From Halobacteriovorax marinus SJ (GTDB taxonomy: Bacteria > Bdellovibrionota > Bacteriovoracia > Bacteriovoracales > Bacteriovoracaceae): a stretch of DNA of 64,000 nt. Below the pieces are notes generated by a model. It did not search any database and was not told where the DNA came from. It saw only the letters and a list, made by a program, of their open reading frames with translations. The stretch spans positions 1,116,001 to 1,180,000 of the forward strand of contig NC_016620.1 in the NCBI RefSeq assembly GCF_000210915.2, read 5' to 3'. Within the stretch, counting starts at the first letter, position 1; each line of letters begins with the position of its first letter. The translations under genes were made by a program, and so were the position numbers. This document shows positions 1 to 64,000 of the stretch, in pieces.

Positions 1-2
1 GA

Positions 3-224
3 TCTGTTGAATGGATGACTCAGTTAGGAAGTTCAATTCCTGGATCTAATGGGCATGAGATCCCATTCTCTCTTCATGTTGATAATGGCGTAAACTTAAT
101 TGTCTCTGGACTACTCATTCATAATTCCGGTGGATTTATGGGGGGAGTTGACCTAGGAGCGGCCGGCTCTATTTATAATCCATTTCTGTTTAGAATGGGA
201 TTAGATGGTTCATTCTCTCTATAA
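3..224 (+). CDS. C-terminal end of a truncated protein, possibly outer-membrane
   Basis: The reading frame is open to the left edge of the window, so only the last 73 residues of a longer protein are visible. The segment is rich in Gly, Ser and alternating hydrophobic residues (for example VNLIVSGLLIHNSGGF), as seen in beta-barrel or beta-helical surface proteins, and it ends in DGSFSL. No catalytic motif is visible. The next gene lies on the opposite strand. An outer-membrane or secreted role is only a guess from composition; the upstream sequence would settle it. Confidence 0.5.
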   Translation, partial: SVEWMTQLGSSIPGSNGHEIPFSLHVDNGVNLIVSGLLIHNSGGFMGGVDLGAAGSIYNPFLFRMGLDGSFSL

Positions 225-270
225 TATTGTGAAACTCTGATTTGGCAGTATTGAAGAAAGAGATTGTCAT

Positions 271-1008
271 TCATTCTTTTAAATCAAAAAGAGATTTTAA
301 GTTATTCTTTATAACCATATTTCTCATTTTTGAATCGACAACTGCATCAGAGCTAAAGAATGAATAAGTCATGGCCATTCTATCTTGTATCGATTTATTA
401 TCGTCACTCCCATGTATAGTGTAGAAATCATGAATGATAATATCTCCTGCAGATACATCGGGATAGACCTTCTCAAGTGACAGGTATTTTTCCTTTTCCT
501 TATCAGATACTTCCCATGTTCCTGGCGTGATATTTTGGTGAGTAAGAAGTTTGAGACGATGAGAATTCTGATAATAGTAAATTCCACCTTTATTCTTATC
601 TGAGTCAGTAAGGGCTATCCAAATATTAATACCTCTGCCTCCAATGATAGAGAAGTAAAATCCGTCTTGGTGTTCTGGAACATTAGTATTATCTTCGGGA
701 GATTTTACAAATGCTTCTATTGTACTTTGGATGAAGTTTTCACCAAGAATATTTATAATGATTTCTTTTAGGTTTTTAACTTCTTTAATATAATTGAAGT
801 CACATATTGTAGATTGATCAATTTTATGTAGGGAAAAGATTTTATTATTTCTTTTAGATATATTAACTTTGTCTGGAATTTTTTTATTGGTGATTGAGTC
901 GATTAAAGTTTCGAGTTTTCCTTTTAGTTGTTCTACCTCATTTCTTGAAAAAACATTCCTTACAACAGTAAACCCATCTTTATCTAAATTATCTTTATAA
1001 TTTTGCAT
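271..1008 (-). CDS. PhyH-family Fe(II)/2-oxoglutarate dioxygenase
   Basis: This 245-residue protein resembles the phytanoyl-CoA dioxygenase family, which hydroxylates small molecules using iron, 2-oxoglutarate and oxygen. The iron-binding facial triad is visible as H113-x-D115 (PEHQDGFYF) and the distal His199 in HDFYTIHG. Arg210, eleven residues later, sits where the 2-oxoglutarate-binding Arg is expected. No signal peptide is seen, so it should be cytoplasmic. It stands alone between a plus-strand gene end and the divergent HIT gene. The substrate cannot be predicted; bacterial members act on lipids, antibiotics, ectoine and others. Confidence 0.8.
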   Translation of the reverse strand: MQNYKDNLDKDGFTVVRNVFSRNEVEQLKGKLETLIDSITNKKIPDKVNISKRNNKIFSLHKIDQSTICDFNYIKEVKNLKEIIINILGENFIQSTIEAFVKSPEDNTNVPEHQDGFYFSIIGGRGINIWIALTDSDKNKGGIYYYQNSHRLKLLTHQNITPGTWEVSDKEKEKYLSLEKVYPDVSAGDIIIHDFYTIHGSDDNKSIQDRMAMTYSFFSSDAVVDSKMRNMVIKNNLKSLFDLKE

Positions 1009-1060
1009 GATAATATATTACTATATATGTGAGATCTATTGAATATATATTTAGGAAGCT

Positions 1061-1483
1061 ATGGACGATTGTATTTTTTGTAAAATTTTAAAAGGTGAAT
1101 CACCTGCAAGTTTTGTTTATCGAAATGATAAGGTATCTGCCTTTATGGATTTAAATCCAATTAATAAGGGTCATGTTTTAGTCATTCCCAATGAGCATCA
1201 TAAGAGATTTGCTGGAGTCGACAACGATACTGTAGGAGAGATGTTCAAAGTCGCTCAGAAAATTCTTAAATCAATCGAGAGCTCCAGTATCGCTTGTGAA
1301 GGAGCAAACCTCTTTGTTTCTGACGGAGAGGTTGCAGGTCAAGAGCCGCCTCATACTCATTTACATATAACTCCGAGATTTAAAGGTGATGGATATAGAA
1401 TGGGGTTCTCAGGAACTGATGCTGATGAATCGAGTAGAGAGAAATTAGATGAAACAGCTGAAATAATTAAGAGTGCTCTCTGA
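1061..1483 (+). CDS. HIT-family nucleotide hydrolase (HinT-like)
   Basis: The 140-residue product has the histidine triad signature HTHLHITPR, with His98, His100 and His102. It also has the N-terminal CIFC pair (Cys4, Cys7) that often binds zinc in this family. HIT proteins hydrolyse nucleoside phosphoramidates or dinucleoside polyphosphates in the cytoplasm. The motif LNPINKGHVLVIPNEHH is typical. An AGGAAG ribosome-binding site lies just before the ATG. The gene runs into the convergent lipoprotein gene with only 10 bases between the two ends. The family assignment is firm, but the physiological substrate is not known. Confidence 0.93.
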   Translation: MDDCIFCKILKGESPASFVYRNDKVSAFMDLNPINKGHVLVIPNEHHKRFAGVDNDTVGEMFKVAQKILKSIESSSIACEGANLFVSDGEVAGQEPPHTHLHITPRFKGDGYRMGFSGTDADESSREKLDETAEIIKSAL

Positions 1484-1493
1484 GGTGATAGAA

Positions 1494-2939
1494 TTAGAGT
1501 CCCCACTTATTTTTTAAATAAGTCTCTACTTTTGTTCTTTCTTCGTCGCTGAGTATCTTATCGAATATTAGAAATTCTCCAATATATCCATTAAGTCGAT
1601 CACCACCAGTTTTATCATCACCGAGTACGTAGACACCATTACCTAGGAAGTCAGTACGAGGAAAGTAATTATTTCTATCAGTGTAGAGATTCACTCCATT
1701 TTCCCACTGACTTGATTGTGTTCCACTATCAGTGGCCGTCCAAATATTAAAAGATGTATCATCAAGATTTGCATTAATACCTGCTGAGTTGTAACCATAG
1801 GTAAAAAAGAATCCTCGTCTAGCGTCGTTACCACTATTAGCAGAGCCCTCTTGATAGAACTCAAAGAAGCACTTTCTAGAAGTATTAGTATCCATCTTTC
1901 CAACAGTAATTAGAGTGAGCCCTCCGTTATTTGTTCTTACAAATGTACCTTCAAGTCCTCGATCTAAGTCATCAAAGCGTACGGCCGGCAGCCCATTAAA
2001 AACATTCTCATGAAAGACTGGCTGTTTCGCAACATTGGTTTCCGTTGCAGCTGTGGCAAGTCCTGTGAGATCTTCCCACTGATCAATCTTATCTCCGTGA
2101 GACGGTTGTGCACCTCCATTTGATATATCTGTTGCACTTAACCAAGCAATTGGATTCAAGGAGAGTATGTCAAAGATCTCAGTTGTAACTATCGTAGAGT
2201 AGGCGCCTAAGACACCATTACTTGCAGCAACTCTAATTTCGTATGTCGTACCAGAGCTAAGTCCTGTGAGTGTTTTTGAATTTGTTGAAGAACTTGTATT
2301 TGTCCAATTCGATGTGCCAGCTTCTCTGTACTGGATAGAGTAGGCGGAGATATCTATTCCGTTATCATTTGGAACTGTCCATGCAACACCTAAAGAGGTA
2401 TTAGATGTTGTTGGTGCTGTCGTCACTCCAGTAACTTTATCGGGTGGAGAATTTGTTGTATCGACTAAGACGGAGTTTAAGCTATCTATATCAGAGCTTA
2501 AATCAAGTTGTGCATTATCCCCATCTGAGTTTTTCATCTCTCCACTATTTAAATCAATACTCGAAGAGTTTAGAGAAATTCCATCAATATCATTGTCTCC
2601 ACTTGAGATCGTGTATTTAAACTCAATTCCATTTGTTCCGCTTCCGCTCACATAAGTGGCATAGCTACTCACTCCTCCAATATTCAAACTTATTCGAGGT
2701 GTACCTGTGACTTGAATTATTTCTTCATAGATAATTTGAAAAATTAATTCACCACCCTCGCCGTATGTTCCATTTATTGGTTCATTAATAGAGGCAATGG
2801 CCACACTTACTTCAGGTGAAGTGTTGATAGGATTACTTTGAGAATTCTCAAGAATATCTTCTTGTTCCTTCTTAGCACACGAGATGGCCAGAAGGAGAAA
2901 AAGTAATATGAATGTGAATTTACTTTCTTTACTTTTCAT
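1494..2939 (-). CDS. Surface lipoprotein with Ig-like, FN3 and LamG-like domains
   Basis: I place the start at an internal ATG because it gives a clean lipoprotein signal peptide ending in the lipobox LAISC; the open frame extends upstream to 3068 but adds only a charged segment. The mature part begins with a linker and an Ig/SwmB-like beta repeat (TGTPRISLNIGG, then YVSGSGTNGIEF). A fibronectin type III domain follows (KVTGVTTAPTTSNTSLGVAW to TTYEIRVAASNG). The C-terminal region of about 220 residues is concanavalin/LamG-like and ends EERTKVETYLKNKWGL. Such proteins bind glycans or matrix at the cell surface. It could act in attachment to prey or biofilm, but that is inference. Confidence 0.75.
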   Translation of the reverse strand: MKSKESKFTFILLFLLLAISCAKKEQEDILENSQSNPINTSPEVSVAIASINEPINGTYGEGGELIFQIIYEEIIQVTGTPRISLNIGGVSSYATYVSGSGTNGIEFKYTISSGDNDIDGISLNSSSIDLNSGEMKNSDGDNAQLDLSSDIDSLNSVLVDTTNSPPDKVTGVTTAPTTSNTSLGVAWTVPNDNGIDISAYSIQYREAGTSNWTNTSSSTNSKTLTGLSSGTTYEIRVAASNGVLGAYSTIVTTEIFDILSLNPIAWLSATDISNGGAQPSHGDKIDQWEDLTGLATAATETNVAKQPVFHENVFNGLPAVRFDDLDRGLEGTFVRTNNGGLTLITVGKMDTNTSRKCFFEFYQEGSANSGNDARRGFFFTYGYNSAGINANLDDTSFNIWTATDSGTQSSQWENGVNLYTDRNNYFPRTDFLGNGVYVLGDDKTGGDRLNGYIGEFLIFDKILSDEERTKVETYLKNKWGL

Positions 2940-3063
2940 AGATATTAACCACTTGTCGGTATTGTAGAATAGATATTTGAGTAGAAAAATTAACTTTCTT
3001 AATTTTCCTTTAATATTAAGTGTTTGTGTTGATTTGTGATAACGGTGGCTTAGTAAAGAATAG

Positions 3064-3090
3064 GCCAATTTCTACTTAGAAAATTGGCAC
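3064..3090 (-). terminator. Imperfect inverted repeat after the porin gene
   Basis: The arms GCCAATTTCT and AGAAAATTGGC flank a four-base loop, with one unpaired A. The structure sits downstream of the porin stop codon on the minus strand. It is not followed by a clear T-run on that strand, so it may be an RNA-stabilising hairpin rather than an intrinsic terminator. Confidence 0.35.
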
Positions 3091-3114
3091 TAGTACTAAA
3101 AAGTGTTGAGAACT

Positions 3115-4191
3115 CTAGAAAGAGAGGGCGGCAGATAGCTTGAGCTTATGATCCTTAAAGTCACTCCCATCACTATTGGTGCTGTCGCCGTGAATATACT
3201 CAGCGGCTAAATTAAGACTTTTAATATCGATCATGTAAGATGCGTAGTAGTAGAGAAGTTTAAAGTCTCCCGACTCTGATCTCGACTGTCTATTAATTCC
3301 AGTCATGACTTTTGAACTCAGAGTTAAGTTATAACCAAGAATGGCCTCTATTCCATCGGAGTGAACAAATCGATTATCATCAGTAAGTTCTAAATCTTTC
3401 GCACGAGTGTACACACCGTTTAAGAAGACATCCTTATATTTAGTTTTGAATCCATAGGATACAGAGAGCTGGGATTCATCATTTCCATTATTATCAAAAG
3501 TTAGGTTAATGGCCGACACTCCTAGAGTGATCCATTTCCCAATATATTGAATAGAACCAGCTTGTACTTGCTTGTAGACTAGTGTTGATTCTGCGGTCCC
3601 ATCTTCATCAAAGTCGTATTGAATCGCTTCTTTACCAGTCAGCTTTGTTTGTAGGCCAAAGCGAAAGTCTTTAAATCGATAGCGTACTTGAATAATTTCA
3701 GAGGCGCGGTAAGTTCCATCAACTTCACCCGTTCTAGTATAAACTGAAGAGGCCCTTGCTCCATCGGTAGCAAGAATATCTGTGTACTCTGGAATATCAT
3801 AGAAGACAGACCACATCTTTCCAGCAGAGATTTCAAAGTTCCCATTACTTAATTGAAGATAGCCGAGTCTATTTCCAAATGGGCCATCATTTGAAACAAC
3901 ATCGTATTGCTTTCCTCTAAAATTGCTTGATCCAAAACCACTATTATTTCTATTTGTGCTAACTGACCATTCACCCCTAAGTGAGGCGTTCCAATTAGGA
4001 ATGATTTCTTTTTGAGTATATTTGATGCCGATCCTAGAGGAGTTGTCCCCTAGGGCCTGAGAGCCATGATCTAAATCCACTGAGGAGAGGAGGGCAATCT
4101 TTCCATATAGATTTATCTTCTCTATTTCTAGCGCATGAATAGATGGGATGGTAAAAGTTAGTAATATAAGTGATTTAGAAATCCATTTCAT
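3115..4191 (-). CDS. Outer-membrane porin-like protein
   Basis: The protein has a signal peptide ending near IHALE, then long amphipathic beta-strand stretches, and finishes in Phe (KLSAALSF), the usual outer-membrane assembly signal. The opening segment (EKINLYGKIALLSSVDLDHG) and the SSRIGIKYTQKEI motif resemble general Gram-negative porins of about 350 residues. I choose the second in-frame Met as start because GAGAG lies at proper spacing before it. It probably forms a diffusion pore. The adjacent minus-strand lipoprotein gene is 175 bases downstream, so co-transcription is possible but not shown. Confidence 0.8.
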   Translation of the reverse strand: MKWISKSLILLTFTIPSIHALEIEKINLYGKIALLSSVDLDHGSQALGDNSSRIGIKYTQKEIIPNWNASLRGEWSVSTNRNNSGFGSSNFRGKQYDVVSNDGPFGNRLGYLQLSNGNFEISAGKMWSVFYDIPEYTDILATDGARASSVYTRTGEVDGTYRASEIIQVRYRFKDFRFGLQTKLTGKEAIQYDFDEDGTAESTLVYKQVQAGSIQYIGKWITLGVSAINLTFDNNGNDESQLSVSYGFKTKYKDVFLNGVYTRAKDLELTDDNRFVHSDGIEAILGYNLTLSSKVMTGINRQSRSESGDFKLLYYYASYMIDIKSLNLAAEYIHGDSTNSDGSDFKDHKLKLSAALSF

Positions 4192-4259
4192 AATATCTCT
4201 CAAGTAAAAATTCTCTTTATAAAATTCTATTATTTAATAAATGTTTTTTCTAGAGATAA

Positions 4260-4273
4260 CTTCTTTAAAGAAG
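4260..4273. promoter_or_regulatory. 14-bp perfect palindrome CTTCTTTAAAGAAG
   Basis: A perfect 14-bp inverted repeat lies between the divergent porin and P-loop-like genes, immediately upstream of a candidate sigma-28 -35 element. It could be an operator. The AT-rich background makes chance occurrence possible. Confidence 0.3.
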
Positions 4274-4276
4274 AAT

Positions 4277-4304
4277 TAAAGTTTATTTAGTTTATACCCG
4301 ATAG
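4277..4304 (+). promoter_or_regulatory. Candidate sigma-28 (FliA) promoter
   Basis: The sequence has TAAAGTTT (4277-4284), a 12-base spacer and CCCGATAG (4297-4304). The enterobacterial sigma-28 consensus is TAAAGTTT-N11-GCCGATAA, so the -35 box matches exactly and the -10 box matches at six of eight positions, with a spacer one base longer. It lies about 37 bases before the ATG of the following gene. Confidence 0.45.
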
Positions 4305-4340
4305 GAATACACGGTTTATTAATGTTAATGAGGAGATACT

Positions 4341-4832
4341 ATGAGTAGTCTGAGACAATTGCCTGATCTGGGACAATTAAAGAAGTGGGGCTCGCTAGAT
4401 GCAAGTTCATTTAAAGAGATCAGGGCCGCATTAGAGAAGAACCAGAAAATTCTAATTTTGGCACCAAAGGATTCTGGAAAGAATACAGTTCAGCATGCCA
4501 TCGTAAATTATCTACATCGTATGCATAAAGAGCCGATGGTTCTTCCTTCTATTGAAGGTGTGTCCGCTAAGAAATTTAAATCTAATTTAAAACTTAAAAG
4601 TATGAAGAAGCATTTGAGGAACTTCAAATCTTACGTTGCCGCAATTCAATATACTGGCTCTAGTAAAACAGATATCTCAGATCTGACTTCTTATCTTTTA
4701 GAAGATTTTGATCTAATTGTTGATCTTAGAAATATCTCGGGTAGTAGAGTTGTGTGTAACCTCATTAAAGGTAGAAAGAATATTAATCTCATCTATACGA
4801 ATCCAAAATTTGAAAAATATATAGCAGCATAG
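4341..4832 (+). CDS. Small protein with a degenerate Walker A-like motif
   Basis: I do not recognise a specific family for this 163-residue protein. Residues around 34-50 read ILILAPKDSGKNTVQHAI, which resembles the P-loop region of CpaF/PilT-type secretion ATPases (GxxxxGKT), but the first Gly is Ala and Asn sits between GK and T. A later stretch, DFDLIVDLRNISGSRV, could stand in for a Walker B strand. The protein is half the length of a real ATPase and has no signal peptide. A GAGGAG ribosome-binding site precedes the ATG. The candidate sigma-28 promoter suggests a link to motility or pili. Confidence 0.6.
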   Translation: MSSLRQLPDLGQLKKWGSLDASSFKEIRAALEKNQKILILAPKDSGKNTVQHAIVNYLHRMHKEPMVLPSIEGVSAKKFKSNLKLKSMKKHLRNFKSYVAAIQYTGSSKTDISDLTSYLLEDFDLIVDLRNISGSRVVCNLIKGRKNINLIYTNPKFEKYIAA

Positions 4833-4853
4833 ATACTTGTGTTGTTAATTCTT

Positions 4854-4891
4854 AGGCAGATTGGATGAACCAAGTTTCATCTTGTCTGCCT
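4854..4891 (+). terminator. Long hairpin between two genes
   Basis: AGGCAGA at the left pairs with TCTGCCT at the right, and the pairing continues inward through GATGAA/TTTCATC, giving about 16 pairs with one mismatch and two wobbles. No T-run follows, so it is either a factor-assisted terminator for the upstream gene or an RNA-stabilising structure ahead of the secreted cluster. Confidence 0.5.
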
Positions 4892-4961
4892 GGTTATAAA
4901 GTTCAAAATTTATTTACGCAGTAACCGAATGTTTTAGTAAGGTTTTTATCCTTAAATACCG

Positions 4962-6890
4962 ATGAATATAGATATGAGAGAGAGAGCTCAGTTTTTAATC
5001 ACTATTGTTCTAGTATTGTCTTTCAATATCCATGCAGATATTGAGGGGATTTGCTCGTCTGAAAAAGTAAAAGAAAACCAATGCTTGGGTGAGGGTGTAG
5101 AGAGTTCTCTTCCCGATGTCTTAAATATCGATAGTTTTAAGCGTTGGAGATGGTTGCAGGAAATGGCGGCTAAGAAGAGAGACTTTCTTCAGGCCGAAAT
5201 AGATAATAATAAAGGGATGCTTAGATTTCTCAGAGATAGTTTTGTAGAAGATACTGAAAATAGAGATTGGTATCAAAGTGAATTCTCGCAGATTAAAGAA
5301 GATTATAAAACTTTAAGATCAATTTCAAAACAGATCGATATTGTTTCTAAGAAATTGAATATGTGCTTTAAGGTTTGTACTCCTAGTATGCAAATTGAAA
5401 ATGAAGAGCACCTAAGAAGACTTCAAGAGTTAAAAATGACTCTCTTAAGTGCAAGGCCAATTCTGGCGGGACCTGAGATAGAGGAAATGGTTCTAGAGCC
5501 AGACTTTAATGAAGATAAATTCAATGAAAAACTCATTTCCACCTATGTAGATTATCTCTCAGCGACGCAAGAGAGTATAAAAGAGATCAATGATAATTTC
5601 TCTGTGTCTATGCGAAATTTTGATTTTACAAATGAGTCGAGAGATGAGATTCGAGAAGAGCGTCTAGAGAATTTTGTAAAGAATCTAAATGGCGAGTTTG
5701 AGCTAAACGAGGTGAGTTCAGATCTCCTCTCAAGTGTTGATTGGGATACCGAGGTCAATGATAGTGACAACACTAATGAAGCGTGTTTCTTTTTCAATGA
5801 GAACAAGAACTATATACGAAATAAGAGAAATACAGATCTTGCTGTAGAGGTTGCAATGTTTACAGCTCCCTTTGTTGTTGGTCCAATGTTTAGACTAGGC
5901 GTTTGGGGACTAAAAGGGGCAAAACTACTTAAGTGGGGAATGCGAGAAGAGCTCTATGCCAATATCACAAAGGCATCAGCTGGGGCCATTAGTGGAGCAT
6001 ACTTCGTCAAAGATGGGCTCAATATCTCTGAGAAAAAAGAGGAGTGTCGAGAGCAGTTGGGTCAATTCGTGGCCAGTAAAAATAGAACTCACTACCAGAA
6101 ATATATCGAGTGTAACGAGGACTTAAATAGAGACATACTTCTCTTAAGTGCAGAGACGTCATTGGTTGGATTTAGTTCTGCTAAGAGTATTGTAGAGGCG
6201 ATTAAAGTTAACAAAGGATTTCAGCGAAATTCATCTCTCTATCATGTAAAAGATATGGAGGAGTTAAATTTTATAGCTTCTAGTAAAAAGATGGATAATG
6301 AAACCTTTGGTGAGGCGGGCTTTAAGCTCTCTGTAGATAAGGGTGACTACTATATCTTAAACCTTAATGGACCAAAGAAAGAAGTTTCAGACTTAAGTTC
6401 AAGTTACTGGGGATTTGTCTCAGACACTTATCGAAAGAGACTTAACTTAACTGATCAAGAAGTGAAGGATTTTATTAAGAGTAGTAAAGAAATGGAAAAT
6501 AGAACGACTCTCTTAGTGAGTACAGAGAAAGGGAAGAAAGAAAATCTAAGAGGAGGACTAGCATTTGTTGATTCAAAAAATACAAGTGAATTACTTCCCT
6601 TTGAGAAGGCAACAGGAATTACTGTCAAAAGAGAGAAAGGAAAGAAGGTCGGAGAAATTGTCCGCTTTACTGTAGATGAAAAGCTAGGGGATAGAAAACT
6701 TAGCGATGAGTTAATAGGACAACTGACTTCATATTTTCAGTCACAAGATAAGCTAGATAAGGTTTATATTTATACATCAAAATCACATTACCGACTCTAC
6801 CAGAGACTCTTAAAGAAGATGGGGCTAGAGCATAAGATGACTCATGATCTTGAAAGAGATGTAGTTTTAGAAATTGATAATTTAGATTAA
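4962..6890 (+). CDS. Large exported protein of unknown function with GNAT-like C-terminus
   Basis: The 642-residue product starts with a signal peptide ending near NIHADIEG. Residues about 50-260 are charged and helical with coiled-coil character. A hydrophobic segment near 285-325 (VAMFTAPFVVGPMFRLGVWGL) may enter a membrane. The last 110 residues (GEIVRFTVDEKLGDRKLSDE, then YRLYQRLLKKMGLEHKM) look like the second half of a GNAT or acyl-homoserine-lactone-synthase-like fold; this is my pattern judgement only. It is 21 bases upstream of the papain-like protease gene, so the two are probably co-expressed. The start codon has no strong ribosome-binding site; the Met four codons later is an alternative. 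Confidence 0.65.
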   Translation: MNIDMRERAQFLITIVLVLSFNIHADIEGICSSEKVKENQCLGEGVESSLPDVLNIDSFKRWRWLQEMAAKKRDFLQAEIDNNKGMLRFLRDSFVEDTENRDWYQSEFSQIKEDYKTLRSISKQIDIVSKKLNMCFKVCTPSMQIENEEHLRRLQELKMTLLSARPILAGPEIEEMVLEPDFNEDKFNEKLISTYVDYLSATQESIKEINDNFSVSMRNFDFTNESRDEIREERLENFVKNLNGEFELNEVSSDLLSSVDWDTEVNDSDNTNEACFFFNENKNYIRNKRNTDLAVEVAMFTAPFVVGPMFRLGVWGLKGAKLLKWGMREELYANITKASAGAISGAYFVKDGLNISEKKEECREQLGQFVASKNRTHYQKYIECNEDLNRDILLLSAETSLVGFSSAKSIVEAIKVNKGFQRNSSLYHVKDMEELNFIASSKKMDNETFGEAGFKLSVDKGDYYILNLNGPKKEVSDLSSSYWGFVSDTYRKRLNLTDQEVKDFIKSSKEMENRTTLLVSTEKGKKENLRGGLAFVDSKNTSELLPFEKATGITVKREKGKKVGEIVRFTVDEKLGDRKLSDELIGQLTSYFQSQDKLDKVYIYTSKSHYRLYQRLLKKMGLEHKMTHDLERDVVLEIDNLD

Positions 6891-6911
6891 TTTAATATAT
6901 TTGGAGAGAAC

Positions 6912-7943
6912 ATGAAGAGTTTAATTTTAACATTATTGTTAGTGAGTGCTAATGCGTACTCAATTGATGTTAAAATCCCTAAAGAGCAATGCTCGGATGT
7001 TGATATTAGAGATAAGATGTCTCCAGAACTAAAGGCACACTTCTCTGAGCCTCAAAATCAAGATGGAGTAGGCTGGTGTTATGCTTTTGCAGCAGCAGAT
7101 CTAATGAGTGCAGAAACTAATAAACCACTTTCTTCAACTCATGTCTCTGCCATCTTCAATAAAGGAGTCGATGAGAATTTCTTTTTAAGAACTGGATATA
7201 AGATTGGGAAATTATTCACTGGTGGAGCATTTGATACCTCGTATGAAGGTGGTTGGATTGATTGGGCCATCGAAGATTCTTCTGACGCAGTCTATGTGTG
7301 TACTGAAGAAGCTCTACCTTTTGATCGCAATAGATACGGTGAAACGGCGAGAATTATAAATGCCTTAGAAGATATTAAAAAAGATATTGATAATGAAGAG
7401 ATGACAAATATTTGTTCTAGAATTGAAGTTATTAGAAATAAGTCATTTGAAAACTTAAAGGTAGAAGAGATCTATCGCATCTTAGAGGAAGATAATCTAA
7501 ATCGAGCGCTAAGTGATATTATCAAAAAGAATTGTAAAGGCCATATGGTTAAAGTTGATGAATATGATGTGAAAACAATTCGAAGACCAAGTATTAGAAA
7601 TCGAAAGAATGAATCTCCCTTTTCGGCGCGCAGGAGAGCTAAGAAGAAAGTTCTCAAGAACTTTGAGAAAATTGATGAAGTTCTTAAAAAAGGTAGACCA
7701 TTGGGCGTAAGTTATAATGTGAAGCATGTGATGAAGCAAAAAGGGCTTCACGCAAGTGTTGTAACTGCGAGAAGATGGAAGAATGGTAAATGTCAGTTCA
7801 AAATAAGAAATTCGTGGGGTAGAAGTTGTGCTTCCTATGATAGAAAAGAGATTGAGGAATGTAATTATGAAGAAGGTTCATTTTGGGTTAGTGATCAAAA
7901 GTTTATTGATCTGGCAGATACTTTGGACTACATCAGCAACTGA
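6912..7943 (+). CDS. Secreted papain-like (C1 family) cysteine protease
   Basis: A signal peptide (residues 1-17) precedes a papain-type catalytic domain. The oxyanion-hole Gln50 and nucleophile Cys56 lie in QDGVGWCYAFAAADLMS. The catalytic His280 lies in KGLHASVV and Asn300 in IRNSWGRSC. These four match the order and surroundings of the peptidase C1 family. There is no long N-terminal propeptide, only about 30 residues before the active site. A lysine/arginine-rich insert near 220-250 is unusual. It probably degrades proteins outside the cytoplasm, perhaps prey proteins. GGAGAG precedes the ATG. Its 3' end overlaps the next gene by 77 bases. Confidence 0.88.
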   Translation: MKSLILTLLLVSANAYSIDVKIPKEQCSDVDIRDKMSPELKAHFSEPQNQDGVGWCYAFAAADLMSAETNKPLSSTHVSAIFNKGVDENFFLRTGYKIGKLFTGGAFDTSYEGGWIDWAIEDSSDAVYVCTEEALPFDRNRYGETARIINALEDIKKDIDNEEMTNICSRIEVIRNKSFENLKVEEIYRILEEDNLNRALSDIIKKNCKGHMVKVDEYDVKTIRRPSIRNRKNESPFSARRRAKKKVLKNFEKIDEVLKKGRPLGVSYNVKHVMKQKGLHASVVTARRWKNGKCQFKIRNSWGRSCASYDRKEIEECNYEEGSFWVSDQKFIDLADTLDYISN

Positions 7944-8247
7944 TATCAAAGAAGCTAAAGACATTCTTGTAATAGATGATATCAAGCTTAACGTTATAGT
8001 TAAGGGAAGAGATATTTATAGCCAAGATTGTAAGAATTTAGAAAAGTGTTTTAAACTTCCTACTAAAATGCGCTTCTATCCAAATCAGAATCCTCTATTT
8101 TCTCTCTGCTATCAAAGTGAGGGGACTCCTAGATTTGCGATAGTTAAGAGCTCTAAAGAGAAGGTTCAAGTTTGTACGAAAGAGGCTAAGGTCGTAGAGT
8201 TGGACAAAATGATGAGCTTCTATAATCTGAAAACTGCTAATCCTTAG
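7867..8247 (+). CDS. Small exported protein overlapping the protease gene
   Basis: I do not recognise the family. The open frame begins upstream at 7828, but the ATG at 7867 has GAGGA at good spacing and gives a plausible signal peptide (MKKVHFGLVIKSLLIWQ, with cleavage near TTSA). The mature part of about 100 residues has four Cys and a beta-rich look. Its first 77 bases are read in a different frame from the end of the papain-like protease, so the two genes are translationally close. By analogy with staphopain-staphostatin operons it might be a dedicated inhibitor or chaperone of the protease. This is inference from position and size. Confidence 0.65.
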   Translation: MKKVHFGLVIKSLLIWQILWTTSATDIKEAKDILVIDDIKLNVIVKGRDIYSQDCKNLEKCFKLPTKMRFYPNQNPLFSLCYQSEGTPRFAIVKSSKEKVQVCTKEAKVVELDKMMSFYNLKTANP

Positions 8248-8521
8248 CTATTGTCTTTAAAAGGTGAGGGTATGCTTTTTCGAGTTCTTTATTGATAGAG
8301 AGATATTTTCTTACGCCTTCAACTCGTTCACAGAGTATTTGGGCCTCTTTTAAAATCTTAATATGGTGGGAGAAAGTTGCTTTTTGAACACAGTAGTCGA
8401 ATTCCCCACATGTGATTTCATGATTCTTTTCTTTGAGCAACTGCTTCACAACACTGAGCCTTATAGGATCTCCTAGTGCTTTTAAAATTTTGTCTAAGGT
8501 AATTTCTTTTTTTTCTTTCAT
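8237..8521 (-). CDS. ArsR-family transcriptional repressor
   Basis: The roughly 94-residue protein is a winged-helix regulator. KALGDPIRLSVVKQLL is the typical first helix pair, and KATFSHHIKILKEAQILCERVEGVRKYLSI is the recognition helix and wing. Two Cys (ITCGEFDYCVQK) lie just before the recognition helix, a common place for metal or thiol sensing. I choose the ATG at 8521; a TTG at 8542 would extend it by seven residues. It is divergent from an Old Yellow Enzyme gene and probably controls it, since matching repeats lie in the shared promoter region. The 3' ends of this gene and the small exported protein overlap by 11 bases. Confidence 0.9.
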   Translation of the reverse strand: MKEKKEITLDKILKALGDPIRLSVVKQLLKEKNHEITCGEFDYCVQKATFSHHIKILKEAQILCERVEGVRKYLSINKELEKAYPHLLKTIAKD

Positions 8522-8542
8522 TGTTAGATATATTTCTAACAA
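8521..8542. promoter_or_regulatory. Inverted repeat TTGTTAGA-N6-TCTAACAA, probable ArsR operator
   Basis: Two perfect 8-bp arms separated by six bases abut the ArsR start codon. A third copy of the half-site TTGTTAGA lies at 8573-8580, near the divergent gene, next to the palindrome AATAATATTATT. The layout fits an autoregulated ArsR repressor that also controls its neighbour. Confidence 0.6.
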
Positions 8543-8606
8543 TAAACTTGTGTTTACTCAAGAATAATATTATTGTTAGATGAATATCAAACAATGGAGT
8601 AGTTTA

Positions 8607-9656
8607 ATGAGTGCACTATTTAATCCCCTAAAGCTTGGGAGTATTACCTTGGCCAATAGAATAATCATGGCCCCTTTGACTCGTGCTAGGGCTACTGAGA
8701 CGAGAATTCCTAATGATTTAATGGCCAGTTATTATAGAGAGAGGGCCCGCGCTGGTCTGATTCTTACTGAAGCAACTTCTGTGACACCTATGGGAATAGG
8801 GTACGCAGACACACCTGGAATTTGGTCTAAAAAGCAAGTTGAGGGATGGAAGAAAATTACAAAGGCCGTTCACGATGAAGGCGGGAAAATCTTTATGCAA
8901 CTTTGGCATGTTGGAAGAATTTCTCACTCAAGCTTCTTAAACGGAGAAAAGCCTGTAGCACCTTCTGCCATAAAGGCGAATGGACATGTTTCTCTAGTAA
9001 GACCGATTACTGAGTACGAAACACCGAGGGCGCTTGAGATTGATGAAATTAAAGAAATTGTTGAGGCCTATAAGCAAGGTGCTATCAATGCTAAAGAAGC
9101 TGGCTTTGATGGAGTTGAGATCCATGCCGCCAATGGATATCTCATTGATCAATTCTTACAAGATTCAACAAATAATAGAGAAGATTCCTATGGTGGTTCA
9201 ATTGAAAATCGCTCACGCTTTCTCTTAGAAGTTACCGATGCTGCCATAAGCGTTTGGGGTGCAGATCGCGTTGGAATTCACCTCGCTCCAAGGGCCGATG
9301 CTCACGATATGGGTGACTCTGATCTTCTAGGTTTATTTGGCCATGTTGTTAAGGAGTTGGATAAGAGAGAAGTTGCCTTTATTTTCACACGTGAATATCA
9401 GGCAGAAGATAGCTTAACTCCAAAACTTCGAGAGCTCTTTAGTGGAGTCTTTATTGGAAATGAGAAATATACTCGTGAGATGGCAGATCAAGCAATTGAG
9501 AGCGGCCTCGTCGATGCAGTTTCTTTTGGACTACCTTTTATCGCGAACCCTGATCTTGTAAAGAGATTTGAGATAGGGGCTCCTCTTAATGAGGTAAACC
9601 CTGAGACCCTCTATGCAAAAGGCGAAGAAGGTTATACAGATTACCCACACTTATAG
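8607..9656 (+). CDS. Old Yellow Enzyme family ene-reductase (NemA-like)
   Basis: This 349-residue flavoprotein should reduce activated C=C bonds or nitro groups with NAD(P)H through FMN. Family marks are APLTRARA with Thr25, QLWHVGR (98-104), and the substrate-binding His173/Asn176 with Tyr178 in EIHAANGYLIDQFLQD. RxDxYGGSIENR and the closing EGYTDYP are also standard. In SFGLPFIANPDL the position usually held by Arg (FGRPFIANPDL) is Leu, which may weaken FMN phosphate binding. I choose the ATG preceded by GGAG at seven bases. The divergent ArsR gene suggests induction by electrophiles. Confidence 0.93.
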   Translation: MSALFNPLKLGSITLANRIIMAPLTRARATETRIPNDLMASYYRERARAGLILTEATSVTPMGIGYADTPGIWSKKQVEGWKKITKAVHDEGGKIFMQLWHVGRISHSSFLNGEKPVAPSAIKANGHVSLVRPITEYETPRALEIDEIKEIVEAYKQGAINAKEAGFDGVEIHAANGYLIDQFLQDSTNNREDSYGGSIENRSRFLLEVTDAAISVWGADRVGIHLAPRADAHDMGDSDLLGLFGHVVKELDKREVAFIFTREYQAEDSLTPKLRELFSGVFIGNEKYTREMADQAIESGLVDAVSFGLPFIANPDLVKRFEIGAPLNEVNPETLYAKGEEGYTDYPHL

Positions 9657-9667
9657 ATGAACTAAGG

Positions 9668-9704
9668 GAATTGCCATGCGCACAATTTGACACGGTGGCA
9701 ATTC
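9668..9704 (+). terminator. Hairpin after the ene-reductase gene
   Basis: A perfect 9-bp inverted repeat, GAATTGCCA and TGGCAATTC, flanks a 19-base loop. The downstream bases are pyrimidine-rich (TCCTTCTCT) but not a true T-run. It may end the ene-reductase transcript or belong to the leader of moaA. Confidence 0.45.
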
Positions 9705-9737
9705 TCCTTCTCTAGATATTGACTACTGGTCTAGTCC

Positions 9738-10724
9738 ATGAAAAAAAGTCTTTTTACTTCAATTGAGACTCCAGAGGTCAACTTGAATACTTTAGTCGAC
9801 TCCTATGGGCGAAAGATTCGAAAATTACGCATATCTTTGACCGATAAATGCAATTTACGTTGTCATTATTGTATGCCCCTAGATGCAACCTTCATGGATG
9901 AGCAGAGATACTTATCTGTTGATGAGTACGCGCAGGTGGTTGAAGATCTCTGTAAATTTGGTCTTGAGGAAGTCAGAATCACTGGAGGAGAGCCACTACT
10001 TCGAAAGTCGTTTAAGTCTTTAGTAGAAAAAATTGGAAGTTTGCCACTAAAGAAAATAGGGCTGACGACAAATGCAGTTCTTCTACATAAGTATATTGAG
10101 GATCTTTGTGAATATAGAGTTCATCATATCAATATAAGTCTCGACTCTCTTAATGAGGATCGCTTTAATAAGATTACTCGCTCAAAGAACTTCAAGAAAG
10201 TTCTCGAAAATATTAGTCTCGCAAAGTCCGCGGGATTAAATATTAAAATTAATACTGTTCTTATGAAAGGTGTTAATGATGATGAGATTTTTGATTTTAT
10301 AGAGTTTTCTAGAGAGTTGGAAATTCCAATTCGCTTTCTAGAATTTATGCGCATTGGCCACGGCAGACAAGAGCAAGAAGATCAATTTATTTCTGCCCCT
10401 GAGATTATAAAGAATATAAAAAAGAAATATGAAATGAACTTGATCTCAAGTGAAATCGATTCTACCTCAGTTAATTACAGATTATGTAATGGTGCAGAGA
10501 TTGGATTTATCGCTTCAGAGTCTATGCCATTTTGCGGACATTGCTCTCGCTGGAGACTTTCCTGCGATGGAATTATTAAGGCCTGTCTTTTAAAGAGTGA
10601 GGGCCTATCTATTAAGGGACTTGAGAGTAAAGAGAGAGAAGAAGTTTACTATGAACTTCTAGGTATGAAACCCTTTCTAAGACCAAAGGAAGTTTCACAT
10701 CAAATGAATTCCATTGGAGGATAG
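9738..10724 (+). CDS. moaA: GTP 3',8-cyclase MoaA
   Basis: This radical SAM enzyme starts molybdenum cofactor synthesis by cyclising GTP. The SAM-cluster cysteines are Cys38, Cys42 and Cys45 in DKCNLRCHYC. ITGGEPLLR is the SAM-binding glycine motif. The C-terminal cluster appears as CGHCSRWRLSCDG with a further Cys in KACLL. The chain ends MNSIGG, the double-Gly tail that MoaA inserts into its own active site. At 328 residues it has normal length. It leads an operon with moaC-mobA, moaD and moaE-moeB, all spaced by no more than a few bases. Confidence 0.96.
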   Translation: MKKSLFTSIETPEVNLNTLVDSYGRKIRKLRISLTDKCNLRCHYCMPLDATFMDEQRYLSVDEYAQVVEDLCKFGLEEVRITGGEPLLRKSFKSLVEKIGSLPLKKIGLTTNAVLLHKYIEDLCEYRVHHINISLDSLNEDRFNKITRSKNFKKVLENISLAKSAGLNIKINTVLMKGVNDDEIFDFIEFSRELEIPIRFLEFMRIGHGRQEQEDQFISAPEIIKNIKKKYEMNLISSEIDSTSVNYRLCNGAEIGFIASESMPFCGHCSRWRLSCDGIIKACLLKSEGLSIKGLESKEREEVYYELLGMKPFLRPKEVSHQMNSIGG

Positions 10725-10727
10725 TAA

Positions 10728-11783
10728 GTGCTAACACATATTGATAAAAGTAATCTTCCTTCTATGGTTGATGTATCAGAAAAAGAGAACTCAATAAGAG
10801 TTGCCAGTGCTATAAGTTCAATTCAATTACCTGAGCAAATGAGAGATTACTTTACAGGTGATGATTTTAAACTAAAGAAAGGTCCCGTTTTTCAAACGGC
10901 GATTATTGCGGCGACTATGGCCGTAAAGAAGACACACGAAACAATTCCTCTATGCCATCAAGTTCCTATTGAAAGTTGTAAGGTGAATATTGAAGTTAAT
11001 GACGACCTAAGAGTTGATGTTACTTGTAAAGTTCGAACAAGCTACAAGACTGGAATTGAGATGGAGGCCCTTCACGGGGCCATGGTCGCATGTCTGACTA
11101 TTTATGATATGTGCAAAGCCGTTTCTCATAATATGGTTATTGGTGAGACGAAACTTCTCTCTAAAAGTGGAGGCAAGAGTCCTGTGCTCAATAATGTAAA
11201 AGGGCTTATTCTCACTGGTGGAAAGAGTTCTCGGATGAATAGAGATAAGGCCCTAATTGAATATAAGAATAGGCCACATGCTCTCTATCTAAAGTCTCTA
11301 TTAGAGAAGTATTGCGACGAAGTTTTTATTTCGAGTCGAAAAGGACAATGGGATGGAACTCCACTAGAGAGTGAGAAGCTTCTCTTTGATGATGAGAAGA
11401 TGACTGGTCCAGTGGCAGGAATGCTTGCGGCCTTTAATCGCGACCCAAGTGCTAATTGGATTGTGATTGCTTGTGATCTGCCTTATATCAACGAGAGTAC
11501 GATTGAGACTCTCATTGAAAATTATGATCCTAGCAAAGTCGCAGTATCTTTTAAAAATAAGGAAAAAGGTTTTGCCGAGCCTCTGTGTACACTCTACACC
11601 AATAAGGCTAGAGAAGTTTTTGAGAAGGCCTATCTTGAAGATACAAGATGTCCAGTAAAGGTACTTAAGTCGGTGGAAACTATCGCGCTAGAGCAGAGAG
11701 GGAAAATCAACCTCTCTAATATTAATACTCCTACAGAATACCAAGAAGCAAAAGAATTCTTGGCAAAAGGAGAGTCGATTTGA
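10728..11783 (+). CDS. MoaC-MobA fusion
   Basis: Residues 1-152 are MoaC (cyclic pyranopterin monophosphate synthase), with SMVDVSEK, PLCHQVP (74-80), GIEMEALHGA and the end motif KSGGKS. From about residue 157 the chain continues as MobA, the molybdenum cofactor guanylyltransferase, with LILTGGKSSRMNRDKA as the GTP-binding signature and ACDLPYI as the metal site. One protein would therefore supply the second step and a late step of the pathway. The GTG start has GGAGG seven bases upstream and lies three bases past moaA. The end overlaps the moaD start by four bases. Confidence 0.93.
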   Translation: MLTHIDKSNLPSMVDVSEKENSIRVASAISSIQLPEQMRDYFTGDDFKLKKGPVFQTAIIAATMAVKKTHETIPLCHQVPIESCKVNIEVNDDLRVDVTCKVRTSYKTGIEMEALHGAMVACLTIYDMCKAVSHNMVIGETKLLSKSGGKSPVLNNVKGLILTGGKSSRMNRDKALIEYKNRPHALYLKSLLEKYCDEVFISSRKGQWDGTPLESEKLLFDDEKMTGPVAGMLAAFNRDPSANWIVIACDLPYINESTIETLIENYDPSKVAVSFKNKEKGFAEPLCTLYTNKAREVFEKAYLEDTRCPVKVLKSVETIALEQRGKINLSNINTPTEYQEAKEFLAKGESI

Positions 11784-12022
11784 AGAATATATCGATACAC
11801 TACTTTGCTATCTTAAGAGAGAAGAGAGGTGAGTCAAGTGAGAGTCTTCAAACCGAGTGTCAAACTTATCGCGATCTCTTTATAGAGCTTGATAAGAGCT
11901 ATAGCTTTGATCTACCTATTTCTATTATTCAAGTGGCCGTGAACGATGAGTACTCTCTAATGGAGAGAGAAATTGTTGACGGTGATAAGGTCGTCTTTAT
12001 TCCACCTGTGGCGGGAGGGTAA
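11780..12022 (+). CDS. moaD: Molybdopterin synthase sulfur carrier MoaD
   Basis: The 80-residue ubiquitin-like protein ends in VAGG. The terminal Gly is adenylated by MoeB and converted to a thiocarboxylate that donates sulfur to the dithiolene. DGDKVVFIPPVAGG is the classic MoaD tail. The start is TTG, overlapping the preceding stop as TTGA, with AGGAGAG upstream, so translation is probably coupled to moaC-mobA. Its activating enzyme and its partner MoaE are fused in the next gene. Confidence 0.95.
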   Translation: MKNISIHYFAILREKRGESSESLQTECQTYRDLFIELDKSYSFDLPISIIQVAVNDEYSLMEREIVDGDKVVFIPPVAGG

Positions 12023-12023
12023 T

Positions 12024-13445
12024 TTGTTCTCTTTAAGTGAAGTTGCCATTGATAGAGATCGCTGTTCGAAAGAGCTTGCTGATCAATCCGCAGGTGCCCT
12101 TGTTAGTTTCGAAGGTTGGGTGAGAGATAATAATCAAGGTCATGAAGTAAAGTCTCTTGAGTACCAAGTCTATGAAGAATTGGCCCTTAGTGAAGGGCAA
12201 AAGATTATTACTGAGGCTAAGGAAAAATTTAATATTAAAGATGCTCTTTGCTACCATCGCCATGGCCATCTTCACCTTGGAGAGATCGCAATTTGGATCG
12301 GAACAACTGCCACTCACCGTGATGACGCCTATAAAGCTTCTCGCTATATTATTGATGAAATTAAGCTTCGCCTTCCCATGTGGAAGAAAGAACATTATTT
12401 AAAAAGAGAGGCCAAATGGGTCTTTTGTAGAGATCACCACACTCATGTTCATTTTGAAGAGTCTGACTATTATTTTCGACAAGAGAAACTCGTTGATCAA
12501 TCGAAACTAAAGAATGCGAAAGTCGTAGTCATTGGAGCAGGAGGTCTAGGATCTGCAGCACTACAGGCCTTAGCCGGTGCAGGTGTTGGAAGTCTCAGCA
12601 TTTATGATCACGATAAAGTCTCTATTAGTAATCTTCAAAGACAATTCTTATACGGAACTAGTGATGTTGGAGAATTTAAAGTTGATATCGCTCTAAAAAA
12701 ACTTAGAGAACTCAATCCCTTTATTAATCTCAACGCTATAAATAAAGCTGTCAGTGAAGAAAATATTCTAGATATTATTGCTGAGGGTGAGTTGATCTTG
12801 GATTGCACTGATAACTTAAGGACAAAGTTCTTAATTCATGATGCTTGCTTTAAGCTCTCTAAGACATTAGTGAGTGCAAGTATCTATAGAGGTGACGCCA
12901 TATTAAGGGCCTTTGACCCTAAAAGAAGTCTTGGTTGTTTGCGCTGTCAATATGAGGAAACACCAAGTGATTCACATATTGGAAATTGTAATGACTACGG
13001 TGTTCTAGGGGCCAATGTTGCAACTATCGGTATGATGATGAGCTCTGTGGCCATTGATCTTTTAAATAAAGGTGAGAGCCATGCCCTAGAGAATTCTCTT
13101 CTCATCAACTTGGGAGAGCTGAGTATTCAAAAAGTTGTTAACTTTAAAAAGTTTGATTGTCCCGTTTGTCTTGGTGATGTTGAAATTGTGAATCTTGGGC
13201 TTGAAGTTAGTGGTGATGAGATTCTAGATAGAGCTATGACAACTCTTGATATTAGAGAATTAAATGAAATTGAAGATATTAAAGTTGAAATAGAAAAGTG
13301 TGATGGAGAAGTCGCCCTTTATTGCCACAGAGGATTTCGCTCTCTAGAGGTCGTAAAAGGACTTAGAGAGCAAGGTGTGAAAAGAGTTTACTCTTTAAGA
13401 GGTGGCGCCAGTACTTTGGTGAAACCGACTTCTTGCCACCTGTAA
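12024..13445 (+). CDS. MoaE-MoeB-rhodanese triple fusion
   Basis: Three domains are joined in 473 residues. Residues 1-135 are MoaE, the large subunit of molybdopterin synthase (SFEGWVRDNNQG, YHRHGHLHLGE, LPMWKKEHY). Residues 150-390 are a MoeB/ThiF adenylyltransferase with the nucleotide loop GAGGLG (171-176), zinc cysteines 305/308 and 379/382, and the conserved NCNDYGVLG. Residues 400-473 are a short rhodanese domain with active-site Cys434 in YCHRGFRS. Together they could activate, sulfurate and use MoaD. I choose the TTG just after the moaD stop because GGGAGG lies in position. The last 51 bases overlap the convergent ycaO-like gene. Confidence 0.92.
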   Translation: MFSLSEVAIDRDRCSKELADQSAGALVSFEGWVRDNNQGHEVKSLEYQVYEELALSEGQKIITEAKEKFNIKDALCYHRHGHLHLGEIAIWIGTTATHRDDAYKASRYIIDEIKLRLPMWKKEHYLKREAKWVFCRDHHTHVHFEESDYYFRQEKLVDQSKLKNAKVVVIGAGGLGSAALQALAGAGVGSLSIYDHDKVSISNLQRQFLYGTSDVGEFKVDIALKKLRELNPFINLNAINKAVSEENILDIIAEGELILDCTDNLRTKFLIHDACFKLSKTLVSASIYRGDAILRAFDPKRSLGCLRCQYEETPSDSHIGNCNDYGVLGANVATIGMMMSSVAIDLLNKGESHALENSLLINLGELSIQKVVNFKKFDCPVCLGDVEIVNLGLEVSGDEILDRAMTTLDIRELNEIEDIKVEIEKCDGEVALYCHRGFRSLEVVKGLREQGVKRVYSLRGGASTLVKPTSCHL

Positions 13446-15596
13446 TTTATTATAGCTCTCAACTAATCGCTGATGTTTATCAATATTGGTAAGTTCTATA
13501 CTTGTTTCTTCAAGCCCAAAGAATTTAACCTCAGCGCTCACAGTTTCTAGTGCTTCTCTTACAAGTACTTCACCATACATCTTAGTTAAATTCTCAGTAT
13601 AGTCTTCCATATCGAGTTCTTCATCAATTGCTATATCTAAGACTATATTAAGAATTTGATAATACTTCTTTCTATCTGGCGCATATTCATTAAATTGGTT
13701 GAGAATATCTACATTGAACTTTGCCTCTTCTAGATTTTGAAGAGCAAGATTAATCATAGCTTTTAATTCTCCAACCACAAGTTGTCCCCAGTTGGAGACT
13801 TCATCAAATGCAACGCCTATAAGTTCACTTACTGGTTGATGATCATCTAATTCATACTCTTCTAAATCTTCTAATAACTCTTGAAGTTTTTCTTCACTTA
13901 GTGAGTGTACACTTAGGATTCTCTCTCTAAAGTCGTTACCTTTATTATGATTATCCCAAACCAGGTCTTCTGCTTGATAAATTTCAGAATAGTCAGGTAC
14001 GAGAATTCTACATGCACAGGCACCAAGTTCTTGGTAGTCAGCGATATAAACTTCTTTATCTAGATCCTTTAGAATAGACATGAGGTAGTGATATTCTTCC
14101 TCTGTTGACCCTTTTAAGTCCCAGTGAACAAATTCAAAGTCTGATTTCGAACTAAAGAATTTCCATGAGACAACCCCAGTAGAATCTATAAAGTGATCGA
14201 CAAGGTTATTGTGCTCTTTGACTGCAAATTCATTGAATGTCGGAAGCGCGATATCGTTCATTCCTTCAAAACTTCTTCCTTGTAGAAGCTCTGTTAAACT
14301 TCTCTCTAGTGCCACTTCAAATTTAGGGTGTGCTCCAAAAGAGGCAAAGACTCCGCCTGTTCTTGGATTCATTAGAGTGACACACATGACTGGAAACTTT
14401 CCTCCTAGAGAGGCGTCTTTTACGAGAATAGGGAAGCCTTGCTCCTCTAGTTTCTTAATTCCTTCCAAAATTGTTGGGTACTTTTCAATGATCTCCATTG
14501 GAACATCTGGTAGGGCCATTTCATTGGAGATAATATCGTTCTTAACTGCTCTCTCAAATATTTCAGATAAGCATTGAACTCTTGCTTCATAAATCGTATT
14601 TCCAGCACTCATCCCATTACTTACAAAGAGATTACCAATGAGGTTTACGGGAATATATACTGTCTCTTTGTCCGAGTTTCTAGTGAATGGAATGGCGCAG
14701 ACACCGCGCTCTTTATTTCCAGTATTAGTATCAACGAGGTGATGAGCTCTAAGTTCACCGTCTACTGAGTAAATATCTTTAAGGTAATCATCCATCAGAC
14801 CTTCGGGCATTTGTCCATTGGCCTGAAGCTTGAACCATTTTTCATCAGGGTAGTGAGCAAATTCTGCTTGTGCATTATCGGCACCAAGGTAGTAATCGTT
14901 GTAGAAGTAGTTATTACTAATTCTCTCTAAGTATTCACCAAGAGCTGAGCAGAGGGCCGAGTCCTTGGTTGAACCCTTACCATTGGTGTAGCATATTGGT
15001 GAGTCCGCATCTCTAATATGAACTGACCATACATGGGGAACAGGATTTCTCCACGACACAATTTCTATATTAATACCTAAGTCTTTTAGAAGAGCAGTCA
15101 TATTTTCAATAGTCTCTTCTAGTGAGCAGTCCTTACCAAGGATCATTGTCTGAGTTCCGGCTGCACTTTCAGTTTCGTAGTTTAGGGAATTATCTTTAGA
15201 GAGAGAGTCAGTAACTTCAATTTTAAAATCGATTTCATTTTGGATGACTCGCTTAACAGTACAGCGATCCATAGAGCGAATAATTCCCTCTCTATCTTTT
15301 TCACTAATACCAGGAGGAAGTTCAGCTTGGATTACAAAACTCTGCTTATATCTATTCTCAGGATCAACAATATTTTGCTGACTAATTCTAATATCTTCTG
15401 TTGGGATAGATCTCGCTTTACAGTAGACTTTTACAAAGTAGGCTGCACACATGGCCGAGGATGCCAGAAAATAATCAAAGGGTCCTGGAGCAAGTCCGTC
15501 ACCTTTGTAGCGAACAGGCTGGTCAGAAATGATTTTATAGTCATCGAAGCTCGCTTCGAGTTTTAGATTGTCTAGGTAGATTACATTTACTTTCAT
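13395..15596 (-). CDS. OsmC-YcaO fusion protein
   Basis: Residues 1 to about 133 are an OsmC-like domain (GDGLAPGPFDYFLASSAMCAAYFVK holds its thiol-reactive Cys region). From about 150 the protein closely follows E. coli YcaO as I remember it, with NPVPHVWSVHIRDADSPICY, ALGEYLERISNNYF, VSNGMSAGNT and LTELLQGR. YcaO domains use ATP to activate amide bonds, and E. coli YcaO has been linked to methylthiolation of ribosomal protein S12. The C-terminal 180 residues are helical and TPR-like. OsmC-YcaO fusions occur in several proteobacteria. The ATG two codons inside the open frame is my start, although neither candidate has a clear ribosome-binding site. Confidence 0.9.
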   Translation of the reverse strand: MKVNVIYLDNLKLEASFDDYKIISDQPVRYKGDGLAPGPFDYFLASSAMCAAYFVKVYCKARSIPTEDIRISQQNIVDPENRYKQSFVIQAELPPGISEKDREGIIRSMDRCTVKRVIQNEIDFKIEVTDSLSKDNSLNYETESAAGTQTMILGKDCSLEETIENMTALLKDLGINIEIVSWRNPVPHVWSVHIRDADSPICYTNGKGSTKDSALCSALGEYLERISNNYFYNDYYLGADNAQAEFAHYPDEKWFKLQANGQMPEGLMDDYLKDIYSVDGELRAHHLVDTNTGNKERGVCAIPFTRNSDKETVYIPVNLIGNLFVSNGMSAGNTIYEARVQCLSEIFERAVKNDIISNEMALPDVPMEIIEKYPTILEGIKKLEEQGFPILVKDASLGGKFPVMCVTLMNPRTGGVFASFGAHPKFEVALERSLTELLQGRSFEGMNDIALPTFNEFAVKEHNNLVDHFIDSTGVVSWKFFSSKSDFEFVHWDLKGSTEEEYHYLMSILKDLDKEVYIADYQELGACACRILVPDYSEIYQAEDLVWDNHNKGNDFRERILSVHSLSEEKLQELLEDLEEYELDDHQPVSELIGVAFDEVSNWGQLVVGELKAMINLALQNLEEAKFNVDILNQFNEYAPDRKKYYQILNIVLDIAIDEELDMEDYTENLTKMYGEVLVREALETVSAEVKFFGLEETSIELTNIDKHQRLVESYNKLQVARSRFHQSTGATS

Positions 15597-15792
15597 GGGC
15601 AAGATATAGCAGTAAGTAGCGAGAAATAGAAGAGTTTAAGGTGGTCGTGAAAAAACTATCTGTGAAGTTAGTTAGCACACCGAATAGCTTACTCTCATTA
15701 CTATAAGTAATTGAATTTAGGGTTTAAAAAGCGTTAGAAATAAAGCAAAATATATTGATAAATCTTTTTAAAATTATGAACTAGGGCATAAA

Positions 15793-17937
15793 TTGAAAAC
15801 TGTTCTCATATTATCTTTTTTTCTTATTCTCTTATCTAACTCGGCACACGCCAAAACAGCGATTACGACTTCTGGTGGAGTATCACTTGGATCGTATAAA
15901 GGCGGATTTCTCTACTATTTAACAGAGTTTATTAAGAGCAACCCAAAACATGTTCAGATCTCTCATATGGCCGGAGCCAGTGCCGGTGGTATCAATGCAA
16001 TTTTCGCTGTGGATACACTTTGCTCTAAGAAGTCTTTTTCTAAGGAAGAGAGCCTCTTTTGGAAAGTTTGGGTAAATACTGGAGTCAATCAATTATTTGA
16101 CCCTGAAAAGGTGACTCCCTTAAGTGTCTTTCACCGAGAGGGGATGGACCCCTATATAAATGAACTTAAGGAGAGGTTTAAAAATGGATACTCCAAAGAT
16201 TGTAATCTTACGATAGGTATACCTGTAACTAGTAAGCATCCATTTAATATGATTGACCACGAGAAGGTTTACTTTCCAAGCTTAAGAAACTTCTTTGTCT
16301 TCACTATTTCAGGAAACGGAGAAGGCAAGCCTGTGAGTTTTAGAAATAGAATTATTAAGGGCACTACTAAGAATCAATTACAGCTTCCATTTTCAGATGA
16401 CTTTAATCAAAATTATGACCTAATAAAGAAAGTCATGTATGCCACGAGTGCTTTTCCTGTCGCCTTTGCTCCTGTTAAGATCCCCACGTGTAAGAAGTCT
16501 GAATCAAATTGTAGCGCAGAAAACTCACAGGAGAGTACTTTCTTTGATGGTGGGGTTTTTGATAATAACCCCTTTAGCTTAACGAATCAGATATCAGAAT
16601 TACTGTATCCTAAAACTTATAAGAAGTTTGAATACTATTATCTAAATTCATCGAACCACGCTTTTAAGGAGCTAGACACCTCAAGTATCAATGTAGAGGA
16701 GAAAGAAAATCTCTCGAGCATGATTGCAAACTCCCTAAGCGATTTAATAGCAGTATCTAGAATGTCTGAAGAGGCGACCTTCTTAAAAGATAATCTCGAT
16801 GTGATTGAGCGCTCAATTGTCCCTACAACTCTTTTGCCTCCAATGAGCTCTCCTTTATATGCTTTTATGGGGTTCTACGATATAGACTTTAGAAAGTTTG
16901 ACTATGAGCTGGGTATGAATGATGCCCACGAATTTGTGAAGAAGAAATATAAGAGCAAAGATATTCGATTCCCATCATTAAATAATACGGCCCTTCACAA
17001 TTGCTTTGAAATGATTCGAAAGAGCAGTAAGGAGGCCATCGATAAATGTGAAGAAAACTTCCCTGAGCTTGATGAAAATCTTCAAAAGATTTTTCAACTC
17101 GAAATATTTAGGGCCCATAGATTTTGTAAGAACCTAAATGATAAAGAAGGACGTTTTAAAGATCTATGTAAGTTCTATGGACTAAGTGATCAGGCATATA
17201 CAATTATTCCAAATCTTCCTAAAGGACTTGATACACCAACAAAGAATAGCGAAGGCGAAGAAAGTGAGGTTAATTACATTCTTCGTGTCTTAGATACTCT
17301 GAAATTTAAATATACAGATCTAAACTTAAATTCAAGCTTTCATGTAGATGGAGTAGAGAAAGTTTATCTCTCTCAGCGAAGAATGCTCAACGCTTTTAAG
17401 AGAAAACAACCCTCTCAGGAAGCTGCTATGATTGGTGTTATAGAAACTTATCTTCTTCAGAACCTAGACTATATTCCACCTAGTGATTTACTGTATTTCA
17501 ACTTTGGTAATACACTTGAAGTTGGAATAAAGAAGAATTATCCAACTTTTTCAAAGAGCGTGAACTTTCAAGCTTCTTTTTACTTCTTAGATTATTATAC
17601 ATTTCTTGGATCGGAAGCTGATAATATTGCTATATCTCCCACTATCGGAGTGAGCATCTCTCCTCGAATTTTTCACCATGATAATTATCGTTTGAGTTTA
17701 GGTATTCAATTAGGATATCAATTTTCTTCCCGTGATGGGTATGGTGGAGAGGATTGTCGAATTTCTGATTATAGAGTTAAGGGCTCTTATTGTAGTGGTG
17801 ATTTAGCAATTCTCTATGTCGCGGCAGGGATTTTTGATCGTGTTAATTTAAAATTTGGATATATGATTCACAAAGAAATAGGACCTGTCTTAGATGCTAA
17901 GACAGGCTTTCTTATGATTGGTTATAATTTCTTTTAG
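15793..17937 (+). CDS. Secreted patatin-like phospholipase with beta-barrel-like C-terminus
   Basis: A signal peptide (1-20, ending AHA) precedes a patatin domain. The oxyanion loop is SGGVSLGSYKGG, the nucleophile elbow is GASAGG with Ser63, and the catalytic Asp252 lies in FFDGGVFDNNP. The middle region (about 330-550) is helical and unrecognised. The final 150 residues alternate polar and hydrophobic residues and end in YNFF, like an outer-membrane barrel. This resembles type Vd (PlpD) passenger-barrel proteins, but the barrel part is shorter and I see no POTRA domain. The start is TTG without a strong ribosome-binding site. It could attack prey or host phospholipids. Confidence 0.85.
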   Translation: MKTVLILSFFLILLSNSAHAKTAITTSGGVSLGSYKGGFLYYLTEFIKSNPKHVQISHMAGASAGGINAIFAVDTLCSKKSFSKEESLFWKVWVNTGVNQLFDPEKVTPLSVFHREGMDPYINELKERFKNGYSKDCNLTIGIPVTSKHPFNMIDHEKVYFPSLRNFFVFTISGNGEGKPVSFRNRIIKGTTKNQLQLPFSDDFNQNYDLIKKVMYATSAFPVAFAPVKIPTCKKSESNCSAENSQESTFFDGGVFDNNPFSLTNQISELLYPKTYKKFEYYYLNSSNHAFKELDTSSINVEEKENLSSMIANSLSDLIAVSRMSEEATFLKDNLDVIERSIVPTTLLPPMSSPLYAFMGFYDIDFRKFDYELGMNDAHEFVKKKYKSKDIRFPSLNNTALHNCFEMIRKSSKEAIDKCEENFPELDENLQKIFQLEIFRAHRFCKNLNDKEGRFKDLCKFYGLSDQAYTIIPNLPKGLDTPTKNSEGEESEVNYILRVLDTLKFKYTDLNLNSSFHVDGVEKVYLSQRRMLNAFKRKQPSQEAAMIGVIETYLLQNLDYIPPSDLLYFNFGNTLEVGIKKNYPTFSKSVNFQASFYFLDYYTFLGSEADNIAISPTIGVSISPRIFHHDNYRLSLGIQLGYQFSSRDGYGGEDCRISDYRVKGSYCSGDLAILYVAAGIFDRVNLKFGYMIHKEIGPVLDAKTGFLMIGYNFF
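17884..17906. terminator. Perfect hairpin inside the 3' end of the patatin gene
   Basis: CCTGTCTTAG and CTAAGACAGG form a perfect 10-bp stem with a 3-base loop, followed by CTTTCTT. It lies about 30 bases before the stop codon, inside coding sequence, at a tail-to-tail gene junction with only two bases between the two genes. It may end transcription in one or both directions. Confidence 0.5.
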
Positions 17938-17939
17938 AA

Positions 17940-18248
17940 TTAATTACAGATTTCTTTAACTAGGTTTAGCTCTTCTTTGGCCTGAAAGAGTTCTTCTTGA
18001 GTCGTCATACCGTATTCATATGATCTCTTTGCGTAGTCGTAAAGATCCTGCTTTAATCCAATCTTTGTATTACACATAGACTTTTTAGAAAGTTCTTTAT
18101 TCAGGTTACAATCAACGGCCTTCGCTACGTCTATCTGGCTCGCAAGTCCAACTCTGTATTCGTTAATTTTCTGATCAACGCTTTCACAAGCTAAGATATT
18201 TGAAGTTGAAATTAGAGCAATCGATAGTGCAAGAAGTGTATTTTTCAT
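17940..18248 (-). CDS. Small exported protein with two TolC-like helical repeats
   Basis: The 102-residue product has a signal peptide ending near ILACES and five further Cys-spaced or helical segments. Two segments repeat one pattern: YRVGLASQIDVAKA (31-44) and YEYGMTTQEELFQA (77-90). Both resemble the YxxGxxSxxDvxxA motif of TolC-type outer-membrane efflux proteins. The protein is far too short to be a TolC channel. It may be a periplasmic adaptor or a relic of such a domain. AAGGA lies before the ATG. It is monocistronic and faces the patatin gene. The function is unknown. Confidence 0.7.
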   Translation of the reverse strand: MKNTLLALSIALISTSNILACESVDQKINEYRVGLASQIDVAKAVDCNLNKELSKKSMCNTKIGLKQDLYDYAKRSYEYGMTTQEELFQAKEELNLVKEICN

Positions 18249-18379
18249 TTTGAATCCTTATTTAATTTATTTAAGGAATAAATATAGAATTAGATGCCTT
18301 AAAGATAGGTATATTGAAATAAATACAAAGGATAAGCTTATACAAGTACAAACTCATTTTTGAATGTTATCTGGAAGTT

Positions 18380-18931
18380 ATGAAAATTATTATCTTTTAT
18401 CTTTGTTTTTTATTTAGTTTCAACTCACTAAGTGCTTCTACAGGTGAAGTTCTCTACTTCAACTATAGTGAATACTATCAGGATGCTCCATACGAAGTTA
18501 ATTACTGCCATAAGAATCACGCTAAATTACTTCGTTATCTAAAGAAGAAAGGAGCAGATTTAGCGGAGATTAAAGTTCTCATAATCCAGCAGGATAGAAC
18601 AAGAACTCGTCTTGAGCCTCAAAATGGCCGCTTCGATAATTCCTATGCTTGGCATGTAGTCCTTTTACACGATGGTATTATTTATGATTTAAATGCCGCC
18701 TATAGTGATGAAGGAATAGAGCTTGCTGACTACTTCTCTTATACTTTAGGTTACGATACTTTGGACTCAGATATTCTTCTAAGAGTATATGAGGGTGACT
18801 TCTTCTTTTCTTATTTCTACTATCCAGATGGTAGAGAGAGAATCTATAATCCAGGTGACTTTGTTAAAAAGTTCTTATCAACAGAGGCCCTTAGTCCTCT
18901 CATTCAGGCATCAATGCTAAAGTGGTTTTAA
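18380..18931 (+). CDS. Exported NTAQ1-like (N-terminal glutamine amidase-like) protein
   Basis: A signal peptide (1-19) is followed by a domain that recalls eukaryotic protein N-terminal glutamine amidohydrolase. Cys43 lies in YEVNYCHKNHAKLL (compare YTSCYCEENVWKL). His92 and Asp103 lie in AWHVVLLHDGIIYDLNAA (compare DYHVVLL and IYDLD). These would form the Cys-His-Asp triad of a transglutaminase-like fold. The family removes the side-chain amide of an N-terminal Gln in the cytosol, so an exported version is odd and may deamidate other targets. The comparison is from memory. It is one base upstream of the TSUP permease gene. Confidence 0.7.
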   Translation: MKIIIFYLCFLFSFNSLSASTGEVLYFNYSEYYQDAPYEVNYCHKNHAKLLRYLKKKGADLAEIKVLIIQQDRTRTRLEPQNGRFDNSYAWHVVLLHDGIIYDLNAAYSDEGIELADYFSYTLGYDTLDSDILLRVYEGDFFFSYFYYPDGRERIYNPGDFVKKFLSTEALSPLIQASMLKWF

Positions 18932-18932
18932 T

Positions 18933-19697
18933 TTGGATTTAACACTCTTAGATTCATTCCTTATATTTATCTTTGTGAGTTTTGCTGGCTTTGTTGATTC
19001 AATTGCTGGAGGTGGTGGTCTGATTACGATTCCTACCTATATGGCGCTTGGAGTTCCAAGTCATCTAATTCTTGGAACTAATAAATTAGTGAGCACTAGT
19101 GGATCTACAGTTGCTGTTTTTAGATATATTAAAAGTGGAGTTGTTGATTTTAAAGTCATTGGTTACGGTATTTTTCTCGGTTTGATTGGTTCAAGTATTG
19201 GAGCTAATCTTGCTTCATATTTAGATAAAAAGAATATGACGTATATTCTTATTGCAGTTGTTCCCATTATATTTATCCTTAATAACTTTAAAGATAGAAT
19301 TCTAAAGCATGATGATTTCTCTCTTACAAATAAGCAGCTCATTATCCGCTGTTCTTTAATTGGATTTATTATTGGTGGTTATGATGGTTTCTTTGGGCCT
19401 GGAACAGGGACATTTTTGATCGTGGCGATGGTGCTATTTCTAAATTATGGACTCCACCAAGCTTCTGCCAGTGCTAGAATGATTAATTATACCAGTAATA
19501 TATCCGCTTTTATTATTTTCCTCTCAAAAGGTCTAATAGCATGGGAAGTTGCCACTATCGCAATCTTTGCCAGCATGTGCGGAAACTTCTTAGGTAGTAG
19601 TTTTGTAGTGAAAGGAAACGTAAAAGTTATTAAAACTGTCTTTAATTTTGTACTGTTAGGGCTTCTTGCAAAATCAATTCTAGATTTATTCTCATAA
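18933..19697 (+). CDS. TSUP (TauE/SafE) family membrane transporter
   Basis: The 254-residue protein has about eight hydrophobic helices. Two inverted family motifs are visible: GFVDSIAGGGGLITIPTY near the start and GGYDGFFGPGTGTFLIV in the middle. The family exports sulfite, sulfoacetate and related organic anions. It begins with TTG one base after the stop of the NTAQ1-like gene, so translation is likely coupled. Nothing nearby reveals the substrate. The family assignment is secure. Confidence 0.93.
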   Translation: MDLTLLDSFLIFIFVSFAGFVDSIAGGGGLITIPTYMALGVPSHLILGTNKLVSTSGSTVAVFRYIKSGVVDFKVIGYGIFLGLIGSSIGANLASYLDKKNMTYILIAVVPIIFILNNFKDRILKHDDFSLTNKQLIIRCSLIGFIIGGYDGFFGPGTGTFLIVAMVLFLNYGLHQASASARMINYTSNISAFIIFLSKGLIAWEVATIAIFASMCGNFLGSSFVVKGNVKVIKTVFNFVLLGLLAKSILDLFS

Positions 19698-19753
19698 TCC
19701 CTTTTATCAAATTGGTAGAGCTGTTAAAATATTCTCTAATATCGGGAGGATAA

Positions 19754-21013
19754 ATGCTTAAAAATGAAGGTGGATTTTCACTTGCACAAGTTATTGTTGC
19801 GGCAGGACTTTTAGGAGTTCTCTCTCTTGCTTTTATGCAATTAACAAAGAATATGGGCCAACAGCAGAACTTTGCGCAGTCAAAGAATGATGAGCTAGAG
19901 TTAGCGACTAATATTAGAATGCTTTTAAACGATGAGCGCTATTGTAGAGTGAGTCTTGCTGGAAACGGAGAAAAGGGAGCACCAGATTCGCCGGTCACTT
20001 TTAGAAAGTCATCAAATGATGAAGATGGTGAAGGCCTTGATATAGCGCTTTATACTTCTAATGTTGATGGAACTACAAGAGTTCAAAAGAAATTTAATGG
20101 CCAAAATAATCCTGGTAGTGACGATAAGAGTAAGTATGGAAAGGTCACTATTAAATCTATAAAACTTATTTTTAATAATCCCAATGGAGACGGAAATCTT
20201 AATTGGGACTATGAAGATTCTGCTTCTACTAATGATGTTGCCATCGTTCGAGTTGTGACAGAGAAGAAAATTTCGGCGACTAAGACGCGAACAATGACTG
20301 ATGATTACGATATTGTCGTAAATACTGCCACTGGGCAGACTCCCGAATCTACAGGGGTGAGCCGAATTATCTCTTGTAATAGTGAAGCTCTCTCAAAAGT
20401 GAATGAAGATTATTACTATCCGATAAATTGCTCTATGACACTTGCCCATAGTGATAGTGGAGGCTCTTATCGAAGTGCTACTTTAGATATGAGTAGTGGT
20501 GGTTTTATTGGAGTAAGGCTAAGAGGTGATGTTAATAGTGATGACCGCTTTAGGTTGGCGGCCAATTGTGGCAGTGGTGGAGATCTTACAGATTACTTTA
20601 AAAGCTGTCAGGTTGGATTTGGTTGGAGAGATGCCACTGATAATGGTTCATCGGCCAATAGCTCTCCACTAGGCTCTAGGCAATACAATTTTAACTTTGG
20701 CTCTTCCGCAACTTTACAGACTGGTGGAGATGTTAATGAAGATGATTCTTTCTATTACAGAATGCGCTGTCCTGATGGATCTAATGAAGAAGTAAACTCT
20801 TATGTAAAACAGAAATGCCTTATTTGTATGGGTCATACGGATAAGTGGTATTCCTCTCCTGAGAAAGCATCTTGTAAGAAAATTCAAAATATGGGTGACA
20901 ATAGTTGGGGGAGGATTATGACCTCTGGTGATGTTGGTGCAGATGACGCTCTCTTCTTAGGATTTTTCTGTGACGGAGAGTTCGCACCTATTATTAAAAA
21001 TTGGGGAATTTAA
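19754..21013 (+). CDS. Large type IV pilin-like protein with GDV repeats
   Basis: The N-terminus NEGGFSLAQVIVAAGLLGVLSLAFMQ is a class III signal: cleavage after Gly7 leaves Phe1, and a hydrophobic helix follows. The fifth mature residue is Gln instead of the usual Glu, as in some minor pilins. The 400-residue globular part holds three related segments: GDVNSDDRFRLAANC, GDVNEDDSFYYRMRC and GDVGADDALFLGFFC. Each pairs an acidic turn with a Cys. It may be a tip or minor pilin or a pseudopilin. GGGAGGA precedes the ATG. The 3' end overlaps the convergent dus gene by four bases. Confidence 0.75.
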   Translation: MLKNEGGFSLAQVIVAAGLLGVLSLAFMQLTKNMGQQQNFAQSKNDELELATNIRMLLNDERYCRVSLAGNGEKGAPDSPVTFRKSSNDEDGEGLDIALYTSNVDGTTRVQKKFNGQNNPGSDDKSKYGKVTIKSIKLIFNNPNGDGNLNWDYEDSASTNDVAIVRVVTEKKISATKTRTMTDDYDIVVNTATGQTPESTGVSRIISCNSEALSKVNEDYYYPINCSMTLAHSDSGGSYRSATLDMSSGGFIGVRLRGDVNSDDRFRLAANCGSGGDLTDYFKSCQVGFGWRDATDNGSSANSSPLGSRQYNFNFGSSATLQTGGDVNEDDSFYYRMRCPDGSNEEVNSYVKQKCLICMGHTDKWYSSPEKASCKKIQNMGDNSWGRIMTSGDVGADDALFLGFFCDGEFAPIIKNWGI

Positions 21014-21978
21014 TTTAAGACCTCATCAGAGATTTCCTGATCTAGGGCCCAGTCAATGACATTATGAAATTCGTCGATTGACTTGGCCTTCTTTATTTTC
21101 TTGTACACCTTTCTTTCATCAACAAATATGTCTTTAAAATAGAGCCAGTGCTCTCTCATTCTCTGTAGATAATCGGATTTAGCATTTTCTCGACTGAGGT
21201 ACTCTTCACTCATCAACTTATGCATTTTTATAAATAGTGCTCTATATTTTTGTTCATTATATTCTTCACCTCTAATTTGTGACAAAAGTGCTGGGTTGGA
21301 AAGGGCAGCACGGCCGATCATCCATCTCTTAATTTGAGGGAAGCGCTTAGAAATATTTTCAAAATCACTAGGGGTCTTGATATCTCCATTATAACAAGGA
21401 GTGTACTTCAGCAGGGGAAGGCACTCTTCAAATCCATCGAGGTCAACAACTCCTTTGTAGAGTTGCTTTCCTAGTCTAGCGTGAATTGTGAAATCTTTAA
21501 TATCTAGAGCATTGATAATTGGGATAATCTCTTTGATTTCATCTTTTGACTCTCTTCCGAGCCTAATTTTCACACTTAGCTCTAGTGGACACCTTTCTTT
21601 TATCTCTGTCAGGAGCTTTTCTACACGCCCAGGGTGTAGCAGAAGTCCTGATCCCTTTGTTCTATTGGCCACCATTGGATAGGGACAGCCCATATTGAGA
21701 TTGACCTTTTGTACGCCTAAGTCCTTAAAGTGCTTTGCTGCATGTATGAATTGATCAACTTCTTTAGTGAGGATCTGAGCGGTTGTAGGAATGAGGTTCT
21801 TAGTAAAGAGGGAGTCTTCCAATTGTCTCTTATTAAGCTCACCACTTTCCTTAGTCACAATATAAGGAGAAATAGAGGAGTCTGCTCCTCCAAAGGTCTG
21901 CTCGAGAGCATTTCTCAAAATATAATTTGTGACGCCCCTTATGGGAGCAAGCACTAGGTGGTGGTCTGCTTGATACAT
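21010..21978 (-). CDS. dus: tRNA-dihydrouridine synthase
   Basis: This FMN enzyme reduces uridines in tRNA D-loops. Catalytic Cys98 lies in NLNMGCPYPMVANRTKGSGLL. The FMN-contact motifs VKIRLG, FTIHAR, YNGDI and MIGRAAL follow in the expected order. At 322 residues it is close to DusC or DusA in size, and I cannot separate the subfamilies by eye. The C-terminal 70 residues form the helical tRNA-binding part. A perfect 18-bp palindrome lies 26 bases upstream of the start. Confidence 0.92.
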   Translation of the reverse strand: MYQADHHLVLAPIRGVTNYILRNALEQTFGGADSSISPYIVTKESGELNKRQLEDSLFTKNLIPTTAQILTKEVDQFIHAAKHFKDLGVQKVNLNMGCPYPMVANRTKGSGLLLHPGRVEKLLTEIKERCPLELSVKIRLGRESKDEIKEIIPIINALDIKDFTIHARLGKQLYKGVVDLDGFEECLPLLKYTPCYNGDIKTPSDFENISKRFPQIKRWMIGRAALSNPALLSQIRGEEYNEQKYRALFIKMHKLMSEEYLSRENAKSDYLQRMREHWLYFKDIFVDERKVYKKIKKAKSIDEFHNVIDWALDQEISDEVLN

Positions 21979-22004
21979 AGAGAAGAGCTATAATTAAAGT
22001 GATT

Positions 22005-22022
22005 CTAAGTCAATTGACTTAG
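22005..22022. promoter_or_regulatory. 18-bp perfect palindrome CTAAGTCAATTGACTTAG
   Basis: This fully symmetric 18-bp sequence sits between the dus start (minus strand) and the following plus-strand gene, close to dus. Its position fits an operator for a dimeric regulator at the dus promoter. It has no loop, so an RNA hairpin is less likely. Confidence 0.45.
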
Positions 22023-22155
22023 TGAGTAATGTAAGATTAGTTTTTGTGAATAAAATTTTTACCAACGCAGCGTTTCAGCCCTGTATAAATAATGCAGACT
22101 AAATTATCTTCTGCTAACATTTTAATATAGTTAATTTTTTCAATGGATTAGACAA

Positions 22156-22698
22156 ATGAGAATGATTCTTACTTTACTTTTTGCCCTATCTTTTATGAGC
22201 CCTGCTATGGGGATCACTGAGTCTCTTTACCATAAAGTTTCAGATGGAAAGTATCATAAAGATGGAAATTTAGAGATTAAAAAGCACGAAGCATTTAACG
22301 ACGGATTTCTTGTAAATATTGATTATAAATTAAAGCCTAAAGGTTTAATTGGAAGAATCCTTAAGAAGTATATGCAAGGTTCTTATATACTCTCATTTCC
22401 AAGCATGATGTCTACTGAGCAAGGTTACTACGACCTTAAAGACTTTGGGCCAATTGATATTGCCAATGAAGATAAGGTGGCAACAATTAAGTATATTAAG
22501 CAGATGGACAAAGATGGATATAAGGATGCTCACGTTGTTGAGATCAGATCTAAGTCCACAGTGAGTAGAGATTATCCAGAAGGTAAGTGGCACATGCTTC
22601 TTTACTATCATCCTTCTATTCACTCTCTAGGAGTGTTTAGAACAGAGATCTTCTATCACGGTAAATATAGCTACGAAATTGTTTCAAAGCTCAAATAG
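22156..22698 (+). CDS. Exported protein of unknown function
   Basis: The 180-residue protein has a signal peptide ending near SPAMG. The remainder is beta-rich with conserved-looking aromatic segments such as GKWHMLLYYHPSIHSLG and GKYSYEIVSKLK. I see no Cys and no catalytic motif. It is transcribed alone from an intergenic region of about 180 bases and ends at a strong terminator. I do not recognise the family. Confidence 0.7.
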   Translation: MRMILTLLFALSFMSPAMGITESLYHKVSDGKYHKDGNLEIKKHEAFNDGFLVNIDYKLKPKGLIGRILKKYMQGSYILSFPSMMSTEQGYYDLKDFGPIDIANEDKVATIKYIKQMDKDGYKDAHVVEIRSKSTVSRDYPEGKWHMLLYYHPSIHSLGVFRTEIFYHGKYSYEIVSKLK

Positions 22699-22700
22699 TT

Positions 22701-22724
22701 AAGGTGCCTTCGGCACCTTTTTTT
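22701..22724 (+). terminator. Intrinsic terminator
   Basis: AAGGTGCC-TTCG-GGCACCTT forms an 8-bp stem with a stable TTCG tetraloop and runs directly into seven T residues. It ends the preceding exported-protein gene and abuts the stop of the convergent yaeQ-like gene. Confidence 0.93.
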
Positions 22725-23256
22725 ATTTCAATTTTTCTACTTTCAAAGAAATCATGACATCATCACTTGATAAGTACATTGAATCATCTTCAATAGTACA
22801 GCTAAGTTGCATGCTCTTCTTACATAGAGAGTCCAACTCGATATTGGATTCATTGGAAATATAGTATATGGCGAGATTTTTAAAAGAGAGTTTTGCTTTA
22901 AGCTTTTCGAACCACTCTTGATAAGTATTGGTATTGAAAGTATAGACACTAACTTGGCGAGCTTTGCCTTGGGCCTGCTTAATTCGCTTTAGCGTTGGCT
23001 CTCCCATCTCTATCCAATGGAGAATTTCTCCCGTTAAGGACCTCTCCCAGATCTCAGGCTCTTCTGTGGTACTTAAGCCTCTAGTAAACTCTAAGTTCTC
23101 TGAAGCATTTAAAAGGAAGCAGAGAAGTCTTTTCATCATTCTCTGCTCATTTTCTGAAGGGTGCATGGCCATAGTTAGTGAGTAGTCCTCATAATGATTA
23201 TGACTCAGATTTGATAGGCTTATATTTGCTTTATATATAGTCGCACTAAGGGCCAT
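22723..23256 (-). CDS. yaeQ: YaeQ family protein
   Basis: The 177-residue protein matches YaeQ closely: MALSATIYKANISLS, SLTMAMHPSENEQRMMKRLL, EFTRGLSTTEEPEIWER, LTGEILHWIEMGEP and SMQLSCTIED. YaeQ has a compact fold related to PD-(D/E)XK nucleases, with the acidic pair in EPEIW and LTGEI. Its cellular role is unsettled; the E. coli protein was named for suppressing loss of RfaH-dependent haemolysin expression. I choose the second Met because AGGAAG sits seven bases upstream. The GST gene precedes it by 11 bases, so the two form an operon. Confidence 0.93.
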   Translation of the reverse strand: MALSATIYKANISLSNLSHNHYEDYSLTMAMHPSENEQRMMKRLLCFLLNASENLEFTRGLSTTEEPEIWERSLTGEILHWIEMGEPTLKRIKQAQGKARQVSVYTFNTNTYQEWFEKLKAKLSFKNLAIYYISNESNIELDSLCKKSMQLSCTIEDDSMYLSSDDVMISLKVEKLK

Positions 23257-23267
23257 GGGCACACTTC

Positions 23268-23888
23268 CTAATTAAAGTACTTTTGACATTCAACGATAGA
23301 CTCTCTCTTTGAGATCATATCTCTCCATTTTAGAGTATTTGGGAATTCGCTAAGATCCATTTCAAGAGCAATCGTTTGTTCAATATAAGCGTAGGCGTAA
23401 ATATCGGCTATACTCAATTCATTGGAAGCTATAAACTCTCTCTTTGAAAGCTCTCCTTCTAGGACTTTCATTTGCTGTGAAATAAACTTCTCTGCTTCTT
23501 CGCAAGTTTCTTTAACAGGGCTACCAATACCAAGAAATGGTCTGAGGATCTTTTCAAAGAAGAGTGTATTAAGCCATCTTCCGAGGTGGTTCGTGAAAAA
23601 TTCCATCCACTGATCGACTTGGGCATATTCAAATTTTTCTTTTGGGGCAAGGGGTGTATCAACGAGTGTTGCGATATATCTACATATTGCGCCTGATTCA
23701 AAGAGATACTTTCCATCGTGCTCTAGAACAGGAACCTTTCCAACAGGGTTCATCTTTAGGAACTCTGGGCTACGATTTTCTCTCTTCATTAAATCGACTT
23801 TAACGAATTCAAAGTCTAGACCTAGTTCTTTGGCCAGGTAGACAACTTTCTTATTATTTTGGGAATTGAAACCATAGATTTTCAGCAT
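23268..23888 (-). CDS. Glutathione S-transferase family protein
   Basis: The 206-residue protein has the thioredoxin-like N-terminal domain (MLKIYGFNSQNNKKVVYLAKELGL) with the cis-Pro motif NPVGKVPVLEHDGKYLFESGAICRYI. An all-helical C-terminal domain holds the capping motif FIASNELSIADIYAYAY. The family conjugates or reduces electrophiles with glutathione. A glutathione economy is also implied by the formaldehyde pathway at 30366-32323. It is followed by yaeQ. Confidence 0.93.
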   Translation of the reverse strand: MLKIYGFNSQNNKKVVYLAKELGLDFEFVKVDLMKRENRSPEFLKMNPVGKVPVLEHDGKYLFESGAICRYIATLVDTPLAPKEKFEYAQVDQWMEFFTNHLGRWLNTLFFEKILRPFLGIGSPVKETCEEAEKFISQQMKVLEGELSKREFIASNELSIADIYAYAYIEQTIALEMDLSEFPNTLKWRDMISKRESIVECQKYFN

Positions 23889-23939
23889 ATAAAACTCCTT
23901 TTGAGGAATTCTATAGCTGAAAAATGATAAGGGCCAGTT

Positions 23940-24410
23940 CTACATGCAATATGAATAGTCTAGTTCTTTAACATCCTTAGACCATCCTCTAAATCCAAGC
24001 TTAGTATTAAACATTTTTTCGAGGGCCTCTTCAATTAAGTCTAGATCTGTTCTTCTTAGAAGGTGAAATCTACTCTCATAACATGAAATATTATATTTTT
24101 GCTTTTCTCTTTTAATGAGGTCGTAATGGGTTTGAACACTAGCATTTAATATGTCACTAGTTCTAAATCTTACATATTCTCCATCTAGAATAAATTCATC
24201 TAGATATAGTGAGTCTAGTAGTCTGACTTCTGTCGAGCTCATTTGATCACATAACTCAGCTTCAGGATTCTCTTCTTTAATTTCTTGAATTCTTTCATTT
24301 ACAGCTTTCTTATAACAACTAATAAATTTCTCTGGAGTTAATTCGAAAGCATAGATTGATGTTGAAGTCATAAAGATAGAAGCAAGAATCAGTGCTTTTT
24401 TGATATTCAT
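23940..24410 (-). CDS. Exported protein of unknown function
   Basis: The 156-residue product has a signal peptide ending near SIYAFE and a largely helical mature part with four Cys (FISCYKKA, AELCDQMS, YNISCYES and a C-terminal YCM). The even Cys number and export suggest two disulfides. It follows another exported gene on the same strand, separated by a hairpin. I do not recognise the family. Confidence 0.7.
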   Translation of the reverse strand: MNIKKALILASIFMTSTSIYAFELTPEKFISCYKKAVNERIQEIKEENPEAELCDQMSSTEVRLLDSLYLDEFILDGEYVRFRTSDILNASVQTHYDLIKREKQKYNISCYESRFHLLRRTDLDLIEEALEKMFNTKLGFRGWSKDVKELDYSYCM

Positions 24411-24489
24411 AGTCGTCCTCTGGTTTTTAGTTTTTATTCATATTAGCAGAGGATTTGATAGAGGTGATTTTCTTTGAAAGTATTTTAGA

Positions 24490-24512
24490 GGCCGTCAAGA
24501 TTCTAGACGGCC
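24490..24512 (-). terminator. Hairpin after an exported-protein gene
   Basis: GGCCGTC and GACGGCC form a 7-bp GC-rich stem with a 9-base loop, just downstream of the minus-strand gene at 24531-25148. The following bases on that strand contain only short T stretches, so it is a moderate terminator candidate. Confidence 0.55.
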
Positions 24513-24530
24513 ATCCGTTATTTCAGTAGC

Positions 24531-25148
24531 TTATCTCTTGAGACGATAAGGCATCTGAGTTTTTGAATTAATCGCAGCGCTTGTAGAGAGTAGGTTTGAA
24601 ATCTTCTCTCCATCGGCCATTAGGAAGATCGTCACTTGCGAAGGATATGGGTAGTATTTGAAGCTAAAGACAATATTTTCAACTTGTCTCTCAAACTTAC
24701 TAATATTAAAGCTAGTATCTCCACCTCTAAAATTACCAAGATCCCAGATCTTAAATGAGATGGCCCTCTTAAATTGGTTGGCCCAACCCACGCTATACTT
24801 AGCGTCTTTAATCTCAAAAACTATCTCACTCATACACTCTTTAGTTGGCTTAAATAGTCCTTTAACCTCTAGGTACTTAGTATTTTTAAGTTCTAGCGTA
24901 TGCCTTGTAAGACCATTACTTAGCTTTTTATTCTTAATAGGAAGGTCATATTTCTTATAATTTGTCTTATATTCAGCTGAGTCACTCCAGTTTGGAACTT
25001 CATAGCGACATGCCTGTTGGAGAGTAGCGCTAAAGTTAAGATCACCACTATTAGAGTAGAATTCAGTCTTGAATGGATGAACAATTGTCGAGGCGGCAAA
25101 TGTATTAAATCCAATAAAGATTGTAGCAATTAAGATTATGGCCTTCAT
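24531..25148 (-). CDS. Exported beta-rich protein of unknown function
   Basis: The 205-residue protein has a signal peptide ending TFAAS. The mature part has alternating beta strands (TRHTLELKNTKYLEVKG, SEIVFEIKDAKYSVGWANQF), an FxIWDLGNFRGGDTSF segment and two Cys that could pair. AAGGAAA lies before the ATG. No enzyme motif is visible. It is divergent from the glutaminase gene. Confidence 0.7.
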   Translation of the reverse strand: MKAIILIATIFIGFNTFAASTIVHPFKTEFYSNSGDLNFSATLQQACRYEVPNWSDSAEYKTNYKKYDLPIKNKKLSNGLTRHTLELKNTKYLEVKGLFKPTKECMSEIVFEIKDAKYSVGWANQFKRAISFKIWDLGNFRGGDTSFNISKFERQVENIVFSFKYYPYPSQVTIFLMADGEKISNLLSTSAAINSKTQMPYRLKR

Positions 25149-25277
25149 ATAATTTCCTTTTTTTGGTATATAAGCATTTATAATTGACTTCGTTAATACT
25201 TAATTAAGCCCATGAAAAAAAAACAATGATATTAAGAAAGCTTTTCAGATAATGTATGAATGCTTCAGGAGTTAAAT

Positions 25278-26186
25278 GTGCAAGATATCTTGGATAGAGT
25301 AGAGAAGAATATTCAGCAGTACTTTGGTATGGGTGAAGTCGCTAATTATATACCAGAGTTGGCAAAAATAGACCCTAAGCAATTTGCTATGACTGTCGCT
25401 ACGGTTGATGGGCGTATTTACTCGTGCGGAAGTAGTGATAAGCTTTTCTCAATTCAAAGTATTTCCAAGGTCTTTGTACTCACTATGGCAATGAATGTCC
25501 TACAAGATGAGTTGTGGGAGAGAGTCGGTAAGGAGCCCTCTGGCTCTGCATTCAATTCGCTCGTTCAATTAGAGACGGAGCAAGGTATTCCTAGAAACCC
25601 TTTTATTAACGCTGGAGCTCTAGTCACAACAGATGCCATCATTCAAAGATTTACCAATGCTTATGATGAAATCTTAAACTTTGTCAGAGACTTGAGCCAA
25701 AATGAGAGTATTGAATTTGATAAGAATGTAGCACTATCTGAGTTTCAGCATAGTGAGAGAAACTCAGCTCTTGCATACTTTATGAAGAGTTTTGGAAATA
25801 TTGAGTCGGACCCAATTCAACTCTTAGATGTATACTTTCATCACTGCTCTATTGCGATGAACACTGTTGACCTAGCTAAGGCCTTTCTTTTCTTGGCCAA
25901 TGGAGGAGTCAATCCTGCGACTGGGAAGAGAGTAGTGACAAGTTTAAAGGCGAAGAGGGTTAACTCTTTAATGCTCACTTGTGGACTCTATGACAACGTT
26001 GGGGATTTTGCTTACAGGGTTGGTCTACCAGCGAAGAGTGGTGTTGGCGGTGGAATAGTAGCGGTTCTTCCAGGAGAGTTCTCCGTTGCGGTTTGGTCTC
26101 CTGAGCTTAATCTATCAGGTAATTCGCTCATAGGGACTAAGGCCCTAGAGCTATTTACCAATTATACAGAAAAATCTATTTTCTAG
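25278..26186 (+). CDS. glsA: Glutaminase
   Basis: This enzyme hydrolyses glutamine to glutamate and ammonia. The serine-beta-lactamase-like SxxK motif lies in RLFSIQSISKV-type sequence (here KLFSIQSISKVF). Other family blocks are KEPSGSAFNSLVQLE, GIPRNPFINAGAL, SEFQHSERNSALAYFMKSFGN and GLPAKSGVGGGIVAV. I choose the GTG at 25278 because AGGAG is six bases upstream; an ATG at 25260 would add six residues. It overlaps the convergent chemoreceptor gene by four bases. Length, about 302 residues, is normal. Confidence 0.95.
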   Translation: MQDILDRVEKNIQQYFGMGEVANYIPELAKIDPKQFAMTVATVDGRIYSCGSSDKLFSIQSISKVFVLTMAMNVLQDELWERVGKEPSGSAFNSLVQLETEQGIPRNPFINAGALVTTDAIIQRFTNAYDEILNFVRDLSQNESIEFDKNVALSEFQHSERNSALAYFMKSFGNIESDPIQLLDVYFHHCSIAMNTVDLAKAFLFLANGGVNPATGKRVVTSLKAKRVNSLMLTCGLYDNVGDFAYRVGLPAKSGVGGGIVAVLPGEFSVAVWSPELNLSGNSLIGTKALELFTNYTEKSIF

Positions 26187-28687
26187 ATAATATCTTCAAA
26201 TCTATCATCATCAGCAGAAGGGATACCGTTGATTAAAGCAGTGTTAGAAGTTGATTCTTTTGGAGCACTCTTTGAAATTGGTGCAATATTCTCTTCCTTT
26301 CTTTCAACGACTTTTCTCTCTTCTACTTTTTCTACTTTTCTTGAAGAAGTGTCTACACTCTTTTTAAGAAGCTTTAAGTCTGGTTTCTTCTTTTCTTCTC
26401 TCTTAGAAGGTCTAGACTTTTCTTTTCTCTTATCGATGATTTTTGTATCTCTAGTACCATGAACAATCTCTTCCATATCTAGTACAATATTAGATAGGAT
26501 ATCTGACTGAGCTCTAAGCTCTTCGGCCCTTACTGATGATTGTCCTGCCACTTCAGAGTTCTGCTGTGTAGCCGTATCAATTTCTTGAATCGCTTGAGTG
26601 ATTTCATGAACACCTTGAGCCTGCTCTCCAGAAGAGCGTGCAATTTCTGTAACGGATTGATCAACAACTTCAAAGCTATTGAGTACTTCATCTAGGATTG
26701 ACTCACACTCACTAGATTTTTCGATCCCATCCTCTACATTCTTCTTTGCAGAAACGAGGATTCTCTCCATTTGCTCTTTAGAGCTTTGAACAATATGGCT
26801 TACTTTTTGAGTACTATCTTCTAGTAGGAGACCGATATCAGCTGCAGCTTTACCAGACATTGAAGCGAGGTTACCTACTTCTTCTGCGACAACTGCAAAT
26901 CCTTTCCCTTGTTCACCAGCTCTTGCCGCTTCTACTGAGGCATTGAAAGAGAGGAGTTTTGTTTGAAAAACGATGTCGTTAATAACTTTCGTCTTATCTG
27001 CAATCTCTTGAATCACTTTATTAATATCTTCAATCTTTTCATTATTAGTATCAACACCTTTAACGACATCTTCGTTACTTTGGTGAATGAGCTCAATGAT
27101 TCTCTTCACTTCTGCTACAGACATCTTTCCTTGGTTTGCTTTTTCTCTACTTTCTTGACTAAGCTTAGAGGCCTTTTGTGCAGATTCAGAACTTCTTGTC
27201 ACCATAGCAGAGATTTCACTGATAGAAGATGAGGTTTCTTGAACACTTGCTGCCAGTTGATCTGTAGTTGTTGAAAGTTCTGTAGAACCTTCTGCAATAC
27301 TAGTACTACTTCCAAGTACATTTGATGCGCCATCTTTGAGTTTAACTCCAATTGCTGTAATCTTATTAGCAAGAGTAGTTGAGAGAGTGAGTGAAAATAA
27401 AATAATGACAACAGCTGATACACCTACAATTGTTAGCATTAAATTTCTAAGTAAGACCACTGATTCATAGGCCTCTTCTTTTGATATTTTACTAATAACA
27501 AACCAAGAGAGTTCATCAACATTAATTTTTTGAACTGCTGCGATTTGCTCTTTATTAAACATATCAGTGTAATATAGTACTGCTGGCGTTGCTGCTTTTA
27601 CTGCGTTAGAAATATTCTCACTTCCCATCTTGTAGGCAAGGGCAGTTGTTCCCTGAGTTTCAATAAATTGAAGGTCATCTTTATTGTAGTTAATTGATGC
27701 AAGTTTTTTAGAAAAGCCTAACTTATCTTCGTGTAGACTTCTTGAGATTGATCTCTCGACTAAGTCACTTCCTAGGATAACATTTTCACCAGTCATTCCT
27801 AGTCCATGGTTTTTCCAGTTGAAATTTCCTGTCGTGATAGTGTTGTACTTATCAACTGGAACTTGGAAAATGAGTGAACCAACAATTTGACCATCTAGCT
27901 TTATACTGTGAGCAACAAATTGTGCTGGAGCATTAAAGCTTGGCCAGTATTTTTGAATATCTGTAATAATGGCCTTGTCATGGTTTTTTAGTGAAGCAAA
28001 GTACGCCTTAGAGATAGGTGAGTTCTTGTATAACTCATTACTAAGATTTGCTGCAAAATCACCTTCCTTATATGTTGAGTAAATAATTGTATTCGTCTCG
28101 GCATCTACAATGAAAATATCGTAGTAATTATAATTCTTAGAATACTTTAAGAAGTCAGCGTGAAACTTACTATGGGCCTTTGAATAGCTTGATTCTCCAG
28201 CGGACATTTGCTTATATTTCTCTCCAATAGGGTGAGAGTTTCTAAGAACAAAGTCTCTTTGTAGAAGAAGAGAGTTATCAGATAGAGTACCAGATATTTT
28301 CTTTGCATCTAATTGATAAGTATTCTTGGCATTAAAATCTTTTATAAAACCTTTGGTGTAGTAAGACTCTAGATCCAACTTCGCTTGGTAGGCGTCAGCA
28401 TCATAGACTTCTTGTGAGTAGAGATTGTATCCCTCTTTTAAGTTGATGTAGGCACCAGTTGTGAGTCCACTTTCAGCTAGATCTTTAACTTGAGTCTTCA
28501 TAATGGTAATCATATCTTCAACTTGAAATGACTTTGACTCTCTAATTGCCACTAACTTCTCTTTAATTTCCACTTCAAGACTCTTAGATGAGTTCTTAAA
28601 TGATAAAACTCCGATAATTGTTGCTGGAACAAGTCCTGCAATTAAGAAGCTTAGAATGAGTTTATTCTTTAAAGAGAGTTTTTTCAC
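26183..28687 (-). CDS. Methyl-accepting chemotaxis protein
   Basis: The 834-residue receptor has a first membrane helix at about 8-30, a large periplasmic sensor of roughly 370 residues (Cache-like, with a FIVDAETNTIIYSTYKEGDF strand set), and a second helix near 405-430. The cytoplasmic signalling domain contains the CheA/CheW contact hairpin (FQTKLLSFNASVEAARAGEQ, then GKGFAVVAEEVGNLA). The C-terminal 90 residues are a Lys/Glu-rich linker ending in DDRFEDII, which may recruit adaptation enzymes as the NWETF tail does in E. coli. A candidate sigma-28 promoter lies upstream. The ligand is unknown. Confidence 0.95.
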   Translation of the reverse strand: MKKLSLKNKLILSFLIAGLVPATIIGVLSFKNSSKSLEVEIKEKLVAIRESKSFQVEDMITIMKTQVKDLAESGLTTGAYINLKEGYNLYSQEVYDADAYQAKLDLESYYTKGFIKDFNAKNTYQLDAKKISGTLSDNSLLLQRDFVLRNSHPIGEKYKQMSAGESSYSKAHSKFHADFLKYSKNYNYYDIFIVDAETNTIIYSTYKEGDFAANLSNELYKNSPISKAYFASLKNHDKAIITDIQKYWPSFNAPAQFVAHSIKLDGQIVGSLIFQVPVDKYNTITTGNFNWKNHGLGMTGENVILGSDLVERSISRSLHEDKLGFSKKLASINYNKDDLQFIETQGTTALAYKMGSENISNAVKAATPAVLYYTDMFNKEQIAAVQKINVDELSWFVISKISKEEAYESVVLLRNLMLTIVGVSAVVIILFSLTLSTTLANKITAIGVKLKDGASNVLGSSTSIAEGSTELSTTTDQLAASVQETSSSISEISAMVTRSSESAQKASKLSQESREKANQGKMSVAEVKRIIELIHQSNEDVVKGVDTNNEKIEDINKVIQEIADKTKVINDIVFQTKLLSFNASVEAARAGEQGKGFAVVAEEVGNLASMSGKAAADIGLLLEDSTQKVSHIVQSSKEQMERILVSAKKNVEDGIEKSSECESILDEVLNSFEVVDQSVTEIARSSGEQAQGVHEITQAIQEIDTATQQNSEVAGQSSVRAEELRAQSDILSNIVLDMEEIVHGTRDTKIIDKRKEKSRPSKREEKKKPDLKLLKKSVDTSSRKVEKVEERKVVERKEENIAPISKSAPKESTSNTALINGIPSADDDRFEDII

Positions 28688-28722
28688 ATTGAATTCCTAG
28701 TTGAAAATATCTGTACTAAATT

Positions 28723-28750
28723 TTATCGTCACAACTTGAACAAAGTTTTA
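28723..28750 (-). promoter_or_regulatory. Candidate sigma-28 promoter of the chemoreceptor gene
   Basis: On the minus strand the sequence reads TAAAACTT, 12 bases, GACGATAA. The enterobacterial FliA consensus is TAAAGTTT-N11-GCCGATAA. The -10 box matches at seven of eight positions. It lies about 35 bases before the chemoreceptor start, a class of gene usually under this sigma factor. Confidence 0.5.
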
Positions 28751-28787
28751 ATATTTGTGGAGGAAATTATGTATTTCTTAAGGAAGA

Positions 28788-30290
28788 CTAACTTGCAGTA
28801 ATTTCAATACTTTCTGGAGCAGTTTTGTCGAATTTAAAGTGAGTCATAGAGCTTTCTAGCTCATCCTTTTCAGACGTCACCATGAGAATCTTATCTTTTG
28901 CTTTAAATGATGTTGAGCCATCCGGAATGATGAATCCACCACTTCTTTTTATAAAAAGTATGACCGTCCCCTTAGGGAGTCCCAGGTCCACAACACGCTT
29001 TTCTACAGCAAAGTCTGTGTCCTCAATCATAAACTCTCTAATACCATTCTTTGTTTTCTCTATAACTTCTAGATCAATAGGAAAGTCAGGGTCAATAATA
29101 GACTCAATAAGTAGGTTTAACTTCTTAGCAAGTAGCTTTACTGTGGAGCCTTGAACTAGAGCAGAGATAATGACCGTAAAGAAGACTAAGTCAAAAATGA
29201 AGTTCGCTTCTTTTCCAACATTCATTGCCACTAAACTGGCGAAGACAATAGGAGTCGCTCCTTTTAGTCCCGCCCATGAAATGAGGAGCTTTTCTCTATA
29301 GTCAAAACGAGAGAACATTAAACAAATAAATACAATGGCCGGTCTGGCAATAATAATACTAAATACTGCGAGCATGGCCCCACTGGAAGCGATCTCTAAG
29401 AGTCTTGAAGGGAAGACTAGTAATCCTAAAAGAATGAAGAGACCAATTTGAAAGAGCCACGAAATTCCATCAAAGAATGAAGTAAGTATTTGCTTGTGGA
29501 TGATTCTCTCATTACCAACTTTTAGTCCAAAGATGTAAACAGCGAGGAAGCCGTTTCCATGAAAGGAAGTGACGAGTGAGTAATTTAAAAAGAGAAAACC
29601 AAGGGCAAGGGCAGGGTAGAGACCTTGAAAGTCGAGTTCAACTTTATCATTAATCAATTTGAATATTTTAAAGAAGGCATAGCCTCCAATAATACCAAAG
29701 AGTGGATTTACAATAAAAGAGATGAGTGAGTTCATCTGGCTGGTTTCGATATCTGCCTGGTAGAGACCAAGAAAGATTGTAACGAGTAGGTAGGCCATAG
29801 GATCGTTACTTCCCGATTCAAGTTCTAGAAGTGACTTTACTCTTTTTGGAACCTGAGCATTTCTATCTCTTAGAACTGTAAATACGGCCGCGGCATCTGT
29901 GGAAGAGAGAATCGCACCAATAAGAAAGGACTCGAAGAGATTAATGTGGAAGAGATAGTGACAAAAGACACCGATCATACCTGTGGTTAAGAGAATTCCA
30001 AGAGTCGAGAGTACGACTCCAGACTTCATAACTGGCCTAATATCTGAAATTTTTGTTAAGAGTCCACCTGTAAAGATAATAAGACAGATGGCCACGAGAG
30101 AGAGGGAGTGGGTGAGCTCATAATTCTCGTAATCAATTCCTCCAATACCCTCACTACCTGAGATCATTCCTACAAAAAGGAAGAGAACTAGAATTGGAAG
30201 TCCAAATTTACTTAAAGATTTACTCATCACTACACTTAGCAGTAATAATATTGATCCAATAAGTAATGTATTATTTAAAACGACTTCCAC
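28788..30290 (-). CDS. CPA1-family K+/H+ or Na+/H+ antiporter (NhaP2-like)
   Basis: The 500-residue protein has about 12 hydrophobic helices with ILSSTDAAAVFTVL and LLELESGSNDPMAYL, the ion-binding core of NhaP/CvrA antiporters. Residues from about 415 form a soluble TrkA-C-like domain (FMIEDTDFAVEKRVVDLGLPKGTVILFIKRSGGFIIP), typical of potassium/proton antiporters that respond to nucleotides or ions. The ion preference is inferred from this domain. It lies upstream of the chemoreceptor gene on the same strand with about 100 bases between. Confidence 0.92.
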   Translation of the reverse strand: MEVVLNNTLLIGSILLLLSVVMSKSLSKFGLPILVLFLFVGMISGSEGIGGIDYENYELTHSLSLVAICLIIFTGGLLTKISDIRPVMKSGVVLSTLGILLTTGMIGVFCHYLFHINLFESFLIGAILSSTDAAAVFTVLRDRNAQVPKRVKSLLELESGSNDPMAYLLVTIFLGLYQADIETSQMNSLISFIVNPLFGIIGGYAFFKIFKLINDKVELDFQGLYPALALGFLFLNYSLVTSFHGNGFLAVYIFGLKVGNERIIHKQILTSFFDGISWLFQIGLFILLGLLVFPSRLLEIASSGAMLAVFSIIIARPAIVFICLMFSRFDYREKLLISWAGLKGATPIVFASLVAMNVGKEANFIFDLVFFTVIISALVQGSTVKLLAKKLNLLIESIIDPDFPIDLEVIEKTKNGIREFMIEDTDFAVEKRVVDLGLPKGTVILFIKRSGGFIIPDGSTSFKAKDKILMVTSEKDELESSMTHFKFDKTAPESIEITAS

Positions 30291-30336
30291 AATTTTCCTG
30301 TCGGTAAATTCTGGAAAATATTAACATATTTTATGC

Positions 30337-30363
30337 AATGGTGCTCTTTTTAAGAGCACCATT
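30337..30363. terminator. Strong hairpin after the S-formylglutathione hydrolase gene
   Basis: AATGGTGCTCTT and AAGAGCACCATT form a perfect 12-bp stem with a TTT loop, two bases beyond the fghA stop codon. There is no long T-run on the minus strand, but the stem is strong enough to end or protect the transcript. Confidence 0.7.
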
Positions 30364-30365
30364 CG

Positions 30366-31196
30366 TTATTTATTCAAGAGACTAAGGTGATGATTAATGT
30401 GATCAGGTAGAAAACTTGCGATAAAGTAGTAGCTATGATCAAAATCTTTTCTAAAGTTTAACTTTAAAGATTGATCAACTTTATCACATGCCTGAATGAA
30501 ATTGTCGGATAAGAGTTCTTTCTCTAGGAATTCGTCATCAAGACCCTGATCAATAAGAATTGTATCCGATCGATTGTGACCACTTTTTACGAGAAGAGTG
30601 GCATCATATCTACCTCCCTCAGTCTCTGGGTTTTCAAGATAGCCAGAGAAGGCCTTTTGTCCCCAAGGGCACTTTGTTGGATTTACAATAGGTGAGAAGG
30701 CCGAAACACTTGTGAATAACTCTTTTTCATTCAGAGAAAGAACTAGCGCTCCATGACCACCCATTGAGTGACCCATTATTGAAATCTTCTTTATATTAAA
30801 ACTAGCTTTTAAAATTTGAACGATTTCAACACTGATATAATCATACATTTTATAATGATCTTTATATCCTGGAGTCGTGGCATTTAAATAGAAGCCAGCA
30901 CCTGATCCAAAGTCATAACTCTCGTGTTCGCCCTCTAAATTAAGCCCTCTAGGGGAAGTATCTGGGCAAATAATCATTGTATTAGTATCAGATAGAAGAG
31001 GCTGAACTCCTGCCTTTGTAATAAAGTTTTCTTCATTACAAGTAAGGCCCGAGAGCCAAATAATAGCATTTTCAATTTTATTATCTGGCTCATAAGTTGA
31101 GAAATTCATCTCAGTTCCTGTTACAACAGAATTATGACTATAGAATTTAGTAAATCCTTTAAAGCTTCTATGTTTCTTCTTTAAGTTTACAATCAT
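30366..31196 (-). CDS. fghA: S-formylglutathione hydrolase
   Basis: This alpha/beta-hydrolase releases formate and glutathione in the formaldehyde detoxification pathway. The nucleophile Ser144 lies in IMGHSMGGHGALV. The acid and base follow in LIDQGLDDEFL and DFDHSYYFI. YDFGSGAGFYLNAT is a family block close to the substrate site. At 276 residues it has standard length. It is 14 bases downstream of the class III alcohol dehydrogenase gene, the pathway partner. Confidence 0.95.
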   Translation of the reverse strand: MIVNLKKKHRSFKGFTKFYSHNSVVTGTEMNFSTYEPDNKIENAIIWLSGLTCNEENFITKAGVQPLLSDTNTMIICPDTSPRGLNLEGEHESYDFGSGAGFYLNATTPGYKDHYKMYDYISVEIVQILKASFNIKKISIMGHSMGGHGALVLSLNEKELFTSVSAFSPIVNPTKCPWGQKAFSGYLENPETEGGRYDATLLVKSGHNRSDTILIDQGLDDEFLEKELLSDNFIQACDKVDQSLKLNFRKDFDHSYYFIASFLPDHINHHLSLLNK

Positions 31197-31210
31197 AGCT
31201 TGTTTCCTAC

Positions 31211-32338
<1,128 letters not shown>

Positions 32339-32352
32339 TTAAATTCAACTAA

Positions 32353-32358
32353 ATTATA
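32353..32358 (-). promoter_or_regulatory. Possible -10 element of the formaldehyde operon
   Basis: The minus strand reads TATAAT about 30 bases before the frmA ATG. I see no convincing -35 box at the usual spacing, which would fit a promoter needing an activator such as the divergent LysR protein. Confidence 0.3.
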
Positions 32359-32397
32359 CTATCACTTAGTTGACATTAGTTTACTATGGTGACAGAG

Positions 32398-32415
32398 TGT
32401 TTCCATATGGAAACA
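32398..32415. promoter_or_regulatory. 18-bp perfect palindrome TGTTTCCATATGGAAACA
   Basis: The fully symmetric sequence covers the likely start of the LysR gene and contains a T-N11-A pattern used by LysR-type regulators. It fits an autoregulatory site, possibly also acting on the divergent frmA promoter about 75 bases away. Confidence 0.5.
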
Positions 32416-33300
32416 ATGCGAGTTATATCTTCACTTTCAGTCTTTGAGAAAGTGGCCAAGAATCAAAGTTATTCCCTTGCTGCCAAAGAGATGGGAGTCT
32501 CTAAGGCCTATGTGAGTAAAATAATCACCAGTTTAGAAGAGGAATTTGGTGAGAAGCTCTTTATAAGATCTACTAGAAAGGTGAAACTTTCCTATTTGGG
32601 AGAAGAGTTACTTGCAAAGTGCTCAAGCCCGTTGAATATTCTGGAATCAATCAGTGAGAGCTTGGCCAACAGATCTCCAACGCCTAAGGGTGTATTCAAG
32701 GTTTCCCTCGCCGGAGCATATGGAGAGGATTATATCGCTCCTGTTCTCTTTAAAATGGCCAAAGAATATCCAGATCTAAAGGTAGATATCTCATTTTCAA
32801 CTCGAAACGTAGACTTACTCGATGAAAACGTAGATGTGGCCATTAGAGTGGGAGATCTCGCTGACTCAAATCTCTATGCTAGGAAAATATCCTTTAGAAG
32901 AGAGTATATTTGTGCCACGAAGAAGTACGTTAAACTAAATGGTGAACCAAAATCCCCTAAGGAGTTAAAGGAATTTAATTGCTTGATGGGAGTAGGTGAC
33001 TATTGGTCCTTTATTATCAAAAAGAAAGTAGAGAGGATAAAGCTCAGTGGAAATATTCGCTCTGATAATGGTAGAGTGCTTCTAAAAGCCGCACTAGATA
33101 GTATTGGTTTAGTGAAACTTCCCGATGTCTACGTGAAAGAGTATATTGATAGTGGTAAGCTTCTTAGCGTCTTAGACTCGTATCTCGCAAAAGAGATACC
33201 AATTTGGGCAGTAACCCATACGAGAAAGAAAGACTCTGTGAACTTGCAGCACTTTCTTGATCTATTAGAAGAATTTTTAAAACGAGAGAAGAGTTTATGA
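32407..33300 (+). CDS. LysR-family transcriptional regulator
   Basis: An N-terminal winged helix (SVFEKVAKNQSYSLAAKEMGVSKAYVSKIITSLEEEFGEKLFIRS) precedes a periplasmic-binding-protein-like effector domain (GVFKVSLAGAYGEDYIAP, NVDVAIRVGDLADSNL). It belongs to the group often annotated near DsdC/AaeR-like regulators, but the effector is unknown. Several in-frame starts exist at 32386, 32407 and 32416; I choose the middle one with low certainty because an 18-bp palindrome covers the region. It overlaps the next gene by four bases (ATGA) and leads an operon of oxidoreductases. Confidence 0.9.
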   Translation: METMRVISSLSVFEKVAKNQSYSLAAKEMGVSKAYVSKIITSLEEEFGEKLFIRSTRKVKLSYLGEELLAKCSSPLNILESISESLANRSPTPKGVFKVSLAGAYGEDYIAPVLFKMAKEYPDLKVDISFSTRNVDLLDENVDVAIRVGDLADSNLYARKISFRREYICATKKYVKLNGEPKSPKELKEFNCLMGVGDYWSFIIKKKVERIKLSGNIRSDNGRVLLKAALDSIGLVKLPDVYVKEYIDSGKLLSVLDSYLAKEIPIWAVTHTRKKDSVNLQHFLDLLEEFLKREKSL

Positions 33301-33632
33301 ATGTTAAAGAATACCATGCACACCTATATTACAGTGAAGAGAATTTAGAAGTCGCCAAGCAGGTTGTAGAGAAGGCCAGAGAGTTTGGTCTATTTTCAAT
33401 CGGAAGAATTCACGAAAGGCTTGTTGGTCCACATCCTATGTGGAGTTGCCAGCTACTTTTTAAAAATGATGAACTTCCAAAGGCGATGCCTTGGATATTA
33501 GAGAATAGAGAGGGGCTGATTATATTCATGCACCCAGATACTGGAAATGATCTAGAAGATCATACCGATCATGCTATTTGGATTGGTGGTAAAGTCGATC
33601 TTAATTTAGAAGTATTTAAGAGAGGAAATTAG
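33297..33632 (+). CDS. DOPA 4,5-dioxygenase family protein
   Basis: The 111-residue protein fits the DOPA dioxygenase family known from fungal and plant betalain chemistry. Marks are YHAHLYYSE at the start, IGRIHERLVGPHPMWSCQLLF, IIFMHPDTGNDLEDHTDHAIWIG. The three conserved His are presumed metal ligands. Bacterial members cleave catechols or have unknown roles. Its start overlaps the LysR stop and its end overlaps the next start by one base, so translation is coupled. Confidence 0.9.
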   Translation: MNVKEYHAHLYYSEENLEVAKQVVEKAREFGLFSIGRIHERLVGPHPMWSCQLLFKNDELPKAMPWILENREGLIIFMHPDTGNDLEDHTDHAIWIGGKVDLNLEVFKRGN

Positions 33633-34546
33633 TGTTTCACTTTTTAAGTCGACTTCTACCAAAAGAAGAAATTAATAAATTAATGAAAAGTGTAATGAGT
33701 AATGAAGTTTACTCATACAATGGTACATCTGAATATTTTAATGAGTTAAAGAATCTTCCTAAATTTTCATCGGTGACAAATTTTCTAGACCACTGGACTG
33801 GGGAAGTAGATGTTCACTTACTTGATCTAAAAGATGAAGCGAGTACTAAGAAAGTCTCTACCCATGAGGCCATGAGTTACTATGATCAAGGGATGGGCCT
33901 TCTCTTTAATGACCTCAATCTCTTTGATGAGAAAATGCAAGATGACTTGAACCGCTTATGTGGAGACTTTGGTGTTTCAAGAGCAACGATGTCTAGAAAC
34001 CTAGTCTATGCTACACCTAAGGGTGGGGGGACAGCGACTCACTTTGATCAAAATATAAATTTAGTCCTACAATTAAAAGGTCGAAAGTCATGGTGGCTAA
34101 AAGAAAATGAATGTGTAAGAAACCCTCTTACAAGACATACTCTAGGAACAATTTCTGATCCTGAACTCTCAAGTTATATTGATTCTCCTTTTCCTGATTC
34201 AATTAAGTACGATGAGGAATACGAACTCAGCGAGGGGAGTCTTCTCTTCGTTCCAAAGGGACATTGGCATAAGACCCATGCTCATGACGATTCTCTGGCC
34301 TTGAACTTTACATTCTCACTACCTTCGTGGGTTGATATTCTCTCTATGGCCCTTAGGGCAAGGTTGATTCAATCTGAATATTGGAGAGATTCAGTCATTG
34401 GCCTAAATAGTGAAACTAGTGCAAAGGAAAAACTCTCACTCTTTGAGACTCTACTCGATTCTCTAAAGAGTGATATTCAATCTTGGGACGCTGGAGAGAT
34501 TCTTTCTTTTATCGAGTTTTCCGAAGGCGAAGAGAGCAATGAGTAA
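33632..34546 (+). CDS. JmjC/cupin-like 2-oxoglutarate oxygenase
   Basis: The 304-residue protein has a cupin core with the iron motif THFDQNINLVLQLKGRKSWWL (His-x-Asp) and the distal His in LFVPKGHWHKTHAHDDSLALNFTF. This resembles RoxA/JmjC oxygenases that hydroxylate ribosomal proteins or peptides. The C-terminal helices (about 235-300) could mediate dimerisation, as in RoxA. The start is GTG, overlapping the preceding TAG. The substrate is unknown. It lies between the DOPA dioxygenase-like gene and the flavoprotein gene. Confidence 0.85.
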   Translation: MFHFLSRLLPKEEINKLMKSVMSNEVYSYNGTSEYFNELKNLPKFSSVTNFLDHWTGEVDVHLLDLKDEASTKKVSTHEAMSYYDQGMGLLFNDLNLFDEKMQDDLNRLCGDFGVSRATMSRNLVYATPKGGGTATHFDQNINLVLQLKGRKSWWLKENECVRNPLTRHTLGTISDPELSSYIDSPFPDSIKYDEEYELSEGSLLFVPKGHWHKTHAHDDSLALNFTFSLPSWVDILSMALRARLIQSEYWRDSVIGLNSETSAKEKLSLFETLLDSLKSDIQSWDAGEILSFIEFSEGEESNE

Positions 34547-35747
34547 AGAAGTTCATATTGTTGGAGCAGGTCCAAGTGGGCTCTACTGCGCTTATTTATT
34601 ACTTGAGAATGGCTTTGAAGTACACCTCTACGATCAAAAAAGTGGAGTAGGGAAGAAGTTTCTCGTGGCCGGAAATGGTGGGCTAAACCTTACTCACAGT
34701 GAAGATCTTGAAAAATTTGTAGAAAAGTATGGTGAGAATACAGCAGTCTTTACAAGACTTATAAGCGAGTTCTCTCCAGAGGACTTAAGAGCATGGTGTA
34801 AAGGTCTTGGGGTTGAGACCTTCATTGGTAGTAGTGGTCGAGTGTTTCCAAAAACTCTTAAGGCCGCTCAATTACTTTCTCTATGGCTTGAAAAATTAAA
34901 ATCATCACCAAAATTTCATCTACACTTAAAACATAAACTCACTTCAATCACTAAAGATGGAGAGTTAAGTTTTTATGTTGATGAGAAAAGTATAGATATT
35001 AAAACCACTGATACTATTCTCTGTCTTGGTGGAGGAAGTTGGAAGAAGACAGGATCTGATGGACTTTGGGTTAATTTTATAGAAAAGTTAGGAGTCCAGG
35101 TAAAAGAGTTTCGCTCTATGAATTGTGGATTTAGCACAGATTGGTCGAAGGAGTTCTTAACTGGTTTTGAAGATGATTACTTAAAGAATATCGCTATTGA
35201 GTTTTCGAATCAATCCATACGTGGGGAATTAATGCTCACTTCCTATGGTATTGAAGGGGGTGGGATCTATGCTCATAGCTCTAATATTCAAAAATATCTC
35301 CTCGAAAATGGGGAGGCGCAAATATTTTTGGATTTAAAACCTTCTCTATCAAGAGAAGATGTTCTAAAGAAGCTTTCTAAACCTAGAGGAAAGAACTCTC
35401 TTAGTAATTTTCTTAGAAAGAGTCTAAATCTCTCAAAGCTTTCAATTAAGTTAATCAGAGAGCTTGTATCTAAAGAAGAATGCCAAGATCAAAATCTCTT
35501 AGCAGATAAGATTAAACGTCTTCCTATTACTTTAAGAGAAGCCCGTCCAATTGATGAATCTATCTCCACTGGTGGAGGAGTCATCTTTGATGGACTTGAT
35601 GAGGATTTTAAAGTTCACGGAACTCATTCTATTTATCTCATAGGTGAGATGTTAGATTGGGAAGCTCCGACAGGTGGTTATCTCTTGCAAGGCTGCTTTT
35701 CAATGGCCCACCACACTTCAAAGAGTATTATTTCTAAGTATTCTTAA
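34539..35747 (+). CDS. HI0933/BaiN-family flavoprotein
   Basis: The 402-residue protein has the N-terminal FAD-binding motif VHIVGAGPSGLYCAYLLLENGFEVHLYD, then KKFLVAGNGGLNLTHS, and the C-terminal STGGGVIFDGLDEDF with GEMLDWEAPTGGYLLQGCFSMA. These are typical of the HI0933 family of NAD(P)/FAD oxidoreductases. I choose the ATG eight bases inside the preceding gene; the open frame extends earlier but lacks family similarity. It ends within the convergent truD gene, with a 14-base overlap. Confidence 0.93.
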   Translation: MSKEVHIVGAGPSGLYCAYLLLENGFEVHLYDQKSGVGKKFLVAGNGGLNLTHSEDLEKFVEKYGENTAVFTRLISEFSPEDLRAWCKGLGVETFIGSSGRVFPKTLKAAQLLSLWLEKLKSSPKFHLHLKHKLTSITKDGELSFYVDEKSIDIKTTDTILCLGGGSWKKTGSDGLWVNFIEKLGVQVKEFRSMNCGFSTDWSKEFLTGFEDDYLKNIAIEFSNQSIRGELMLTSYGIEGGGIYAHSSNIQKYLLENGEAQIFLDLKPSLSREDVLKKLSKPRGKNSLSNFLRKSLNLSKLSIKLIRELVSKEECQDQNLLADKIKRLPITLREARPIDESISTGGGVIFDGLDEDFKVHGTHSIYLIGEMLDWEAPTGGYLLQGCFSMAHHTSKSIISKYS

Positions 35748-36765
35748 TAAACTCTCTAGCAACAATAGTGGCATAACTTCCTGCAGGTAGAGAAAAAGAG
35801 AGTTGAATTGAATCTTCACTTGAATCTATGATTTCTAAGTCATGAAGAGGAAGTCTTGCGATCCTTCTCGTTCCTTGTAACCTAGATTTCTTAAAATCTT
35901 CTAATGATACTTCCTCTCTTTTTAGAATTTCTTCTTCTATTTCTTGTGGTGTTCCACTAGGAGAAAGGGCCTTATTTCCAAAGATTGGTCCAGTGTAAGA
36001 TATAATGAAGTTGTTAAACTCCTCTACACTTTGATTGAAGTCATTAATTTGAAATGTCCTACCTCCTTCAATATTTTGAAGTAAATCACCCTCTAAGATT
36101 GTAGAAAAGTCTCCAGATTGAACTCTGTGACTAAGCCATTCATTGAAGAGCTTTGATTGATAGGCCGAGAGATACATTTTCCCCAGCCATCTCTTTTTAA
36201 CTTTCTTCTTCCCAAGAAGAACTTCCTTTCCTATTAGGGCATTATCTCCTTTCGAACCAAAGCGCTGACTCCCATAGAAATTAGGAATACCTTGCTGTTT
36301 TAGCTCTTGGATAATTTTATTAGAGATACTAAGTGGGGAAGAAATTGTATTGGAAATCTTTAGTGTAAATTTATTTCCTTTTAGGTGTCCAATTTTTAAT
36401 TTATTGCTGTGTCTACCAAGTTCAAGAACTTCAACACCTTCTATTCTTTCTTCGATTAGGTTTTTAATTTCATCTATTGGATAGTTCGCACCTAAAGAAA
36501 GTGAGAACCACTGAGTTGTTATGGCCAACTTATCTTTTAATCCAGCATAACCAATATCTTTATCTGATATGTTAAATATTGAAGTTAACTCTCTTTCAAT
36601 ATCTGCAGTTGTGAGCTCTCTTTTTCTTATTAAGAGATAGATATGTTGTCCTTCTCCTGAGGGAAGGTAGAGTGGAATCTCTTCGACAATAAAGTCTTCA
36701 GCACTCTCTTTAATCTCTCCACCAATTTTGAGATTTAAGTCACTTATATAGGGAAGGTCTGTCAT
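35734..36765 (-). CDS. truD: tRNA pseudouridine(13) synthase TruD
   Basis: The enzyme isomerises U13 in some tRNAs. Catalytic Asp78 lies in DIGYAGLKDKLAITTQWFS. GIPNFYGSQRFGSKGDNALIG is the second signature. At 343 residues it is close to E. coli TruD. The start overlaps the stop of the upstream gene (TAATG), so translation is coupled. Confidence 0.96.
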   Translation of the reverse strand: MTDLPYISDLNLKIGGEIKESAEDFIVEEIPLYLPSGEGQHIYLLIRKRELTTADIERELTSIFNISDKDIGYAGLKDKLAITTQWFSLSLGANYPIDEIKNLIEERIEGVEVLELGRHSNKLKIGHLKGNKFTLKISNTISSPLSISNKIIQELKQQGIPNFYGSQRFGSKGDNALIGKEVLLGKKKVKKRWLGKMYLSAYQSKLFNEWLSHRVQSGDFSTILEGDLLQNIEGGRTFQINDFNQSVEEFNNFIISYTGPIFGNKALSPSGTPQEIEEEILKREEVSLEDFKKSRLQGTRRIARLPLHDLEIIDSSEDSIQLSFSLPAGSYATIVAREFIKNT

Positions 36766-37928
36766 TAGAATTTAATTCCCGTTACCGGACACTGGAATTC
36801 ATCGAGAGCTTTAATATACTCAGCTTCAAATTCTTCAAGAGGTCTCATAGCAATTTCACTAAATTTTGAATTCTTTAATTCGTGAACCAGGTCAAAGGCC
36901 ATAAATGGAGTTAGATCGTCTAGACCATTTTCTAATTCTCTAATCATGGCTCCATGTGCTCTACAATAGCCAAAGGCCTGATCCTGCCTCTTGTATCCAT
37001 CAAAGAAGGCACAAGCAATCTCGGCCTTTTCTTCTAAAGTTAGCTTTTGACTCTTTCCAAGAGTCTCTCCCCACTGATCCATGAATGGTCCAACTGGGAT
37101 GAGAAAGTCTGAAGATTTTCTAAGACACTTAGGTTGTCTCATAGACATATGCCTGTGATTCTCTTTAGAGCTAAAGGCCTTATTCACTTTCCCCGTATAA
37201 ACGAGAATAGGGTCGTATGAATCATTGAGTTCATGACCTAGCTTAAAGATCTTCTTACAAAATGGATCGTCTATATTCATTTCCCATTGAACCATCACTC
37301 TGTCGAGATCTCCAAAGTTATGGGCCATAAGAGGAGCTGCTCTTAAGAAGTTTATATGATCTCTATCTTCTCTAAGTTGAAGCATGAGCTTTTCTTCTTT
37401 TTCTATCTCGGCCAATATGACTTCTGCGACTTCTTTGGCCAGCTTCTCTTCTTTATATTTTGTTAGAGCACAGAAAGCACCAATGGCAACGCTCAACCAA
37501 GTTCCTTCATGTGTACTCATAACTTGATCGTTTACTCTATTGTACGACTTTCTATTGGTAACCTGAGAGTAATCCCAACTCCAAGACTCAATAGTGAGTC
37601 TTGCCATTTTTTCGATATGCTTCTTTATGTCCTTGTGTCGCCAAAGACCTTCTCTAATTTGATTGTCCACATCTGTTGGAACAAAGGTTCCCGCAGTACT
37701 CCAGTGGGCCGCAAGGCAGATGTGAAAGTACTCAGTGAGATTTATATTTGAGAGTTGCTTTAAATTCTTTTTATAAAATCTCAGCTTTTCTAAATAGGAC
37801 CTCTCTTTTCCAGAAGTATCTAATTCTCCCTTAAAGAGAAAGGGTGCCGTATTTTCAACGTGCTTGAGTAATATATTGGGAGCAATCCCATCTAATTGAA
37901 AACCTGATTTTAATTTTTTCTTTGCCAT
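36765..37928 (-). CDS. Conserved-looking protein of unknown function upstream of truD
   Basis: I do not recognise this roughly 387-residue soluble protein. It is helical, with His/Trp-rich blocks such as FHICLAAHWSTAGTFVPTDVDNQI, ESWSWDYSQVTNRKSYNR, STHEGTWLSVAIGAFCALTKY and KENHRHMSMRQPKCLRKSSDFL. It ends CPVTGIKF. There is no signal peptide or membrane segment. The start could be the ATG five codons upstream at 37943. Coupling to truD suggests co-expression, not necessarily a tRNA role. Confidence 0.75.
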   Translation of the reverse strand: MAKKKLKSGFQLDGIAPNILLKHVENTAPFLFKGELDTSGKERSYLEKLRFYKKNLKQLSNINLTEYFHICLAAHWSTAGTFVPTDVDNQIREGLWRHKDIKKHIEKMARLTIESWSWDYSQVTNRKSYNRVNDQVMSTHEGTWLSVAIGAFCALTKYKEEKLAKEVAEVILAEIEKEEKLMLQLREDRDHINFLRAAPLMAHNFGDLDRVMVQWEMNIDDPFCKKIFKLGHELNDSYDPILVYTGKVNKAFSSKENHRHMSMRQPKCLRKSSDFLIPVGPFMDQWGETLGKSQKLTLEEKAEIACAFFDGYKRQDQAFGYCRAHGAMIRELENGLDDLTPFMAFDLVHELKNSKFSEIAMRPLEEFEAEYIKALDEFQCPVTGIKF

Positions 37929-38010
37929 GGCATCTTCTAACATAGTGATATTAATAAGACACTATCATTGTTCAATTTACACAATCCCTATCTCTTTTTT
38001 CTAAACTCTA

Positions 38011-38016
38011 TATAAT
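38011..38016 (+). promoter_or_regulatory. Perfect -10 box very close to the ChaN-like gene
   Basis: TATAAT ends only seven bases before the ATG, and no Shine-Dalgarno sequence is present. Transcription would start at or next to the A of the ATG, giving a leaderless mRNA. Confidence 0.5.
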
Positions 38017-38023
38017 TGGGCCT

Positions 38024-38623
38024 ATGAAAAGATACTTTTTGGCCATTATTATGCTTATAAGCTTTAGCTCAATCGCTAAGGATTTAAGCTCTTTCTATTT
38101 AGAGAGTCGTACTCGAATCCTATTAGCGGGGGAGAGGCACATAAATGATCAAGCACGAGATATCTTTTCAGAGTCCCTAGAGGACTTTAAGCGCAGAGGT
38201 GGAGATACCCTAGGGCTTGAAATGGTCGAAAGCCATAAGCAATTTCTTCTTGATAACTTTTTGCAAAAACGCGAGAACTCAGAGTTTAAACTCTATGAAT
38301 ATCTTAGAGTGCGATGGCAATATAATACCGAAAATTATATGAAATTAATTACCAGAGCGAGATCTCTTGATCTTAAACTCTTAGCAATAGACTTGGATAA
38401 GAGAAAGAGACCTGCTGAGACAGCTCTATATCCAGTGCCACCTGAAATATCAAAAGTTCGTGCTGCAAGAGAGGCCCATATGGCCAAAGTTCTATGCCAA
38501 GCAGAGTTTCAAAGAATAGTTATTATTATTGGTTCATTTCACGCTCTAGATAAATTTCTTCCAACAGCTCTTAGAAAAGAGTGCTACGCTGAATCGGAGA
38601 GTATTAATCTCTCAAAGTTATAA
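38024..38623 (+). CDS. Exported ChaN/TIKI-superfamily protein
   Basis: The 199-residue protein has a signal peptide (1-18, ending SIAKD). The first motif is ILLAGERHINDQARDIFSESL, and GLEMVESHKQFLLDNFL and IIIGSFHALDKFLP follow. The GExH and GxxHA His residues match the ChaN/TIKI fold, which includes a Campylobacter haem-binding lipoprotein and metalloproteases. Here there is no lipobox. The function may be haem handling or proteolysis. The end overlaps the convergent nnrS gene by 20 bases. Confidence 0.85.
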   Translation: MKRYFLAIIMLISFSSIAKDLSSFYLESRTRILLAGERHINDQARDIFSESLEDFKRRGGDTLGLEMVESHKQFLLDNFLQKRENSEFKLYEYLRVRWQYNTENYMKLITRARSLDLKLLAIDLDKRKRPAETALYPVPPEISKVRAAREAHMAKVLCQAEFQRIVIIIGSFHALDKFLPTALRKECYAESESINLSKL

Positions 38624-39734
38624 ACTTTGGAAAGAAGTAGATAAGATAGAGAATAAAAGAAAGCGTCCAAAATCCCATTGAAATATGAAGTAGCGTTCCA
38701 TCTAGACCGCCCATAAATATAGGGTGGAGAACTCGTACAAAAGCACCAACAAGAATAGAAGTAAATGAGAAGGTGATAAGCTTAGTTGCTTTCATTTCTA
38801 AACCTGAGTGTCCTAGTGAAACTCTCGACATCATTCCAATAGCAAATATTCCAAGAGCCCCTGCATAGAGAGCGTGAAAAACGGCCCTCGCCTCAGCTAA
38901 ATTCTCCATATAAAGAGCAAGGGAATTTAAGAGAAAGTAAAATATAAGCCACAAATGTCCAAGAAAGAGAATCCACAGCATTGGTACTCTAAGTATCTTC
39001 TTTGAAAAGTAGAGTTTAAAGCGAATACACAGAAGGAGAAAGCAGATAAAAGAGAGCGTCGTCGTGGCAAACTTTACTCCTAAAATTGTGAGTACTAGCA
39101 TGGCAAATGAAACTGCTACAATTGTTAAATCTAGCTTCTTATTTTGATGAATGAGTTGAGTTTGAAATTTAGAGTTTACGAAGAAGGGAATAAGTCTTCC
39201 TGAGAATATAATTAGAAGAGCAGCAATAATGAATGCCATTAGATGGTAAGCACTTTCTAATAGAAGCTCATGTTCATTAATGGCTCCATAGATAGATAGT
39301 AGTTCACTTATAAGTAGCGCCAATAAGAGAGGAAGTGCTATGAAAGCATTTTGAGTTCTTCCAAGAATTAAAAATAATTTTATGATTAGAAAAATAAGTG
39401 GAAGAGCACAGAAGAAGTAGATCGAAAGCTCTGATGGTTGAGAAACCATAATCACTCGAGCAAAAATCCACGAAGTAACAAGAAGTAAAGTCCAACCACT
39501 GCTAACGGGCTTCACTTGACGCCACTTAGGAGCTGCCGTTAAGAGAAAACCACTAAGGAGTGCACTTGTGAATCCAAATATCATCTCGTGTGCATGCCAA
39601 AAGCTCGAGCTTAAGTAGGCTTCGTTTATATAGTAGCCATTAACAAGAATCCCCACGAAATACATGGGGATGAATATTGCTGCTAATGCAGTTAATGTGA
39701 AAAAAGGTCTAAAGGGTGCTTGGAGGAAGTACAT
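38604..39734 (-). CDS. nnrS: NnrS-family haem-copper membrane protein
   Basis: About 12 hydrophobic helices make up this 376-residue protein. Family motifs are APFRPFFTLTALAA at the N-terminus, FWHAHEMIFGFTSALLSGFLLTA, FSGRLIPFF and HALYAGALGIFAIGMMSRVSLGHSG. NnrS binds haem and copper and protects against nitric oxide stress. No nitrite or NO reductase gene is in the window. The start lacks a strong ribosome-binding site but fits the family N-terminus. Confidence 0.93.
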   Translation of the reverse strand: MYFLQAPFRPFFTLTALAAIFIPMYFVGILVNGYYINEAYLSSSFWHAHEMIFGFTSALLSGFLLTAAPKWRQVKPVSSGWTLLLVTSWIFARVIMVSQPSELSIYFFCALPLIFLIIKLFLILGRTQNAFIALPLLLALLISELLSIYGAINEHELLLESAYHLMAFIIAALLIIFSGRLIPFFVNSKFQTQLIHQNKKLDLTIVAVSFAMLVLTILGVKFATTTLSFICFLLLCIRFKLYFSKKILRVPMLWILFLGHLWLIFYFLLNSLALYMENLAEARAVFHALYAGALGIFAIGMMSRVSLGHSGLEMKATKLITFSFTSILVGAFVRVLHPIFMGGLDGTLLHISMGFWTLSFILYLIYFFPKFITLRD

Positions 39735-39805
39735 TGTAATTATCTTTGATTACAGAGTTCTACAATAAAGTCCTCTAGATTATATCATAACCCTTTTAAC
39801 TATTT

Positions 39806-40228
39806 CTAGATGATCTCTAGTCCTTGACAGTTAAGGAGTGACTTTTCTCCTCTATTTTCTTTTTTACTACTTAATACAAAAGAAACTGGGATTCCTTCTT
39901 CATCAAAATCAACAACTAAAATATATGTCTTAGGCTTTGAACCAAATAACCAACCTCTTAGGTTTCGAGATTCAGAGGGGAGGTTAGATGTATAAAGTCT
40001 ACCTTCGATAACACCTTCTCTATAAGTCGATGGATGTGTTGTGAACGAGTAATTTGGATTTATCTCAGCACGGAGGTTTTCACTAACTGCAATATTAGTC
40101 GTATACTTGGAAGCATTTTCAATAATGAGAAAGCAAGAATCTCCTTTGTCACGACCTTCTAGTATAGTCGTTGAGGCAAAGACTTGAGGTAAGAATGTGA
40201 GAGATAAAATGAATACGAAAACTTTCAT
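39806..40228 (-). CDS. Exported protein of unknown function
   Basis: The 140-residue product has a signal peptide ending near QVFAS. It has two Cys (DSCFLII and SLLNCQG) that could pair, and beta-rich segments such as RGWLFGSKPKTYILVVDFDEEG. I do not recognise the family. It is monocistronic and divergent from the 512-residue exported protein. Confidence 0.65.
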   Translation of the reverse strand: MKVFVFILSLTFLPQVFASTTILEGRDKGDSCFLIIENASKYTTNIAVSENLRAEINPNYSFTTHPSTYREGVIEGRLYTSNLPSESRNLRGWLFGSKPKTYILVVDFDEEGIPVSFVLSSKKENRGEKSLLNCQGLEII

Positions 40229-40471
40229 AATAAGGTTCCTTTAAGGCAAACTTCTTAATTTATTTACTTCTTAGCATCAGGAAAAATTTTATGTAAGCAT
40301 ATGTGTAATATTTGGAGTGGTGGTGATGAGTGTGCATATAATTAACTCTTTATTACAGTGTCAAAACTTTTTATTTGTCTAATTTTTATACGGTCAGTAT
40401 AAGCAATTATTAGATACTTAGGGCATAAAGTATGGCCCGCATTTTGCTTATTAAGAGATATTGGAGATTTT
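40229..40471. other. 243-base intergenic region
   Basis: This divergent promoter region holds no open frame I can support. GGGCATA-AAG-TATGGCCC (40421-40438) can fold into a hairpin with one bulged base about 35 bases before the plus-strand start. AT-rich tracts elsewhere could be promoters, but I cannot name one. Confidence 0.4.
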
Positions 40472-42010
40472 ATGAGAACTATATTAGCACTAGTGGCTTC
40501 GAGCTTTTTATTTATTCCTCTTGCTCTTGCTGAGCAAGGTAGTATTAGAGGAACCCTAAAGAAAGTTGGGGATGAAATACATCTAAAGAGCCATGATAAA
40601 TCAAGAGTGGTGGATATAAGTAAGGATTTTGCTTTTACATTAGACTCTAAGGTTTTGAATTCTCCAAATTATGTCTTCGAATTTATAGGCGATATCACTG
40701 ATTCAAAAATTGTAACTAAGCAAGCACCAACAATTGTTGCGGGTGATGATGAGCTGGTAGGAATGTTGGAGAAGAAGTCAGACGGCTCTCTTTATATCGG
40801 CGATCAAAAAGTTAAATTTGGTAGAACAAAAGAGATTTATAAAATAAGCTTTGATCAGAAATCGAAAGATTCATTTCTTGGGAAGAATATTATTGCTCAG
40901 GGAAGTTACACTGATGGCGTTTTTGAAATGAATGCTATTATTCTAGATGATTTAATTTCAGCTAATACTCAAGTTCAATTTGATATCCCACAGGGATTTG
41001 AAAGCGACCCTAGAGAGTTTATAGTTGAGGAAATGGCGAAGAATATTCATTCACAATCACCAGTTCCATTTAGAGCGCCAATCTATAATACAAAGAAGGA
41101 AATTTATCCTGGAGAGACTGTACTTGTTATCACTTTAAGTGGAAGACAGGGAGATTCTCCAAGTGCGGCAGGGGGACACTTCACTGTTGGTAATGGAATT
41201 GTACAAGATGATCTTTCTATAAGAGGAGAAGTTTCAAACTTTTACTTTGAAGGTCCAAAAGAAGTTCTTGCAGGGAATACTGACCTGATAAGTTACTTTG
41301 GTCACTTTATTCAAGGGCAACAAAACTATAGACCAACATACACTTTATTTATCTATGGAATTTCAAAAGATAAATTAAAATATGTTAGAGATTACTTAGA
41401 GGTTGAAAATCATAAAGTTAGAACTGAGAAAGGCCTAGAGATCACTCCAGGCTATAACTGTACAACAACTTCTAACGACGCTCTTAGAGAGGTTGGAATA
41501 AAGGGAGATCATAGAAACTTTTTTAGAACTATCTTTGATGTTCAAAATCTCTCACTTGTTAATCCTCTAAGATACGGTTCAAGACACGCGGGAACAGAGG
41601 GAACATTAAATACTCTTAGAACAATTAGTTATGCTCTAAGTGAAGATCCTGAGCACTATGTTCCTAGAGCAGCCTTCAACTCTTACGTAAAAAACTTTAC
41701 CAAGAAGAAGCGAAATAAAAAGTTAGGAGTAAAGAGAGTTGATTATCTCTTTATGCCACAAACTCCATCGGCTAGACAGATTGGTGGTATGTCTTATGAT
41801 CAACCTATTAAAGAGGGTAAGAAGGTCATTGACTATGACAAGAAGCGTGAAGCGAGAATCGCTAAAGAAAATAAGGCAAAAGAAATTATGGCCGATGACC
41901 AGTCCACACAAGAGCAGAGAGAGTGGGCAGTTGAAGTGCTAGAGAATGAAGTTTCTTTTGCAGAGGATATGAGAAGAGTTAAAGAATTCCTCAACAAAAC
42001 CATCGATTAG
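40472..42010 (+). CDS. Large exported protein, possible permuted papain-like enzyme
   Basis: The 512-residue protein has a signal peptide ending LALAEQ. Residues 20-170 contain two OB- or SH3-like beta repeats (GSIRGTLKKVGDEIHLKS, DELVGMLEKKSDGSLYIG). Around 225-335 the order SAAGGHFTVGNG, then YFGHFIQGQQ, then TPGYNCTTTSNDALREVG places His before an Asn-Cys pair, as in permuted papain/NlpC-type folds (for example DUF4105). The C-terminal 100 residues are highly charged. Catalytic activity is inference only. GGAG lies before the ATG. Confidence 0.65.
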   Translation: MRTILALVASSFLFIPLALAEQGSIRGTLKKVGDEIHLKSHDKSRVVDISKDFAFTLDSKVLNSPNYVFEFIGDITDSKIVTKQAPTIVAGDDELVGMLEKKSDGSLYIGDQKVKFGRTKEIYKISFDQKSKDSFLGKNIIAQGSYTDGVFEMNAIILDDLISANTQVQFDIPQGFESDPREFIVEEMAKNIHSQSPVPFRAPIYNTKKEIYPGETVLVITLSGRQGDSPSAAGGHFTVGNGIVQDDLSIRGEVSNFYFEGPKEVLAGNTDLISYFGHFIQGQQNYRPTYTLFIYGISKDKLKYVRDYLEVENHKVRTEKGLEITPGYNCTTTSNDALREVGIKGDHRNFFRTIFDVQNLSLVNPLRYGSRHAGTEGTLNTLRTISYALSEDPEHYVPRAAFNSYVKNFTKKKRNKKLGVKRVDYLFMPQTPSARQIGGMSYDQPIKEGKKVIDYDKKREARIAKENKAKEIMADDQSTQEQREWAVEVLENEVSFAEDMRRVKEFLNKTID

Positions 42011-42062
42011 ACAATGAAGCGCTCATAATCTATGATGCCCCTTTATTTTATAGGGAGAAATT

Positions 42063-42677
42063 ATGAGCGTAGATTGGAATAAGGTCAGTTACGTACTAGG
42101 CCAACAAATTGGAAGTGACTTCAAAGCACAAGGTATTACTGTAGAGCTTGAAGCATTCTTCGATTCTTTTAAAAGTGCATTCAATGGTGAGCCTTCAAAC
42201 CTCACTGGTCCTGAGATGCAAGAAATCATGCAAAGTTTTCAACAATATATGCAAGCGCAACAAGCTGAGAAGATGCAGGCCGAAGCTAAGATCAACCTTG
42301 AAGAAGGCGAAGCATTTCTAGCGAAAAACGCTAAAGAAGACGGAGTTAAGACTCTAGAGAGTGGTCTTCAGTACAGAGTTATTAATGAAGGTTCTGGAAA
42401 GTCTCCTTCAAATACTGACACTGTTGAAGCACATTACGAAGGTAAGTTAATTAACGGTAGCGTTTTTGATTCTTCTTACCAAAGAGGACAGACTATCGAT
42501 TTCCCAGTTAACGGAGTCATTCCTGGTTGGACAGAAGCTCTACAGTTAATGAGCGAAGGGGCCAAGTGGCAACTTTTTATCCCTGCTAAGCTTGCTTACG
42601 GTGAAGCCGGTTCTCCTCCAGTAATTCCACCAAACTCTACGCTTCTATTTGATGTAGAGCTTGTTTCAGTAAAATAG
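42063..42677 (+). CDS. FKBP-type peptidyl-prolyl isomerase (FklB-like)
   Basis: The 204-residue protein has the helical N-terminal dimerisation region of FklB/FkpA (VSYVLGQQIGSDFKAQGI, MQEIMQSFQQYMQ). A C-terminal FKBP domain follows, with VEAHYEGKLINGSVFDSSY, VIPGWTEALQLMSEGAKWQLFIPAKLAYGE and PPNSTLLFDVELVSV. No signal peptide is present, so it is the cytoplasmic type. AGGGAG lies before the ATG. A good terminator follows. Confidence 0.95.
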   Translation: MSVDWNKVSYVLGQQIGSDFKAQGITVELEAFFDSFKSAFNGEPSNLTGPEMQEIMQSFQQYMQAQQAEKMQAEAKINLEEGEAFLAKNAKEDGVKTLESGLQYRVINEGSGKSPSNTDTVEAHYEGKLINGSVFDSSYQRGQTIDFPVNGVIPGWTEALQLMSEGAKWQLFIPAKLAYGEAGSPPVIPPNSTLLFDVELVSVK

Positions 42678-42685
42678 TCTTGTAC

Positions 42686-42722
42686 CACTACCCTGAGAAT
42701 CTTGGGGTAGTGTAACTTTTTC
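42686..42722 (+). terminator. Intrinsic terminator after the FKBP gene
   Basis: CACTACCC pairs with GGGTAGTG, with wobble pairs continuing toward a short loop. A T-run (42717-42721) follows four bases after the stem. Confidence 0.8.
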
Positions 42723-42840
42723 AAATATAACTATCCGAAAATATTGATAAATCTTTTTTTGTTTAGATCCTCTTACATTTTAGACTTCTAGCTGATAGGA
42801 TGCGTTAATTTTAATCACAACCTTCATAGAGAGAGCTGAG

Positions 42841-43533
42841 ATGAAGATTACCAATCTATTATTCATGAGCGTGCTCCTATTGGGATGCGGGCAAGAAAAT
42901 GAAATTGCTCCAATTCCAAGTGGACCGCAGAAGAATCAAACCCTAGAGGAATTCGTTGAGGTGAAGGTTCCCATTGATGAGAGTATCAAGGTTGGAAATT
43001 ACATTTCTTATGAAGAGCCTAAGATTTTACAAATCTCAGGGGATAAGAAGTGTAGCTACTTTATCAAGACTAGAATTGATATTACTGTTGTCGATGTTCC
43101 AAATGACAGTATCGAGATTATGCTTACTAAGTCTGAAAGGGCCAACAATAGAAATAACCGAAAATGTCCACCTCACTACGGAGTGAGCGAGTCATTACTT
43201 AAGAAGTACTCATTGAATAAATTGATTTCTACTTACCAGCAAAGAGCACTTGAGGCGAGTGATGCAAATATTTTTTGTGAGCACTTAAGTGGTTGCAAGA
43301 GTGCACTTTTAAAGAGTTCAAGAGCGGGTAACTACAAGGGAATTAATGCGACCTATAACGTTATTGAGTTTAAAATGAACTCTGGTGAGGAATTTATTAG
43401 AAGCTCATGGGTTGCTGAGGATAACTTATTCTTAAATAATTTTTCTTTCAACCTCAAGAAACTTGGCGGTAGACGAATTGTTGATTTTCGTAGAGCGCTA
43501 GACTTTTCCATGTCGAATGCTAGGCGAAAATAA
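42841..43533 (+). CDS. Lipoprotein of unknown function
   Basis: The N-terminus MKITNLLFMSVLLLGCGQ is a lipoprotein signal with cleavage before Cys16. A short Pro-rich linker is followed by a beta-rich domain with four Cys (KCSYF, RKCPPHYG, IFCEHLSGCKS), suggesting two disulfides. It is transcribed alone between terminators. I do not recognise the family. The leader contains an 18-base sequence also found upstream of the patatin gene. Confidence 0.75.
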   Translation: MKITNLLFMSVLLLGCGQENEIAPIPSGPQKNQTLEEFVEVKVPIDESIKVGNYISYEEPKILQISGDKKCSYFIKTRIDITVVDVPNDSIEIMLTKSERANNRNNRKCPPHYGVSESLLKKYSLNKLISTYQQRALEASDANIFCEHLSGCKSALLKSSRAGNYKGINATYNVIEFKMNSGEEFIRSSWVAEDNLFLNNFSFNLKKLGGRRIVDFRRALDFSMSNARRK

Positions 43534-43586
43534 GAGAAATTCCCTCGTTCGACTGGTCAAACATATGGATTGAGTGTAAAATTTTT

Positions 43587-43603
43587 AGATTGTTAATCAA
43601 TCT
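43587..43603 (+). terminator. AT-rich hairpin between the lipoprotein and tonB-like genes
   Basis: AGATTG-TTAAT-CAATCT is a 6-bp stem followed by TTTATT. It could be a weak terminator for the lipoprotein gene or part of the tonB-like leader. Confidence 0.35.
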
Positions 43604-43647
43604 TTTATTAGATATAACTTTCTCACTGCATCATTAGGAAGGGAATA

Positions 43648-44208
43648 GTGTTTAGTATAACTAGAGATAAATCGTTTCAAATAAGTCTTTGCTTGGCTTT
43701 AGCGGTTCATGCCCTAGTTCTATTCCAATCAAAACCAAATCCATTGATCATTCAATCTGAAATATCCCTTCACAATATGGACTCAAAGCTTAAGTTAAAC
43801 CTTGAGAAGAGGGTCGTTAAAAAGCCTGTGACTAAGAAGAAAATAGTTAAAAAGGCGAAGAAGCCTGTGGCCAAGAAAGAGCCAATTATTGAGCAAGAAG
43901 TTGTAAAGGCCCAATCGGCCATAATGAAAACGAAAATCAATAAGGCCAGCATGCATGCTCCAAAGCCTCGTTACCCTCGAATGGCCATTAAGCGCGGTAT
44001 TGAGGGGAGTGTTGTTGTTAAGATTCTTATAGATGAGAAAGGTCTTCCATATGATGTGAGCGTTCTTAAGAGCTCTGGTCACAAATTATTGGATGAAGCC
44101 GCTAAGAAGACTGCTATGCAGTGGAAGTTCTCTCCGGCCTTCGTAGATGGAAAGCCTGTTAAATCGCAGAATCATCAGCCATTTGTTTTCTCACTTCAAA
44201 ATATCTAG
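43648..44208 (+). CDS. TonB-family energy transducer
   Basis: The 186-residue protein has one N-terminal membrane helix (SLCLALAVHALVLFQ, with the His typical of the TonB anchor). A Lys/Pro-rich periplasmic spacer (KKPVTKKKIVKKAKKPVAKK) leads to a TonB C-terminal domain: KPRYPRMAIKRGIEGSVVVK and AAKKTAMQWKFSPAFVDGKPV. TonB transmits proton-motive energy to outer-membrane receptors. No exbB, exbD or receptor gene is adjacent. The start is GTG with AGGAAGGGA upstream. Confidence 0.9.
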   Translation: MFSITRDKSFQISLCLALAVHALVLFQSKPNPLIIQSEISLHNMDSKLKLNLEKRVVKKPVTKKKIVKKAKKPVAKKEPIIEQEVVKAQSAIMKTKINKASMHAPKPRYPRMAIKRGIEGSVVVKILIDEKGLPYDVSVLKSSGHKLLDEAAKKTAMQWKFSPAFVDGKPVKSQNHQPFVFSLQNI

Positions 44209-44257
44209 AAGTCCCATTAAATCTTAATTTTTTGCCTATTTTGCCTATAAAAGGTAA

Positions 44258-44286
44258 CTGACACCCTTTGCTTTTTTCGTTATAAT
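44258..44286 (+). promoter_or_regulatory. Strong sigma-70 promoter of the tRNA synthetase operon
   Basis: CTGACA (44258-44263), a 17-base spacer and a perfect TATAAT (44281-44286) precede glnS by 36 bases. The layout is a near-consensus housekeeping promoter. Confidence 0.8.
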
Positions 44287-44321
44287 CGGGACTTATAAAT
44301 TTTAATTAGAGGGTGAGTGCC

Positions 44322-46031
44322 ATGGCCGAAGAAATTAAAGAAGTGGTCAAAACAAACTTCATTAGAAGTATTATTGAAAAAGACCTTGAGACAGGTAAGA
44401 ATGGACCAAGAGTCATTACAAGATTTCCACCTGAACCAAATGGATATCTCCATATTGGTCACGCAAAATCAATTTGTTTAAATTTTGGATTAGCAAAGTC
44501 TTATAATAAAAATGGTGTAGAGGCCCAGTGTCACCTGCGCTTCGATGATACAAATCCTGAGAAGGAAGATGTTGAGTATATTGAGTCGATTCAAGAAGAC
44601 GTGAAGTGGCTTGGTTATGATTGGGGTGAGAATCTCTTCTACGCCTCGGACTACTTCGACAAGATGTATGAGTACGCTGTTAAATTAATTAATATGGATA
44701 AGGCCTATATTTGTGAACTCTCTCCCGACGAGGCTAGAGAGTACCGAGGGACTTTAACTGAACCTGGTAAAGATAGCCCTTATAGAAATAGAGACTCCAA
44801 AGAGAGTTTAGAATTATTTGAAAAGATGAAGAATGGAGAGATCGAACAAGGGAAGATGGTTCTTCGCTTAAAGATTGATATGAGTTCTCCAAATATTAAT
44901 CTTAGAGATCCAATTATCTATAGAATTAAAAAGGCCCATCATCCAAAAACTGGTGATAAGTGGAATATTTATCCAATTTATGACTTCGCTCACTGTATTG
45001 AAGACTCAATTGAAAATATCACTCACTCCATTTGTACTCTAGAGTTTGAAGATAGAAGACCTCTCTATGATTGGGTTTTAGAAACTCTTGGAACTGAGTC
45101 ACATCCTCAGCAAATTGAATTCTCTCGTCTTAATCTTGAGTATACAATTATGTCTAAGAGATACTTAAAACAATTGGTTGATGAATCTCATGTCTCTGGT
45201 TGGGACGATCCTCGAATGCCTACGATCTCTGGAATGAGAAGAAGAGGTTATATGCCGGAGAGTTTGAGAAACTTCTGTGAGCAAATTGGTGTTACTAAGA
45301 AAGATGGAACGATTGCAATGTCCACTCTTGAAACAAATGTGAGAGACACTCTTGGTCCTGTTACTGCGAGAGTCTTCGGTGTCATTGATCCACTGAAAGT
45401 TGTGATAACAAATTGGGACGAAGGTGTTCAAGAGATCGACTGTGCTTACCATCCACAAGACGAGAGTTACGGAAATAGAAAAGTTCCTTTCACTAAAGAA
45501 ATTTACATTGAGCGTGATGACTTTAAAGAGGAAGCAAATAGAAAGTTTTTTAGATTAAAAACTGGTGGGTCGGTAAGACTAAAATTTGCTTATGTTATTA
45601 CGTGTGATGAAGTGATTAAAGATGAGAACGGTGAAATTATAGAACTTCGTTGTACTTATCACAAAGATACTTTTGGTGGTGTTACACCAGAAGGAATGAA
45701 GAAGGTTAAAGGAATTATTAACTGGGTTTCGGCCACTGATAATTTAGAAATCGAATGTAGACTTTATGACAGACTCTTCACTGTACCTAATCCTATGAGT
45801 AATAAGGATAAGTCATTTGTTGAGAGCATTAATCCAGACTCACTCAAAGTCGTTAAGACATTTGTAGAAAAGAGTTTGAGTACAGCTAAGGTTGGTGAAA
45901 GATTTCAATTTGAAAGACAGGGGTATTTTATTGTCGATAAAGACTCAACTGATGATTTAAAAGTCTTTAATCGAATTATTACGTTAAAAGATACTTGGGC
46001 CAAGATAGATGAGGCCAACGCAGAAAAATAG
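44322..46031 (+). CDS. glnS: Glutaminyl-tRNA synthetase
   Basis: This class I synthetase has the HIGH motif in FPPEPNGYLHIGHAKSI and the KMSKS equivalent in IMSKRYLKQL. HLRFDDTNPEKEDVEYI and RFDDTN are GlnRS-specific. The C-terminal anticodon-binding barrels are complete, giving about 569 residues. I choose the ATG over the GTG at 44313 because GAGGG is then correctly spaced. It is the first gene of glnS-gltX-tyrS. Confidence 0.97.
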   Translation: MAEEIKEVVKTNFIRSIIEKDLETGKNGPRVITRFPPEPNGYLHIGHAKSICLNFGLAKSYNKNGVEAQCHLRFDDTNPEKEDVEYIESIQEDVKWLGYDWGENLFYASDYFDKMYEYAVKLINMDKAYICELSPDEAREYRGTLTEPGKDSPYRNRDSKESLELFEKMKNGEIEQGKMVLRLKIDMSSPNINLRDPIIYRIKKAHHPKTGDKWNIYPIYDFAHCIEDSIENITHSICTLEFEDRRPLYDWVLETLGTESHPQQIEFSRLNLEYTIMSKRYLKQLVDESHVSGWDDPRMPTISGMRRRGYMPESLRNFCEQIGVTKKDGTIAMSTLETNVRDTLGPVTARVFGVIDPLKVVITNWDEGVQEIDCAYHPQDESYGNRKVPFTKEIYIERDDFKEEANRKFFRLKTGGSVRLKFAYVITCDEVIKDENGEIIELRCTYHKDTFGGVTPEGMKKVKGIINWVSATDNLEIECRLYDRLFTVPNPMSNKDKSFVESINPDSLKVVKTFVEKSLSTAKVGERFQFERQGYFIVDKDSTDDLKVFNRIITLKDTWAKIDEANAEK

Positions 46032-46053
46032 AATAAGTTAAAAGGAAGAATTT

Positions 46054-47481
46054 ATGACAGTAAGAGTACGTTTTGCTCCATCCCCAACTGGTTACCTACA
46101 TATTGGTGGCGCTCGTACAGCGCTTTATAGCTATCTCTTCGCCAAGGCGAGAGGTGGTAAGTACATTCTTAGAGTAGAGGATACTGACCTCGAAAGATCT
46201 AAGCGCGAGTATGAAGAAGCTCAGATTGCAGATCTTCTATGGTTAGGAATTGAGCACGATGAAGGACCTGATAAAGGTGGAGAGTTTGGCCCTTATAGAC
46301 AGTCTGAAAGAATGCAGATTTATAAAGACATCGCTTGGGACTTCGTTGAAAGAGGATTGGCCTACCCATGTTTTCTTACGAGCGACGAGCTAGAGGAATT
46401 AACTAATAAAGCTAATGAAGAGAAGGTTGCTCCTCATGCCTATCACGGAAAGTATAGAGATTATGATCTCGCGAAGGCAAAAGAGAGAATTGAATCTGGC
46501 GAAGAGCACGTTATTAGATTTAAGAACCCTGGTAAGAAGTGGACATTTACTGACCTTGTAAGAGGTGAGGTGACTTTCCCTGAAGATATGGTGGGTGACT
46601 TTGTTATTATTCGTTCAAATGGGATGCCTGTATATAACTTCTGCTGTGTTGTTGATGACTATAAAATGGGAATGACTCATGTCTTTAGAGCAGAAGAGCA
46701 CTTAAATAATACATGTAGACAGTTACAAATTTATGAAGCACTTGGTGCAACTCCTCCTGAGTTTGCTCACGTTTCTCTTCTTGTTGGTGAAGATAGACAA
46801 AAACTCTCTAAGAGACATGGAGCAACTTCGGTAACTCAATATAAAGAAATGGGTTACCTTCCTAAGGCGGTTACAAATTACTTAACACTTCTAGGTTGGT
46901 CTCACCCTGAAGAGAAAGATATCTTTGATGTCTTAGAGCTAGGTGACGCTTTTGATTACACAAGATTTTCAAAGTCATCGGCCATGTATGATATTAAGAA
47001 ATTAAATTACTTCAATGAGCAGTGGTTAAGAAAGTTGAGTGATCAAGAGATTGCCAGTGGGTTTGAGCATGCACTTGGAAGTGAGAGTGAGTTCTCGTCT
47101 ATGACTGCTCAGTGGAAAGAGAAGTTTGCAGGACTGATGAAAGAGAAAGTTCAACTATTCAGTGATATCAAAGAATTTATGCCTATCTTTTTTGATGCTG
47201 GAGCAGATGAAGATGAACAATACACTGAAGCCATTTCTTGGGAAACGACTCCTCAAGTAAAAGAATATTTAAAGTCGCAAGTTGATGCTTTAAGCTCAGA
47301 TTTTATCACTGAAGATCAAGTTGGCGAGTGGATGAATTACTTAAAGAAAGATTTAAAGATAAAAGGGAAGCCACTATTTATGGGAATGAGAGTTTGCTTA
47401 ACGGGTAGAGCTCATGGACCAGATTTAAAAACAGTTGTTTCTTTAACTCCAATTTCTATTGTGAAAGAAAGGTTAAATTAG
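46054..47481 (+). CDS. gltX: Glutamyl-tRNA synthetase
   Basis: The 475-residue enzyme has FAPSPTGYLHIGGARTALY and the KMSKS-type loop KLSKRHGATSV. RVEDTDLERS and GPYRQSERM are GluRS marks. The presence of glnS next door suggests a discriminating GluRS, since mischarging is then unnecessary; I did not check the anticodon-binding residues. AAAGGAAGA lies before the ATG, and tyrS follows after one base. Confidence 0.96.
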   Translation: MTVRVRFAPSPTGYLHIGGARTALYSYLFAKARGGKYILRVEDTDLERSKREYEEAQIADLLWLGIEHDEGPDKGGEFGPYRQSERMQIYKDIAWDFVERGLAYPCFLTSDELEELTNKANEEKVAPHAYHGKYRDYDLAKAKERIESGEEHVIRFKNPGKKWTFTDLVRGEVTFPEDMVGDFVIIRSNGMPVYNFCCVVDDYKMGMTHVFRAEEHLNNTCRQLQIYEALGATPPEFAHVSLLVGEDRQKLSKRHGATSVTQYKEMGYLPKAVTNYLTLLGWSHPEEKDIFDVLELGDAFDYTRFSKSSAMYDIKKLNYFNEQWLRKLSDQEIASGFEHALGSESEFSSMTAQWKEKFAGLMKEKVQLFSDIKEFMPIFFDAGADEDEQYTEAISWETTPQVKEYLKSQVDALSSDFITEDQVGEWMNYLKKDLKIKGKPLFMGMRVCLTGRAHGPDLKTVVSLTPISIVKERLN

Positions 47482-47482
47482 A

Positions 47483-48754
47483 ATGAAATTTTTTGATGAA
47501 TTAAAAGCTAGAGGAATTATTGATGCTCTCTCAAACGAAGAGGAGCTTGAGAAGAAATTTAATGAAGGGGGAATGTCTTTCTACTGTGGTTATGATCCTA
47601 CAGCAAGATCACTCCAACTTGGAAATCTCTTTACAATAATTACTTGTATGCGCTTTCAAAAGGCAGGACATAAGCCTTATATGCTCGTTGGTGGAGCTAC
47701 GGGAATGATTGGTGATCCATCAGGTAAGAGTGAGGAGAGAAATCTTCTGGACATGGAGACTCTCAAAGAGAATATTGATGCGATTAGAAAGCAGCTAGGT
47801 CTCTTTGTTGACTTTGAATGTGGTGATAACGCTGCTGTACTAGTTAATAATGCTGATTGGTGGCAAGGGCTAGGTTTCCTAGAGTTCTTAAGAACAATAG
47901 GAAAGAGATTTCGTGTAAATGAAATGCTTAATAAAGATTCAGTAAAGTCTAGAATTGAAAGTGACTCAGGAATATCTCTTACTGAGTTTTCTTATCAAGT
48001 ACTTCAGGCCTATGACTTTGTAACGTTAAATAAACTTCATAATGTTTCTCTACAAATCGGTGGTTCTGATCAGTGGGGAAATATGACTGCTGGTACAGAT
48101 CTTACGAGAAAGATGAATCAGAACCAAGTCTACTGTATGACGATGCCATTAGTTACTGACCAAAATGGTAAGAAGTTTGGTAAGTCTGCGGGCAATGCAG
48201 TCTTTTTAGATGGCTCTATGACATCACCATATAAGATGTATCAATTCCTACTTAATCAAGATGACGCTATCATTGATGCTCTCTTGAAGTATTATACATT
48301 CTTATCACTTGATGAGATTGCTGAGCTTGATTCTAAGACAAAGAATGAGCCTCATTTAAGGCTTGCACAGAAGTCCCTAGCTCAAGAGGTGACTAAACTT
48401 GTTCACGGTCAAGAGGGATTAGATGCGGCCCTTAGAGCGACTCAATTCTTCTTTGGTGAGAAGATTGAGAATGTATCTGATGCAGATGTGGCTTCAATTT
48501 TTGAAGACACTCCATCAGTAGAGCTTTCAAGTGAAATGCTCAATGAAGGGGGAGTAATAGATATGCTATCTGAAACTCCGCTCTTTAAGAGTAAGAAGGA
48601 AGTAAGAAGAGCGATTGATCAAAAAGGTATTTACATTAATAATGTTGCCATTGAGGGTCCAACTCAAACACTTTCTAAAGCAGACCTCGCCAGTGAAACG
48701 GCACTTGTTCTTCGAAAGGGGAAGAAGAATTACTGCGTAGTAAAATTCAAGTAA
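47483..48754 (+). CDS. tyrS: Tyrosyl-tRNA synthetase with altered HIGH motif
   Basis: The 423-residue enzyme follows bacterial TyrRS throughout: GYDPTARS, LVGGATGMIGDPSGKSEER, FSYQVLQAYDF, LQIGGSDQWGNMTAGTDL, the KMSKS equivalent KKFGKS, and a C-terminal S4-like domain (KKEVRRAIDQKGIYINNVAIEG). The HIGH motif is Gln45-Leu46-Gly47-Asn48, in the same numbering as the Geobacillus enzyme. Thr40, which also contacts the ATP gamma-phosphate, is kept. The gene ends the operon at a strong terminator. Confidence 0.95.
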   Translation: MKFFDELKARGIIDALSNEEELEKKFNEGGMSFYCGYDPTARSLQLGNLFTIITCMRFQKAGHKPYMLVGGATGMIGDPSGKSEERNLLDMETLKENIDAIRKQLGLFVDFECGDNAAVLVNNADWWQGLGFLEFLRTIGKRFRVNEMLNKDSVKSRIESDSGISLTEFSYQVLQAYDFVTLNKLHNVSLQIGGSDQWGNMTAGTDLTRKMNQNQVYCMTMPLVTDQNGKKFGKSAGNAVFLDGSMTSPYKMYQFLLNQDDAIIDALLKYYTFLSLDEIAELDSKTKNEPHLRLAQKSLAQEVTKLVHGQEGLDAALRATQFFFGEKIENVSDADVASIFEDTPSVELSSEMLNEGGVIDMLSETPLFKSKKEVRRAIDQKGIYINNVAIEGPTQTLSKADLASETALVLRKGKKNYCVVKFK

Positions 48755-48758
48755 AAAT

Positions 48759-48782
48759 AAGGCCACATCAGTGGCCTTTTTC
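48759..48782 (+). terminator. Intrinsic terminator of the synthetase operon
   Basis: AAGGCCAC-ATCA-GTGGCCTT is a perfect 8-bp stem with a four-base loop followed by TTTC, just after the tyrS stop codon. Confidence 0.92.
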
Positions 48783-48809
48783 TTAAGTTAAATTTCAATT
48801 TTCCGATAT
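48783..48809 (+). promoter_or_regulatory. Candidate sigma-28 promoter of the HPt gene
   Basis: TTAAGTTA (48783-48790), 11 bases and TCCGATAT (48802-48809) match the FliA consensus TAAAGTTT-N11-GCCGATAA at six of eight positions in each box with the canonical spacer. It lies 27 bases before the HPt start and directly after the tyrS terminator. Confidence 0.45.
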
Positions 48810-48836
48810 GTTAATAAAATAAATTTAGGTGATTTT

Positions 48837-49178
48837 ATGGCCAGTTTTGATCAAAAATTATTAGAAGAGAACTTTGGTGATGATAGAGATATTCTTGGTG
48901 AATTATTTCTTGTTTTTGCTGAAGAAGCTCCAAAAATGATGACTAATATTAGTACTTCTATAAGCGATAATGACAGTGATAGTTTACGACTTCACGCTCA
49001 TACATTTAAAGGCGCTGTCGGTAATTTCTTTGCAACAGATTGCGTGGAAACTTCTTTTGAATTAGAAACAATGGGAAGAAGTGGAGATGTGGATCAAGAG
49101 AGAGCTAAAGAGCTCTATAATGCTCTAGAGAGCCATTTAGAGGCGTTTTCGAAAGATTTTAAGGGATACTTAGGATAG
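48837..49178 (+). CDS. Orphan histidine phosphotransfer (HPt) protein
   Basis: The 113-residue protein is a single HPt four-helix bundle. The phospho-accepting His55 lies in LRLHAHTFKGAVGNFF. Helix one (FGDDRDILGELFLVFAEEAPKMM) is typical. HPt proteins pass phosphate between response regulator receivers in multistep relays. No kinase or regulator gene is adjacent, so the partners are elsewhere. AGGTGA lies before the ATG. Confidence 0.92.
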   Translation: MASFDQKLLEENFGDDRDILGELFLVFAEEAPKMMTNISTSISDNDSDSLRLHAHTFKGAVGNFFATDCVETSFELETMGRSGDVDQERAKELYNALESHLEAFSKDFKGYLG

Positions 49179-49418
49179 GAAAAGTGGGCAAAAAAAATCG
49201 ACGATTGCAGATCATCCTGTTGCCATCGTCGACTTAAAGTGCTCATTAATTTTTTGTCTCTGCCTATTAAATATTCTAACCTCGGCCTCGATTTTTTTAA
49301 AGGAAAATTTTCATTCTTTTTTTCTTTTTCACTGAATGATTTTTATCGACTTAAGGTAAGTGTTCGTTATTAAAAACTTACCATTTTTTCTATTGATTAT
49401 TGGTTAAAAACACTCGGT
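49179..49418. other. 240-base intergenic region with several structured elements
   Basis: No open frame is supported. TCGACGAT (49198-49205) and ATCGTCGA (49225-49232) form an 8-bp stem. The motif CGACTTAA appears twice (near 49230 and 49347). T-rich tracts fill the middle. The region closes with a terminator-like hairpin at 49355-49389. The whole could encode a small RNA on the plus strand. Confidence 0.4.
49355..49389 (+). terminator. Terminator-like hairpin in an intergenic region
   Basis: GGTAAGT pairs with ACTTACC around a 14-base loop and is followed by ATTTTTT. It lies 177 bases beyond the HPt stop and points away from it, so it may end either the HPt transcript or a separate small RNA. 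Confidence 0.6.
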
Positions 49419-50108
49419 TTATTTTCTTTGCTCAGAAGAAAGACTTTGTATGATTTCTTGGTAAGCATTCTTGCCATTCAATGAATCTGTGATGATATCA
49501 GTGTATTTCTTAAGTAGTTTTTGGTCTTCTTTTTTTACTCTTTGAGTTTCTGTTTGAACGGATTTAATTGAAGCGAGTGTATCTTCAATCATCGAACTCT
49601 TTACTAGACCTGCAAGAAATGACTTTGGTTTTACAAAGCTGTGGTATCCCATGAGTGTCTTGCCTTTGTACTGTTTAAAGCTCGCTGATCCATTAACAGA
49701 CTCCGCACTCTCTGAAGTAACCATCCACCAACTAGCTTCGAATTCATTATCATTTACTTTTTTAAAGTCACTGGCATGGGTGTAGTGCGAATTGGACAGT
49801 GGCCATGGTAGCTCGAGTTCATATTTTGTATAAACTTGTGTTGGACTCATATGCTTAACAGGATCTGACTTTAAGAGATTTGGTAAATAGTTCTTTTGAT
49901 GGTCAAGTGCTAGGAAGATGGCAAGTGACTCAAGTGGTGTGGCATCTATGAGTTGGTAGATATGCAACTTTGGCCACGGACTAGCATTTACATTTTCTTT
50001 ATAGATAACTTGCTTTCCAGCTTCTACTTTTGGGAGGTCTTCATTTTTTATGCTGTCCTGCGCAAATGTGAGGTTGATAAAAAGGCATAAAGTGAGAAAT
50101 ATTTTCAT
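49419..50108 (-). CDS. Exported START/SRPBCC-domain protein
   Basis: The 229-residue protein has a signal peptide ending LTFAQ. The following domain (KLHIYQLIDATPLESLAIFLALDHQKNYLPNLLKSD, VYTKYELELPWPLSNSHYTH, SASFKQYKGKTLMGYHSFVKPKSF) matches the helix-grip fold of START-like lipid-binding proteins. The C-terminal 60 residues are helical and charged. It may carry a lipid in the periplasm. It is close to the sphingolipid genes, but the link is only positional. Confidence 0.8.
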   Translation of the reverse strand: MKIFLTLCLFINLTFAQDSIKNEDLPKVEAGKQVIYKENVNASPWPKLHIYQLIDATPLESLAIFLALDHQKNYLPNLLKSDPVKHMSPTQVYTKYELELPWPLSNSHYTHASDFKKVNDNEFEASWWMVTSESAESVNGSASFKQYKGKTLMGYHSFVKPKSFLAGLVKSSMIEDTLASIKSVQTETQRVKKEDQKLLKKYTDIITDSLNGKNAYQEIIQSLSSEQRK

Positions 50109-50228
50109 TATTTTCTTCCAATAAGTAGATTAATTTTGAACATCTACATTTCAAAGTCTGAACAATTTTACAAGCTGAATATTTTCTGGCAATTAAAATA
50201 TACATATTCCAATAGATTAAGGTCACCT

Positions 50229-50843
50229 ATGAAGAAGTACGATTCTATACGAATTTTTAAAAATCCTGTGCTTGAGGCTTGTACTCACGTTCATCCTATA
50301 ATTCCTCTCATCCTTTGGACTCCTGTAGCAATTTACTGGGGTGTTCATGGTCAGAGCTCGTATAATCTCTCATGGAGCGAAATGCTTCTATGGTACTTTA
50401 TTGGACTCTTAGTTTGGACTTTTACAGAGTATATTCTTCACCGTTACATGTTTCACTTTCCTGGTAAGAGTGCTCTGGCCAAGAGATTTGTCTTTCTCTT
50501 TCATGGTCTTCACCACGATGATCCAAACGATCCAACAAGACTTGTAATGCCACCAGTTCCCGCCATAATCATAATGGCCATGCTATATGGACTTTTCTCT
50601 CTAGTAGTCCCTGGAAGATACTTAGAAGTATTTATGTCGGCATTTGTAATTGGTTACCTTTGCTACGATTATATTCACTACGCCACTCACCACTTTAAAA
50701 TGACAGGGAAGGTGGGAAGATATCTTAAGAAGTTTCACCTTCAACACCACTTTAGACATGAGAAAGCAAAGTACGGTGTAAGTTCTCCATTATGGGATAT
50801 TATCTTTAGAACAATGACTGGTCCAAAAGAAGAAGGTCATTAG
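50229..50843 (+). CDS. Fatty acid 2-hydroxylase-like membrane di-iron enzyme
   Basis: This 204-residue membrane protein belongs to the fatty acid hydroxylase superfamily. His clusters are EYILHRYMFHF, FHGLHHDDPNDP, YDYIHYATHH and FHLQHHFRHE, closely following the Scs7/FA2H pattern that 2-hydroxylates sphingolipid acyl chains. Three or four hydrophobic segments place the di-iron site at the cytoplasmic face. I choose the ATG with AAGG six bases upstream; the open frame extends 31 codons earlier without family similarity. The PAP2 gene follows after two bases, facing a serine palmitoyltransferase operon. Confidence 0.92.
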   Translation: MKKYDSIRIFKNPVLEACTHVHPIIPLILWTPVAIYWGVHGQSSYNLSWSEMLLWYFIGLLVWTFTEYILHRYMFHFPGKSALAKRFVFLFHGLHHDDPNDPTRLVMPPVPAIIIMAMLYGLFSLVVPGRYLEVFMSAFVIGYLCYDYIHYATHHFKMTGKVGRYLKKFHLQHHFRHEKAKYGVSSPLWDIIFRTMTGPKEEGH

Positions 50844-50845
50844 AA

Positions 50846-51655
50846 ATGATTAGAAAGTCTATTGCGCTTGTGTGCGCAATCTTTATTTGCAATCAAGGTT
50901 TTGCTAGCACAGCTATCGGTGAGTCAGTCTGGAAGGATCTGAGGACCTCTGTGAATTGGCTAATCGATGGATCTGTAGAGCAGTTTAGAACAAAGAATAA
51001 TCTCTACTATCTAGGAGCGGGAATTCCGGCGACATGGTATGCCTTTGAAAAGGACGAAGACAATCTTCAAAGTGCAAGAAAGAAGGGGAAGGCTCCTAGG
51101 CATATTCGCCTTGCTGGAGACTTTGGTGTTGTTCTCGGGTTTCCTGTGCTTCAATCATCATTTTATCTCTACGGGAGAAAATATAAGAACGAGAGGGCCA
51201 TGCAATTTGCGATGGAGTATCTCTCTTCAATGTACTTGGCCATGGCAGAGTCTGGTGTTTTGAGCTTTATTCAAGTTCATGAAAGACCTGATAAAACGAA
51301 CCTAAGCAAGTGGGAAACTGGCTTTAGAGGGAATTCTTCTTTTCCTAGCGGCCACGTTATTCCATACTATGGTCTCTTCTTTAAAACTCTTCAATTCTAT
51401 GGACCATATTGGGCAATTGCGCCGGGGGTTCTTTCGGTGTGGGCCGCTCAGCAAAGAGTGAGATCTGCGAGACACTATACCTCTGACGTTGTCGGATCAT
51501 TCTTCTTAATGGCCTTCGCCTCTGAGGGAGTTCGAAAAGTTGCAAAGTACAAAGATAATCACCCTTTCTATAAGTGGGCATTTGAGCACGAAGCAGCGCT
51601 TTCATTGATTAGGCATGAGGACGCCTACGGACCTGCGGTGGTTTGGAACTTTTAG
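50846..51655 (+). CDS. Exported PAP2-family phosphatase
   Basis: A signal peptide or N-terminal anchor precedes a PAP2 domain. The active site is seen as HERPDK, then SSFPSGHVIPYY, then QRVRSARHYTSDVVGS, giving the two catalytic His and the Asp. The Lys normally seven residues before Arg-Pro in the first motif is Ser here. The family removes phosphate from lipid phosphates such as phosphatidate, undecaprenyl or sphingoid phosphates. It follows the hydroxylase gene by two bases and its end overlaps the convergent reductase gene by four. Confidence 0.9.
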   Translation: MIRKSIALVCAIFICNQGFASTAIGESVWKDLRTSVNWLIDGSVEQFRTKNNLYYLGAGIPATWYAFEKDEDNLQSARKKGKAPRHIRLAGDFGVVLGFPVLQSSFYLYGRKYKNERAMQFAMEYLSSMYLAMAESGVLSFIQVHERPDKTNLSKWETGFRGNSSFPSGHVIPYYGLFFKTLQFYGPYWAIAPGVLSVWAAQQRVRSARHYTSDVVGSFFLMAFASEGVRKVAKYKDNHPFYKWAFEHEAALSLIRHEDAYGPAVVWNF

Positions 51656-52650
51656 TTAATCCAATTTCTTTCTTTATAGTCTTTCGCTGTAGCAGCAATC
51701 GTCTTATCAAGATCCCACTCATAACTTTGAGAGAGAGTCTCTGTGGACTTAGTACTTTGGCAACACCAAGCACTTGCGAGTAGTTCATTGGCCTTATCAG
51801 GAGTAAGGCGAATATCTATTTTCATAAACTTTGAGAAGAAGCCAATGAGTGTGGCCACAACCCTAATAAGCGTAGATGGGATTGGTAGGTTAATCAGTCT
51901 TTTCTTTCCAAGATTTCTTTGAATACTCTTGTAGAGCTCTTGTGTTGTAATGATCTGTGGATGAGCACTAAAGAAAATTTCAGGGCCTTCGAAATCTTTT
52001 TCCACTGCTGACTTTATAGTTTGAATAAGATCGTAAACACATACGAAACTATATTCATTATTCACACCGTCCATTCCTGCAGTCACGACGAAGGAGTCGT
52101 TAATCATTTTAAAAATATCTAAGACTGCTGGATCCCTTGGCCCTATAACCATTGGTGGACGTATGATTGATACACTCCAGTTCTCTGGACAAAGCTCTTT
52201 GGTAAACCTCTCGGCCAACTTCTTGGATTTTCCATAATCACTAACTGGATTTGGTATATCTACTTCGCTAAGAGGCTCTCCTCGTTTAGAGGGTCCACAG
52301 CTGGCAAGTGATGAGATAAGTACAAACTTTAATTGACCGTATTTTTCTTTTAAATCGAGAATGAGTCTTTGAGTGGCAATAGAATTGATCTTATAGAAGT
52401 CTTCACTATTCATTGAGTGAACAATTCCAGCAGTGTGAATGACTGCATCGAGTTTCTCAGGTAGCTCAGAAATCCACTCGTTTTGTTTATTGCTCGCAAG
52501 AGAGCCAAGAACATGAGTTCCAGGAGTATTGAATTCCTTTGCTTTCTTTGCGTTTCGAACCAAAGAGAAGACATTGTGTCCGCTCTTTTCTAGGAGTTCA
52601 CTAAGATGAGAGCCGACGAATCCTGTTGCACCTGTTATAAGAATATTCAT
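51652..52650 (-). CDS. NAD-dependent epimerase/reductase, candidate CerR
   Basis: The 332-residue extended SDR protein has the nucleotide motif ITGATGFVGSHL, the catalytic Ser in ISSLASCGPS and YGKSK. Bacterial ceramide synthesis in Caulobacter uses a protein of this class (CerR) to reduce the 3-keto group. Its place directly after serine palmitoyltransferase and a GNAT protein supports the same role. Sequence alone would also allow a sugar epimerase or 3-beta-hydroxysteroid dehydrogenase-like enzyme. Its start overlaps the stop of the GNAT gene. Confidence 0.88.
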   Translation of the reverse strand: MNILITGATGFVGSHLSELLEKSGHNVFSLVRNAKKAKEFNTPGTHVLGSLASNKQNEWISELPEKLDAVIHTAGIVHSMNSEDFYKINSIATQRLILDLKEKYGQLKFVLISSLASCGPSKRGEPLSEVDIPNPVSDYGKSKKLAERFTKELCPENWSVSIIRPPMVIGPRDPAVLDIFKMINDSFVVTAGMDGVNNEYSFVCVYDLIQTIKSAVEKDFEGPEIFFSAHPQIITTQELYKSIQRNLGKKRLINLPIPSTLIRVVATLIGFFSKFMKIDIRLTPDKANELLASAWCCQSTKSTETLSQSYEWDLDKTIAATAKDYKERNWIN

Positions 52651-53774
52651 TATAAATTCTTAGAGAAGATTCTATAGGTCTTATATGGCTTCGCTCCCAT
52701 TCTTAAAAGGGGCTTATTCATATTGAGGTTATCTTCTAGAATCCAGCTCATTTCGACTTCGTTATAACCAGCATCTAAGCCTAGTTTCTTTGTCTTAGTG
52801 TAGAGAATGGACTCTAGTCCTAACTTTCTATACTTCGATTTAACTCCCATAGTGAGTACTCTCATTCTGGTCATATATTTCTTAGCATTTAGTAATTTGA
52901 AAATACCAAAAGGAAGAAGCTTTCCATTAGGAACTTGCTTAAAGGCTTGATTGATATCTGGAAGGGCCACGATAAATCCAGCAGGCTCTCCAGCGACTTC
53001 ACAGATAAGAATGAGGTTAGGGTCGAGAATGGACTTCATATCTTTACATGTATGTTCCCATTCTTCTCGTAGCATTGGAATGAAGCCCCAATTCTTTTCC
53101 CAGGCATCATTGTAGATATCCCAGAGAATTTCAGTTTCATTCTTCCAGTCTTTCATATTTACTTTTCTGTAAGTTATTTTATTTGATTTCTCCGCCCTCG
53201 CTGAAATCTTCTCGATAATTTCTGGCATTTGAAAGTTTAAATCTAGTTGGTAGGCGAGGAGGTCTTTACTCTTTGAGTATCCAAGAGACTCTGTGAGCTT
53301 TTGATGGTACGGATTATTGTAGGTCATCATAATTTGAGGGTCGTCGCTAAAACCATCAATGAGTGTTCCTACTGTATAGTTGGTAGAAGGGTTTGCTGGC
53401 CCTCTAATTTCACTCTTACCTTGCGCCTTGATATATTCTTCCGCAGCTTGAAATAAGCTCTTAAAAACTTCTTCATCCTCAATAGATTCGAAGAATCCGT
53501 AGAAACCGATATTTTCATCGTGGAATTCATTGTGCTTGTGATTTATGATGGCCTGTATTCTTCCGACATCTTTACCATCTTTAACCGCCATCCATGATTT
53601 TATTTCAGCGGTTTTATAAAATGGATGTTTAGGGCTGAATTGTTCGTTGAGTGAGAGTTTGAGTTGAGGGACCCAGACTGGATCCCCTTTATATAATTTC
53701 CATTGAAGGTCTATAAAACGTTTTCTATCCTTTTTATTTCTTAGGACATCTACTTCTTCAATTTGAACACTCAT
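52650..53774 (-). CDS. GNAT-fold acyltransferase, candidate bacterial ceramide synthase
   Basis: The 374-residue protein has a C-terminal GNAT domain (LILICEVAGEPAGFIVALPDI, MRVLTMGVKSKYRKLGLESIL) and an N-terminal half with RGPANPSTNYTVGTLIDGF and MMTYNNPYHQKLTESLGYSKSKDLLAY. Proteins of this type sit next to bacterial serine palmitoyltransferases, and one in Caulobacter (bCerS) N-acylates the long-chain base. It lies eight bases downstream of the palmitoyltransferase gene. The enzymatic role is inferred from context and the shared architecture. Confidence 0.88.
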   Translation of the reverse strand: MSVQIEEVDVLRNKKDRKRFIDLQWKLYKGDPVWVPQLKLSLNEQFSPKHPFYKTAEIKSWMAVKDGKDVGRIQAIINHKHNEFHDENIGFYGFFESIEDEEVFKSLFQAAEEYIKAQGKSEIRGPANPSTNYTVGTLIDGFSDDPQIMMTYNNPYHQKLTESLGYSKSKDLLAYQLDLNFQMPEIIEKISARAEKSNKITYRKVNMKDWKNETEILWDIYNDAWEKNWGFIPMLREEWEHTCKDMKSILDPNLILICEVAGEPAGFIVALPDINQAFKQVPNGKLLPFGIFKLLNAKKYMTRMRVLTMGVKSKYRKLGLESILYTKTKKLGLDAGYNEVEMSWILEDNLNMNKPLLRMGAKPYKTYRIFSKNL

Positions 53775-53782
53775 TCTCTTTC

Positions 53783-54988
53783 CTAGTGGTGTATTCCCGG
53801 TATATCAAATTCTTTCTTGGCCATTTTAAAGACCTCAAGTACTTTTGTTAGCTCTTCGATTGAATGGCTTGCCATATAACTTGTTCTAATTAATGCTTCA
53901 CCTTGTGGTACAGCTGGAGCAAGTACAGGAGTTGCAAATACTCCCATATCTCCTAGGAACTTAGTTACTTGCATGGCCTTGAGATCATCGCCGATAAATA
54001 CTGGGATGATTGGCGTTTCTGATTCATATGTGTAGAAACCGATTTCTTTAAATCCGTTTCTAATAAATTCGACATTCTTCCATAGTCTTGGGTGAATAGT
54101 ATCGTCAGACATGATGACATCTACACAAGCACCAACTGTGGCAACCGCTGATGGAGGCATAGATGCTGAGAACATAAATGATCTCGCTGTATGTTTAACG
54201 TAGTCGATACTTTCTTTTGTTCCTGAAAGTACTCCACCAATTGAAGCAAAAGACTTAGAGAATGTTCCCATGTTGAAGTCAACTTTCTCAGTTACTCCAA
54301 AATGGTTCATTGTTCCACGACCTTTTTCTCCCATAACTCCTATACCGTGAGCGTCGTCAACGTAAACGATTGCTCCGTACTTGTCGGCAAGCTCAATAAC
54401 TTTATCTAACTTAAGAATCTTTCCTGTCATTGAGAAAACACCGTCAGCAACAATCACAACATTCTTAAAACGATTTACGTTTGCTGCCAATTGCTCTTCA
54501 AGAGACTCCATATCGTTGTGCTTATATTTAAATGTAGCACCTAGTGCGAGTCTTGAAGCATCGATAAGTGAAGCGTGGTTTTCAGAATCAAAGATCATGC
54601 AATCTCTAGGACCACAAATCGCTGATAGTGCACCAAGGTTTGTTTGCATACCTGTTGAAAAACAAAGCGCAGCTTCATGTCCTAAGTAATTCGCTAACTT
54701 CTCTTCTAGCTCTTCGTGAATACTTAAGTTACCATTTAGAAATCTTGAACCAGTACAACCTGTACCATACTTTTCTATCGCCTTAATGGAAGCTTCAACC
54801 ACGTGAGGGTGATGAGTTAATCCTAAGTAGTTATTTGAGCCAATCATGATTTGATCTTTATTATCAAATGTAATTACTGAACCTTCTGAGGCCTCAATTG
54901 CTCTAAAGAACGGATAGAGGTTATTAGATTTCAGTAGATTTGCTTTTTCGAGGATTTTCGAGTTACTTCCAACAAATTTAGACGTCAT
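53783..54988 (-). CDS. spt: Serine palmitoyltransferase-like PLP enzyme
   Basis: This alpha-oxoamine synthase (401 residues) condenses an amino acid with an acyl-CoA. Family blocks are NNYLGLTHHP, GTGCTGSRFLNGN, FDSENHASLIDASRLA, VDDAHGIGVMG and the PLP Lys in GTFSKSFASIGG. LYPFFRAIEASEG near the N-terminus and the LAPAVPQGEALIRTSYMASHS end are typical of bacterial serine palmitoyltransferases rather than KBL or BioF. The GNAT and reductase genes that follow fit this. The leader contains a CTAG-flanked hairpin (55040-55061). Confidence 0.92.
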   Translation of the reverse strand: MTSKFVGSNSKILEKANLLKSNNLYPFFRAIEASEGSVITFDNKDQIMIGSNNYLGLTHHPHVVEASIKAIEKYGTGCTGSRFLNGNLSIHEELEEKLANYLGHEAALCFSTGMQTNLGALSAICGPRDCMIFDSENHASLIDASRLALGATFKYKHNDMESLEEQLAANVNRFKNVVIVADGVFSMTGKILKLDKVIELADKYGAIVYVDDAHGIGVMGEKGRGTMNHFGVTEKVDFNMGTFSKSFASIGGVLSGTKESIDYVKHTARSFMFSASMPPSAVATVGACVDVIMSDDTIHPRLWKNVEFIRNGFKEIGFYTYESETPIIPVFIGDDLKAMQVTKFLGDMGVFATPVLAPAVPQGEALIRTSYMASHSIEELTKVLEVFKMAKKEFDIPGIHH

Positions 54989-55039
54989 GTATTTTCCAAT
55001 TCAAGTGTGTTTATCTATTTTAATTTGAGATCATATTTT

Positions 55040-55061
55040 CTAGCCCTTACTGGGGTGCTAG
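55040..55061 (-). promoter_or_regulatory. Imperfect hairpin in the spt leader region
   Basis: CTAG at both ends with an inner CCC/GGG pairing encloses a short loop, about 50 bases before the spt start. It could be a regulator site or an RNA stem; nothing more can be said. Confidence 0.25.
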
Positions 55062-55192
55062 TCAACGATTTCTTTGATGCAGTGAAAGAACTATATATCA
55101 ATAAAATTAGACAAGATTTCTATAACTTACCGAAATAATAATAAACCTCATAATATCTTGATTTTAGAGCTAGAAAACATTACTTAAGGAGG

Positions 55193-56176
55193 GTGAAAAA
55201 TAAATTAATCCTCCTAACTTCTATTGCTCTTTTCCTTGGCGGTGCCTTTGGCCTTTATTGGACTAAGTCTGGGCGTGGAGTTCAGCAGCACAAAGTCGTT
55301 AAGAAATTTGACCCCCTTCTCGCCAATGAAAGTGATGTCTATTCTAGAGTTGAAAGTGCACATGGAGATAGGATTTCTTCACTTCTTCGCGAATCTAAAA
55401 AAAAGAAACCGGCCATTGCCACTTGGATATTTGAAAATTTTGATAAAGAGAAGACTATAGTTCAAGAAGCGATGTTAATTGCACTTGGAAATTATAGAAC
55501 TCAGGAGGCACTTGATTTCTTGATCTCTAAAGTTGTGAAGCAAGATAATGAGAATCTCTCGATTTATGCTCTTAAAGGCCTCTCCCTACATGAAGATGAA
55601 AAGAGAGTTGCCGCCTTAAAGCAAGTTGAGGTGAGTGGGAGAAGCGATTACTTACAAATTAATTATCACTTCACACTATTTAAAACGAAGAGCTTTTTTA
55701 GAGATAAAAAGGAAGATCTAAATTGGTTAGTCGATAAAGGAATGAAGCTAGGGGACTCTAAAGAGCTTGTGGCCATTGTTATGGGACTATCGCAATTCGT
55801 TCCAAATTTTGAGAAACTCCACGATCTACTTAAGCATATTCTCTTTCACTCTAAGAGTGAGCTTCTAATTAATAGGGCGGTTATTCATCTCTCTGTCTAC
55901 AGTTCTGGTTGGCTTAAGATACAAACGAAGAAAGTACTTAGCTCAAATAATAGAATCTTATTAAGAGAGTTTCTCTCTCGCTCAGGAGCATTTTGTCCTT
56001 TAAATATTTGGAAGGCCTTTGATGAGTACGCCATTAGGTACGACAAATTGGGTGCAGTAGAAATGGCATCAAGGGTGAATATGGTTAAAGCGAAAGAGTT
56101 AGGTCAGAGGGTAGGTGTAGATTCTGCTAAATTAGAAGGCATTTTAAAGGAAGAAAATACGACACTTTGTTACTAA
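55193..56176 (+). CDS. Exported or membrane-anchored HEAT-like repeat protein
   Basis: The 327-residue product has an N-terminal hydrophobic helix (LILLTSIALFLGGAFGLYW). An alpha-helical repeat region follows, with IVQEAMLIALGNYRTQEALDFLISKVV and ENLSIYALKGLSLHEDEKRVAALKQV resembling HEAT or PBS-lyase repeats. Such scaffolds bind other proteins. The only start I find is a GTG directly touching AAGGAGG, which is closer than the ribosome normally accepts. It overlaps the convergent PilZ gene by four bases. Confidence 0.7.
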   Translation: MKNKLILLTSIALFLGGAFGLYWTKSGRGVQQHKVVKKFDPLLANESDVYSRVESAHGDRISSLLRESKKKKPAIATWIFENFDKEKTIVQEAMLIALGNYRTQEALDFLISKVVKQDNENLSIYALKGLSLHEDEKRVAALKQVEVSGRSDYLQINYHFTLFKTKSFFRDKKEDLNWLVDKGMKLGDSKELVAIVMGLSQFVPNFEKLHDLLKHILFHSKSELLINRAVIHLSVYSSGWLKIQTKKVLSSNNRILLREFLSRSGAFCPLNIWKAFDEYAIRYDKLGAVEMASRVNMVKAKELGQRVGVDSAKLEGILKEENTTLCY

Positions 56177-56922
56177 GCTTTTAGTTTGCCTTCTTTCATT
56201 TTCTTTCTAATTTCCTCTGCTCTAGCTTCACCATTTATTGATTTGAATAGATCTTCTTCTGTATTCTTTGGAACGTCAATGAAAGCAATTCCCACTTTAA
56301 AAACTCCAGTAGGCTTTTCTTCCGTGTCTTTTACTGGCCAAGTTTTGGCAATCTTTGCTTGAGGAATTTCAAATTTGTCCACGTTTAGTCTTAGTAGACA
56401 GTCTTTGAAAATTTCGCCCTCTGGATATTTAACTAAATCTGTTTCATCTATAGAAAATGAAGTTCCACCAGCTGAAATATCGTGAGCATCATAAACTGTT
56501 TCATTGATTTTAAATTGAATTTTTACAAAGTTATTTGCTGATAGTCTGTAATTAGATCTCTGCTGAGATCTATAGACCTCTTTTGTTATATGAATGAAGT
56601 AGTCTTTCTCTTCTGGGTCGTAGCGAAGGATACCATAAGTAAAATATTGGAACTTATTATAGTTAACTTTTAGAAAAATCTCTTTATCAGTGAGCTTTGA
56701 CTTTGAAAGCATAGAAAGAAATCCACCCTTAGATTTTAGGGTTAACTTTTGGGCCTCATTGAAAGTAGTAAGGTCATATTCCTCTACTTCTTTGTCAGAT
56801 TGACCTTGGGACCAGATATAGCAAACGAGTTTCTCTTTACTGGCAGAGCTGAATACTTCTTTAACTTCGTCTAACTCAACGATCGAAAAGTAATGTTTTT
56901 TATTTGCGTCTTTTTTGCTCAT
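56173..56922 (-). CDS. PilZ-domain c-di-GMP-binding protein
   Basis: The 249-residue protein has a YcgR-N-like beta domain and a C-terminal PilZ domain. The c-di-GMP motif RxxxR lies in SQQRSNYRLSANNF, and the second motif in DAHDISAGGTSFSI. The protein should bind c-di-GMP and adjust motility, adhesion or secretion. It is divergent from pepN, with inverted repeats in the shared region. Confidence 0.88.
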   Translation of the reverse strand: MSKKDANKKHYFSIVELDEVKEVFSSASKEKLVCYIWSQGQSDKEVEEYDLTTFNEAQKLTLKSKGGFLSMLSKSKLTDKEIFLKVNYNKFQYFTYGILRYDPEEKDYFIHITKEVYRSQQRSNYRLSANNFVKIQFKINETVYDAHDISAGGTSFSIDETDLVKYPEGEIFKDCLLRLNVDKFEIPQAKIAKTWPVKDTEEKPTGVFKVGIAFIDVPKNTEEDLFKSINGEARAEEIRKKMKEGKLKA

Positions 56923-56990
56923 AGCTAAAATACTGTTTTTATATCCTTTATAATATTTTAAACAAAATCTTAATTTTTATAAAGTAGAGT

Positions 56991-57020
56991 GTAACTAGGG
57001 AATAATTTTCAACTAGTTAC
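56991..57020. promoter_or_regulatory. Inverted repeat GTAACTAG-N14-CTAGTTAC
   Basis: Perfect 8-bp arms lie between the divergent PilZ and pepN genes. The position suggests a regulator site, though a hairpin is also possible. Confidence 0.35.
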
Positions 57021-57050
57021 TTGTTTTATTGCTATATTTTTATCCGTTCT

Positions 57051-57089
57051 CCCCATGACAAATGCCAAAAATGGGGTATATTGATCCCC
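57051..57089 (+). promoter_or_regulatory. Two mutually exclusive stems in the pepN leader
   Basis: CCCCAT (57051-57056) can pair with ATGGGG (57071-57076), and the same GGGG can pair with CCCC (57086-57089). The arrangement could switch between two folds, but the second stem has only four pairs. Confidence 0.3.
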
Positions 57090-57119
57090 TCAATGAAAAT
57101 TCTATAAAAAGGACTATAT

Positions 57120-59777
57120 ATGAAGGACGCATCACCCCAAACTATCTTTCTTAAAGACTACACTCCATCTGACTATTTGATCTCTAAAATTCATCTAACT
57201 TTTGATTTAGATGATACAAATACTCAGGTAATTTCTAAGATGAATGTTTCAGCTAATTACGATTTTAAATCACTAAAGAGAGACCTCGTTTTAAATGGTG
57301 AAGAGCTTACATTGAACAAAATCTTTGTTGATGGTGTAGAGCTTGGAGCTGATCAATATGAGTTGATTGAAGATGGTCTCGTCATTAAAGAAGTAAAAGA
57401 AGAGTTTATTCTTGAGATTCATAATACGATTAATCCTCTGGCCAATAAAGCGCTAGACGGACTTTATAAGTCTGGATCAATTTTTTGTACTCAAAATGAA
57501 CCTGAAGGTTTTAGAAGAATTACTTACTTTATAGATAGACCAGATATTATGGCCGTTTATACAACTAAGGTCATTGCTGATAAGGCAAAGTATCCAGTTC
57601 TCTTATCAAACGGAAATCCAATCGACTCTGGTGACCTAGAGGGTGGTAAGCACTTTGTTGAGTGGTTAGATCCATTTGTAAAGCCATCTTATCTCTACGC
57701 TCTTGTCGCTGGAGACTTAGGACTAGTTCAAGATGAATTTACAACTATGAGTGGAAGAAAAATCGATCTTAGAATCTACGTTGATAAGGGTAATGAGTCC
57801 AAATGTGATCATGCCATGGAGAGTTTAAAGAATTCTATGCGTTGGGATGAAGAAGTTTATGGACGTGAATATGATCTCGATATCTATATGATTGTTGCGG
57901 TAGATGCATTTAATATGGGAGCGATGGAAAATAAGGGATTAAATATCTTCAACTCTGCCTACGTTCTTGCAGATCCAAAAACAGCAACGGATTCAAATTT
58001 CTTTGGTGTGGAAGGCGTTATTGGACATGAGTACTTTCACAATTGGACAGGTAATAGAATAACTTGTAGAGATTGGTTTCAGTTAACTCTTAAAGAGGGA
58101 CTCACAGTTTTTAGAGATCAAGAGTTCTCTTCTGATATGAATTCTAGAGTTGTAAATAGAATCGCAAATATTAAGACTCTTAAATCTAGACAATTTGTAG
58201 AAGACGCAGGACCAACAGCTCACCCAATTAAGCCTAGTAGCTATATTGAAATTAATAATTTCTACACAATGACAATTTATGAGAAAGGCTCTGAAGTTAT
58301 TCGTATGATTCATACTCTCTTAGGTGCTGATGGATTCAGAAAAGGGACAGATAAGTACTTTGAACTCTTTGATGGACAAGCAGTAACGACAGAGGACTTC
58401 ATTCATGCAATGAGTGTGGCCAATGACAATTACGACTTTACTCAATTTAAGAATTGGTATCATCAAGCGGGAACACCTATGCTTGATATCAAAACTTCTT
58501 ATAACGAAGCGGCAAAAGAGTACTCAATTACAGTAACTCAAAGCTGTAAGCCAACTCCTGGTCAAGATGAGAAGAAACCTTATCATATGCCATTTGGTCT
58601 TGGGTTAGTAAGTAAAGATGGAGCGGACTTTCCTCTTAAATTAAAAGAAGTCTTCACGGCGCAACCACAAATTGAAGAAAATATTCTGCACTTAACTCAA
58701 GAGAGCGAGACGTTCACATTTACTGGGATTGATCATGAGCCGGTACCTTCATTCAATAGAGGTTTCAGTGCGCCAGTAAACTTAAAGTCCGATAGACCAC
58801 TAAGTGATTTTGTTTTTCTTATGGCCAATGATAACGATGAGTATAATCGATATGAATCGGCTCAGGCCCTTGCTATTGAATTGATGTCATGTCTTGTTAA
58901 AGATGCGGCCAATGGAGTCCCGCTTAAACTTGATGCTCCTTTTATCAAAGCTTATGGAGAGCTAATAAAAGATGAATCTTTAGATAATTCTTTCAAGGCC
59001 CTTATCTTAGATATTCCATCAGAGGGAATTCTACATCAGGCACAAGATGTTGTAGATTTTGAGAATACATTCAAGGTTCGCAAATTTGTTAAAGAGACTC
59101 TTGCAAAGACATATGAGCAAGAGCTTAGTGCTATCTACGATAGTCTCAATGTAGATAAGGAATACTCACTTTCTCCTGAAGCAATGGGTGAGAGAGAACT
59201 GAAGAATCTAGTTCTTGGTTTATTATTAAGCACAGGAAACTCAAAATATGATGACCTTGCTTATGAGCAATTTGTAAAAGCAACAAATATGACTGACGAA
59301 TTCGCAGCACTAACTATGATTATTCATAGTGACTCTAAATACGCAGATGAAGTTATTGAAAAGTTCTTCATTAAGTGGAAGCATGAGACTTTAGTTATGC
59401 AAAAGTGGTTAACCGCTCAAGCTAGTGCAAGAGGTGAGAAAACTCTTGGAAGAGTGAAAGAGTTACTGAGTAATGAAGTGTATGACAAGTCTGTTCCAAA
59501 CCTTGTTAGATCTTTGATTGGAACTTTTACGGCAAACTATACAGAGTTCCACAATACTTCAGGTGTTGGTTATGAGTTTATTACAAATCAAATTATTGAT
59601 ATTGATAAATTAAATCCACAGATGGCCTCAAGACTTGCTGGAAGCTTTAAAGATTACAAACGTCTTCCAAGTGACTTGAAAGCACTAGTAAAGACATCTT
59701 TAGAGAGAATACTTGCAGAGAAGGACATCTCTAGAAATGTCTATGAAATCGTATCTAAAACCCACGCGGATAGCTAG
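57120..59777 (+). CDS. pepN: Aminopeptidase N
   Basis: This M1-family zinc metalloprotease removes N-terminal residues from peptides in the cytoplasm. The exopeptidase motif GAMEN is at 267-271, and zinc ligands His303 and His307 with Glu326 lie in HEYFHNWTGNRITCRDWFQLTLKEGLT. The 885 residues and the C-terminal helical bowl match E. coli PepN. AAAGGA lies before the ATG. It would help to use peptides gained from prey. Confidence 0.96.
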   Translation: MKDASPQTIFLKDYTPSDYLISKIHLTFDLDDTNTQVISKMNVSANYDFKSLKRDLVLNGEELTLNKIFVDGVELGADQYELIEDGLVIKEVKEEFILEIHNTINPLANKALDGLYKSGSIFCTQNEPEGFRRITYFIDRPDIMAVYTTKVIADKAKYPVLLSNGNPIDSGDLEGGKHFVEWLDPFVKPSYLYALVAGDLGLVQDEFTTMSGRKIDLRIYVDKGNESKCDHAMESLKNSMRWDEEVYGREYDLDIYMIVAVDAFNMGAMENKGLNIFNSAYVLADPKTATDSNFFGVEGVIGHEYFHNWTGNRITCRDWFQLTLKEGLTVFRDQEFSSDMNSRVVNRIANIKTLKSRQFVEDAGPTAHPIKPSSYIEINNFYTMTIYEKGSEVIRMIHTLLGADGFRKGTDKYFELFDGQAVTTEDFIHAMSVANDNYDFTQFKNWYHQAGTPMLDIKTSYNEAAKEYSITVTQSCKPTPGQDEKKPYHMPFGLGLVSKDGADFPLKLKEVFTAQPQIEENILHLTQESETFTFTGIDHEPVPSFNRGFSAPVNLKSDRPLSDFVFLMANDNDEYNRYESAQALAIELMSCLVKDAANGVPLKLDAPFIKAYGELIKDESLDNSFKALILDIPSEGILHQAQDVVDFENTFKVRKFVKETLAKTYEQELSAIYDSLNVDKEYSLSPEAMGERELKNLVLGLLLSTGNSKYDDLAYEQFVKATNMTDEFAALTMIIHSDSKYADEVIEKFFIKWKHETLVMQKWLTAQASARGEKTLGRVKELLSNEVYDKSVPNLVRSLIGTFTANYTEFHNTSGVGYEFITNQIIDIDKLNPQMASRLAGSFKDYKRLPSDLKALVKTSLERILAEKDISRNVYEIVSKTHADS

Positions 59778-59797
59778 ATAAGTGATTTGGAGAGTTT

Positions 59798-60520
59798 ATG
59801 TATAAGAGAGTAATGAGTATCTTTATTATTTTTTTTATTTCTTTGACTTCATTTGCTGAAGTTAAAAGTGAAGCTAAAGAGAAAGTTACTCTATATACAT
59901 TTTTAATTCCTCGCTATGTTGAATCGAAAGAGAAAGGCGAGTTCATAGTTCTAGCTAAAAAGTTAGCAGAACTCGCTGGTTTTGATTTAACCATTGAGGT
60001 TTACCCTGCCAAGAGAGCTCTCCAGAAGTTTTCCGAAGGATCAGCAGACGGTTACTTTCCTGCATTAGATACTTTAAATCCATTTAGTGTTTATAAAACT
60101 TCAGACTTCTATATAAAAGAAGATTTTGTATTTCAGATGAAGGGGAAGAATTATTTAACTCATAAGAGTCCTAAGGCGTGTCTAACTAGTGGTTATCCAT
60201 ATACGAAGTCGGTGCTCGAAAATAAGAAGTGGGAAGTTATCTACGCAAAGTCTGATGAGAAGTGTTTAGAGCTTCTTAGTATTGATAGGGCCCAAGTCTT
60301 TGTAGGGGAAGAGTATACGGCCATTGCAGCACTTAAAAGTCTTAAAATAATTGATAGCGTTGCTTACGATAGATTTAGACCTATCTCTACTCAGAATGTT
60401 TACTTTGCCTTTAGTGAGAATAAGAGAGGCAAGATTTTGAGTCAAAAGTTCGATCAGGCCCTAAAGAAGTTAGTTATGAATGGATTTTATGATTCGCTTT
60501 TTCCTGAGAAGCAGAGGTAA
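59798..60520 (+). CDS. Periplasmic solute-binding protein, family 3-like (first paralogue)
   Basis: The 240-residue protein has a signal peptide ending TSFAE and a two-lobed binding fold of SBP_bac_3 type. LYTFLIPRYVESKEKGEF, IEVYPAKRALQKFSEGSADGYFPAL and KPVD-like DRAQVFVGEEY are recognisable. It is 20 bases after pepN, so it may be co-transcribed. It has a close paralogue downstream, and no ABC permease or ATPase gene is near. It could be a free-standing sensor or orphan binding protein. Confidence 0.85.
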   Translation: MYKRVMSIFIIFFISLTSFAEVKSEAKEKVTLYTFLIPRYVESKEKGEFIVLAKKLAELAGFDLTIEVYPAKRALQKFSEGSADGYFPALDTLNPFSVYKTSDFYIKEDFVFQMKGKNYLTHKSPKACLTSGYPYTKSVLENKKWEVIYAKSDEKCLELLSIDRAQVFVGEEYTAIAALKSLKIIDSVAYDRFRPISTQNVYFAFSENKRGKILSQKFDQALKKLVMNGFYDSLFPEKQR

Positions 60521-60545
60521 AGTTTTTATCTTTACTTCTTTTTGT
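60517..60545 (+). terminator. Terminator between the two binding-protein genes
   Basis: GTAAAG and CTTTAC form a 6-bp stem with a 7-base loop, followed by TTCTTTTT. It overlaps the stop codon of the first binding-protein gene. Confidence 0.65.
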
Positions 60546-60658
60546 TTTTAATAGTTTAGAAAAGTTGTCTAGGTTAATTTCTTAACTTTTGGCTCCAATT
60601 CACTATCGTCAAGGAAACTTGAGTTTTCTGTCTTTTTAAATCCTCTTAAACTATTTTC

Positions 60659-61378
60659 ATGATGAAGATATTTCTAATTTTTATATTGTGGTTACCTTTG
60701 GTGATGGGTCACTCTACTGAGAAGATCAAGATAGGGACTTTTATTATTCCAAAGTATGTAAGATCAAACTCTGAAGGTGAGTTTGTTCAATTGGTAAAGG
60801 CCCTAGCTAAGAAGTCAGGTGTTGAAGTAGAAATTGTATTGATACCACCAAAGAGGGCCTATCAAGAGCTTGAACTTGGAACAATCCAAGGACTCTTTCC
60901 TGTGGTTGAATCTCGTGACTTTAGTCGATTTGAAACGATTACTGATTTCTATACTAAGGAAATGTACATCTTTGAGAAGGCCGGAGTTGACTATAAGAAG
61001 CTGAAAACTCCCAAGGTTTGTACAACTGAGGGCTACACTTATCCCGAAGGTTATATTCAATCTCAGGGCTGGAAGAAAGTCGTCACAGACTCAGATGAAA
61101 CATGTCTAAAGCTCTTAGATAAGAAGAGAGTTGATATCTTCATTGGTGAAGTGGTCACAGTAAATGATGCGATAAGAACTCTTGGACTGGATAAGAAGAT
61201 CGTTTACGATAAATTTAGTCCAATTACTTCTGAAAAGGTGACTCTCGCTTTTAAGAAGTCCACCCATGGAAAAAAATTAAGTGATTTATTTGATAAGGCC
61301 TTAAAAGAGATTATGATAGATAGAAGCTATGATAAGATTTTTTCAACAGGGGCCATCAAAATTGAAGGAAAGAAGTAA
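60659..61378 (+). CDS. Periplasmic solute-binding protein (second paralogue)
   Basis: The 239-residue protein is parallel to the preceding one: IGTFIIPKYVRSNSEGEFVQL, IPPKRAYQELELGTIQGLFPV, TDFYTKEMYIFEKAG, a paired Cys in KVCTTEGYTYPEG and ETCLKLL, and SPITSEKVTLAF. A signal peptide ends near VMGHS. The shared Cys pair suggests a disulfide in both. A second ATG three bases on is an equal start. The genes arose by tandem duplication and have diverged. Confidence 0.85.
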   Translation: MMKIFLIFILWLPLVMGHSTEKIKIGTFIIPKYVRSNSEGEFVQLVKALAKKSGVEVEIVLIPPKRAYQELELGTIQGLFPVVESRDFSRFETITDFYTKEMYIFEKAGVDYKKLKTPKVCTTEGYTYPEGYIQSQGWKKVVTDSDETCLKLLDKKRVDIFIGEVVTVNDAIRTLGLDKKIVYDKFSPITSEKVTLAFKKSTHGKKLSDLFDKALKEIMIDRSYDKIFSTGAIKIEGKK

Positions 61379-61880
61379 GGAATTTGAACAATTAAGAATA
61401 GATCAGGAGAATAAGGCCAGAGAAGAACTGCAAGGAAGTGGGCTCGATCAACTCATCTGTTTTACTCTAGATAATTTTGCTTTTCGCTATTTAGAGACCT
61501 CTCATACTAAGAATATTCAAACAGAGTTCCTTGGTGAAGGGATTTATAGTGTTCATAGCTTTGAGCTAGAGCCAATGTCAGCATTAAAAATTCAAGACCA
61601 AAAGGCAAAGAAGGGAATCGTGACTCTTGCTAAAAGGTTTTCGTCTACAAAAGGAGTAGGCCTTAAAGTTAAGCTTGAGCTGCTTTGCGATACTTCTAAG
61701 GTTGTGAATGGAAGTGGGACTATTCAATGCCATGCTGTCATTAACTGGAATATGGATAATGACTTTGAAGATGATATTGACTTTACATCAAAAAAATCAG
61801 TTAGTTATGACTTTTCAGATATATTGGATCTTAGGAATAAATTGGCCCTTCTATTAGAAGATGTCTGTACTATTTTTTAA
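61362..61880 (+). CDS. Soluble protein of unknown function
   Basis: The roughly 172-residue protein has a charged N-terminal helix (KERSKEFEQLRIDQENKAREEL) and then a beta-rich domain with KGVGLKVKLELLCDTSKVV and SGTIQCHAVINWN. No signal peptide or motif is recognised. The open frame begins at 61329, but a TTG at 61362 is placed better after AGGGG. It overlaps the end of the upstream gene by 17 bases. The start remains uncertain. Confidence 0.6.
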   Translation: MKERSKEFEQLRIDQENKAREELQGSGLDQLICFTLDNFAFRYLETSHTKNIQTEFLGEGIYSVHSFELEPMSALKIQDQKAKKGIVTLAKRFSSTKGVGLKVKLELLCDTSKVVNGSGTIQCHAVINWNMDNDFEDDIDFTSKKSVSYDFSDILDLRNKLALLLEDVCTIF

Positions 61881-61930
61881 GTTTGACTAGTGAAACTTAA
61901 GTTTGTATAAGCTCCATATTGGAGATTTTT

Positions 61931-62251
61931 ATGAAGAAAAAGAGTTTTGCTATAGTATCAATTTTCGCCATTTCGGCCGTAGCTTTTGCTGCTTCACCTT
62001 TAGTTGAAGAGTATAAAAGAAGAAAGTCCGTCGTTCATACTCAACAGATGAAAGATGCCTATGATTTTTTAAAGTCATTTGATAGAGCGCCAGAAGATAT
62101 TGTAGAGCTAGAAGTCTTTGGTAGAACTGGAAAATTTGTAGCTAAGAATAAGAACAATGAGATTTGTTTCGGTGATATTCTAACTGCTTCTATAGAATGC
62201 TATAATGCTATAGGGTATAGAACATTCTTCGAAGCAGGTGATAGCGATTAA
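61931..62251 (+). CDS. Small exported protein of unknown function
   Basis: The 106-residue product starts at an ATG with GGAG six bases upstream; a TTG four codons earlier overlaps that site and is less likely. A signal peptide ends VAFAAS. The mature part is charged, with one Cys pair (NEICFGDI and SIECYNAIG). Its end overlaps the hydroxylase gene by 14 bases, so translation may be coupled. I do not recognise the family. Confidence 0.7.
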   Translation: MKKKSFAIVSIFAISAVAFAASPLVEEYKRRKSVVHTQQMKDAYDFLKSFDRAPEDIVELEVFGRTGKFVAKNKNNEICFGDILTASIECYNAIGYRTFFEAGDSD

Positions 62252-63128
62252 TATTAAAGAATGGGCCACCAGCTCATTCTTTCTCTTTAGCAGTCCTTCA
62301 AATAGACTCTATTATTTATATCTTATCTCTTTCATTATTCTCGCACTTCTCTTTGCTAAGAATAAGAAAGAGATTTTTACAAAGTCATATTGGTTTAACC
62401 CTTCTGCCATCTTTGATTATAAAGTCTATGGGTTTAATTCATTATTAAAAGTTCTTTTAATTACTCCAGTTATCTTTTCAGTTTTTACAGTAACAAAGAG
62501 TGTGTTAGGGATTCTCTACTTCTTCTTTCCAAACTTTAGCGCATTCTCATTAAGTGATGGGAGCTTGTTATGGGTTTTTACATTCTACTCTTTTATCATT
62601 AACGATTTTTTTAGATTCTTCCTTCATTTTCTTATGCACAAGATCCCTTTTCTTTGGAAGTTTCATAGGACTCACCATACAGCAACAATGTTAACTCCTT
62701 TCACTCTTCACAGAAATCACCCTGTGGAAGTACTCTTGGCCCAGTGTAGAAATGTTATTAGTCTTGGAGTTATCTCTGGGAGCTTTATGTTTCTCTTTAA
62801 TAAGCAGGTGGGAGGAGTAGATATTTTAGGTGTTAACTTTATTGGGTTTCTTTTTAACTTGCTTGGAAGTAATTTAAGACATTCTCATATCTTCTTAGGG
62901 TATGGGCCTATGGAGTATTTATTTCTAAGTCCAGCTCAGCACCAAATTCATCACGCAAAAGATGTAGAACTTTATAATAAAAATTATGGAATTGTTCTTT
63001 CTGTGTGGGATATTCTCTTTAAAAGTTTTAGAATTTCTAGGGATGTAAAAATCAGTGGATTTGGTACAGGTGAGAAGAGCGTTGAGCACACTTTTAAATC
63101 TCAAATTCTAAGCGCTTTTAAGCCTTAG
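62238..63128 (+). CDS. Sterol desaturase/fatty acid hydroxylase superfamily protein
   Basis: The 296-residue membrane protein has about five hydrophobic segments and the superfamily His boxes: FLHFLMHKIPFLWKFHRTHHTA, LHRNHPVE, NLRHSHIF and SPAQHQIHHAKD with a further NYGIVLSVWDILF. The longer form differs from the Scs7-like protein at 50229 and is closer to sterol C-5/C-4 oxidase or alkylglycerol monooxygenase-type members. The substrate is open; lipids are likely. The start is GTG inside the previous gene. Confidence 0.9.
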   Translation: MIAINIKEWATSSFFLFSSPSNRLYYLYLISFIILALLFAKNKKEIFTKSYWFNPSAIFDYKVYGFNSLLKVLLITPVIFSVFTVTKSVLGILYFFFPNFSAFSLSDGSLLWVFTFYSFIINDFFRFFLHFLMHKIPFLWKFHRTHHTATMLTPFTLHRNHPVEVLLAQCRNVISLGVISGSFMFLFNKQVGGVDILGVNFIGFLFNLLGSNLRHSHIFLGYGPMEYLFLSPAQHQIHHAKDVELYNKNYGIVLSVWDILFKSFRISRDVKISGFGTGEKSVEHTFKSQILSAFKP

Positions 63129-63203
63129 ATTTCAGCTATTTATGATAAATATCATCATCAATTTTTCTTAAGTTTTTCAAAGAGAATTTCCGATAAGTTA
63201 ACT

Positions 63204-64000
63204 ATGAATCCTGGGAAGTTCCTACTAACTTTATTTATTTTTATATTCAGCTGTGAAGTTTTCGCAACGGCTCCTCGTATGCAAAGAGCAAAAGTCTTCG
63301 CAGATAGAAGAAAGTATAGAGTTCAAGGACACGATCAATATAGATTTAAAGGATGTGAGGCCTTTAATGAGGATAGGGATTCCTATTATATCTTTTCTTG
63401 TAATGAGGAAACCTTTGAAGGTCCTCTAGATAATTTAGAGAAGCAGCAATATAGAATTAGCAAGAAAGTCTTCGGAGATAATTTTCTAAGAGGGTTAAGA
63501 GACTATACCTTGTCTTCTCTCAAAGAGAATGAAGATAACTTAACTAAGACCTTAAACTGTATCAATTCTACAGACCCTGAGTGTAAAGAGAAGGTAGAGA
63601 ACCTTCTTCAATACTTTAAGTCAAATCTTCCTAGCTATAGAAAAATAATTTCACTATCTAAGTTACACCATGTGGGTGGAAGAGGCTTTTCATTCTTCAA
63701 TATCGTTAAAGATATTGAGCACGATGACTTAGACTATGAAATTCCTGAAATGAGTGATGAAGAGTATTTGGAAGCAAGGGAATTGAAGGATGAAATTCTC
63801 TACAATATTAAACAAGACTCTCTCTCGCAAATTGATGAGCCTTGTATCAAGTATGATTTTGAGTTTAAGAAGAAGCTATGTCCGCGCAATATCGAAAATA
63901 AAATAAAGAATGAAGTTCAAAAAGGTGTTGAAAGAGTAAAGGAGCAATATATACGCGAGTATAATAGAGTGACTAACTCAGATCCTTTGCTTGCTAGAGT
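63204..64000 (+). CDS. Exported protein of unknown function, cut by the window end
   Basis: An ATG opens a frame that runs unbroken to the window edge, so at least 265 residues are seen. A signal peptide (KFLLTLFIFIFSCEVFA) with cleavage near VFA-TA is clear. The mature part is highly charged and helical, with several Cys (FKGCEAF, IFSCNEE, TLNCINSTDPECKEK, EPCIKYDFEFKKKLCPRN) that could form disulfides. A possible motif is HHVGGRGFSFFNIV. I do not recognise the family; the missing C-terminus may hold the defining domain. Confidence 0.75.
   Translation, partial: MNPGKFLLTLFIFIFSCEVFATAPRMQRAKVFADRRKYRVQGHDQYRFKGCEAFNEDRDSYYIFSCNEETFEGPLDNLEKQQYRISKKVFGDNFLRGLRDYTLSSLKENEDNLTKTLNCINSTDPECKEKVENLLQYFKSNLPSYRKIISLSKLHHVGGRGFSFFNIVKDIEHDDLDYEIPEMSDEEYLEARELKDEILYNIKQDSLSQIDEPCIKYDFEFKKKLCPRNIENKIKNEVQKGVERVKEQYIREYNRVTNSDPLLAR

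Follow-up and report, generated by a model that had tools for sequence, protein, structure and literature searches.

A candidate locus for the synthesis of hydroxylated ceramide in Halobacteriovorax marinus SJ, with adjoining PAP2 and START-fold genes

Results

Organization of the locus

The window analysed here, a stretch of 64,000 nucleotides from Halobacteriovorax marinus SJ, carries homologues of Spt, bCerS and CerR at 51652-54988(-). The gene for Spt, a predicted serine palmitoyltransferase of 401 aa (53783-54988(-), Pfam Aminotran_1_2), is the first of the minus-strand operon and is followed after 8 bases by that for bCerS, a putative GNAT-type bacterial ceramide synthase of 374 aa (52650-53774(-), Pfam Acetyltransf_1), which in turn overlaps by 1 base the gene for CerR, a predicted NAD-dependent ceramide (or 3-keto-sphinganine) reductase of 332 aa from the Epimerase/SDR family (51652-52650(-), Pfam Epimerase). 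Facing the trio are a putative Scs7/FA2H-type fatty acid 2-hydroxylase of 204 aa (50229-50843(+), Pfam FA_hydroxylase, PF04116) and, 2 bases further, a predicted PAP2-superfamily lipid phosphatase (or phosphotransferase) of 269 aa (50846-51655(+), Pfam PAP2, PF01569), whose gene converges on that for CerR with a 4-base overlap of their ends. The hydroxylase start was set at the ATG at 50229 on the support of homologues, the mechanical open reading frame beginning at a TTG at 50136. These coordinates and Pfam matches confirm the five-gene cluster of the first-pass annotation, including gaps of eight bases or less within the trio. The naming of the five genes there is supported, but a sixth was overlooked, divergent from the hydroxylase and encoding a probably secreted START-fold protein (49419-50108(-)), a candidate periplasmic lipid carrier. 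This gene probably belongs to the unit, which is then bigger than first described. A scan for promoters and terminators gave a match count no higher than in shuffles.

Spt, bCerS and CerR

The reading of the minus-strand trio as Spt, a GNAT-type bCerS and CerR is supported for each protein by profile, identity or tree. The top NCBIfam model for Spt is the serine palmitoyltransferase model NF047600, at 482 bits under the 640 cut-off of that model, and the scores of both Spt and CerR lie under the cut-offs of all NCBIfam equivalogs. Among PDB sequences Spt best matches the SPT of S. multivorum (372 bits), with KBL at 262. In the tree the window protein falls in a serine palmitoyltransferase clade with support 100/99, together with the enzymes of S. 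multivorum, Sphingomonas (nearly identical to the crystal structure 2JG2) and E. coli B, with KBL and BioF outside as part of an outgroup of only three sequences. The protein contains the PLP lysine motif GTFSKS, and no other protein of the genome gave an alpha-oxoamine-synthase match.

Over 100% of its length bCerS is 37% identical to E. coli YghO, and its identity to the homologues in the spt clusters of Sphingomonas and Rubrobacter is 35% and 38%, respectively. YghO is listed as the counterpart of Caulobacter CC_1154 (PMC9386255), and family membership was judged through YghO rather than directly against the CC_1154 sequence. CerR retains the Rossmann motif GATGFVG and the motif YGKSK. With Sphingomonas, Roseomonas and E. 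coli B as reference ceramide clusters, it groups with their reductases in a 97/99 clade, apart from 19 epimerase-family proteins of its own genome and from E. coli GalE and HldD, in a tree whose deep branches are otherwise weak and whose bootstrap had not settled. Thus neither of the sequence matches by which the first-pass annotation would have been refuted was obtained: the nearest relatives of the PLP enzyme are SPTs in NCBIfam, PDB and tree rather than KBL or BioF, those of the SDR are ceramide-cluster reductases rather than sugar epimerases, and the competing identities were rejected on the best NCBIfam model and the two trees.

The hydroxylase

The only significant PDB matches of the hydroxylase are the yeast Scs7 chains 4zr1/4zr0 (E 3e-29). 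The protein has the metal-binding histidine set and the RLVMPP motif, and His 71, 76, 92, 95, 96, 150, 154, 170, 173 and 174 are invariant across 19 homologues, and its description as Scs7-like holds. The ten metal-binding histidines and the RLVMPP motif are shared with yeast Scs7 and animal FA2H, whereas the cytochrome b5 domain is absent from the 204 aa of the window protein. Among 129 genomes of the class, 53 of the 56 that carry the hydroxylase also carry Spt, the remaining three being incomplete assemblies; it lies at most 5.6 kb from bCerS in 46/54. In one genome (G020) the hydroxylase gene runs in the same direction as that for CerR, with a 4-base overlap between them, and in Chitinophagaceae the hydroxylase is likewise found close to ceramide trios.

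The PAP2 and START-fold proteins

The PAP2 protein retains the PSGH and HxxxD motifs and the PAP2 fold, with an invariant serine in place of the lysine of the usual first motif. All 23 PAP2 homologues contain the PF01569 domain; they also touch, with weak scores, PAP2_3 (18/23) and PAP2_C (5/23), Pfam families that include inositolphosphoceramide and sphingomyelin synthases. A search against PDB sequences gave no match for this protein. The closest folds to its model are B. subtilis PgpB (Z 15.8) and LpxE (Z 14.7), followed by IPC synthases (Z 12.1). The model is better matched to phosphatases than to ceramide transferases, although the fold does not tell the substrate, and motifs and predicted fold agree with the earlier assignment of the gene facing the trio to a PAP2-superfamily lipid phosphatase.

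The AlphaFold2 model of the START-fold protein (pLDDT 92.8) shows a helix-grip fold matching the Xanthomonas START protein 3QSZ (Z 18.6) and the ceramide-transfer protein CERT (Z about 16.5 to 16.6). The fold is held in common with these lipid-transfer proteins, but the window protein is only 12-17% identical to 3QSZ and human CERT, has a single domain and is probably secreted, its N-terminus bearing a stretch, MKIFLTLCLFINLTFA, judged by eye to be signal-peptide-like.

Conservation across genomes

Conservation was examined in 26 loci with Spt and bCerS outside the genus. The hydroxylase is kept in 18 of these and faces the trio in 17, PAP2 is kept in 17, and the START gene adjoins the hydroxylase or PAP2 in 16. 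Since the arrangement recurs in 17/26 loci, it is not due to chance. The opposite flank is conserved no less than these three genes (PepN in 21/26, the PilZ-like gene in 18/26), so that some of their proximity to the trio may reflect general synteny, and it counts for less as evidence on PAP2 and START. Nearly all 26 loci have lost the neighbours TyrS, GltX, Hpt and HEAT. Spt co-occurs with bCerS in 63 of the 129 genomes of the class and the two are apart in 5, the corresponding counts for START and PAP2 being 39 and 7; the START-PAP2 pair lies away from the trio in two genomes, and weak START homologues also occur in genomes without Spt. Among 80 bCerS loci from many phyla, Spt is nearby in 59 and CerR in 44.

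Discussion

Ceramide is a membrane lipid best known in animals and plants. On family membership, phylogeny and genome context, it is very probable that the present locus lets this predatory marine bacterium make ceramide and hydroxylate it. In the pathway that we propose, Spt would form 3-keto-sphinganine from serine and a fatty acyl thioester, while bCerS would carry out the N-acylation and CerR the reduction of the ketone, two reactions whose order is disputed in the literature. The Scs7-like di-metal enzyme would place a 2-hydroxyl on the N-acyl chain, and hydroxyceramide would be made at the inner membrane. More tentatively, and with rather less than an even chance, PAP2 and START may work in the periplasm, with (hydroxy)ceramide or its phosphorylated form as their lipid and START serving as a carrier toward the outer membrane. 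Somewhat more doubtful is the full proposal of a six-gene unit for synthesis and export, in which the secreted START protein, as a bacterial counterpart of CERT, would ferry PAP2-processed (hydroxy)ceramide to the other side of the periplasm. The lipid transporter for bacterial sphingolipids has been stated to be not yet identified (PMC11087976); if true, such a unit would supply the kind of transporter called missing there, and the START protein is a concrete candidate for the step that moves bacterial ceramide toward the outer membrane.

The assignment of the trio might be questioned on the grounds that it belongs to large superfamilies, with a PLP enzyme that also reaches 388 bits with glycine C-acetyltransferase and 375 with BioF; a KBL of threonine breakdown or a BioF of biotin synthesis next to a sugar epimerase and an unrelated GNAT protein, with no link to sphingolipids, is nevertheless scarcely credible given the higher score of the SPT model, both trees and the occurrence of the same trio in spt clusters elsewhere. 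The amino acid substrate is not fixed by sequence, and use of alanine or glycine would yield 1-deoxyceramides, products that have been proposed for Black Sea bacteria carrying Spt-like proteins (PMC11334938), leaving PAP2 unrelated as there would be no C1 hydroxyl. We regard this as improbable, because the relative B. stolpii has a characterised SPT and bears its head group on C1 of the sphingoid base (PMC6148460).

The roles of PAP2 and START are where the alternatives weigh most. There is close to an even chance that ancestral gene order alone accounts for the position of both, PAP2 being a general PgpB/LpxE-like phosphatase, as its nearest folds would suggest, and START handling another lipid. 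The equally conserved PepN and PilZ-like neighbours agree with this, and so does the position of the pair in G063 and G073, away from the trio, while the loss of TyrS, GltX, Hpt and HEAT argues against it, as does the near absence of START and PAP2 where Spt is absent, the exceptions being incomplete or carrying a divergent Spt. PAP2 could also be an Aur1- or sphingomyelin synthase-like transferase of the same superfamily that takes a phospho-head group off a glycerophospholipid and places it on hydroxyceramide. The contacts with PAP2_3 and PAP2_C, the similarity to IPC synthases and a PAP2_3 gene after the hydroxylase in Taibaiella point that way, but the family scores are weak, PgpB and LpxE fit better, and no profile similarity to the Taibaiella protein was found with a single sequence on one side; we consider this role unlikely.

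The Spt-bCerS-CerR trio itself is an already known kind of gene set, and what is new is the wider unit around it. Homologous genes are clustered, in a different order, in Caulobacter crescentus (CC_1162, CC_1154, CC_1164) and in E. coli B (spt, yghO, epi); PMC9386255 lists an E. coli B-type cluster with the same genes. Caulobacter has dedicated AcpR and AasR, whereas the window locus has neither: no ACP open reading frame was found within the locus, and the genome gave no full-length match to AasR, the best reaching 26% over 97 aa. The Caulobacter hydroxylase CC_0202 is of the DesA type (PMC11324152), a family different from the eukaryotic Scs7/FA2H type that takes its place here. The Rubrobacter radiotolerans plasmid cluster has the same Spt-bCerS-CerR order on one strand, but is followed by an LTA synthase and an SRPBCC protein rather than a hydroxylase or PAP2. 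The Chitinophagaceae Taibaiella soli and Ferruginibacter have Spt-bCerS-CerR and a hydroxylase 40% identical to that of the window. In Taibaiella the PAP2_3 gene after the hydroxylase is at most superfamily-level kin of the window PAP2, and the cluster also holds myo-inositol-1-phosphate synthase, PgpA and a CDP-alcohol transferase. A literature search found no paper combining Halobacteriovorax, lipid and ceramide. With this locus a class of predatory bacteria would gain a gene-level route to hydroxylated sphingolipids.

The first-pass annotation had called the cluster probably complete, which stands as far as the ceramide backbone and hydroxylation of the acyl chain are concerned but not for the head group, no enzyme for which was identified. 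It had also drawn a parallel with the sphingophosphonolipids of B. stolpii. The Scs7/FA2H-like hydroxylase fits that parallel, but the PEP mutase needed for phosphonolipids of that type is absent from this genome and four others of the genus, so a B. stolpii-type phosphonate head group is not to be assumed here. The PEP mutase route expected for B. stolpii was therefore rejected for this organism, whose head group is not made in that way. In some relatives, genes lie between PAP2 and CerR that, read by eye, vary by lineage and comprise histidine kinases and others; a head-group role for them was rejected because their content differs between lineages. In one genome, a weak ceramidase-like match was seen among these intervening genes.

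Results

ORF and Pfam searches of the window, part of a 3.44 Mb genome in two contigs, recovered all five genes that a first-pass annotation of the window had read as a probable complete ceramide cluster, each in its proposed family and place. On the minus strand, 8 bases separate Spt (53783-54988) from bCerS (52650-53774), and bCerS overlaps CerR (51652-52650) by 1 base, within the annotation's limit of eight bases. Oriented toward them on the plus strand, and 2 bases apart, lie a hydroxylase gene (50229-50843) and a PAP2 gene (50846-51655), the latter overlapping CerR by the final codons. A sixth gene (49419-50108, minus strand), absent from that annotation, diverges from the hydroxylase gene with its start 120 bases from the hydroxylase start. 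On the other flank, at 56173-59777, lie a PilZ-like gene, recognised from its motif by eye and lacking any Pfam hit, and a gene for the aminopeptidase PepN; both stay next to Spt in the majority of the class's genomes. Named relatives include Halobacteriovorax and Bacteriovorax.

Both profile and tree speak against the possibility that the PLP enzyme is nearer to KBL or BioF. The top NCBIfam model for Spt is serine palmitoyltransferase (482 bits, below the curated cut-off of 640), ahead of glycine C-acetyltransferase (388 bits) and BioF (375 bits), and the best match of solved structure is the S. multivorum SPT. In a tree of 38 proteins it falls inside a clade of 35 (support 100/99) holding the SPTs of S. 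multivorum, Roseomonas, E. coli B and Sphingomonas (the last all but identical to crystal structure 2JG2) as well as Spt proteins encoded in ceramide clusters of several phyla, while E. coli KBL, E. coli BioF and a Thermus enzyme lie outside. No second member of the superfamily was found in the genome at E 0.001. The B. stolpii SPT has been assigned to a Bacteroidetes/delta group separate from the Rhodobacteria, in which spt is always accompanied by AcpR and AasR (PMC9386255); AasR has no full-length match in this genome.

Along its full length bCerS shares 37% identity with E. coli YghO, a protein grouped with Caulobacter CC_1154 (PMC9386255); its identity to homologues from Sphingomonas, Roseomonas, Rubrobacter and Diaphorobacter is 34-38%. 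Of the 80 best bCerS loci, drawn from many phyla, 59 lie close to a homologue of Spt and 44 close to one of CerR. The trio order of the window recurs on a plasmid of the actinobacterium Rubrobacter radiotolerans (L072:4707-8074), where an LTA synthase and an SRPBCC protein are encoded downstream.

Caulobacter CerR is reported to be periplasmic (PMC11087976); the window protein has no signal-like stretch at its N terminus, and since a transmembrane segment is predicted in neither, no clear difference in location emerges. Sugar epimerases are not its nearest relatives: a tree that also held 19 members of the epimerase family encoded in this genome, plus GalE and HldD of E. coli, placed it inside a clade (97/99) of 26 ceramide-cluster reductases, with those of Sphingomonas, E. 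coli B and Roseomonas among them; bootstrap values in that tree had not settled, and its deep nodes are weakly supported. Phmmer scores point the same way, the best epimerase of this genome ranking below every ceramide-cluster reductase other than the E. coli B and Roseomonas ones. CerR is present in 61 genomes of the class, nearly all of which also carry Spt. At one locus (L199:4298-7895) CerR directly follows Spt, bCerS is relocated and a DTW-domain gene adjoins PAP2.

The annotated Scs7-like character of the hydroxylase is borne out by a search of the PDB, where the only sequences it matches significantly are two chains of Scs7 (E 3e-29). The RLVMPP motif is present, as are ten histidines, invariant in 19 homologues, that align with the metal ligands of Scs7; the carbon attacked would be C2 of the N-acyl chain. 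In Caulobacter, by contrast, hydroxylation is assigned to a DesA-type enzyme, CC_0202 (PMC11324152), whereas the window's is of eukaryote type. Its link to ceramide is drawn from four observations: Spt co-occurs in 53 of 56 hydroxylase-bearing genomes (the other three being incomplete assemblies); bCerS lies within 5.6 kb in 46 of 54, the remainder being on separate contigs; at one rearranged locus (genome G020) the hydroxylase gene is co-directional with CerR and overlaps it; and in Chitinophagaceae it lies near ceramide trios. The bCerS gene of Roseomonas overlaps one annotated as belonging to the sterol desaturase family, whose product is only 26% identical to the window hydroxylase. In Taibaiella soli (L150:7706-18746) Spt-bCerS-CerR is followed by genes for myo-inositol-1-phosphate synthase, PgpA, a CDP-alcohol transferase, the hydroxylase and a PAP2_3 protein, a set resembling a cluster for hydroxylated inositol-phosphoceramide.

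The PSGH and HxxxD motifs are conserved among PAP2 homologues, and the PAP2 model (pLDDT 86.9) superposes better on phosphatases (B. subtilis PgpB, Z 15.8 over 181 residues at 3.2 Å; LpxE, Z 14.7) than on IPC synthases (Z 12.1). One relative has a weak ceramidase-family match (PF05875, below cut-off; L046:5120-5782) between PAP2 and CerR. The sixth gene product has no Pfam match; its predicted START fold (pLDDT 92.8) is well supported by a Xanthomonas START protein (Z 18.6, 160 residues, 2.1 Å) and by CERT with ceramide (Z 16.6, 178 residues, 3.3 Å), and as CERT has a disproportionate share of PDB entries and polyketide cyclases reach equally high scores, the comparison supports the fold and not the ligand. 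By eye, the N-terminal stretch of this protein and of its homologues resembles a signal peptide, and the protein is probably secreted.

Discussion

The Spt-bCerS-CerR trio is of an already known kind. The arrangement of six genes seen across the class, in which the hydroxylase is of eukaryote type and the START protein probably secreted, is a variant for which a search of mostly non-subscription literature gave no description; the first-pass annotation had taken the two-operon layout with hydroxylase and phosphatase not to be a described unit.

Slow rearrangement might by itself keep such neighbours together. In 26 loci with Spt and bCerS from outside the genus, CerR is kept in 23, the hydroxylase in 18, PAP2 in 17 and START in 16, and TyrS, GltX, Hpt and HEAT genes are each kept in 0-2, which argues that the conserved block is more than slow rearrangement. 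Yet PepN (21/26) and the PilZ-like gene (18/26), without a known lipid role, are conserved on the other flank, and this weakens the argument from adjacency. For the hydroxylase there is evidence independent of synteny; PAP2 and START are placed in a ceramide unit mostly by adjacency and co-occurrence, with little beyond. Both are present in 39 genomes and one without the other in 7, and each is nearly confined to Spt-bearing genomes. For these counts, and for those linking the hydroxylase to Spt and bCerS, presence was called with score cut-offs of our choosing from hand-compiled lists, and the Fisher p values for co-occurrence overstate independence, as genomes within one class are kin. Weaker START homologues (about 25-33% identical) occur in Spt-less genomes in other gene contexts.

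As for the head group, no PEP mutase was found in this genome or in four others of the genus. In other genera a gene fusing PEP mutase to a nucleotidyltransferase shares an operon with LysE-type transporter and CDP-alcohol phosphotransferase genes (L186:66-3105; also L181-L185, L187 and L188); the phosphotransferase gene is present in all eight loci examined and all three genes in most, and nearly all fusion-bearing genomes have Spt. This operon, absent from the window's genus, is a candidate for the phosphonosphingolipid head-group genes of B. stolpii-like bacteria. The window's genome encodes three CDP-alcohol transferases, two of which look like PgsA and PssA.
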